Shown here: piece by piece, positions 1-36,332 of the stretch | Position numbering within the stretch: the first letter of the stretch is position 1 | How the letters are laid out: every line of letters begins with the position of its first letter | NCBI GenBank assembly: GCA_001817215.1 | Contig: MHHX01000007.1 | Location: 24,244-60,575, forward strand | DNA length: 36,332 nt | Direction of reading: 5' to 3' | DNA from: Candidatus Brennerbacteria bacterium RIFOXYC1_FULL_41_11 | Lineage (GTDB): Bacteria > Patescibacteriota > Minisyncoccia > UBA6257 > Brennerbacteraceae | Notes under the pieces: generated by a model | Seen by the model: the letters and a program-made list of their open reading frames with translations, nothing else | What the model was told of the DNA's origin: nothing | Database searches by the model: none | Made by a program: the position numbers and the translations under genes

Positions 1-165
1 AAAACAGGAAAGGAAGCAAACATGGCGGGTTTCGGATCTTTCAAGTTAGTTCAAAGAAAGGCCCGTTCCGGAGTCAATCCAAAAACCGGGGAGAGAATTC
101 ATATCCCGGCAACTCAGGTGCCGAAGTTCAAACCAGCAAAGGTTTTCAAAGAAACAGTAAAGTAA
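1..165 (+). CDS. HU-family DNA-binding protein, C-terminal part (5' truncated)
   Basis: Frame 1 reads KTGKEANMAGFGSFKLVQRKARSGVNPKTGERIHIPATQVPKFKPAKVFKETVK*, the HU/IHF C-terminal signature (GFGSF..R.AR.G.NP.TGE.I.IPA..VPKFKP). Confidence 0.95.
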   Translation, partial: KTGKEANMAGFGSFKLVQRKARSGVNPKTGERIHIPATQVPKFKPAKVFKETVK

Positions 166-166
166 T

Positions 167-216
167 AAAAAACAAAATCGCCCAGAGTTGAGTCACGAGG
201 CGATTTTGTTTTTTGT
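167..216. terminator. Intrinsic terminator after HU (possibly bidirectional)
   Basis: AAAAAACAAAATCGCC (167-182) and GGCGATTTTGTTTTTT (199-214) are inverted repeats with a 16-nt loop; lies between convergent HU and S1 genes. Confidence 0.85.
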
Positions 217-227
217 ATTTTTGATTT

Positions 228-1247
228 TTATTCTGCCAGGCCAAGGCTGATCTTTTTCTCTTTTTTGTCGATTTCAAGAATTTTGAACTGATAAGTGTTT
301 TCAACCGCGATCTCCTTGTCCTCACAGATGCCGAAGATGTAATCGTCAAGACCTACCAGGGCACCGAGCTGTGTTTGTTTGATGACCCGGCCGGGATAAG
401 CTTTCCCCTTTTTGTATTTTGATTCGATCTCATCCCAAGGATTTTGTTTGTACGGCTTGAGTGACAGAAATATTCTGCCATGGGCAATATTGATGATTTT
501 AGCCTTAGTTTTATCGCCAACTTTTAGGTATTGTGATGGATCGTCGACCAACTTGTGATCAATTTCTGAGATATGGATCAATCCTTCTAGGGTTGGTTCG
601 CCAAATTTAATAAATGCGCCGAATGGTGCTAGTCCGGTGATCTCGCCCTCAATCTCGCCTCCGACATTGTAGCTTGAAAGAAGGTCTTGAAGCTTCTCGC
701 TCTCGGCTTCTTTTTCGGAAAAGATCAGCTTGCCGTCTTGTTGATTGAAATCAAGGATTCTGACCTTTACTTCTTTACCGACAAGTTTTTTGAGTTCATC
801 AAGTATTCTGACCCTGTTTCCGCCCTCAACTCTTGGATAGTGTTCGGTCGCCAGTTGAGATACCGGCAAGAAACCTTCAATTCTTTCGAACTGCATTAAT
901 AATCCGCCTTGGTTGGCGCCGATAATATTTAAACTCAAAATCTCGCGCAGGTCTCTTGCCTGACGAATTTTTTCCCAACCAGCTTCTTTATCCGCTTGGT
1001 TCAGGGACAGTTCCCAAAAATTATTTTCATCGGTTGGACCAATGATTTTAACTGCGATCTCGTCCCCGGGGCTCAGATTTTTGATTTTGTCGGCAGAGAA
1101 AAGATATTCTCGGCCAAGAATAATACCGGTGCCGATATCGCCAAGGTCGATGAAAACCCGACGAGGTTCTTTTTTCAGAACCTGGCCCTGGGTGATTGCG
1201 CCGATATTGGCACGGCTTTTTTTGATGGCTTCAAGGATTTGCTGCAT
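228..1247 (-). CDS. S1 RNA-binding domain protein (ribosomal protein S1-like, several S1 repeats)
   Basis: 339 aa; repeated S1 motifs, e.g. GEIEGEITGLAPFGAFIKFGEPTLEGLIHISEI and GRIFLSLKPYKQNPWDE. Confidence 0.9.
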   Translation of the reverse strand: MQQILEAIKKSRANIGAITQGQVLKKEPRRVFIDLGDIGTGIILGREYLFSADKIKNLSPGDEIAVKIIGPTDENNFWELSLNQADKEAGWEKIRQARDLREILSLNIIGANQGGLLMQFERIEGFLPVSQLATEHYPRVEGGNRVRILDELKKLVGKEVKVRILDFNQQDGKLIFSEKEAESEKLQDLLSSYNVGGEIEGEITGLAPFGAFIKFGEPTLEGLIHISEIDHKLVDDPSQYLKVGDKTKAKIINIAHGRIFLSLKPYKQNPWDEIESKYKKGKAYPGRVIKQTQLGALVGLDDYIFGICEDKEIAVENTYQFKILEIDKKEKKISLGLAE

Positions 1248-1316
1248 AGATTGCGATTTTTATAATATACTTGAAAGATCACTGATTTTCAACCCTTTTG
1301 GAACTTACTTATACTT

Positions 1317-3236
1317 ATGTCTCAAATATTATCCGAACTGAACGATTCTCAGAAATCAGCCGTTTTGAATCTTTCCGGGCCAATGATAATTGTTGCCGGT
1401 CCGGGTTCTGGCAAGACAAAAACCCTAACCCATAGAATTGCCTATCTTTTGGAGTCGGGAATTGAACCGGAAAAAATTCTGGGCCTGACATTCACCAATA
1501 AAGCCGCAGACGAGATGCGACGTCGGGTTTCTGATTTGGTACCAAGTTTTTTTTCTATTAAGAAAAATGAATCAGGGTTATTTCTTGGCACTTTTCACAG
1601 ATTGGCGGTGATGATTCTGCGTCGTGAAGCCGGCCATATTGGTTTTTCTCAAAATTTTTCAATCTACGACGAAGATGAAAGCCTCTCGGTGATGAAGGAA
1701 GCGGTCCTGGGCCTAAATCAGAATAATGATTCACCGAATGATCTTCTAAGAAAGATCTCTTTTTTGAAAAACCGAGGCGACCTGATGTTTGGAGAAACGG
1801 CTGTCGTTCCGGAAAAAATTCTCAATTATTTTGAGAGCTATCAGAAAATTTTGAAACAAAGATCAGCCTTTGATTTTGATGACCTGCTTTTGAAAGTGGT
1901 TGAGCTTTTTAAGAAAAACCCCGCGATTCTCGAGAAGTATCAGTTAAAATGGCAGCACGTTATGGTTGATGAATACCAGGATACAAATAAGCCTCAGTAT
2001 CTTTTGATAAAAATGCTTTCAGAAAAGCATCGTAACCTTTGCGTGATCGGTGATGACTGGCAGTCTATCTATGGCTTTCGGGCTGCGGATTTCAAGAATA
2101 TTTTGCGTTTTGAAAAAGACTGGGTTGATGCAAAGATATTTTTTCTCGAACAAAACTATCGTTCGACTCAGAATATCGTTGCGGCTTCCCAAGCGATGAT
2201 TTCGAAAAACATTTTTCGAACCGAAAAAAATCTTTTTACTAAAAACCCCCAAGGTGATCTGGTTTTTGTGATTAGGTTCGGCGATGGTTTTGAAGAGGCT
2301 CGCTGGATCAGAGAAAATATTTCTGAAGAGCTCAGAAACGGTGCCAAGTTATCTGACTTTGCGATCCTTTTCAGAACCAATCTTCAATCCCGAATTTTTG
2401 AAGAAACTTTTTTGAAATCCGGTATCCAGTATCAATTAGTCGGCGGATTCAAGTTTTATAAAAGAAGAGAGATTCAGGATTTGCAGAGCTACCTTCAACT
2501 AATCTTCAATCCCGATGATTTTCTGGCTTTCAAAAGAGCCTCCGGCGTGCCGCGCCGAGGCATCGGTGAAAAAACCTTGGCCGCCTTGGCTAAAGGGGAA
2601 GATGTTGCTTCAAATAAAGTTAAGGAATTCAAAAGATTAATTCTGACCTCGCGTGAGATTGTTAAAGAACTTAAACCTTCTGAGTTTTTGTTCTGGCTTT
2701 GCAAGGAAATAAAATATCAGACCCATCTTGAGCAAGAGGGCGAAACCGGCAAGGAAAGGTGGGAGAATGTTCTTGAGCTTATCGGTGCGGCCAAAGCCTT
2801 TGATACAGAAGAATCGCCTCGGGGCCTGGAAAGGTTTTTGGAAAACATCAAGCTTTTGCAGGATGCCGACAGTTATGAGAAAAGTTCTAATCGTTTGACA
2901 TTGATGACACTGCACTCTGCCAAGGGGCTTGAATTTCCGGTTGTTTTTATTGTCGGCCTTGAAGAAGGGATTTTGCCCCATGAGAGATCCTTAAAATCCC
3001 AGGAAGAGCTTGAAGAAGAACGTCGGCTGCTTTACGTTGGCATGACTCGTGCCAGGAAGAAGCTGTTTTTGTCTTTCGCTAATACCCGGTTTATTAAGGG
3101 TGAGTTTTGCGATCGGCCGGGGTCAAGGTTTCTGGACGATCTGCCGACTGAGAATATTAGTTTTATTGAACAAGACCTGCCCACCGGTGGGCAGGGGTTT
3201 GGGTTCGGCGAGGATCGAACAATTTATCTTGACTGA
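1317..3236 (+). CDS. uvrD: UvrD/PcrA/Rep-type superfamily 1 DNA helicase
   Basis: 639 aa; LNDSQKSAV, GPGSGKTKTLTHRIAYLL (Walker A), LTFTNKAADEMRRRV, VDEYQDTN, GDDWQSIYGFRAAD, QNYRST, LMTLHSAKGLEFPVVFIVGLEEGILPH, LLYVGMTRARK. Confidence 0.97.
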   Translation: MSQILSELNDSQKSAVLNLSGPMIIVAGPGSGKTKTLTHRIAYLLESGIEPEKILGLTFTNKAADEMRRRVSDLVPSFFSIKKNESGLFLGTFHRLAVMILRREAGHIGFSQNFSIYDEDESLSVMKEAVLGLNQNNDSPNDLLRKISFLKNRGDLMFGETAVVPEKILNYFESYQKILKQRSAFDFDDLLLKVVELFKKNPAILEKYQLKWQHVMVDEYQDTNKPQYLLIKMLSEKHRNLCVIGDDWQSIYGFRAADFKNILRFEKDWVDAKIFFLEQNYRSTQNIVAASQAMISKNIFRTEKNLFTKNPQGDLVFVIRFGDGFEEARWIRENISEELRNGAKLSDFAILFRTNLQSRIFEETFLKSGIQYQLVGGFKFYKRREIQDLQSYLQLIFNPDDFLAFKRASGVPRRGIGEKTLAALAKGEDVASNKVKEFKRLILTSREIVKELKPSEFLFWLCKEIKYQTHLEQEGETGKERWENVLELIGAAKAFDTEESPRGLERFLENIKLLQDADSYEKSSNRLTLMTLHSAKGLEFPVVFIVGLEEGILPHERSLKSQEELEEERRLLYVGMTRARKKLFLSFANTRFIKGEFCDRPGSRFLDDLPTENISFIEQDLPTGGQGFGFGEDRTIYLD

Positions 3237-3265
3237 GCGCCGATTGATTTGCGTTTTTAATATTG

Positions 3266-3326
3266 CTGGGGAATTCATTTTTTTTCCGGAGTTTGAATCT
3301 TATCCGGAAAAAAATTAATTCTCCAG
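3266..3326. repeat. 61-nt imperfect palindrome between helicase gene and rsmA
   Basis: CTGGgGAATTcaTTTTTTTTCCGGA - gtttgaatctta - TCCGGAAAAAAAttAATTCtCCAG; arms pair over nearly the whole length. Confidence 0.8.
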
Positions 3327-3380
3327 GGAGAAAGAAGTTTGTTTTATAATATAGGATTTATAAAGATATACATTATATAT

Positions 3381-4184
3381 ATGGGGTTTGCCGCAAAGAA
3401 AAAATTCGGACAGCATTTTTTGAAAAATATTTCTGTCGTCAAAAAAATCGTCAAAGCCTTGGAACTGGAACCCGACGAGGTTGTGTTTGAGATCGGGCCG
3501 GGCAAGGGGGTTTTGACGGCTGAACTTTTAAAGACTAAAGCCAGAGTCGTTGCCGTTGAAAAAGACAGGGATTTGATTCCGATTTTGCAAGAAAGGTTCG
3601 GCGATAATAAAAATTTTGAATTGATTAATTCCGACATTTTAGATTTTGATCCGCGACCGCTAATCATCAGCTACCAATCGTTAAGTTTCAAGGTTTGCGG
3701 TAACTTGCCGTTTTATATTTCCGGCATGATTTTGGAATTGATCCTTGAACGGTGGTGCGAGAAGCCAAGACTTGCTGTTTTTATGCTGCAAAAAGAGGTT
3801 TGTCAGAAGCTTTTGGCAAAATCTGGGAAAATGACGATTTTGGGAGTGATTAATCAACTGCTTGCTGATTTCAAGCTTTTGTTTTACGTTCCAAAAGAAA
3901 GTTTTTCCCCAAAACCAAAGGTTGATGCCGGGGTCTTGAAGATTGTGCCTAAAAAAACCGATATTTTTTACAAAAATTTAGGCTTGAAAGAATTTATCAA
4001 AGCTGGCTTTTCCCACCCAAGGAAGTTTTTATTGAACAATCTTTCGCAAAAAACAAGCTTTGACAAGGAAAAAATCAACCGAGCATTTTTAAAACTCAAA
4101 ATTTCAGAAAAACTTAGGCCCGAAGATCTTGAAAAGGAAATCTGGTCAAAACTTCACGGTTTTTTAGTTGAAAAACACTTGTAA
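3381..4184 (+). CDS. rsmA: 16S rRNA (adenine1518-N6/adenine1519-N6)-dimethyltransferase
   Basis: MGFAAKKKFGQHFLKN, EIGPGKGVLTAELL, NLPFYIS; KsgA/RsmA family. ORF track opens at 3339 on a TTG; ATG at 3381 fits family N-termini better. Confidence 0.95.
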   Translation: MGFAAKKKFGQHFLKNISVVKKIVKALELEPDEVVFEIGPGKGVLTAELLKTKARVVAVEKDRDLIPILQERFGDNKNFELINSDILDFDPRPLIISYQSLSFKVCGNLPFYISGMILELILERWCEKPRLAVFMLQKEVCQKLLAKSGKMTILGVINQLLADFKLLFYVPKESFSPKPKVDAGVLKIVPKKTDIFYKNLGLKEFIKAGFSHPRKFLLNNLSQKTSFDKEKINRAFLKLKISEKLRPEDLEKEIWSKLHGFLVEKHL

Positions 4185-4226
4185 AACTTATTATTTGAGG
4201 GGTATACTATAAATGTTAATCTCTCG

Positions 4227-5036
4227 ATGAAAAATACTCTTTTTTTGATACTAAAATCAGTCGGGGTCCTTTCGGCGTTGTCAATCTCGGCGTTTTTCTT
4301 TTCTTTTTCTTCTATTTGGGACTTGGATTTTTCTTCTCTTGGTTTGAAAAAGGACGAGATTGAAGATCCAAGAAAAATTTTCGGTCAAGGTAAAATCGAG
4401 CTGTCTGCGGAAAAGATCTTCGGCAATAATATCACCGAGCGCCTCGCCGTTGTTGGAACAAATTATTTAATGGCAAAGTTTCCCGGTGGTCCAAAAACAT
4501 TTTCCAGTTCTTCAATCGACTATATTGATCGAGTAAAAATAAATCTTCTTGGTCAGGGTGAAGTTGAAAAAATCATTGATAATGAGTTAAGAATCTATTC
4601 GAAAGAGGAACTAAGCATTATCCCGGACACCACGAGTAATATCACCCGGTACTTGAACGGCGTTTTTGTTATTTCCGGTCGTTATCTTAAATCGTTTCGG
4701 GGGCTTGACGTGGAAATGTTGGTTTATCAGGCTGATGTTAATGATGACCATGAATCAAGGAAAAAGGTCATGGAGTTTATTGATAACTCTAAACTTGCCC
4801 TGGATGAGTTTGTTTTATTGTCGGTGCCGGAATCCTGGGTTGTTTATCATCTTGGCGTCATGAATTTATTGTCCGAGTCGCGGTACACAGCTTTGGCCTA
4901 TCTGCTTTTTAAAGACGACCCAGTCAGGGGCAGACTGGCTTTTGATAGTTACGAAGATCTATCTTACCGTATCCTTGCTTTTAACCAGGATTTTTCCAAA
5001 AAATACCAAGAGTTTGTAAAAACCATCAAGTTTTAG
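4227..5036 (+). CDS. Hypothetical protein with N-terminal hydrophobic segment; first gene of the secretion-like locus
   Basis: 269 aa ORF, MKNTLFLILKSVGVLSALSISAFFFSFSS N-terminus; preceded by TATACT-like -10. Confidence 0.75.
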   Translation: MKNTLFLILKSVGVLSALSISAFFFSFSSIWDLDFSSLGLKKDEIEDPRKIFGQGKIELSAEKIFGNNITERLAVVGTNYLMAKFPGGPKTFSSSSIDYIDRVKINLLGQGEVEKIIDNELRIYSKEELSIIPDTTSNITRYLNGVFVISGRYLKSFRGLDVEMLVYQADVNDDHESRKKVMEFIDNSKLALDEFVLLSVPESWVVYHLGVMNLLSESRYTALAYLLFKDDPVRGRLAFDSYEDLSYRILAFNQDFSKKYQEFVKTIKF

Positions 5037-5044
5037 TTTTAAAA

Positions 5045-5149
5045 ATGAAAAATATTTTTAATCAAAAAATATTGAAAACAGGTTTCTGGACGGTTCTGGC
5101 AGTGGTTTACGTCCTGATTTTTATTAAATTGCTTGTGATTGGAAAATGA
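5045..5149 (+). CDS. Small single-TM protein, 34 aa
   Basis: ATG at 5045 reads MKNIFNQKILKTGFWTVLAVVYVLIFIKLLVIGK*, stop overlaps the next ATG (ATGA at 5146-5149), suggesting translational coupling. Missing from the ORF track because it is short. Confidence 0.6.
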   Translation: MKNIFNQKILKTGFWTVLAVVYVLIFIKLLVIGK

Positions 5150-7254
5150 AAATCCGTTTAGCACATTTTCGAGATCAATCACTCTCTTTTCAGATGGTCT
5201 TCGCCCTGGCGGTTATTTTTTCAGCAATACTCCCGGTTCTTGTTTTCGCCGAATTGATATTGCCGCCTCCACCGGGATGGACAGCCTGTGATAAAGATCC
5301 TGGTTCTGCTGAGTGCCTGGAATTTTGCACCACTGCTTTAGGACAGGCGCACCCTAAATGTCCTGATCATCCGATAAACGACGCAGAATGTTGGGTTGGT
5401 CTAAAGGACAATAATGGTGATACTCTGTGTCCTTCGATTCCAATTCCCATGCCAGTGATTGGCTGGTATCCGGGAAAGCTTCCGGTTCGGGTTGCTTCTG
5501 ATCCAGAGGCATATGCGGGTGAAGGCGTTTGGGTTTGGAATACTGGCGGAGTAGAAGGCAAAGACAAGGAAGGCGGTGTCTATGTTTTCAACAAAGAAGC
5601 CGAACCGTTGTGGACAAGGTGCTGGCATCCGGAAAAACAGTGCACATATTTTATTGAGTTGTCTGAAAATGAAAAAGTTAGGGTCGGCGATATATTGTCA
5701 AACTCTGATCTTTACATGCAGAATATGCTGAATATTTTTACCGAAGAATGTCCGACTTACGCGAAGATTGCCGGTGTGAAAATAATCTCCGATGTTAAAG
5801 ATCCATCAAAGCCGCCAGAAGTCGAGATTGCGGAAAACATTGACGAGTCGTCATGTAAAAATATCATCGATTCGTGGGATACGGTTTTGGTTGATAAGAC
5901 AAAAGCCGTCAAGATGTCTTTGTCAGAAGCCCTGGAAGATGTGCCTTTTGATTTTTTTGACGCGTTTATGAAAAGAGATTTGATTGATCAGGTGAATAAC
6001 GATGCCTACTATGAAGAAGATCCCGAAGCTGTCAGGCCACAGTCATATCTCTACAGTGCCATTGGCGGAACTTTTGTTGAACCGAACACAAGTTTTCTCG
6101 GATTTTTGCGAAGAGCGACTCGGCCAATGTCAAAAGCACAGCTGGCCCTGTTAATTGATTCTTACGCCAAGAACGAACAAAGAAAAGCCGAAAGCGCGTT
6201 GCTTGAAGAGGTGCGTCAAGGCAAAGGTCTGTTTTCCAAGTATGAGATTTCTTCAGTTTCTACGGTTGATACGGCCACTGGAAAAGAAGATCATCCGGCC
6301 AGGTTCACCGCCTCTCTTCCTTCCGGAGTTGGTTTTGGTGACATGATGGCGGTCAGACAGTCTGCGCTGGATGTTTTCGTTAATACTCAATATTATCATG
6401 ATGAGATTCAGCCTCAGTTGTTTCCTCAGCTCGATCCCGGTGATAATCGTTGGAAAGGCGGTCCGCCCCAGCTTAATTCTTTGATGAACACAACCATGTC
6501 GGGTGGGTCTGGCATATATTCCGGCGGTGGCGGTGCGGGCGTGCCATTACCTTCACCGAAGCCCAATGATGCGACTTGCGAAATCAGTCTTTCTGATGCC
6601 AGTATTTTAATGGGTTTGAACGAGAGGAGGAGCTATCTTTTCAGTATTGATGTCGAAAGAAATAATGGCGGCGGTTCAAAAAACGACATTGATAAAATCG
6701 AGATTTTTTTCTTTGATACAACCTTGGCTTCGGCTTCGCCGTCGGTACTGCACGCGAATAATGCTAGTGGCACCCGTGACTTCATCCTTGACGTCCTTTC
6801 CAAAAAATCCGGCGCGACTGATGTGAATATTGTCGCCACCTTAAAGGATGGAGTCGGTGGCAGGGAGTGTTCGGCTGGCTTTGATCTGGAAGTGCTTAAT
6901 TTTGAGAGAAAGAAATGCAGTTCGCCGAAGTGCAAACTTCCGCTCACGATTCCGGATCCCGACCTGACACTTTATACTTGCGTCGGTATTCCTGATGACG
7001 GGCAGAATAACGATTGCACTTCAATGAACTCAAACTGCAAACAGGAGTGGTGTGTCGATATTGGTGATACCAACGGTGACGGCTTTGATGCTCTTTGTTA
7101 TGATTCTTGCGATGCCAGTCGTCAATCAAGCTGCCGCGCCGCTGGCTATATTTGTCAGGCATCCGGATCTTTGACAAAACCGCACAAGCAGTTTGGTTCG
7201 ATCGAGGTCATGAAACAAACCTTGAATCCGTTTTTAAAACTCTTTAGTCTCTAA
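5146..7254 (+). CDS. Large exported Cys-rich protein (candidate surface/T4SS-associated)
   Basis: 702 aa; N-terminal hydrophobic signal (MVFALAVIFSAILPVLVFAE), many paired Cys, Gly-rich linker GGSGIYSGGGGAG, Cys/Asp-rich C-terminus. Confidence 0.8.
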   Translation: MKIRLAHFRDQSLSFQMVFALAVIFSAILPVLVFAELILPPPPGWTACDKDPGSAECLEFCTTALGQAHPKCPDHPINDAECWVGLKDNNGDTLCPSIPIPMPVIGWYPGKLPVRVASDPEAYAGEGVWVWNTGGVEGKDKEGGVYVFNKEAEPLWTRCWHPEKQCTYFIELSENEKVRVGDILSNSDLYMQNMLNIFTEECPTYAKIAGVKIISDVKDPSKPPEVEIAENIDESSCKNIIDSWDTVLVDKTKAVKMSLSEALEDVPFDFFDAFMKRDLIDQVNNDAYYEEDPEAVRPQSYLYSAIGGTFVEPNTSFLGFLRRATRPMSKAQLALLIDSYAKNEQRKAESALLEEVRQGKGLFSKYEISSVSTVDTATGKEDHPARFTASLPSGVGFGDMMAVRQSALDVFVNTQYYHDEIQPQLFPQLDPGDNRWKGGPPQLNSLMNTTMSGGSGIYSGGGGAGVPLPSPKPNDATCEISLSDASILMGLNERRSYLFSIDVERNNGGGSKNDIDKIEIFFFDTTLASASPSVLHANNASGTRDFILDVLSKKSGATDVNIVATLKDGVGGRECSAGFDLEVLNFERKKCSSPKCKLPLTIPDPDLTLYTCVGIPDDGQNNDCTSMNSNCKQEWCVDIGDTNGDGFDALCYDSCDASRQSSCRAAGYICQASGSLTKPHKQFGSIEVMKQTLNPFLKLFSL

Positions 7255-9434
7255 TGAAAAAAATCTTAAAAACACTTCTTTTATTTTTTACCTTGTTTTC
7301 AATGGTTTTTTCTTGGCAGGTAAGCCCCGTTTTCAGTAGAGGTGGCGTGGACAGTGAAGAGGATAAAATGCCGTGGCTGCAGGCTTTTGAAACGTGTCCT
7401 ATTGGTACGCCCACGAGTCTTTGTTTAGCAATCAAAGCCGCGGCATCGGGTTGGATATCGTATGAGAAAATAGGCGTAGCAATCGATAACGTAGAAAAAG
7501 CTATCGAGGATGTAGGAAATTTGATGAGCCTGTCGGTTTCGGACATTATCAGGGACATTATTGCTTGGATAGCTAGTCTTGTCGGCAATATAGTGAGCAA
7601 GATGATTTATTTGGCGGTGTTTTTGATGAGTCCTGATACTTTTCAATATGCGACTTTTCCTGCGGTTCAAGCCGGATTTTATGTTTCTCTGCAAATAGCT
7701 AATGCCATGTTGGCTATTGGCATGGTGATCCTGGCGAATAAATTCATTCTTGGCATGGAAAGTTACGGCAATCTAAAGAGCCTGACAAGATATTTAGTGA
7801 CTGCAATCCTGATTAATTTCAGCTTAGCTTTTGCTTCTTACGGTGTCGGCATTTCCAATTTCATGACAATTGCTTTTCTCGATGGGGCGGCTAATTTCGG
7901 CGAAAACTCGTCCGGATCTTTTAATGGGACAGCATCTTTAAGTTATGAAGAAAGACAAAATTCAATTATGGATAAATTTTCCGACACTTTCAGTCAGTTG
8001 GCCGCTGACAAGGGCGATTCTAAGGCGGATGTGGCGGCGAATATAGCCACCCTATTCACGTTCATCATTTTTTCTTTGTTTTTTATTGTACTTTTAGCGG
8101 CCATTGCAGTTTCTTTGGTTATGCGAGTGATCGGGCTTTGGGCCTTGATGATGGTTGTGCCCCTGGCAATTGCCGCAGACACTGTTTTCAGTGACATGGA
8201 TTTGCCCGGTGTTCCGATTGGCTCTGGAAATTTTAAAAAATGGAAGGATTCTTTTATAAAATATTTGAGTTTTGCGCCGATCATGGCCGGAGTGATTTTT
8301 TTCGTGTTTCTTGTTATGGGCCAGTTTGAAAAGGGTGCCTTCGCTATCAGCGAATATGATCCTAATACGAGTATGTTGATGGCAAGTTTTGGCGAAACTC
8401 TCGGACTTATTGTTGCTTTAGTTTTGCTTTATAAAGGCTACGAATTTGCCAATTCGAGTTCAAGCGCGGTGCCGAAGTTTATGGACAGTGCGGTCAAAGG
8501 AGTTATTAACTATCCTGCAAAGGCTGGACAGTCGGTGAAGAGGAGCGCGACAAAGTTTGGTTATGGCTTTGCGGATTCTGATATCGGCAGGGGTCTTCAG
8601 AGAGCGCTTATTAACGTTCCAGTCCTGTCTCGTTATAGTCAGTATCTTGGCAAAAAAGGAGTAGAGGGTGAGCGGTTAAGGAAAGAAGACGTTGATAATA
8701 TAAAGGGTCAGTATGAACATATGTATTCAATGGCGAAGAATGATAAAGAAAGACAACGAGTTATTGATAAAGCTATGTACGCCGGTTCTGGGCCGCTCTT
8801 TGGCCCATTGAAAGGGAGTTTTGATCCGGCTAAACACGGTGGTGCCTTGGAATTTCTGGGGAACAATGATGACGGCAAGGAAGCTTTGGCAAAACAAATT
8901 GCAGAAAGGTCAAAAAACACCAAGGATGTTGATTCAAGGATTGAGCGTATGCAAAACTTCGGCGCCAAGAATGGTATCAAGATTAAAATTGATGCCAATG
9001 ATGTTTATCGAGCCAACCCTGTTTTGGCTGGTGACAAAATAGGCGGTTTCGCTAGAAATATGACGCCCGAGGATCTCGCAAAACTAAACGCCGAGGTTCT
9101 GAAGCAAGTAATACCGCATGTTTCCAGTGCCTCAACTCTTAAGAATGTGGTTGACAAGGTTTCTGGTGATTCAATAAAGTCCGCCGCCATTTTTGATAAT
9201 CTTTACTCAAGAATTAATGAAAGTAACGAGTTATCCAAAACTTGGGCTAAGGACGGGACAATAACTTACTGGTTGGAACGCCAGTCGAAAGAAAATTCAC
9301 AGGCAGGGGAGATTTTGGATAAGTTGCGTACAGTTTCTGCCGAGAGTCCGAAAGAGAAGAAACCCCGTGGTACGATCTTGAACAAAAAAGAATCCGAGGA
9401 GTCTCTAAGCAGATTAGAGAATTTTGGAAAGTAA
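7254..9434 (+). CDS. TrbL/VirB6-like polytopic membrane protein with long hydrophilic C-terminus
   Basis: 726 aa; signal/TM N-terminus, multiple TM helices around residues 100-380, charged tail; TAATG overlap with upstream gene. Confidence 0.8.
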   Translation: MKKILKTLLLFFTLFSMVFSWQVSPVFSRGGVDSEEDKMPWLQAFETCPIGTPTSLCLAIKAAASGWISYEKIGVAIDNVEKAIEDVGNLMSLSVSDIIRDIIAWIASLVGNIVSKMIYLAVFLMSPDTFQYATFPAVQAGFYVSLQIANAMLAIGMVILANKFILGMESYGNLKSLTRYLVTAILINFSLAFASYGVGISNFMTIAFLDGAANFGENSSGSFNGTASLSYEERQNSIMDKFSDTFSQLAADKGDSKADVAANIATLFTFIIFSLFFIVLLAAIAVSLVMRVIGLWALMMVVPLAIAADTVFSDMDLPGVPIGSGNFKKWKDSFIKYLSFAPIMAGVIFFVFLVMGQFEKGAFAISEYDPNTSMLMASFGETLGLIVALVLLYKGYEFANSSSSAVPKFMDSAVKGVINYPAKAGQSVKRSATKFGYGFADSDIGRGLQRALINVPVLSRYSQYLGKKGVEGERLRKEDVDNIKGQYEHMYSMAKNDKERQRVIDKAMYAGSGPLFGPLKGSFDPAKHGGALEFLGNNDDGKEALAKQIAERSKNTKDVDSRIERMQNFGAKNGIKIKIDANDVYRANPVLAGDKIGGFARNMTPEDLAKLNAEVLKQVIPHVSSASTLKNVVDKVSGDSIKSAAIFDNLYSRINESNELSKTWAKDGTITYWLERQSKENSQAGEILDKLRTVSAESPKEKKPRGTILNKKESEESLSRLENFGK

Positions 9435-9446
9435 TTTTTGCAATAA

Positions 9447-10367
9447 ATGAAAGCATCATTTTTTATTGAAAAGATCGGCGTAGAGAGAATTGATCAGGCT
9501 TTCGCCGGATTAGAGAAACCATTGAAAGACATGTTTGACGGTGAGATGGGCGGCAACTTGGTGTCTAGCGTTATTGATAAATATGAGGCAGACTCATTCT
9601 TTTTACCGGATCTGATGCTGGTGATTGGGTTTTATGTTGCCTGCTTGATTAACAATCAGGAGATGGTTGATTATCTTGGTCTGATTGTGCCTGAAAAGTA
9701 TTTTCCTCAATTCATGCAAGAGCTAGAAGATAAACTCTGGTCTCCCTATGATGTTTACCTGAACAAGGCCGGTGTGGTTTACAAACAGTTGACAAAATTA
9801 ACACCGCAACCCGTAATCAGTAACGAGTTGTCAGTCGAGAAAGTTCCTCAGGGGCAAGCATTTGATAATTCAAAACAACCGGTTTCAGCGCTTTCAGTCG
9901 GAGTTCAGTCCGACAACGTTGTAGTCAACACGCCAAATTTGAGTGCCCCGACCCTCAAGGAAGTTGTGATCTCGGATCTTGCTTCGCCGAAAACAGAAAT
10001 TATTGGTGGTGTAGTGGCTCCGGCCGGACAAAAAACCATCCCACAACAAAGCAACGAATCACGTTTTGCCACCGGACAAAATTCTGGCACGGCAAGGGTG
10101 AAGTTCGATGCGCCTCGGGTCGGTCCGGAAATATTGAAGCCGACAGCATCAGAAATAAAACCTTCTTTCCAGGAGGTGAGGTTCAAAGAGCCGGAAAAAA
10201 GGCCAGAAGTCGGCGGGAATGTTTCTGCCACGGGTTCTGCCTGGCAAGGTCAAGAAGAGAAAAAAATTGAGATTCCGAAAGCTCAAGAGATCAAAAAAAC
10301 AGAGATTCAAGGAAGACAGGTAATTGACCTGACTAATTTTGGGCTATCTAAGCCGGATAGTGATTGA
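9447..10367 (+). CDS. Hypothetical T4SS-locus protein with low-complexity C-terminus ending DLTNFGLSKPDSD
   Basis: 306 aa; ordered N-terminal region then Pro/Ser/Lys-rich region. Confidence 0.75.
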   Translation: MKASFFIEKIGVERIDQAFAGLEKPLKDMFDGEMGGNLVSSVIDKYEADSFFLPDLMLVIGFYVACLINNQEMVDYLGLIVPEKYFPQFMQELEDKLWSPYDVYLNKAGVVYKQLTKLTPQPVISNELSVEKVPQGQAFDNSKQPVSALSVGVQSDNVVVNTPNLSAPTLKEVVISDLASPKTEIIGGVVAPAGQKTIPQQSNESRFATGQNSGTARVKFDAPRVGPEILKPTASEIKPSFQEVRFKEPEKRPEVGGNVSATGSAWQGQEEKKIEIPKAQEIKKTEIQGRQVIDLTNFGLSKPDSD

Positions 10368-10438
10368 AATCGTTATTGGTAAAGATTAAGCCATCTCTAA
10401 GCAAATCTCGCCATGCCGAAGCCAGAAATGGCGTAGGC

Positions 10439-10480
10439 TGGACTAATTTTGGCTTAAGCAAGCCAGACTCTGACGGATAA
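10439..10480 (+). pseudogene. Detached second copy of the C-terminal tail (WTNFGLSKPDSDG*)
   Basis: TGG ACT AAT TTT GGC TTA AGC AAG CCA GAC TCT GAC GGA TAA versus ACT AAT TTT GGG CTA TCT AAG CCG GAT AGT GAT TGA at the end of the upstream CDS. Confidence 0.75.
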
Positions 10481-10505
10481 CTAGTTTTTACGAAATTACG
10501 AATCG

Positions 10506-10530
10506 AAAGCCGCTGGAAAGCGGTTTTTTT
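10506..10530 (+). terminator. Intrinsic terminator
   Basis: AAAGCCGCT GGAA AGCGGTTTTTTT. Confidence 0.85.
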
Positions 10531-10559
10531 ATTGGATTGACTCTTTTGTGAACTATCTT

Positions 10560-10853
10560 TTATTTGGCAATTTCAAATTTTTTGTTGAGGGTTGTTTCTA
10601 GAATCTCAAGCGTAGCCAAAACAGACGGATTATTTGTTTTTCTTAGAATCAAGTTCTCTTTGAATTTTTTTAACAAGGGCGTCAAAAACTCGTCTCCCCA
10701 AGACGGAGAAAAACTCAAAACATCTTTAAAATCGAGCTCGATCATCTCTGTTTTTTTAATATCTTGCAGAAGCGACTGGCAAGCCAGGAAAGCTTCTTTG
10801 CCCGTTTGTCGGGAGATCAATGTTGTGCCGAATTTTTTCAGTTCAATCACCAT
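10560..10853 (-). CDS. STAS-like (DUF4325-type) domain protein
   Basis: 97 aa; IELDFKDVLSFSPSWGDEFLTPLLKKF resembles the DUF4325 STAS-like core; start overlaps the stop of the upstream ATPase gene (10847-10853). Confidence 0.75.
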   Translation of the reverse strand: MVIELKKFGTTLISRQTGKEAFLACQSLLQDIKKTEMIELDFKDVLSFSPSWGDEFLTPLLKKFKENLILRKTNNPSVLATLEILETTLNKKFEIAK

Positions 10854-11572
10854 GTAATTAAAGCTAAACAGCCGTTAATGCTTTCCATAACATCTTCAAT
10901 TATAAGGTTGTGGTTGCCGTTGTTTAATTTTAATTTTGCGTTTCCTGTTTCGAAAACCAGATTTATCGGATATTTTACGATGACGTGTCTGACATATTTT
11001 AAGCCGTTGCCTCTTGACTCGGGTGAGCGGCCGGAGATGATTTCTGTGAAAGCGGTTTTCAAGGCTTCGAGATGGTTTTTCAACGCTGGCCTTACTCTTT
11101 TGAGAGTCTGTAAAATTCCTAAACCACGATCCGCTAAAACAATCTGTTTTTTGTTTAGATCGTAGCCGAAGAAAATTCCCGGAATGTCCGGCCATTGTCC
11201 GAGGTTGTGGTCAAAAGAGTTGTTGCCGATCTCTCCAGCAATAGAAGTGAGCAAAGAAAACAAATCCTTGGCATTTTTATCTTTTTGCAACAGTGTTTCC
11301 ATTTTGACAAGACGAGTCTGAAAAATTGCGCTGTTTTGGCAATAAAATTTATCAGGAATTTTTTCCCGAGTCACCGCCCATTTTTTTGCGATTTTGAACA
11401 AACTGCTCGAATTTTTTTCTATCTCTTGAACATCTTTTTTCAAAATAACAAAATTCCGGCCCATTTTTTGAGCCTTGACCTCTCCTTTCTTGATTTTATT
11501 GAAGACAGCGATTCTTGAGACGCCGAGGAGCTTGGCGAACTCTGCTGTTGTGTAAAAATCTTTTTCTGGCAC
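10847..11572 (-). CDS. HTH (excisionase/MerR-like) DNA-binding domain fused to a GHKL (HATPase_c) domain
   Basis: 241 aa; N-term FYTTAEFAKLLGVSRIAVFNKIKKGEVKAQKMGRNFVILKKDV (HTH_17-like); N-box EIGNNSFDHN; G1 LADRGLGIL; G2 SPESRGNGLKYVR. Confidence 0.8.
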   Translation of the reverse strand: MPEKDFYTTAEFAKLLGVSRIAVFNKIKKGEVKAQKMGRNFVILKKDVQEIEKNSSSLFKIAKKWAVTREKIPDKFYCQNSAIFQTRLVKMETLLQKDKNAKDLFSLLTSIAGEIGNNSFDHNLGQWPDIPGIFFGYDLNKKQIVLADRGLGILQTLKRVRPALKNHLEALKTAFTEIISGRSPESRGNGLKYVRHVIVKYPINLVFETGNAKLKLNNGNHNLIIEDVMESINGCLALITW

Positions 11573-11580
11573 AGTGTTCT

Positions 11581-11635
11581 GTTAATGTGAGCATCTGATC
11601 TTAACATACGTTAATGACTATTGTCAATGGTTAAC
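11581..11635. promoter_or_regulatory. Two tandem GTTAA..TTAAC inverted repeats overlapping a minus-strand promoter (candidate operators)
   Basis: GTTAATG-..-CTTAAC (11581-11605) and GTTAATG-..-GGTTAAC (11610-11635). Minus strand: TTGACA (11627-11622), 18 nt, TAAGAT (11603-11598), upstream of the start at 11572. Confidence 0.6.
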
Positions 11636-11730
11636 AGTTATTTGATTGTGTGAGGGTGAACAATGCGTTGTATGTTTTAAGCACGGATGCTGTTTTTTGT
11701 TCGTGTATAAGCTAAAATAGGTATAAAACC

Positions 11731-11759
11731 TTGATTTTTTAGTGTTTTCGTGCTATAAT
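11731..11759 (+). promoter_or_regulatory. Sigma70-type promoter for the membrane protein pair
   Basis: TTGATT - 17 nt - TATAAT; followed by a ~95-nt leader with hairpins (GGGGtgattaaatCCCC; AGATTTTcctcAAAAAATCT) and a GGAGG SD. Confidence 0.75.
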
Positions 11760-11860
11760 ATAGGTACAGTCAAGATAGGCTGTTTTGGGGTGATTAAATC
11801 CCCATAACGTACATAAAAAAATTAAGATTTTCCTCAAAAAATCTAAGACTGGAGGCTAAA

Positions 11861-12841
11861 ATGAGTCGCAAATGGAAATGGATTGTTGGCGGAGTGGTTG
11901 CCGTAATTATTGTCGGGATTGGGATTTTTGCGGGGCTTATGCTCCCGAGATTCTACAATCCTGAAAAACCACTGCTTGCGGCTCAATCAACGCCGCAGGC
12001 TGAATCAACTCCGACTCACGCCCTGGTGTTTCCTGGTGGCGGATCGGGATTTGGGAATTCAGAAACATCTGAGAATGGACCGGCGGCATTCGTTGTCGCC
12101 ACACCAGAGCCAAGTGCGAGCAAAGATAATCAAAGCCAAAATGAGGAGGATGACAACTTTGGTTTTGTTAAACCAAAGTTTGAGTTGTCGGACTTAGGGT
12201 GGATGCTCGCCGCAGGATTCTGGTTGATCATCTGGAGAGGACTCGCATGGCTTTCGTGGTCCTGGATCTTTAACGCATTGTCAAAATTCTTTCGCAATGT
12301 CCACCTTGATAGATTGGCGGAAGCACTTGATGCACCATGGCAAATGGTCGTATCCATGACAGCGCGCGATACTCCTGGTCCTCATGTCAATGCCGGGGTA
12401 ATCGTGATTGAGGTGACCCATCTGTTGCTGACGTTTTTTGTCGGCAACCCGTTCGTGTGGGTTATCCTGATTCCAGTAGGAGTGGCTCTTGTGTTGAAAG
12501 GCTTGTCCATTGCGGCCTTAGCGCTTGGCGTTCCTATTGTCAGCGTGTTGGCTTTTCTATGGGATAAAGCTCTTCCGTGGCTGTTTCATATTGTCGGCCC
12601 TCGCTTGAAAGGCGTTGAAAAACGGTTGAGCGGGGAAAAGGACAAGAAACCAACTGATCTTGAATCGGCGGAGGCGAATCTAAGGTTGGCAGAGATTGAG
12701 GCTAGGACTATCTTGCTTCAAGACGCCATCGCTGAACGCGAAGCCGCAGTCTTACAAGGCCGGCCGATTGCTTCGTGGGCGCTTCAGGTATTGCGTCCTC
12801 TAAAACAGAAACCCCAACCACAACAACGGCAACGGCCGTAG
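11861..12841 (+). CDS. Polytopic membrane protein with Pro/Ser/Thr-rich loop and helical/Gln-rich C-terminus
   Basis: 326 aa; N-terminal TM, STPQAESTPT..., several later TM segments; strong SD (TGGAGGCTAAAATG). Confidence 0.75.
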   Translation: MSRKWKWIVGGVVAVIIVGIGIFAGLMLPRFYNPEKPLLAAQSTPQAESTPTHALVFPGGGSGFGNSETSENGPAAFVVATPEPSASKDNQSQNEEDDNFGFVKPKFELSDLGWMLAAGFWLIIWRGLAWLSWSWIFNALSKFFRNVHLDRLAEALDAPWQMVVSMTARDTPGPHVNAGVIVIEVTHLLLTFFVGNPFVWVILIPVGVALVLKGLSIAALALGVPIVSVLAFLWDKALPWLFHIVGPRLKGVEKRLSGEKDKKPTDLESAEANLRLAEIEARTILLQDAIAEREAAVLQGRPIASWALQVLRPLKQKPQPQQRQRP

Positions 12842-12847
12842 GAGTTA

Positions 12848-13543
12848 ATGATAATGAACACTATCCTGAAAACCTTGTTCTCGAATCTCGAGCCGACGAT
12901 CATTATTCTCGGCGTGGTCTTTGCGGGTCTGTGGATTGTGATGCGTGATCCGATTGGCCGCCTTCTTGATCGTATGGGTGGCAATGGCGCTAAAGCTGGA
13001 AGTGCGCTTTGGCCGATTGGTATCACGATTGCTTCGATTGTTGTCGCTATGATCGTGGCGATGCCCGAGACTTTCAAGGAGCTCGTGGCGCCGTCAATTC
13101 GAGTTGCCAATGTCGAAGCGGCTGGGTTTGAGGCATCACAGACCACGTCGGAAGTTTTCACTGCTCGTAAAGAGCGTGACGTAGCTGCCTTTAAGGCAGA
13201 GGCTGCCAAAGATAATGCTCGTGCCAGGGCTTTTGATGGCACGATCGCGGATCCTGCGCAGGCTCTTGAGCCGGCCGCGCAAGTGGCTGTCCGCGAGTGG
13301 AATGACGCTACCGATCCGAATGCCACGCCTCAATCAATGACGACCGAGAAGACCACGACGGTCATTGAGTATGATCGCGAGTGGAATTCTTCGACTAACT
13401 CGTATGAGCTGGTCGAGAAAGGCCAGACCGTGACCAAGACAGAGACCGAAAGGAAGGTCTCTCCGGGGCTGATGACCGGCCTGATCCTCGGTCTGGTCGT
13501 TGCCTTGATCGCGATCTTTGGATCGCGAGGGGGAAAGTCTTAA
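12848..13543 (+). CDS. Membrane protein with N- and C-terminal TM helices and charged middle region
   Basis: 231 aa; start may be ATG 12854; SD TAGGAGTTAATG; C-term SPGLMTGLILGLVVALIAIFGSRGGKS. Confidence 0.75.
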   Translation: MIMNTILKTLFSNLEPTIIILGVVFAGLWIVMRDPIGRLLDRMGGNGAKAGSALWPIGITIASIVVAMIVAMPETFKELVAPSIRVANVEAAGFEASQTTSEVFTARKERDVAAFKAEAAKDNARARAFDGTIADPAQALEPAAQVAVREWNDATDPNATPQSMTTEKTTTVIEYDREWNSSTNSYELVEKGQTVTKTETERKVSPGLMTGLILGLVVALIAIFGSRGGKS

Positions 13544-13560
13544 CAATCAAATAAAACAGA

Positions 13561-13593
13561 AACGCGCGACAAAGTCGCGCGTTTTCTTGTTTT
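13561..13593 (+). terminator. Intrinsic terminator closing the cassette
   Basis: AACGCGCGAC aaa GTCGCGCGTT then TTCTTGTTTTTTT. Confidence 0.9.
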
Positions 13594-13635
13594 TTTGTTG
13601 TGTTATAATTTACCTATCTTTATTATTTTAATTTT

Positions 13636-15513
13636 ATGAGCAAGCAGCCATTATTAAAACCTAAGCCGCAACTTAATAATTTTGATATCGACGAGATCGT
13701 GCTTCAGGATTGTCTTGATAAACACAATCCAAAGCTCGGGAAAACATTGGGTTTGGTTTTGGATCAAAAGGCTCGTACGGCAAAAAAACTCTGGCTCTTT
13801 CCTAACGGTAAAAAGTTCATCGTGGCCGGATCAAAAGCCCTGGGCATGGATGCTGGCGAACTGACAATGGATGACCTTGAGATGTTTGCGTCAGAAAATG
13901 TTATTGGCAATGTTAGGGAAACTTACAAAAAAATCGACAATTTTCAAAAGAGATTTTCCGGCGCTGACGGGAAGCAGTTGTTAAGGAGAATGCTTGACGC
14001 TGTCTATGACAGGAGTTTTTCCGAGGCGATTGATCTAAAAAAACTGATTGATACTGGTCAGTTTTCAGAGGATTCTTTGCTGGCATTTTTGACTGATTTT
14101 GATAATGCGGCTTATTTTGCAGTCAATCAGCCAGAAGTGCTTGACCAGATTATCAAGTCTATTGATAGCGCAGAGGCTCTTGAAATTCAAAGACAAGAAA
14201 AGCTCGTTGGGCTTAGGGAGGCTGATGATCAACACGAAGAGTCTTTGGCGTGGCTTGAAAAAGAGCGTCTGTCCAAGATTGCAGATAAGCAGCTTGAGAA
14301 AAACAGCTCGCGTGATAGTTTTGAACGTAAAAAGTTGGAAACGGAAAAAAAGATTGGGGAGGCTGATTTAGAAGGCAAGAAACAAAAAAAGATCAAAGAT
14401 GTGAGTGATAATTTTGATGTGGCAACGGAGGTTGTCCGTCAGACAAACTATAAAGTTCTTGAGGGATTAGAACTGGAAATTGAAGGGTTGGGTGAGGTTG
14501 AATCCCTACCAGAGTTAATTAAGGCCGGTGGCCAGTTTGTCGGTTCTGCTGGTCGGGCGGCTCTTAACTGGTTTGAGAGTAGATTTTCTCCGACAGTGGA
14601 TGTGTCTGTGGCCAGCCTTCCGGTTGATCCATTGAACCCTGGCGTGCCAGATAATTTTCATGATCTGAAAAATGTTCTTCAATTACAGAGGCAGGATTGG
14701 AAAAATCTTTGGAAACAGACGATCATCAAGGGGAAAATAGTGGTGGTTAAGATGAAAGCGGAAAAAGAAATTTCGTCTTTGCAGCTTGAGAAAGGAGATG
14801 CGGTTGCGGATATTAAACATCGTTATGAAGACATCGTTTCTGATTTGGAAGAGAGTCTGCGTCAAGCAGAAAGACAGCAAGGCGTGGCTGAAAAGCAGAT
14901 TGATCAAGAGATAAAAGAATTAGAAGAGGAATTTGTAACTAGAAAAAAGATTATTGAAAAAGATTTCGCTGGGCACGAGAAAGCAGAAAAGCGGAAAACA
15001 AGTGCAGATGATTATAGCGCAAAACTAAAGTTTGCTTCTGCTCTTGTAACTATTAAGAAGATGGCTGGCGCTGAGGCGATTGTTTCTGGCCGCGGTCTGG
15101 AGTCAAGGGTTCGCGTGGATAGTTTTTCCGAAACCAAAGAAAAGGTAAAAAAATGGGAAGCGAGCGTTTTTGAGTCAGAAGAAGGCCCTTCTCTCCCGTT
15201 AGCATTAAGAAATATCAATAGACTTTGGAACGAGTTTAAAAAGTTCATAGAGGGTTGGGAAGAGACTGGGTCCGACGAAGTGAAACGAGCCAGGAATCTG
15301 ATGATGACGATGAAAGTTACAAGAACAATAGATGATACGAAGAGTTGGTCGTTGATTAAACGGGCTTTTGTCGAGAACCTATCGGAGAAGATTGTGGCCG
15401 AGGCCACAGGGTCAATTTCTGGGCACGGGTGGTCTGCTATTGCTAAAGCGTCAATGATTGAAAGGGTGAAGGCGAGGATTACCCAAAGTCCAGAATTTAA
15501 GAAATTAAATTGA
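13636..15513 (+). CDS. Large coiled-coil-rich protein of unknown function
   Basis: 625 aa; long Glu/Lys/Gln-rich heptad-like stretches (e.g. DLEESLRQAERQQGVAEKQIDQEIKELEEEF). Confidence 0.8.
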   Translation: MSKQPLLKPKPQLNNFDIDEIVLQDCLDKHNPKLGKTLGLVLDQKARTAKKLWLFPNGKKFIVAGSKALGMDAGELTMDDLEMFASENVIGNVRETYKKIDNFQKRFSGADGKQLLRRMLDAVYDRSFSEAIDLKKLIDTGQFSEDSLLAFLTDFDNAAYFAVNQPEVLDQIIKSIDSAEALEIQRQEKLVGLREADDQHEESLAWLEKERLSKIADKQLEKNSSRDSFERKKLETEKKIGEADLEGKKQKKIKDVSDNFDVATEVVRQTNYKVLEGLELEIEGLGEVESLPELIKAGGQFVGSAGRAALNWFESRFSPTVDVSVASLPVDPLNPGVPDNFHDLKNVLQLQRQDWKNLWKQTIIKGKIVVVKMKAEKEISSLQLEKGDAVADIKHRYEDIVSDLEESLRQAERQQGVAEKQIDQEIKELEEEFVTRKKIIEKDFAGHEKAEKRKTSADDYSAKLKFASALVTIKKMAGAEAIVSGRGLESRVRVDSFSETKEKVKKWEASVFESEEGPSLPLALRNINRLWNEFKKFIEGWEETGSDEVKRARNLMMTMKVTRTIDDTKSWSLIKRAFVENLSEKIVAEATGSISGHGWSAIAKASMIERVKARITQSPEFKKLN

Positions 15514-15517
15514 AGCC

Positions 15518-15781
15518 ATGAATCAACAAAACGATAAAGAGGAGATTCTTAACCATTTGTTTAAATTGATCGAGAGCGGTGATCAAAAACAGATGGAAGA
15601 TTTTATTGTCGCTAATTTTAATGATTTACCAGAGGATCTGAAGAGAGATATTGTTCTCTCCTCTCTTAATCAGCAGATCGGAGGTTATCTTGAAAATAAG
15701 AAGCGGGAGGCTGAGGCAAGGGAAAATGCTTTGCTTGGTTTGGCAGATGCGCTAGAAGAGCTTGGATATGGAAATGAGTAA
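15518..15781 (+). CDS. Small acidic helical protein
   Basis: 87 aa, 4 nt after the preceding stop. Confidence 0.7.
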   Translation: MNQQNDKEEILNHLFKLIESGDQKQMEDFIVANFNDLPEDLKRDIVLSSLNQQIGGYLENKKREAEARENALLGLADALEELGYGNE

Positions 15782-15790
15782 TAGATTGGC

Positions 15791-15836
15791 AACACAAATC
15801 CCGGCCACAAAAGCCGGGATTTGTGTTGTATTTTTT
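15791..15836 (+). terminator. Intrinsic terminator, perfect 15-bp stem
   Basis: AACACAAATCCCGGC cacaaaa GCCGGGATTTGTGTT, then gtaTTTTTT. Confidence 0.9.
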
Positions 15837-15880
15837 CCTTTATGCTAAAATAAAATAGTTTTAAATTTATCAAAAGATAG

Positions 15881-16324
15881 ATGCAGTTTGAGTTGCCGCG
15901 TTACATCGAAGAAGAGGCCAAGATTTTGGGGCCGCTAAATGTCAAACAGTTCATGTTGATGTTCGCCGGCGTAATTACCTGCGCTCTGTTCTTTTTCTTT
16001 TTTAAAACCTGGTTGGCCGTGATCTTGAGCTTTGTCTTGATGGGCTCAGCCGTGTTTTTGATGTTCGGCAAGATCCAGGGCCGAGAAGCCTATACCGTGG
16101 TTTTCGCGGCGGTTAAATATGTTTGGCAGCCAAAGTCTTTCGTTTGGAAAAAAGAGGGTTTTGCAATTGAGAATGTCTATTATGAAAAAGAGAGGAAGGT
16201 AGAGCAAAAGCAAGCTGCTCCCGTGGTTAGAGAAGCCAAGATCATGTCCCTGGAAGAAATACGGGATCTGGCGAAAAAATTGGACGAAACCGATCAAGCA
16301 ATAAGCGAAGAAGAACTTGAGTAA
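15881..16324 (+). CDS. PrgI-family T4SS membrane protein
   Basis: 147 aa; MQFELPRYIEEEAKILGPLNVKQFMLMFAG..., two TM segments, position immediately upstream of TraC/VirB4. Confidence 0.85.
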   Translation: MQFELPRYIEEEAKILGPLNVKQFMLMFAGVITCALFFFFFKTWLAVILSFVLMGSAVFLMFGKIQGREAYTVVFAAVKYVWQPKSFVWKKEGFAIENVYYEKERKVEQKQAAPVVREAKIMSLEEIRDLAKKLDETDQAISEEELE

Positions 16325-16349
16325 TTAATTCTTTTAAGACAAAGAGAAA

Positions 16350-16994
16350 ATGCCCGAACAAGGTTCATCACAAGCAATAATCTCGGTTGACACTATCCGC
16401 GACGGTGTTGTGATTTTGAAAAACGGCGGTTTGCGCGCAGTCATTGAAGCCGAAGGTATTAATTTTGAACTGAAATCGCAAGAAGAGCAGCAAGCTTTGG
16501 TTTCGGCCTTCCAGGAGTTTTTGGTTGGGTTGGATTTTTCTCTGCAGTTAATGGTCTATTCTCGGAGGATCAATATCGACAGTTATGTTAAAAAAATCAG
16601 AGTCCTTGAAATTAACGAGACTAACGAATTGATTAAGAACAATATTGTTGATTATGCTAATTTTTTGAACATGTTTTTGGAAGAATATCGAGTGATGATA
16701 AAAAAGTTTTATGTGGTTGTCTCCTATGCGCCGTCGGCCTTCAAGTCTTCCGCTATTTCCGGTCTTTGGAGCGGTCAGTCGCAGTCCCAGCAGACAGTTT
16801 CTCAGGGAGAAGAGTTTCAGAGAAACAAGTCTCAGTTGCAGACACAGGTTAATTCCTTGATGGACAACATGTCCAGAATGGGCATTCAGCCAAAGCTTTT
16901 GACGACCGAGGTTTTGGTTGACCTTTTTTACAATCTTTACAATCCGATGGAAAAAGAGGAAAAGCGTTATGAAAACACTTTTAACCTGAAATAA
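16350..16994 (+). CDS. TraC-like / VirB4 N-terminal-domain-like protein
   Basis: 214 aa; DGVVILKNGGLRAVIEAEGINFELKSQEEQQALVSAFQEFLVGLDFSLQLMVYSRRI; adjacent to VirB4 ATPase. Confidence 0.8.
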   Translation: MPEQGSSQAIISVDTIRDGVVILKNGGLRAVIEAEGINFELKSQEEQQALVSAFQEFLVGLDFSLQLMVYSRRINIDSYVKKIRVLEINETNELIKNNIVDYANFLNMFLEEYRVMIKKFYVVVSYAPSAFKSSAISGLWSGQSQSQQTVSQGEEFQRNKSQLQTQVNSLMDNMSRMGIQPKLLTTEVLVDLFYNLYNPMEKEEKRYENTFNLK

Positions 16995-17007
16995 TTAAAG
17001 TATTTTA

Positions 17008-18822
17008 ATGATTGATTTGCCTTTTTTCAAAAAAAATCAGCAAGCCGCCGCCTCGATAAGAACTATTGAGGAGCTGACTCAAGAAGAGCTTTATGAGAAG
17101 ACCAAAACTAATCTGCGTGATTTGATTACGCCGGTCGGACTTGAGGTTAACCCTTCGTTTTTGAAGTTTTCCGGCAAGCTGGTGAAAACTCTGTTTATTT
17201 TGAGCTACCCCAAAATCCTGTCTGTTGGCTGGCTTTCGCCGGTTGTGAATCTCAACCAGTCTGTTAATGTTTCAATATTTTTTCATCCGATGGATACGGA
17301 AAAAGTTTTGAAAAATCTCAGAAAACGCGCCACTCAGCTTGAAGCCCAGATGCTTGAAGAGCAGGAAAGGGGATTGGTCAGAAACGTGCTTCTGGAAACA
17401 GCGATTTCTGATATTGAGGGTTTGCGTGATTCTTTGGTTCAGGGCCGGGACAAAATGTTTTACATTGCGGTTTATTTAACGATCATCGCCAATACCGAAG
17501 AAGAAATGTCTCAGATTGAAAATAATCTGGTCTCGATGTTCGGCCAGAAAATGATAGATCTGAAACCGGCGATTTTCCGTCAGTTTGAGGCATATGAATC
17601 AAATTTGCCGATCGGGCTTGATCTTCTGGATACAAGAACGCCATTGAATATTGGTCCGGCTTCGACATTTTTTCCCTTCATCTCTTCGAATTTAATACAA
17701 GATGATGGCATTTTTTACGGCATGAACATGCAAAACTCCACGCCGGTGATTTTTGACCGGTTTTCGCTGGAAAACTCCAACTGTGTGATCTTTGCTAAAT
17801 CAGGTTCGGGAAAGTCTTATTTCACCAAGCTTGACATTATCCGTCATTTGATGAAGGGAGTCGACGTGATTGTTGTTGATCCGGAAAACGAGTACAAACA
17901 CCTGGCTGAATCTTTTGGCGGTAGTTTTTTCAGGATTTCGATTCAATCAGAAGATCACATGAATCCTTTTGACCTCTCAACTATTGGCGAAGACGAAGAT
18001 CCGATCACGGCTTTCAGAGAGCATATTCTTGACATTATTGGTTTGGTTAAAGTGATGGTTGGCGAATTAAAACCCGAAGAAGAAGCGATTTTGGATCAAG
18101 CTATCAAGCAGACGTATGCTTCCCGCGATATCACTGCCGACACGCCGTTTTTCGGCAAAGAACCGCCGATTCTCGAAGACCTAGAATCGGTTTTGCGGAC
18201 CATGGAGGGCGGAGTTTCCTTGGCGGATAAGCTTTATAAATACACTAAAGGCACTTTTTCCGGATTTATCAATCAACCAACCACGGTTGATATGAACAAT
18301 CGTTTGTCGGTTTTTTCGATTCGTGACCTTGATGAGGAATTGAGGCCGGTGGCGATGTATATTATTCTAGGCCATATCTGGAACCTGATTCGTCGGGAAA
18401 AGAAAAAGAGACTGTTGATTATCGACGAGGCCTGGTGGTTGATGAAAAACAATGACGGCGCTAACTTTTTGCTGTCGATGGCGAAAAGAGCCAGGAAATA
18501 TTTTTTGGGGGTGACGACAATCACTCAGGATGTTGATGACTTTTTGAAGTCTCCTTACGGCAAACCGATCATCACCAATTCGTCAATGCAGTTTTTAATG
18601 AAACAGGCTTCTGCCGCGATCAGTTCTCTGGCGCAGGCGTTCACACTGACACCGCCGGAAGTGGATGTTTTGATGAACCTATCTATCGGTGAGGGTCTTT
18701 TGTTTGCCGGGCCAAAGCACTTGATTCTGCGGGTTATGGCGTCTTACACCGAAGATCAGGTGATTACTACCAATCCGGAACAGCTTTTGAAGATCCAGAA
18801 AGCTAAAGAACAAGCCGGATAA
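17008..18822 (+). CDS. virB4: VirB4-family T4SS ATPase
   Basis: 604 aa; Walker A FAKSGSGKSYFTKL, Walker B LLIIDEAWWLM, VVDPENEYKHLAESFGG. Confidence 0.93.
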   Translation: MIDLPFFKKNQQAAASIRTIEELTQEELYEKTKTNLRDLITPVGLEVNPSFLKFSGKLVKTLFILSYPKILSVGWLSPVVNLNQSVNVSIFFHPMDTEKVLKNLRKRATQLEAQMLEEQERGLVRNVLLETAISDIEGLRDSLVQGRDKMFYIAVYLTIIANTEEEMSQIENNLVSMFGQKMIDLKPAIFRQFEAYESNLPIGLDLLDTRTPLNIGPASTFFPFISSNLIQDDGIFYGMNMQNSTPVIFDRFSLENSNCVIFAKSGSGKSYFTKLDIIRHLMKGVDVIVVDPENEYKHLAESFGGSFFRISIQSEDHMNPFDLSTIGEDEDPITAFREHILDIIGLVKVMVGELKPEEEAILDQAIKQTYASRDITADTPFFGKEPPILEDLESVLRTMEGGVSLADKLYKYTKGTFSGFINQPTTVDMNNRLSVFSIRDLDEELRPVAMYIILGHIWNLIRREKKKRLLIIDEAWWLMKNNDGANFLLSMAKRARKYFLGVTTITQDVDDFLKSPYGKPIITNSSMQFLMKQASAAISSLAQAFTLTPPEVDVLMNLSIGEGLLFAGPKHLILRVMASYTEDQVITTNPEQLLKIQKAKEQAG

Positions 18823-18840
18823 AATAAATTCTTTACGAAA

Positions 18841-19362
18841 ATGGACGAGGCTATTTCTGCGACAAAACCCAAAAGATCAACTGGTAATGGTTTAAAAGAT
18901 AAGGCCGGAAAACTTGTTCGTGAAAAAAAACCGCAATGGGAAAAAGATGTTGCCGGTTATCTTCAAGAAGATTCGAAACCGATGAGCATTGGCGTTTTGA
19001 TTATTCTTGTTTCTATCGCCGCGTTGCTTGACCTTGTTGATTTATTGGATTTCACTGGCTTTGGCGCGATTATTGTCGCGGTCATAAGTTTTTGTTTGGG
19101 CGCGGCCTTTTTCTTTGCTTTTTATATTTTCGATCCGGAGACGAAGCTATCATCTACCAGAAGCCTGGTGGTCAAGGCAGCTGCCTATACTGCTGAACTG
19201 ATTCCGGGCATTGGTATTTTGCCGATTAATATCTTGATCGTGGTTTATGCTTATTTGAAATCTCAGCCGAAGTTTAAAAAAGAGGTTGATAAAGTTTTTC
19301 AAGCAACAGAAACCGGAAAAAGAGTGATGGGTGCGGCACAAAAGCTAAAAAAATTTGTTTGA
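18841..19362 (+). CDS. Membrane protein of unknown function
   Basis: 173 aa; hydrophobic helices (IGVLIILVSIAALLDLVDLL; IIVAVISFCLGAAFFFAFYIF). Confidence 0.75.
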   Translation: MDEAISATKPKRSTGNGLKDKAGKLVREKKPQWEKDVAGYLQEDSKPMSIGVLIILVSIAALLDLVDLLDFTGFGAIIVAVISFCLGAAFFFAFYIFDPETKLSSTRSLVVKAAAYTAELIPGIGILPINILIVVYAYLKSQPKFKKEVDKVFQATETGKRVMGAAQKLKKFV

Positions 19363-19412
19363 AACATATTCTTACTGGAAAAACCTTGTTTTTAGAGATA
19401 AAATTATAATAT

Positions 19413-20153
19413 ATGAGAGGTTTTAGATTCTTTTTCTTTATATTCTTGCTGTTAATTTTTGGCTTTCAATCATCAGCTGGGATTGCTTTTGCGGCTGACT
19501 TTATTTTGGTTGATTTACAGACAAACAATTACTCTCCGGACGGTTACTCTGCTTTCGCCAAAAACTCTGTTCTGCCAGGATCAAAAATAAAGTTCACGAT
19601 TAATTATTTTAAAAATATGGGCGCGGGAAATTTTTCTCCGGTATCGCTTGAAAATTACCGCGTTCGCTGGTTCCATAAAGATTACAATATCGTTGATGTT
19701 CAGGGAGCCAAAACTTTGGATTACACGATTAATAAGTTCTCCAAAGACAGAAGCCTTGTTTTTTTGATTCAGGTCTCGGACAAAAGCGGGACAGTTTTGG
19801 TGCAAAAAGATCTGACGATTCCGATTAAGAAAAATCCCGAACTGACTTTTCATAGGCTTATCGACAACAAGGTCTCTTTTTACAACGAGCCAGAAAATAC
19901 ATTTTCCGGTGTTTCGGGTCAAGAAATCAACGTTTTTGTGAAGCCGTATTTTTTTAATATTAAAAGTCTTTCCGAGCTTAATTTTCAGTGGTACTATCGT
20001 TTAGATAAGATTCAAAATCCTGAAAGCAGAAAATATATTTTCCAAGCCAAACTACCGCAGGCAAAGATCAAAGATCTTTTTTCTGTTTTTGTCCAAAATT
20101 CAAAAGCCGAGCTGGAGTTCGTCAAAATTCCGTTTTATTTATCGACTCTTTAA
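19413..20153 (+). CDS. Exported protein of unknown function
   Basis: 246 aa; signal peptide-like FFFFIFLLLIFGFQSSAGIAFAAD; beta-rich remainder. Confidence 0.75.
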   Translation: MRGFRFFFFIFLLLIFGFQSSAGIAFAADFILVDLQTNNYSPDGYSAFAKNSVLPGSKIKFTINYFKNMGAGNFSPVSLENYRVRWFHKDYNIVDVQGAKTLDYTINKFSKDRSLVFLIQVSDKSGTVLVQKDLTIPIKKNPELTFHRLIDNKVSFYNEPENTFSGVSGQEINVFVKPYFFNIKSLSELNFQWYYRLDKIQNPESRKYIFQAKLPQAKIKDLFSVFVQNSKAELEFVKIPFYLSTL

Positions 20154-20155
20154 TT

Positions 20156-21850
20156 ATGAAAAGTTTAAAAAACTCTTGGGCAAAGTATTTGGTTGTTTTG
20201 CTTGTCTGTGTTTTTGGATTGTTTATTGTCAATCGAATAGGTTTTGCCGTTTTTGAATGGGAAGTGCCGTTGCCGCTAACGCCCCAAGGTCAAGCCCTGG
20301 ATAACCCCACCATAGATAGTTTGTTTTTATATATTTATAATTTTGGCTTGGGCTTAGGCGCGGTTTTGGCTTTTATTAGGCTCACTATGGCTGGCATTGC
20401 CTGGGGATCGCAAAATGCCGGTATTGGCGCCAAGGCTGATGCCATGGAGATCATTAAAAACGCTATTTTCGGTCTTTTGTTGCTTTTGTTCTCATGGGTG
20501 ATTTTGAATACGATTAACCCGCAGTTGGTTAGTCCGAACGTCTCGGTTTTGGACAAGAACACTGGACAGTCAATCAAGGGAGATTCTCCGACCCAGTTGA
20601 CCGCGGCTTTTAAATGGCCGTCGAAAAGAGGCATTGGTTCGGCCCTTCAACATGTTAGTCAATTCTTGATCAAAGTAAAGCCGGATATTATTGAAAAACT
20701 TGAGTATGCTTTTAACCTTCGGAAAATACTAATCTGTCCGACACTAAACTCAAGTCTTGACGAGGTTTGCGCCAAAGATTGTACTCGGGCTAATTTTCCG
20801 TGTGATTATTATCAAGCAAAGTGTTCGGGACAGGAGCCGCCGAACATTGTTCCCGGCTGTCCCCTGCCAGAAGATCCAATGTGTATTGACGCTAAAACTG
20901 GTCTACCAATGACTGAGGCGCAGTTTTGCATGTTGGTTTGGGATTGGTTTCCAATGTTCCCGGATCTTAGTTGCGGGTCTTATTTGAAAAACAGTATGGA
21001 TGCGGTTCTTCCTGGCAACAATCTGAATGGCTACAAGGAGTATATCAAACAGGCGGGGGCATACTTTGGTATTGATCCGAGGATTATTGCCACTTTGATG
21101 ACAAGCGAAAGCGAAGAACTTGTGCCACGGCTTTTAACTGCTCAGCAGGTTGAAGATTTTGCTGCTCCGGGAGGATATATTAACGTTGTCAGGCAGAGAT
21201 CCGGTCAAGGAAAGAAAGAGCACATTGAAACTTGGTGCGATCCGAACTGGGCTGGCGCCACGGGACATGTTTCTATCACAATAAAATCATGCAACATCAC
21301 GGGTACTCCGGCGCAAAAATGCACCTGGGATTCTTATTGTAAGTTCCGAGGCGCCGCTAACAATATCCGCGACAATGACTGGACATACAAACCGAATCCG
21401 TCAAATATTCTCGATGGTTTTGCCATGACGGCCAAGATTTCAAGATGGATCATGGATGGCGAAGGCATTCCCAATGGGCTTTTAAATGATACTCTTCATT
21501 ATAAAGTATGGAACTTTAGCAGTTGTCCAAATCGCGAAGAGCTTTTGATGTGGAAGCCGCCAATTATGAATCCGATTGTTTTTTACGCGATTGGCCATGT
21601 TTATTACGGTGACTCGATCAGTGATAATGGTTTGGTGCCGAGATTTCTTGATTCTTCTCAGCTCGAAATTGACACTTCCGGACTTGGTGATTGGATACTC
21701 GTTAATTATGAAAAAATTACGAAAGTCAGGAATTTATTCGCCTTGCTCTGGGCTAATGCTGGTTTGGGCGAGTATAAACCAACCGAGTCATCAACCACGC
21801 CGACTGTCGGTGATTTCTTGTGGTGGTATTATGATACACATAGCAGCTAG
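20156..21850 (+). CDS. VirB2/TrbC-like TM pair fused to lytic transglycosylase-like domain
   Basis: 564 aa; TM pair with KADAMEIIKNAIFGLLLLLFSWVILNTINPQLV; C-term AYFGIDPRIIATLMTSES, NPSNILDGFAMTAKISRWI, IGHVYYGD resemble SLT/MltB-type motifs. Confidence 0.7.
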   Translation: MKSLKNSWAKYLVVLLVCVFGLFIVNRIGFAVFEWEVPLPLTPQGQALDNPTIDSLFLYIYNFGLGLGAVLAFIRLTMAGIAWGSQNAGIGAKADAMEIIKNAIFGLLLLLFSWVILNTINPQLVSPNVSVLDKNTGQSIKGDSPTQLTAAFKWPSKRGIGSALQHVSQFLIKVKPDIIEKLEYAFNLRKILICPTLNSSLDEVCAKDCTRANFPCDYYQAKCSGQEPPNIVPGCPLPEDPMCIDAKTGLPMTEAQFCMLVWDWFPMFPDLSCGSYLKNSMDAVLPGNNLNGYKEYIKQAGAYFGIDPRIIATLMTSESEELVPRLLTAQQVEDFAAPGGYINVVRQRSGQGKKEHIETWCDPNWAGATGHVSITIKSCNITGTPAQKCTWDSYCKFRGAANNIRDNDWTYKPNPSNILDGFAMTAKISRWIMDGEGIPNGLLNDTLHYKVWNFSSCPNREELLMWKPPIMNPIVFYAIGHVYYGDSISDNGLVPRFLDSSQLEIDTSGLGDWILVNYEKITKVRNLFALLWANAGLGEYKPTESSTTPTVGDFLWWYYDTHSS

Positions 21851-23020
21851 ATGAGAAAAAATACTCTACTTATTATTGTCTTTGTTTTTTTGTTGGTTGG
21901 CATTGTGGTCGGCTGGATCTTCTTTTTCAGGAGTCGGAATAGTGAAAATAATGAACCAGTTCCGGGATTTTCTATGTTACCGACAAACAACTCGGCAATC
22001 AGCCCGAAGACTGAGGTTTCCTCAGCGCCAATTCCTCAATTCTTGAAGCTTTGGGACGGCGAAGTTGCTTCTCCGGCGATTGCTTCAAAAACCATTGTTT
22101 TTTTCGATAAAACTCACGGTGTTTTCAGGTCTTTGCTTCCTTTGCTTGATGTTTTTAAAGAAGGTAAACTTTCAGAAACTGTTTTTTCCAACACTTTTTC
22201 TATTGTTTTGTCGCCGAATTATAAAATGTCCTTGATTGGTCTCTATCAGGGCCAAACAAAGCGCTTTGCGGTTTTTGATTTTCAACAAAATCTCAGTCGT
22301 CTTTTGCCCGAGTTTGTTAAAGACGCTGCCTGGTCTTCTGACAGTAATCAGCTTTTGATTAATCACTTTGAGCCGCAACAGGAAACATTCTACTTTTCAA
22401 CTGCCAACATTGACGGCACAAAAGAATCAAAAATTCTTGAGATCAGGCTCACTGATGCCGTGATGTTTTATGCGCCCAAAAGTGCAATTCTTTTTTATCA
22501 AAAACCCGCTCCAGACCTGCCATCGGAAAGATTTTTTAACTTTGATCTGAAGACAAAAAAACTTACAGTTGTTGACCCGACCTCGATCGGTCCGAATATT
22601 GGTGGATTTGGTTTTGATATGTTGCCGTCTCCAAGCGGTGAGAGTATTATTTTTTCTTCGACCGATCAAACCGGATCCAAGCTCAGCACTTTTGTTTTTA
22701 ACCTTAAAACAAACCGTATTGTTTCAACAAAGTTTTCTACCTTGGTTCAGAAGTGTGCGTGGACAGCTGATTCAGAAGAGATTATCTGCGCTTATTCGTC
22801 GCAGATCACTCAGGCCTCGGGATTGCCTTTCGAATACTGGAAAGGCAAAATTCAGAGCAATGATTCATTCGCTAAATTTAATCTCAGAACCGGCGAGATG
22901 AAGATCTACGCCGTTAATTCCGGTTATGATGCCATCAGCTTAGCGATCAGCCCGGAAAAAGACTTCGTTGTTTTTGTTAGCCAGGCGGATCAAGCTCTTT
23001 ACCGGATGAGTTTAAAATAA
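21851..23020 (+). CDS. Membrane-anchored beta-propeller-like (TolB/WD40-like) protein
   Basis: 389 aa; N-terminal TM anchor; repeats such as AAWSSDSNQLLI, LPSPSGESIIFSS, CAWTADSEEIICA, LAISPEKDFVVFVS. Confidence 0.75.
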   Translation: MRKNTLLIIVFVFLLVGIVVGWIFFFRSRNSENNEPVPGFSMLPTNNSAISPKTEVSSAPIPQFLKLWDGEVASPAIASKTIVFFDKTHGVFRSLLPLLDVFKEGKLSETVFSNTFSIVLSPNYKMSLIGLYQGQTKRFAVFDFQQNLSRLLPEFVKDAAWSSDSNQLLINHFEPQQETFYFSTANIDGTKESKILEIRLTDAVMFYAPKSAILFYQKPAPDLPSERFFNFDLKTKKLTVVDPTSIGPNIGGFGFDMLPSPSGESIIFSSTDQTGSKLSTFVFNLKTNRIVSTKFSTLVQKCAWTADSEEIICAYSSQITQASGLPFEYWKGKIQSNDSFAKFNLRTGEMKIYAVNSGYDAISLAISPEKDFVVFVSQADQALYRMSLK

Positions 23021-23412
23021 TGATTTCTGAAACCGGCAAGATAGGAGAAGGGCTTGCGGTTGATTATTTAAAATCAGAAGGCTTTAAGATTCTTGAAAAG
23101 AACTTCCGAACGAAGTTTGGTGAGCTTGATATTGTTTGTAAAAAAGGGAAACTATTGGTTTTCGTTGAGGTCAAAGCGGCTGTCTCTGGTCCATTGACCC
23201 ACGATTGTAAATCAGTAGGCAACGAAGTTTTTCAGCCTGAACAACATTTTACAAAACAAAAAATCACTCGATTAAAAAGAGCGGCTGAGATTTTTTTGAT
23301 AAAAAACAAACTGCCTTCAGATACGGAACAAAGGCTTGATCTGGCAGCGCTAGATCTGGACGAAGAGAAGAAGCTTTTGAATCTGCGTTATTATGAAAAT
23401 GTCACTGGATAA
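23020..23412 (+). CDS. YraN/UPF0102 family nuclease-like protein
   Basis: 130 aa; GKIGEGLAVDYLKSEGFKILEKNFRTKFGELDIVCKKGKLLVFVEVKA. Confidence 0.92.
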   Translation: MISETGKIGEGLAVDYLKSEGFKILEKNFRTKFGELDIVCKKGKLLVFVEVKAAVSGPLTHDCKSVGNEVFQPEQHFTKQKITRLKRAAEIFLIKNKLPSDTEQRLDLAALDLDEEKKLLNLRYYENVTG

Positions 23413-23434
23413 AGTTTCTTTTTTGACGTTGTTT

Positions 23435-24319
23435 TTATTTTCCCGATTCTTGAGCCAATATCGCTGCTCCAATGGCGCCGGCCCAGCGATCATCAACAGC
23501 CTTAGCGATCAGGAGTTTTTTCTTTGCTGTCGGTGAAAGAATGTGTTTTTTCGCAATTTCTTTAGTGGTTTTTATAAATAAAGGCCAGGCATGAACAATG
23601 CCACCGCCGAGAATAATAAGTTCCGGTTCGATCAGGTTGGAAATATTGGCGATGATCAAGCCGAGGTTGGTTCCAAATTCTTGCCAGATTTTTTTATGAT
23701 AACTACTGCCGGCTCTGGCGGCGTTTTCTGATTCGATCGGCAGGGTTTTTAGGTTTCGAAAAAAGCCACGACCAGAAAGTTTAGTTTCAAAGGTTTCCGG
23801 GTTGTTCGGATTGAAAATTGTTTGGCCGACCTCATAGGCAGAGCCGAAACTTCCAGTCATAATTTTCCCGTTGAAAAACCAACCACCACCGACGCCGGTT
23901 CCGAGCGTGATCATGAAGATTGAATTAATCTTATTATATTTTTTCGCTTCAAACCTCAAAGCCACTTTGGCGTCATTCGCGATGATTGGTTTGATTTTGT
24001 ATTTTTTCTCGATAATTTTCTCAAAATCAACTTCGTCCAAAGACTTGACCCTGCCGCCATCCTGAACCCTGCCGTTTTCAATCGGTCCCGGAAGGCCAAG
24101 CCCAATTTTTGAAGTTTGCTTGTCCCAGATTTCATCGATAACTGAAGAAAGGCTACTCAAAAACACTTCTTTGGTAATGATCTGTGCGTCATGGAGCTTT
24201 TCTGATTTTTTCAGAACCTCTCCGTTTTTCATAAGAACACCTCTTATCTTTGTGCCTCCGGCGTCAATGCCGATGGTCAATTTTTTTGAATTTTCTGTAT
24301 CTATTTTTTTCTTATCCAT
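23435..24319 (-). CDS. ROK-family sugar kinase
   Basis: 294 aa; IGIDAGGTKIRGVL, LPGPIENG, NDAKVALRFEA, TLGTGVGGGWFFNG, LGGGI. Confidence 0.92.
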   Translation of the reverse strand: MDKKKIDTENSKKLTIGIDAGGTKIRGVLMKNGEVLKKSEKLHDAQIITKEVFLSSLSSVIDEIWDKQTSKIGLGLPGPIENGRVQDGGRVKSLDEVDFEKIIEKKYKIKPIIANDAKVALRFEAKKYNKINSIFMITLGTGVGGGWFFNGKIMTGSFGSAYEVGQTIFNPNNPETFETKLSGRGFFRNLKTLPIESENAARAGSSYHKKIWQEFGTNLGLIIANISNLIEPELIILGGGIVHAWPLFIKTTKEIAKKHILSPTAKKKLLIAKAVDDRWAGAIGAAILAQESGK

Positions 24320-24339
24320 GATCTAAGTATATCACTTTT

Positions 24340-24379
24340 AAAGATAAACCCGCCTTGTAGGCGGGTTTATCTTTTTACC
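24340..24379. terminator. Hairpin between thrS and the ROK gene
   Basis: AAAGATAAACCCGCC ttgta GGCGGGTTTATCTTT (perfect 15-bp stem). U-tract is better on the plus strand, so thrS termination efficiency is uncertain. Confidence 0.7.
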
Positions 24380-26153
24380 TTACTTTTTCGTTTATTTCTT
24401 GTTTTAGTTTTTCAATCAATTGATTAATCTTCATTGCTCCCATGTCTTTTTGATTGTGGGCGCGTAGAGCCACTGATTCTGATTCGATCTCTCTATCGCC
24501 AATGACGGCCATATATGGAATTTTTTTCATCTCTGCATTTCTGATTCTTTTGGAAACAGATTCGTCGGGCCAAAGCTCGACGCGGATATTATTGTTTTTC
24601 AGCTGTTTTTGCAGATCCTCGGCGGCTTTTTGGTGTTTTTCGCCTAAAGGCATGACCACGATCTGGATCGGCGAAAGCCAAAGAGGGAAGGCTCCGGCAT
24701 AATGTTCAATCAAGATCATTAAAAATCTTTCTGGCGAGCCGACGATGGCGCGGTGGAGCATGATTGGTGTTTTTTCCTTGCCATCTTTATCCGCATAGAC
24801 CAGACCGAATCTTTGTGGTTGGACATAATCAATCTGAACAGTCGAGAGCTGGTGTTCTCTGTTAAGCGCATCCGTCGCAATCAAATCCATTTTTGGCGCG
24901 TAAAAAGCTGCTTCTCCCGGTCCATCGAAATACTCGATTTTGTTTCTTTTCATTATTTCCTCGGCCCATTTTTCAACTTTATCCCATGTTTTTGGATCGC
25001 CGAGATATTTTTCCGGATGTTTTGGGTCTCGGGTTGATAAACGGTATTTGTATTTTAAACCGAAAGTGGCCATGATCTGTTTTGTCATCTCCAATGCCAC
25101 ATCGATCTCATTGTCAACTTGATCTTCGCGGCAGAAAATATGGCAGTCATCTTGTGAAAAAGAACGGACTCGAGCGAGCCCGGAAAGTTCACCTGGTTTT
25201 TCGTCGCGGTAAAGCATGGCAAAGTCTGTGTATCTCAAAGGTAGGTCCCGATAGCTCCTTGGTCTTGAAGCATAGATCTGGGTATGTTGAGGACAGTTCA
25301 TTGGTTTCAAAAAAAACTCTTCTTCTGAATAGTTCGAAATGACCCTGAACATAGAGTCTTTGTATTTGTCGTAGTGCCCGGAGATTTTGAAAAGGTCAGC
25401 TTTGGCCACCTGCGGAGTCCATACCTGGGTGTAGTCTTGTTTCACCTGGGTCTCTTCGACATATTCATTAACCAAACGCCTGATTAATGTTCCGGCTGGA
25501 GTGTAGAGCGGGAATCCAGAGCCAACGAGATCCGAGAAGGTGAATAAATCCAGCTCTTTCCCAAGCTTTCTGTGGTCGCGTTTTTTCGCTTCTTCAATGT
25601 TATGCAGATAATCTTCAAGCTCTTTTTTTGCCGGGAAGCAAGTGCCATAGATTCTGGTCAACATTTTATTTTTTTCATCTCCGTGCCAATAGGCTCCGGC
25701 TAAAGACAAAAGTTTAAAAGCTTTGATCTCGCCGGTTGATTTGGCGTGCGGACCGGAACAAAGGTCTGTATCTTTATCACTCATGTGGAAAACTGAGACT
25801 TTTTCGCCGCGTTTTTGTATGTCTTCAATCCACTCAAGTTTGTAGGGATTATTTTTGAATATTTTTTTGGCATCTTCGGCAGAGATGGTTTCTTGGGTCA
25901 TAGGCAGGTCGGCAGAAATCAGTTGTTGCATCTCTTTTTCAATCTTCGGAAAATCGTCTTCAGTAACTTTCGAGTCTGAGTCGAAATCAAAGTAAAATCC
26001 GTCTTCGGTTGCGGGGCCCATAGCTTTTTTTAGTTTTGGGTAAATGTTTTGCATGGCAGTGTGCAAAACATGTTCGGCCGTGTGGCGTAAAGACCACAGT
26101 GCCCGCTCTTTTTCAGAGAGTTTTTCAAGTTTTTCGTCCAAAATTTGCGACAT
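24375..26153 (-). CDS. thrS: Threonyl-tRNA synthetase (no N-terminal TGS domain)
   Basis: 592 aa; HTAEHVLH and CSGPH editing motifs, FFLKPMNCPQH, LSGLARVRSFSQDDCHIFC; starts directly at the editing module. Confidence 0.97.
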   Translation of the reverse strand: MSQILDEKLEKLSEKERALWSLRHTAEHVLHTAMQNIYPKLKKAMGPATEDGFYFDFDSDSKVTEDDFPKIEKEMQQLISADLPMTQETISAEDAKKIFKNNPYKLEWIEDIQKRGEKVSVFHMSDKDTDLCSGPHAKSTGEIKAFKLLSLAGAYWHGDEKNKMLTRIYGTCFPAKKELEDYLHNIEEAKKRDHRKLGKELDLFTFSDLVGSGFPLYTPAGTLIRRLVNEYVEETQVKQDYTQVWTPQVAKADLFKISGHYDKYKDSMFRVISNYSEEEFFLKPMNCPQHTQIYASRPRSYRDLPLRYTDFAMLYRDEKPGELSGLARVRSFSQDDCHIFCREDQVDNEIDVALEMTKQIMATFGLKYKYRLSTRDPKHPEKYLGDPKTWDKVEKWAEEIMKRNKIEYFDGPGEAAFYAPKMDLIATDALNREHQLSTVQIDYVQPQRFGLVYADKDGKEKTPIMLHRAIVGSPERFLMILIEHYAGAFPLWLSPIQIVVMPLGEKHQKAAEDLQKQLKNNNIRVELWPDESVSKRIRNAEMKKIPYMAVIGDREIESESVALRAHNQKDMGAMKINQLIEKLKQEINEKVR

Positions 26154-26172
26154 AGTTTTTTATTTCACCGAA

Positions 26173-26190
26173 GTTCGTTAAATGACGAAC
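26173..26190 (-). promoter_or_regulatory. Hairpin between attenuator and thrS start
   Basis: GTTCGT-TAAATG-ACGAAC (plus strand), 20 nt upstream of thrS. Confidence 0.5.
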
Positions 26191-26222
26191 AAGGGCGGAT
26201 TGTTTATTTTAGCTTAATTAAT

Positions 26223-26249
26223 AAAAAATTGCTCCCTTTCGAGAGCAAT
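26223..26249 (-). terminator. thrS leader intrinsic terminator (attenuator)
   Basis: Minus strand: ATTGCTCTC GAAA GGGAGCAAT TTTTTATT; 9-bp stem (one G.U), GAAA tetraloop, U-tract. Confidence 0.9.
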
Positions 26250-26287
26250 CATCAACACCAACAACTACGCCTCGAAAGAGAAAATCC

Positions 26288-26320
26288 TTAAGAAGCAGTT
26301 GTTGTGGTTAATTGTTGCAT
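26288..26320 (-). CDS. thrS leader peptide MQQLTTTTAS*
   Basis: Minus strand: ATG CAA CAA TTA ACC ACA ACA ACT GCT TCT TAA; four consecutive Thr codons, followed by mutually exclusive RNA hairpins. Confidence 0.88.
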   Translation of the reverse strand: MQQLTTTTAS

Positions 26321-26326
26321 GGGTTT

Positions 26327-26354
26327 ATTTTAGTTTGTTTCGATAATTTGTCAA
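26327..26354 (-). promoter_or_regulatory. Promoter of thrS leader, predicted to give a leaderless transcript
   Basis: Minus strand: TTGACA (26354-26349), 16 nt, TAAAAT (26332-26327), six nt, then ATG at 26320. Confidence 0.75.
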
Positions 26355-26390
26355 CTAAGATTTATTTAGTTGAACCACGTTTGACGTGGT
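26351..26390. repeat. Two adjacent perfect inverted repeats upstream of the thrS leader promoter
   Basis: TCAACTAA-gatttat-TTAGTTGA (26351-26373) and ACCACGT-ttg-ACGTGGT (26374-26390). Confidence 0.75.
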
Positions 26391-26452
26391 CAATCAATCT
26401 TTATTTTATTTTGTTTTTAAGGTAAATTGTAGTTATTCTTAATTTTATTACC

Positions 26453-26524
26453 CCCCCCGTAGCTTAGCGGTAAAGCAATTGCCTCTTAAGCAAGTGACCG
26501 AAGGTTCGAATCCTTCCGGGGGGA
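26453..26524 (+). tRNA. tRNA-Lys (CTT)
   Basis: Acceptor CCCCCCG/CGGGGGG, D arm GCTT..AAGC, anticodon loop CTCTTAA, T arm GAAGGTTCGAATCCTTC; CCA not encoded. Confidence 0.92.
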
Positions 26525-26657
26525 CACTTCGGCAAGCTTAGTGTAAACAAAAAATAAACCGCTTTGTTTTTTCTGAAATCGTTGTATTATTTTGTTATCG
26601 GGTTTAAGTTTCTCACGAAAGGAGGTGAGTGTAAAAAACAGCTTCAGCCCAAATTTA

Positions 26658-26882
26658 ATGCCGGGAAGTCGAGTCAGGATCGTGGAGATCTCCGGCTGCC
26701 AAGACCTTGCTGGTCTGGAACGATCGGTCAGGGGTTATGGTCTTGGCATTGGTAAAACTGGCAGCATCTGTGTTGTGGCACAGATCTGGGATGATGGTTG
26801 GGTAGCTATCATCACCCCAGAAAACTCTGGTTACCCCAACCAGAAACTGGCCCTACCCAAAAGTTGTTTGGAGGTGGTATGA
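26658..26882 (+). CDS. Small orphan protein, about 74 aa
   Basis: MPGSRVRIVEISGCQDLAGLERSVRGYGLGIGKTGSICVVAQIWDDGWVAIITPENSGYPNQKLALPKSCLEVV; near-perfect SD AAAGGAGGTGA at 26618-26628 and own terminator at 26894. Start uncertain (ORF track opens at 26592). Confidence 0.6.
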   Translation: MPGSRVRIVEISGCQDLAGLERSVRGYGLGIGKTGSICVVAQIWDDGWVAIITPENSGYPNQKLALPKSCLEVV

Positions 26883-26893
26883 AAGTAAAATAG

Positions 26894-26931
26894 AAAAGGA
26901 CTGGTAGAACATTACTGGTCCTTTTCGTTTT
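26894..26931 (+). terminator. Intrinsic terminator after small ORF
   Basis: AAAAGGACtgGTA gaacat TACtgGTCCTTTT then CGTTTTT. Confidence 0.8.
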
Positions 26932-26933
26932 TG

Positions 26934-27015
26934 TGCTGGGGGCGGGACTCGAACCCGCATGTCTTGCGACAATAGCTCCTAGGGCTATCGTGTCTACCTG
27001 TTTCACCACCCCAGC
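26934..27015 (-). tRNA. tRNA-Leu (TAG)
   Basis: Minus strand GCTGGGG..CCCCAGC acceptor, anticodon loop CCTAGGA, long variable arm TGTCGCAAGACA, T arm GCGGGTTCGAGTCCCGC. Confidence 0.93.
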
Positions 27016-27130
27016 ATGGTTTATTAAGCGCGGTTGCTTGCTGGCAGGTTTGTCAACTTATCCAGTATGCAGTTTTGCTGTTGTGCGAGTATTCGTTATG
27101 AGGGCTTGTTTAGTTCGATTTTATCACAAA

Positions 27131-27167
27131 AAAACACGACCTCGACATTACGTCGAGGTCATGTTTT
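27131..27167 (-). terminator. Intrinsic terminator of pilin gene
   Basis: GACCTCGAC attac GTCGAGGTC flanked by A/T tracts. Confidence 0.88.
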
Positions 27168-27184
27168 TTAAAAACCAATAAAGA

Positions 27185-27496
27185 TTATTGCAGAATATTG
27201 GACACAACAGCAGGAATGGCCTTAGCGAAGATTGCTATTAAAACACCGGCGGCAGCGAAGATGATCATTCTATTGGCTTCTTGAACAGTCTCTTGTTTTC
27301 CAGCGGCAGTGACATACTTAAAGCCGGCATAGATAATAAAGGCAACAGCCATGATGATCAGGAAAGTGAACACGACATTAAAAACCTGATAAATTTTGTC
27401 TTCCAGCTGCTGGACCGTTGTCACGTTAATAAACTCTGCTGATACTGGCAGTGCTAAGACCAAGGCTAACAAGCTAAAACCGAGAATTTTTTTCAT
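27185..27496 (-). CDS. VirB2/TrbC-like T4SS pilin-type protein
   Basis: 103 aa; signal peptide MKKILGFSLLALVLALPVSA, two TM helices, KYVTAAGKQETVQEANRMIIFAAAGVLIAIFA. Confidence 0.85.
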   Translation of the reverse strand: MKKILGFSLLALVLALPVSAEFINVTTVQQLEDKIYQVFNVVFTFLIIMAVAFIIYAGFKYVTAAGKQETVQEANRMIIFAAAGVLIAIFAKAIPAVVSNILQ

Positions 27497-27585
27497 TTTT
27501 TTGCGGTTTTTTTAATTAAAATTAATTGACCCTGAATATATCTTATTCTATTAAGTTAGCTTCTATGTGTCAATGGATGTTCTAG

Positions 27586-27657
27586 TGGGCGATGTAGGGA
27601 TTGAACCTACGGCCTACTCGGTGTAAACGAGCCGCTCTACCACTGAGCTAATCGCGC
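27586..27657 (-). tRNA. tRNA-Val (TAC)
   Basis: Minus strand GCGCGATTAGCTCAGTGGTAGAGC..., anticodon loop TTTACAC, T arm GTAGGTTCAATCCCTAC; C2:C71 mismatch in acceptor. Confidence 0.9.
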
Positions 27658-27796
27658 GGAGATAGTGCTTACGGGTTATTATATATTATAAAATTACTAT
27701 AAGAAACTATTCAAAGGTCGGTAATCGTCCAGGCAAGCCAGCCTACAGAACGCAGGGGAGCTTTAAATTTCGAAAATATTTGAAAGTCAAGGCAAT

Positions 27797-27813
27797 AAAG
27801 ACCATGGGTCTTT
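27797..27813 (-). terminator. Hairpin downstream of glycosyltransferase gene
   Basis: AAAGACC atg GGTCTTT. Confidence 0.5.
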
Positions 27814-27846
27814 CTAGGCCTCGAAAGAATAAAGAAAGTTCTTGAT

Positions 27847-29424
27847 TTATTGGTTATCCTTTGCTTTTTTGATTCTTTCTTTCGGCGTAACCCAAAAACC
27901 CATGTGCTTGCCAAGCATTAGGCGAGTTGATGCTTCAAGAGCGGGAATGGTCGACAGCAGAATAGTCAACGGGCCCAGGAGCCATCTTAAGGAAAAAATA
28001 ATCTTATCCTTCGCAGATATCGGTCGGTTTTCATGAGGCATTAAGACTGTTGCCAGATACATGGAACCAAGCATGCCGATCATTGATATTCTCATGAAGA
28101 GTCCGGCGATCTGGGGGAGATTATAGGATAAAACAGTGAAACTAAAATTTTTAGTGCCAAGGAGCAACGGCAACCAACCAAGACCAAAGAGAATGAGCGA
28201 ATGAGTACACCAGGAATGAAAGCCTTCAACAATATGGAGACCGTGAAGCCATTTTTTCCCCAACCGGATCTTTTTGTTTTTGATGAATCCGAACAGCAAG
28301 TAAGGAATGTTTTCTGCTCCGTAAGCCCAGCGGCGTTGCTGCTTATATTGGTTTTTCATTGTCTGCCAGAAAGTCGGAGCGATATTGGCGTCCATATGAA
28401 TAAAAAATTTTAGCGGTATCGCTTGCCAATCACCATCAAAAGTTAAAAAACATTGATAAAAAATTCTTGAATCTTCGGAAACAATATTTTCCTGCCACAA
28501 ACCGACTTCAATCAGGGGCTTGAAACCCATGGAATGAGAGGAGTAAGTGATTAATATCTCCGGCCTGGCTTGTTGAATCATCTGCCAAAAAGTGGCTGAA
28601 AAGGAAAGGATGTAGGCTAGGGCCGGAGCATGCCAAATATTATTTGTGTAAAGAGGAATTGGCTGGAAACTTGACCTGAGTGGTTTTTCACAGGTCAGAT
28701 AATTATGGGTTAAGCAGTGGAAGAATGACTTTTCTGTTCTGGTGTCGCAGTCGAAAACGGAAACAATAATATTCTCATAAGGTATATTCATTCGGTCAAT
28801 CTCTGTTTTTGCCTGTTTGGCGGCGTAAGCTTGATTTGCTCCCTTGCCCTTGAGCTCGCCCAGGGTATTGTCTGGATGGAAGGTGGTGAGGAAGTTGGTA
28901 AATATTTTTCCGAATTCCCGCTCGGCTTTCTTTGCGTTTTCTTTACCGAGATTACCGCCTCTTTCTTCAAAAGCCAAAACAACGATCATTCTTTCGGTTG
29001 GATAGCCGGATTCAGCAATGGATTTTAATGAGTCCCTAAGAATATCGTACGGTTCAATGACTGTTGGCAAAATTATCAAATGCCAAATATCTTTCCATGA
29101 ACTTAGCTCCGGCAGTGTTTTTCTCGGGAAAGATAATTTATTCAATTCTTCTTCCCAGCTTGTCTTTCGGTTTTCTCTGGCTTGTTTGTAGCTTGAAACG
29201 AGATGAATCAAGAAATAAATCGTCCGCAAAAACCAAAAGAGTATAAAAACGATTAAGACAAGCGAGGTTTGATTGGGGAAAAATCTAGAGCCGAGGATTA
29301 AGGCAATAAAAGTTAACCAGGCCAATAGGCCCGGTAGCATTTCAAAAAACCGGAAAAGTACCCGTTCTTTTTTGTCTTTTAAATCACTCGGTCTGGCCAA
29401 GCGAAGGTAATAATCTTGTTTCAC
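27847..29424 (-). CDS. Membrane GT2-family glycosyltransferase (cellulose synthase-like)
   Basis: 525 aa; VSVFDCDTRTEKSFF (DxD), SEDSRIFYQCFLTFDG, QYKQQRRWAYG (QxxRW), TM helices at both ends. Confidence 0.88.
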   Translation of the reverse strand: MKQDYYLRLARPSDLKDKKERVLFRFFEMLPGLLAWLTFIALILGSRFFPNQTSLVLIVFILFWFLRTIYFLIHLVSSYKQARENRKTSWEEELNKLSFPRKTLPELSSWKDIWHLIILPTVIEPYDILRDSLKSIAESGYPTERMIVVLAFEERGGNLGKENAKKAEREFGKIFTNFLTTFHPDNTLGELKGKGANQAYAAKQAKTEIDRMNIPYENIIVSVFDCDTRTEKSFFHCLTHNYLTCEKPLRSSFQPIPLYTNNIWHAPALAYILSFSATFWQMIQQARPEILITYSSHSMGFKPLIEVGLWQENIVSEDSRIFYQCFLTFDGDWQAIPLKFFIHMDANIAPTFWQTMKNQYKQQRRWAYGAENIPYLLFGFIKNKKIRLGKKWLHGLHIVEGFHSWCTHSLILFGLGWLPLLLGTKNFSFTVLSYNLPQIAGLFMRISMIGMLGSMYLATVLMPHENRPISAKDKIIFSLRWLLGPLTILLSTIPALEASTRLMLGKHMGFWVTPKERIKKAKDNQ

Positions 29425-29470
29425 CGTGTTTCCTAAATCAATTTTAACTCATTCGCTGAATACGGTAAAC

Positions 29471-29501
29471 AAAAGGGGCGCTCAATCAGAGCGCCTCTTT
29501 T
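29471..29501. terminator. Bidirectional-type terminator hairpin
   Basis: AAAAGGGGCGCTC aatca GAGCGCCTCTTTT. Confidence 0.8.
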
Positions 29502-29838
29502 CAATGCGACATTCTATCCCGTTGAAATCAACGGGAACAGTGATTGCTTCCACTAGGTTATTGCCGTTAACGACGATAACCAACGATTCTGATGTGTTTG
29601 GGTCATTGATGATGATAAGCACGTCAGTTTCTTGATTATCGCCCGGGTTCAGCTTGCAGAGCAGTTCGCCGACGGCATACAACCGTTCGCCTGAACGGAT
29701 GTCTGCAAGCGTCAGAGAATCTTTTTGCTGTCCAGCTGATGTTGCAATGCTGATCGCAAGAAAGAAAAGAAAGAGTATCAGTGCTATTTTTTCAGCGATT
29801 TCTGCGACAGTGATGCTGTTGCCGTAAGGGTGTGTCAT
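29482..29838 (-). CDS. Small membrane/exported protein of unknown function
   Basis: 118 aa; TM segment IALILFLFFLAISIATSAG; SD AGGAGCTCTAATG. Confidence 0.7.
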   Translation of the reverse strand: MTHPYGNSITVAEIAEKIALILFLFFLAISIATSAGQQKDSLTLADIRSGERLYAVGELLCKLNPGDNQETDVLIIINDPNTSESLVIVVNGNNLVEAITVPVDFNGIECRIEKRRSD

Positions 29839-29887
29839 TAGAGCTCCTTTTTGCGGACAAGAATTTTTTATATTAAATCATAATTAA

Positions 29888-29916
29888 TTGACTTTTACAA
29901 GATGGAAAGATATAAT
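29888..29916 (+). promoter_or_regulatory. Sigma70-type promoter of 50-aa ORF
   Basis: TTGACT - 17 nt - TATAAT. Confidence 0.8.
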
Positions 29917-29935
29917 CTAGTTACAGGAGGCTCTT

Positions 29936-30088
29936 ATGAACGTTCTCAAAAACTGGTTGCGCCGGTTCCGCGAAAGCTGGAAAGAATTTCTATGGTTGAT
30001 GGCTGATCCGGATTTCTTGAATGCCATGACCAGTGCAGACTGGCTTCTCGGAGCACAGAGCGAGACCAAAGACGAACCGTCCGAATAG
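29936..30088 (+). CDS. 50-aa orphan protein
   Basis: MNVLKNWLRRFRESWKEFLWLMADPDFLNAMTSADWLLGAQSETKDEPSE*; SD AGGAGG five nt upstream, own promoter and terminator. Missing from the ORF track. Confidence 0.75.
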   Translation: MNVLKNWLRRFRESWKEFLWLMADPDFLNAMTSADWLLGAQSETKDEPSE

Positions 30089-30100
30089 GACGGTTTTCGT
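30075..30100 (+). terminator. Intrinsic terminator overlapping end of 50-aa ORF
   Basis: AACCGTCC gaata GGACGGTT TTCGT. Confidence 0.75.
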
Positions 30101-30166
30101 ATTCCAAAACAAAGTTATTTGAATTGAGCGAGTTATCCTGAACTTGGTCGAAGGGAGTCGAAATGT

Positions 30167-30239
30167 AGTCCCAACGGGATTCGAACCCGTGTTTATGCCG
30201 TGAAAGGGCATTGTCCTAGACCAGGCTAGACGATGGGAC
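30167..30239 (-). tRNA. tRNA-Glu (TTC)
   Basis: Minus strand GTCCCATCGTCTAGCCTGGTCTAGGACAATGCCCTTTCACGGCATAAACACGGGTTCGAATCCCGTTGGGAC; anticodon loop CTTTCAC. Confidence 0.92.
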
Positions 30240-30351
30240 CGTCTCAGCTTTAGCAGTTTTATTTTATAGAAAAACATATAAAAACGCAATTTTTATATGA
30301 CACCAGAAGGGATTCAGTGTATAATGTCAGTAATTTTTAAACAGATTGTTT

Positions 30352-30567
30352 ATGGATCAGATAATACTTCAATGTCGTAAGTGCGATAAAAAAATGCACC
30401 TCATAGTTGAATCTATGCCTGGTAAGTTAGACGAACTGTACAAGAAGTTCGGAGATAATTGGTTGACGCTTTTGAAAGCTCAGGATGGTGAACTCACCAG
30501 GGATTTTTTAGACGAAGTTGAGCATCACCAGAAGATTTGTGACGGGATTGTCGTGTTGCGAAAATAA
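30352..30567 (+). CDS. Small protein with Zn-ribbon-like Cys/His spacing
   Basis: MDQIILQCRKCDKKMHLIV...VEHHQKICDGIVVLRK; promoter ATGACA-17-TATAAT (30297-30325). Confidence 0.65.
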   Translation: MDQIILQCRKCDKKMHLIVESMPGKLDELYKKFGDNWLTLLKAQDGELTRDFLDEVEHHQKICDGIVVLRK

Positions 30568-30603
30568 ACATATTATTTGCATACTAGGAATATATAACTA
30601 TCT

Positions 30604-30870
30604 ATGCCAAAGTTGTTTAGAAGGCAGGAAAGGAGTCAAATGAGTGTGGCCTCATCAGTCGAGCGTAGGGATCCCCACTTTCAATTTGAAAAGAAAATAG
30701 AAGCTCTTAAGAGACTCTATGATAGCCAGAATCCTAAAGTAAATACAGGACAGATCGTACGGGAACTAGAGAAGTTGGCGGTTCAGCTAGACAACGGAGA
30801 CACTGGTGAATTTCACGATCAGCTTGCAACATTGCTAGGTCGTTTATACCCGGATGATAAAGCTAGATGA
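30604..30870 (+). CDS. Hypothetical small protein
   Basis: 88 aa ORF, hydrophilic and helical; start possibly downstream (ATG 30640 preceded by AAAGGAG). Confidence 0.55.
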   Translation: MPKLFRRQERSQMSVASSVERRDPHFQFEKKIEALKRLYDSQNPKVNTGQIVRELEKLAVQLDNGDTGEFHDQLATLLGRLYPDDKAR

Positions 30871-30987
30871 TACGAACGGTTTGGGTTTGTGTCGCGTCCA
30901 AGATTTAAGTGCAGCTATTCTGGCGATGTGGAAATCATTTGCCGAGAACTAATTTAATTCTTATTAAACAATACCGTTCGGATTCAT

Positions 30988-32121
30988 ATGTTAATTCTTG
31001 GAATTGAAACTTCTTGTGACGAAACGTCTGTAGCTTTCTTGGAGGTTAAAAATAACAACTTCAAGGTTTTAAGCCAGGTTGTTTCTTCGCAAGTAAAGCT
31101 TCATGCAAAATTCGGCGGTGTGGTACCGGTTCTGGCCGCGAGAAAACATTCAGAAAATATTGATAGAGTTTTCCGTCTGGCTTTAAAACAATCCGGAATC
31201 AAGAAAAAGCCCGACTTAATCGCTGTAACCAAGGGACCAGGATTGGCGCCGGCGCTTTTGGTTGGAGTTAATTTTGCCAAGTTTTTAGCTTGGTCAATCG
31301 ACCGGCCCTTGATTGGTGTCAATCATTTGGAAGGACACATTTTTTCCAACTGGCTTAAGCCATTCGGGAAAAGCTCAGATGTCAATCCGTCAGCTGATGG
31401 ACAAATGTCAAAGAAAATCAGATTTCCAGCCGTGGTTTTGATTGTCTCTGGCGGGCATACTGAACTGGTGTTGATGAAGGGTTTTGGGAGGTACCAGCTT
31501 TTGGGCCAGACTCTTGACGACGCTGTCGGTGAATGTTTTGACAAAGTTGCCAGGCTTTTGGGGCTTGGTTATCCCGGTGGCCCGATTATTGATAAGCTGG
31601 CTAAGGATGGTGATTCAAGAGCTTTTAAATTTCCTTCGCCGTTAATCAATTCAAAAGATTTTAATTTTAGTTTTTCCGGTTTAAAGACTTCTTTGTTGTA
31701 TTTTTTACAAAACAACCAAATAGATTTTTCAAAATCAAAGTTATCAAAAAATCAGGAACAGTTACGAAAAGATATTTGTGCGTCTTTTGAGGAAGCTGCC
31801 ATAAAGGTTCTGGTTAAAAAGACTTTAAGGGCTAAGGATGAGTTTTGTGCGGAATCGATTTTGATTGGTGGCGGTGTCGCGGCAAATTCGTTCTTGCAAA
31901 AGAAATTTTCAGACCAGGCCGAGGTGATTTTCCCTAGACGCGAGTATATTACTGATAATGCGGCCATGATCGCTTGCGCCGGATATTTTTCCGTCAGGGA
32001 GTATGTGCCCGCCGATAGACAAAGACCTGCGCTCGGAAGGAACTGTCAATTGAAAAAACCGGACAAAGATTCTTGGAAAGATGTTTTTGCCGAACCAAAC
32101 TTGCCGTTGGCAAGCCGTTAA
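30988..32121 (+). CDS. tsaD: tRNA N6-adenosine threonylcarbamoyltransferase
   Basis: 377 aa; ILGIETSCDETSVAF, GGVVPVLAARKHSENI, GVNHLEGH, VSGGHTELV, LDDAVGECFDKVARLLGLGYPGGP, IGGGVAAN. Confidence 0.97.
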   Translation: MLILGIETSCDETSVAFLEVKNNNFKVLSQVVSSQVKLHAKFGGVVPVLAARKHSENIDRVFRLALKQSGIKKKPDLIAVTKGPGLAPALLVGVNFAKFLAWSIDRPLIGVNHLEGHIFSNWLKPFGKSSDVNPSADGQMSKKIRFPAVVLIVSGGHTELVLMKGFGRYQLLGQTLDDAVGECFDKVARLLGLGYPGGPIIDKLAKDGDSRAFKFPSPLINSKDFNFSFSGLKTSLLYFLQNNQIDFSKSKLSKNQEQLRKDICASFEEAAIKVLVKKTLRAKDEFCAESILIGGGVAANSFLQKKFSDQAEVIFPRREYITDNAAMIACAGYFSVREYVPADRQRPALGRNCQLKKPDKDSWKDVFAEPNLPLASR

Positions 32122-32151
32122 GATAAAATAGAACATACAAAAAATTATTTT

Positions 32152-34386
32152 ATGACGCGAGAGCTGCCGAAAAATTTTATTTCAAAAGACTATGAGGGAA
32201 AACTTTATTCTCTTTGGGAAGAAGCCGGTGTTTTTACGCCTGAGGTTGATAAGAAAAAGCAGCCCTTTACAATAATTTTGCCATTGCCGAATGCAAATGA
32301 TCCAATGCATATTGGTCATGCGATGTTTGTGATTCAAGATATTTTAATTCGTTTTCATATTATGAAGGGCGACCCGACGTTGTGGCTTCCCGGATCTGAT
32401 CATGCTGGGATGGAGACGCAGTTTGTTTTTGAAAAACAGCTTGCCAAAGAAGGTAAGAGCCGTTTTGACTACGATCGCGAAACGCTTTTCAAGATGCTGG
32501 CAGAGTTCGTTGAGAAAAATCGTTTGATCAATAAAGATCAGCTCAAAAAACTGGGCTTTGCCCTTGATTGGTCTCGTTACCATTACAGCATGGAGCCGGA
32601 AATCGTGGAGATGGTTTTGGAAACGTTTCGAAAGCTTCATGCCGATGACTTGATCTATCGTGGCGAGAGGGTAGTTCATTTTTGCACTAAATGTGGAACA
32701 TCTTTTTCTGATCTGGAGGTGGTTTATGAGGATCGTGAAGACAAGCTTTTTTACCTTGATTATGGATCGGTAACAATTGCGACCACTCGTCCGGAAACTA
32801 TTTTTGCCGACGTCGCGGTGGCGATTAATCCGAAAAACCTTAAAGCCAAGGAGTTGCTCTCCCAAAAGGCTGTCGTGCCTTTGATCACAAAAAGCATTCT
32901 GATCATTGAAGACGAACTTGTTGATCCTGATTTTGGTACTGGTGCTTTGAAAATCACTCCTGGTCATGATGCGGTTGATTTTGAGGTTGGTACGAAGCAC
33001 GGTCTCGAAACGCTTTCTGTGATTAATCGTTTTGGGAAGATGATAAATGTTCCGGAGAAATATCTTGGCATGAAAGTTTTGGCAGCCAGAGACGCAGTAG
33101 TCTCTGATCTTAAGGCTGGAGGTAAGCTCGTTAAAGAAGAGCCATTGAGACATTCTGTCGGAACCTGCTATAGATGCGGGACAGTGATCGAACCGATGGT
33201 TTTTCCCCAATGGTTCATCACAACAAGGCCATTGGCGGATAAAGCGATCGAGACTGTCCGGAACGGACAAACAGCTATTTTCCCGCAAAAACGTTTTGAA
33301 AAAATGTATTTTGATTGGATGGAAAATATAAAAGACTGGAATATCTCGCGCCAAGTTGTTTGGGGGCCAAGGATTCCGGCCTGGTATTGCCTAGATTGCA
33401 ATGACTCAATTCAAGTGAACTTTCTCAACAAAAATAAAGAAGCGATTTCTGGGTTATATAAAGATTTGAAAGACGTCCATCCGTTCGAAGAGATGAAATC
33501 CGGGTTGCAATCGCTATTCGCTTCGAAAGAATCTTCTTATCAGTTACAAGACGGGGCGTGCAGTCATTGTCGTGGTAAGAATGTTTTGCAGGAAACAGAT
33601 ACTTTTGATACTTGGTTTTTGAGCGGTCAGTGGCCGGTCAGCACCCTAAAATCGAATCCCGGCGATCTTGAGTATTTTTATCCGACTAGCATTCTCGATA
33701 CTTTATGGGACATCTTATTTTTCTGGGTTGGCAGGATGATGATGTTGGGAATTTACTTGACCGACAAGGTTCCGTTTAAGATTGTCCACCTGCACGCTCG
33801 GGTAGTTGATAAACACGGCAAGAAAATGTCCAAAAGCAAAGGGAACGTGATTGATCCGTTGCTTATGGTTAATCAATATGGCGCTGATTCTTTGCGCCTA
33901 GCATTAGTAATGGGAGTCGGCCCGGCCAGTGATGTTTCTCTGAGTGATGAAAAAGTCAGGGGAATGAGGAATTTTACGACAAAGCTTTGGAATATTGGCA
34001 GATTTATAGCCACGAGTGATCATGAACTGGGTATTCCGGAGTCTTTGAATGATTTGACCGAGGACGACGAGAAGATAATTAATTCTTTGAATGAGCAAAT
34101 CAAGAGTGTTACTGCCGGTAATGAATGTTTTAGGTTCGGTCAGTCCTCGGAAGATCTTTATCGGTTTATCTGGCATGAGTTCGCTGATTTTTATATTGAA
34201 AGCTCAAAAGAAAGAATTAAGGCCGGAGATAAAGTTGTATTTTCGGTTTTGAATCATGTTTTCTCAACCTGTCTCAAGCTTCTCCATCCATTCATGCCGT
34301 TTGTGACGGAAGCTTTGTGGCAGGAGATGTATTCCGAGAACGGTTCGCTTTTGATTAAAGAACCTTGGCCAAGCATTAAAGATTAA
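32152..34386 (+). CDS. valS: Valyl-tRNA synthetase (compact form)
   Basis: 744 aa; HIGH-type PMHIGHAM, PGSDHAGMETQFVFEK, NISRQVVWGPRIPAW, KKMSKSKGNVIDP; promoter TTGCCG-17-TAAAAT overlaps end of tsaD. Confidence 0.95.
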   Translation: MTRELPKNFISKDYEGKLYSLWEEAGVFTPEVDKKKQPFTIILPLPNANDPMHIGHAMFVIQDILIRFHIMKGDPTLWLPGSDHAGMETQFVFEKQLAKEGKSRFDYDRETLFKMLAEFVEKNRLINKDQLKKLGFALDWSRYHYSMEPEIVEMVLETFRKLHADDLIYRGERVVHFCTKCGTSFSDLEVVYEDREDKLFYLDYGSVTIATTRPETIFADVAVAINPKNLKAKELLSQKAVVPLITKSILIIEDELVDPDFGTGALKITPGHDAVDFEVGTKHGLETLSVINRFGKMINVPEKYLGMKVLAARDAVVSDLKAGGKLVKEEPLRHSVGTCYRCGTVIEPMVFPQWFITTRPLADKAIETVRNGQTAIFPQKRFEKMYFDWMENIKDWNISRQVVWGPRIPAWYCLDCNDSIQVNFLNKNKEAISGLYKDLKDVHPFEEMKSGLQSLFASKESSYQLQDGACSHCRGKNVLQETDTFDTWFLSGQWPVSTLKSNPGDLEYFYPTSILDTLWDILFFWVGRMMMLGIYLTDKVPFKIVHLHARVVDKHGKKMSKSKGNVIDPLLMVNQYGADSLRLALVMGVGPASDVSLSDEKVRGMRNFTTKLWNIGRFIATSDHELGIPESLNDLTEDDEKIINSLNEQIKSVTAGNECFRFGQSSEDLYRFIWHEFADFYIESSKERIKAGDKVVFSVLNHVFSTCLKLLHPFMPFVTEALWQEMYSENGSLLIKEPWPSIKD

Positions 34387-34437
34387 TTTTTGATGCAGAA
34401 TTATGAATCTTGAATTAAGAATCTAGTTTTAACTTTT

Positions 34438-34465
34438 TCAGCCAGAGGCTGATCCGCCTTTGGCG
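34438..34465. repeat. Two adjacent short hairpins in intergenic spacer
   Basis: TCAGCC aga GGCTGA tc CGCC ttt GGCG. Confidence 0.6.
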
Positions 34466-34499
34466 AAGACATTTGATTTTTGACCTTTGAATTATTACC

Positions 34500-35216
34500 A
34501 TGTTTGCTTTTTTCATCATTGTTTTCAGCGTTATTCCGAACTTTATCTGGCTTTATTTTTATTTAAAACAAGACCCGCATCCTGAACCGCCACCTTTTTT
34601 GATCTTGGCATTTTTTCTTGGCATTTTTTCGACCATGGTGGCGCTTGGGGCTGGCTTCGGTCTTCTGAAATTAACTGGCATTTTTTCAGGATTGTCAGAA
34701 GTCATGATCCAGAGCTCTTTTTGGTTTATGTTTCTTGGCGTGGCGTTTGTTGAGGAGCTGGCAAAGTTTTTAATGATGTTTTTTCTTTTGCGCAAAAATT
34801 TTGTTTTTGACGAGCCGATCGATGCACTGATCTATTCTGTCGTGATTGCTCTTGGCTTTGCTTTTGTTGAGAACATTGTCTATCTGGTTTCGGTTTTCAA
34901 CCAATTCCCGCAGGATCTATCGCAGATGGCTTATTTTGTGTCGTTGAGATTCATTGGTGCGAATTTTTTGCATACTTTGTGCTCGGGTTTGGTGGGTTAT
35001 TTTTGGGCGACTGGTATTGTCAGGCATCGGAATCCTTCAAGGTTGTTTCTGGGAATTTTTCTTGCAACTGCAATTCATGGATTGTTCAATTTCAGTCTTG
35101 TTGTCCTGGGCATGCCTTTTTATGTTATTTCTGTGGTTCTTTTGTTTATTTTGGGGTTATTTTTACTGCGTGACGCCGAGACACTACGTCATCTTAAAAT
35201 CTCTTCTGGTGCTTAA
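34500..35216 (+). CDS. PrsW-like intramembrane metalloprotease (M82)
   Basis: 238 aa; polytopic; EELAKF, ALGFAFVENIVYL, H in NFLHTLCSGLVGYFW, ATAIHGLFN. Confidence 0.88.
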   Translation: MFAFFIIVFSVIPNFIWLYFYLKQDPHPEPPPFLILAFFLGIFSTMVALGAGFGLLKLTGIFSGLSEVMIQSSFWFMFLGVAFVEELAKFLMMFFLLRKNFVFDEPIDALIYSVVIALGFAFVENIVYLVSVFNQFPQDLSQMAYFVSLRFIGANFLHTLCSGLVGYFWATGIVRHRNPSRLFLGIFLATAIHGLFNFSLVVLGMPFYVISVVLLFILGLFLLRDAETLRHLKISSGA

Positions 35217-35265
35217 TCTTCCGCGAGTGATATAATTAACTAGAGATTAATTTTTTATTTGTTTT

Positions 35266-35664
35266 ATGGTTTTTAGTAAAAAGAAAAATAAAGAAACAAA
35301 AGAATTGTCGACTATTAAAGACGATTCTTTTGCTGAATTAGCAATTGATGTTTTTCAGACTCCTGAAGAAATTATCATACAATCGCCGATTGCCGGGGTG
35401 AAGTCTGAAGAGGTTGACGTTTCCATCGAAAACGACATGATCACGATTTCAGGACATCGTCAAAAGCAGCAAATCGTTGACGAGGACAATTATTTTTATC
35501 AAGAATGTTATTGGGGAGGATTTTCAAGAACAATTGGCTTGCCGACGCAGGAAGTTGATATTGAAAAAGCTAAGGCTGATATGGATAACGGCGTTTTGAC
35601 GATCAGAATTCCAAGGGCGGTAAGGGTGAGAACGAGAAAGTTGAAGATTGGATCAAAGGGATAG
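35266..35664 (+). CDS. Hsp20/alpha-crystallin family small heat-shock protein
   Basis: 132 aa; ELAIDVFQTPEEIIIQSPIAGVKSEEVDVSIENDMITISGHR...YFYQECYWGGFSRTIGLP..MDNGVLTIRIPRA. Confidence 0.93.
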   Translation: MVFSKKKNKETKELSTIKDDSFAELAIDVFQTPEEIIIQSPIAGVKSEEVDVSIENDMITISGHRQKQQIVDEDNYFYQECYWGGFSRTIGLPTQEVDIEKAKADMDNGVLTIRIPRAVRVRTRKLKIGSKG

Positions 35665-35681
35665 TTTAGAAACCAGTTAAT

Positions 35682-35708
35682 CAAAAAACTCCTAATCGGA
35701 GTTTTTTG
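35682..35708. terminator. Bidirectional intrinsic terminator
   Basis: CAAAAAACTCC taatc GGAGTTTTTTG between convergent genes. Confidence 0.88.
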
Positions 35709-35928
35709 ATTTCATCATGCCGATCAGGCCAATAATGATCCAGACTATTTGTAGCGCCAAAATGGCAAAAGCTTGTTTTGAATAGGCATTTACACTCAAC
35801 ATCAACGCTCCGAAAATATTGATGAGCTGGTATTTTAAGTCTGTCTCTTCAATTTTATTCGTTTGCAAAAGATAGTAGGCAAGAATAATTAACCCGCTAC
35901 CAAACCATCCGATTATTTCAACAATCAT
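35692..35928 (-). CDS. Small membrane protein, CBU_0592-like
   Basis: MIVEIIGWFGSGLIILAYYLLQTNKIEETDLKYQLINIFGALMLSVNAYSKQAFAILALQIVWIIIGLIGMM. Track start 35982 overlaps a tRNA, so the internal ATG at 35928 is preferred. Confidence 0.78.
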   Translation of the reverse strand: MIVEIIGWFGSGLIILAYYLLQTNKIEETDLKYQLINIFGALMLSVNAYSKQAFAILALQIVWIIIGLIGMMKSKNSD

Positions 35929-35974
35929 TGGTTTTTTGAAGCTTTTTAATCTATATTGAGTATATATTAATTTT

Positions 35975-36046
35975 GCCCCCATAGCTCAATGGACAGAGCG
36001 TTGGTCTTCGGAACCAAAGATCGGGGTTCGATCCCTCGTGGGGGTA
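35975..36046 (+). tRNA. tRNA-Arg (TCG)
   Basis: GCCCCCATAGCTCAATGGACAGAGCG, anticodon arm TTGGT CTTCGGA ACCAA, T loop TTCGATC, acceptor TGGGGGT. Confidence 0.93.
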
Positions 36047-36052
36047 CACGGA

Positions 36053-36093
36053 GGATTTCTGTCAGGAGTGAATCGGCCCCTGGTTGCAAATCC
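36053..36093 (+). promoter_or_regulatory. Nested hairpin between tRNA-Arg and cca
   Basis: GGATTT-ctgt-CAGG-agtgaatcggcc-CCTG-gttgc-AAATCC. Confidence 0.45.
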
Positions 36094-36112
36094 TTACGGG
36101 AGCATCAAAATT

Positions 36113-36332
36113 GTGTCTAATTTATTAATTAAAATTCCAGAAGAAGTCATTACCGTAGCAAGAAGTCTTTCGCGTGTTGGTTTTTCAGTCTATCTTGTCG
36201 GTGGCTGGCTTAGGGATGCTTTGTTGAGAAGAGAGTCGGCTAGCGCGCCAGACTTGGCAACCAACGCTTTGCCAGAGGAAATTCAAAAAATATTTCCCGA
36301 CAGTGTTTATGAAAATGAGTTCGGTACTGTTT
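36113..36332 (+). CDS. cca: CCA-adding enzyme / tRNA nucleotidyltransferase (partial, runs off window)
   Basis: GTG start; VSNLLIKIPEEVITVARSLSRVGFSVYLVGGWLRDALLRRESASAPDLATNALPEEIQKIFPDSVYENEFGTV. Confidence 0.9.
   Translation, partial: MSNLLIKIPEEVITVARSLSRVGFSVYLVGGWLRDALLRRESASAPDLATNALPEEIQKIFPDSVYENEFGTV

Follow-up and report, generated by a model that had tools for sequence, protein, structure and literature searches.

We propose that two overlapping minus-strand genes of Candidatus Brennerbacteria bacterium RIFOXYC1_FULL_41_11, hereafter K and S, encode a self-contained, horizontally moving partner switch, in which K would repress its own promoter, the GHKL domain of K would phosphorylate S and the output would be delivered outside the operon at the protein level. 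We hold this reading to be likely, with some reserve. As judged from sequence comparisons, it is very probable that K represses itself by binding DNA and that its helix-turn-helix (HTH) domain and operator were swapped together. The window, i.e., the whole stretch of 36,332 nucleotides that was analysed, is part of a 608-kb genome (G000), and the features that matter here are as follows.

10847..11572, minus strand: K, HTH-GHKL protein of 241 aa with a GTG start (ORF list, family matches, 81-row alignment, AlphaFold2, Foldseek)
10560..10853, minus strand: S, STAS-like (DUF4325) protein of 97 aa (ORF, Pfam, AlphaFold2, Foldseek)
11423..11557, minus strand: HTH of the toxin-antitoxin (TA) antitoxin type (HTH_17/excisionase-like), K residues 6-50 (family matches, identity to antitoxins)
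10850..11359, minus strand: GHKL (Bergerat) domain, K residues 72-241 (alignment, AlphaFold2, Foldseek)
11204..11233, minus strand: N box EIGNNSFDHN, with E114 and N118 invariant (alignment)
11114..11131, minus strand: G1 box DRGLGI (alignment)
11000..11017, minus strand: G2 box SRGNGL (alignment)
10701..10703, minus strand: codon of Ser51 of S, invariant in 79/79 and aligned with the phospho-acceptor Ser54 of CapS
11598..11627, minus strand: predicted K promoter, TTGACA (11627-11622), 18 nt, TAAGAT (11603-11598), with TG before the -10
11601..11614, no strand: candidate palindromic operator TTAACATACGTTAA, between the -35 and -10 of the K promoter

The alignments and structure models confirm K and S as real genes with HTH-GHKL and STAS anatomy, and the ORFs, family matches and alignment bear out the first-pass annotation, which had described such an overlapping pair. 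The stop of K and the start of S overlap by 7 nt (ACATGGTGA), K ending TGG-TGA and S beginning ATG-GTG. Of the family matches that the annotation had anticipated, two were clear: K residues 6-50 match HTH_17 (E 1.4e-5), as well as NCBIfam TIGR01764 'excise' (E 4.2e-7), and S matches DUF4325 (PF14213) above the curated cut-off (E 2.3e-6; 27.6 bits versus a cut-off of 23), a family also matched by 47 of 50 S relatives. The third was weak, the GHKL Pfam match of K alone lying below its cut-off (HATPase_c_5, E 0.044); detection of GHKL from single sequences is poor, and an E of 0.01 was reached by 2 of 50 K relatives. Since the Pfam match is weak, K is assigned to the GHKL proteins by its boxes in the alignment, where E114, N118, D148-x-G-x-G and RGNGLK are kept in 80-81 of 81 rows, and by its AlphaFold2 model (pLDDT 87). 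The latter consists of the HTH (residues 6-53), a linker helix (57-68) and a Bergerat fold that extends to residue 241, and Foldseek matched it to GyrB/ParE/Hsp90 ATPase domains (E about 1e-4). S is modelled as a STAS fold (pLDDT 94.5) with RsbS (E 0.018, TM 0.61) and SpoIIAA (TM 0.65) as best Foldseek matches, so that both expected folds are predicted and the likeness to SpoIIAB/SpoIIAA and RsbW/RsbV seen at first pass holds in anatomy. A STAS domain between the HTH and GHKL domains of K is absent from the alignment and the AlphaFold2 model, and the modelled 97 aa of S form one STAS fold with no second domain. A likeness of S to ADP-ribosyltransferase toxins in a PDB phmmer search (E about 0.04) was dropped, as the matches were short and fell in one stretch of 30 residues. 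Residues W65, Y77 and C78 of K are almost invariant (80/81) and lie outside the ATP site, in or after the linker helix; they are possibly involved in signal sensing.

GHKL/STAS switches are classically anti-sigma systems. K might hold an unlinked sigma factor that S frees, as in an anti-sigma/anti-anti-sigma pair, and besides the GHKL/STAS anatomy the genome encodes four sigma-70 region-2 proteins, one large and three small (frames of about 190-225 aa). However, there is no sigma gene near K-S and no match in the genome to the Pfam model HATPase_c_2, which represents the SpoIIAB/RsbW type, and a classical pair would leave the dedicated operator of K, described below, unexplained. We regard this explanation as very improbable.

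A scan of 84,980 species returned 440 encoded relatives, of which the best 80 were compared in detail. S directly follows K in all 78 of these loci where the contig permits the test, which argues that the pairing is more than chance and agrees with the co-occurrence predicted at first pass; the same order was found for 28 of 29 phylum-wide matches, some from genomes shared with the 80-locus set. Nearly all of the best 80 relatives come from named Patescibacteria-type MAGs, one (L088) being labelled Methylomirabilis, and from these sequences K-S is a true Patescibacteria family. Its occurrence is patchy: besides G000, near-full-length K is encoded in seven of 150 related genomes, one of which (G007) has two, with a fragment in one further genome, and the GHKL part was matched in 51 of 380 genomes of the phylum. 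The K tree does not sort by taxon: its labels change 31 times over about 53 labelled rows, which suggests that K-S moves horizontally. A phage origin was rejected, as a search of 2.9 million viral contigs gave a single relative and phage records gave none. Plasmid relatives were partial matches only, over the HTH region. Assignment to a known defence protein was also rejected, as PADLOC matches were weak or confined to the HTH.

No recurrent neighbour of K-S was found in the 80 loci, where the commonest cluster occurs in 8/80, at scattered places. By family searches, the plus-strand genes around K-S encode, among others, a PrgI protein and a CD1110-family ATPase of the VirB4 type. In a genome of the same family (G003, locus L194), the PrgI homologue comes about 17 bp after the homologue of the gene at 9447-10367, while the same T4SS junction in G005 (L192) holds other, unrelated genes. 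Consequently, this junction of the T4SS operon is variable, and what the window holds there (10368-15880; 5.5 kb, comprising K-S and the membrane operon) is probably accessory DNA. One gene at the G005 junction is a candidate AbiE-type toxin. A second, diverged copy of the coding end of the 9447-10367 gene (...TNFGLSKPDSD stop) lies about 110 bp further on, and the two copies, at 10333-10367 and 10441-10480, are a possible trace of insertion or recombination.

These comparisons bear on the idea that K-S, like CapKS, regulates an operon next to it or divergent from it, which in the window would be the membrane or T4SS genes. The divergent orientation and a sigma-70-like promoter of the plus-strand operon about 100 bp away are compatible with it, as is the control of a downstream operon by CapKS (PMC13373217). 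Nevertheless, neighbours do not recur in the 80 loci, the T4SS junction of relatives consists of 17 bp or of unrelated genes, and the operator overlaps the promoter of K, not the divergent one, all of which makes such a regulator improbable. A regulator of the T4SS in particular was rejected, given the non-recurrent neighbours, the 17-bp junction in L194 and the unrelated genes in L192. By comparison of these loci, the T4SS setting of K-S is incidental, and a functional link to the T4SS locus or to the divergent membrane operon, between which the first-pass annotation had placed the pair, is not borne out by the variable junction and changing neighbours.

Most K proteins carry a MerR-type HTH, for which 6amk/6ama, which we take to be BldC, were the best PDB profile matches. 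In the 150 bp upstream of 72 MerR-type K genes, the motif TGYATAGDTT (≤1 mismatch) is found at least once in 68 and at least twice in 60, versus 14 and one, respectively, of 581 control promoters of the same loci; shuffles yielded means of 7.7 with at least one site and 0.4 with at least two. The tandem copies share one orientation and mostly a spacing of 20–21 bp, and the last copy usually supplies a -35-like TTGCAT or TTGTAT. The operator is thus specific to the promoter of K itself, and one residue of the recognition helix, residue 21, covaries with it in these alignments. Where operator bases 3-4 are CA, residue 21 is Asp (31/31); where they are TA, it is Met or Gln (19/20, with one Ile); and where base 4 is G, it is Asn (6/6), leaving two single exceptions, Gln with AA and Phe with CT. 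The association of residue 21 with bases 3-4 amounts to 1.47 bits (z 23; next K column, z 7.7). On a tree of the GHKL domain only, independent changes of residue 21 move with the operator in 5/5 well-supported cases for Asp and 4/4 for Asn, numbers of pairs with which sign tests on these changes alone cannot attain 0.05. With its own operator and this covariation, the proposal that K could act directly on DNA gains ground, but with the publication of CapK/CapS in 2026 (PMC13373217) a 'sigma-less' GHKL/STAS switch now has a precedent.

The window's K belongs to a clade of eight K proteins with an HTH other than MerR-type. The window's HTH is on average 75% identical to the HTHs within the clade and 25% to those of MerR-type and other K, and it is 49-64% identical to the 84-90-aa antitoxins of HTH–Fic/Doc modules; the GHKL domain of the window's K is on average 59% and up to 71% identical to that of the other, MerR-type K. 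The HTHs of the clade and the antitoxins of Fic/Doc modules group together in a tree with a support of 1.0, while in the GHKL tree the eight K proteins are nested among the MerR-type K. The operator differs likewise: TTAAC-N4-GTTAA occurs once in the 36-kb window (0.04 expected), at 11601–11614, where it overlaps the TAAGAT of the K promoter; this arrangement of promoter and palindrome is the same across the clade, and TTAACATATGTTAA-like palindromes with 0–2 mismatches lie upstream of K in all eight members. The TTAACATATGTTAA-type motif (≤2 mismatches) is present in 8 of 13 antitoxin promoters versus 10 of 925 control promoters; K promoters of the clade were themselves among these controls. 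As the exchanged sequences indicate, the HTH and operator of K were very probably swapped together, in possibly one to three exchanges in the clade. HTH and Fic/Doc modules with TTAACATATGTTAA are common in relatives, and the genome itself has one at about 16.2-17.1 kb of G000:C6 (L125), with an 84-aa HTH protein, a 143-aa Fic/Doc protein and a TTAACCTAGGTTAA palindrome upstream. At L158 (G436:C8), K has an HTH of yet another, winged type, the third in the family, and here too an inverted repeat of its own (19-nt arms, 89%) lies immediately upstream. The residue-21 recognition code and the joint swap offer sharp and cheap predictions, and the K family provides a natural set of re-targeted DNA-binding domains.

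Targets beyond the operon were sought with exact tandem or near-exact palindrome patterns, by which weak single sites would be missed. The exact tandem pattern, searched in 20 other genomes, has 13 sites in ten of these, and every site lies upstream of K when the coordinates are compared with K loci by hand. In the own genome, the palindrome (≤2 mismatches) is found at the K site, at the HTH–Fic module (C6:17111) and at three other places, which were discounted as targets because their number equals that of the reversed-pattern control. A general regulation of Fic TA modules by K is unsupported, as the sites with ≤1 mismatch in seven clade genomes lie at K or at places unrelated to TA. Since the pattern matches fall at K and the others belong to the Fic module or to the control level, K-S appears, within the limits of the searched patterns, to regulate itself without a wider regulon.

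On this basis, K would bind its own operator via its HTH and block its own promoter; it is the position of the operator that points to repression rather than activation. The GHKL domain would bind ATP and S, and K would phosphorylate S, most likely at Ser51 or else at Ser49. The Ser in SFSPSWGDE that the first-pass annotation had placed near the phosphorylated position of STAS antagonists exists; Ser51 of this SPSW stretch is invariant in all 79 S proteins, and it is aligned with Ser54 of CapS through a weak profile link (E 0.008). Ser49 is Ser/Thr in 76 of 79 and caps the N-terminus of helix 2; because Ser48 of VapS aligns by profile with Pro50 of S and not with Ser51, Ser49 stays the second candidate acceptor. 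The state of S (free, bound or phosphorylated) would alter the grip of K on the operator. Both the phosphorylation of S and the control of K are proposed by analogy with CapK/CapS. The module would set its own level, and S or K would act on a partner outside the operon by protein contact, not at target promoters. With the kinase itself apparently the DNA-binding repressor, promoter occupancy would depend directly on ATP or phosphorylation state. K-S also opens a way to study regulation in bacteria of which almost none has been cultured.

K-S could instead be a TA-like or anti-phage, autoregulated addiction cassette with TA-type HTH and operator, in which K or released S hits a cellular target. 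It is a solitary two-gene operon at scattered places with a patchy distribution (51/380 genomes) and mixed taxa on its tree, pattern searches found no second target site, the HTH and operator are common to HTH-Fic/Doc TA modules, and VapKSC shows that GHKL/STAS pairs can be put to TA use (PMC13373217). Yet neither protein contains a toxin domain, there is no third gene, and PADLOC matches are weak or HTH-only; we consider such a cassette rather unlikely. Within our preferred reading of K-S as a self-contained partner switch, a TA-like or immune role fits the solitary, mobile and self-regulating character of the pair. Tentatively, K-S may represent a mobile, solitary kinase-STAS class, mainly of Patescibacteria, with an operator-binding kinase, an HTH/operator cassette exchanged with TA systems, itself as sole DNA target and a TA-like or immune output at the protein level.

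Among described systems, K-S comes closest to CapK/CapS and VapK/VapS (Chambers et al., EMBO J 2026, PMC13373217). A literature search for DUF4325, judged by title and abstract, and for GHKL/STAS did not find the K-S arrangement, and CapKS alone was relevant. Like K and S, CapK and CapS are a GHKL kinase and a STAS protein encoded side by side. The kinase again has an N-terminal HTH, and its GHKL motifs (ELIGNVRDHSE, DSGLGIATTLKR and RGLGLK) resemble those of K; the STAS protein has a conserved Ser that aligns with that of S, where STAS helix 2 starts; and the operators lie in the pair's own promoter region. CapK phosphorylates the STAS Ser54 of CapS and so lifts a repressor, meaning that a STAS partner can be a repressor (PMC13373217). 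However, CapK is an HTH-STAS-GHKL protein of 368 aa and CapS a STAS-wHTH protein of 182 aa, whereas K lacks the STAS domain and S the wHTH. In K-S, unlike CapKS, the operator type tracks the HTH of the kinase, a reversed division of labour; CapK with its HTH deleted works normally (PMC13373217), so such a kinase may not depend on its HTH. CapKS controls its downstream operon and sits upstream of immune operons (PMC13373217), while K-S has no recurrent neighbour in 80 loci. Activation of CapK by ssDNA depends on its STAS/GHKL groove (PMC13373217); K lacks the STAS half of that groove, and its conserved Trp65 is at a different place.

VapK/VapS also pairs a GHKL protein with a small STAS protein without a DNA-binding domain, but VapK is STAS-GHKL without HTH, while K has an HTH and no STAS, and the VapC (PIN) nuclease gene of VapKSC is missing from the K-S operon. 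At L041 (G071; 7429-10276, minus strand), a VapK/CapK-like GHKL protein without HTH (280 aa) precedes a DUF4325 protein, and a PIN-domain gene lies 1.3 kb downstream; the set is possibly a VapKSC relative. SpoIIAB/SpoIIAA and RsbW/RsbV share with K-S a GHKL kinase with N, G1 and G2 boxes, the E/N spacing of the N box and a single-domain STAS partner, but K has an HTH and its own operator and no linked sigma factor. The HTH-Fic/Doc TA modules of Patescibacteria share with the K proteins of the window's clade an HTH 49-64% identical and the same palindromic operator; their antitoxin, however, has 84-90 aa, ends in a short C-terminal tail and precedes a Fic/Doc gene, whereas the HTH of K is joined to a GHKL domain and followed by S. 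Likewise, most K proteins resemble the BldC/MerR DNA-binding domains in HTH type and direct-repeat operators; unlike those, they join the HTH to a GHKL domain and have a STAS partner. K-S is a variant of the GHKL/STAS switch that stands outside CapKS and VapKSC as defined.
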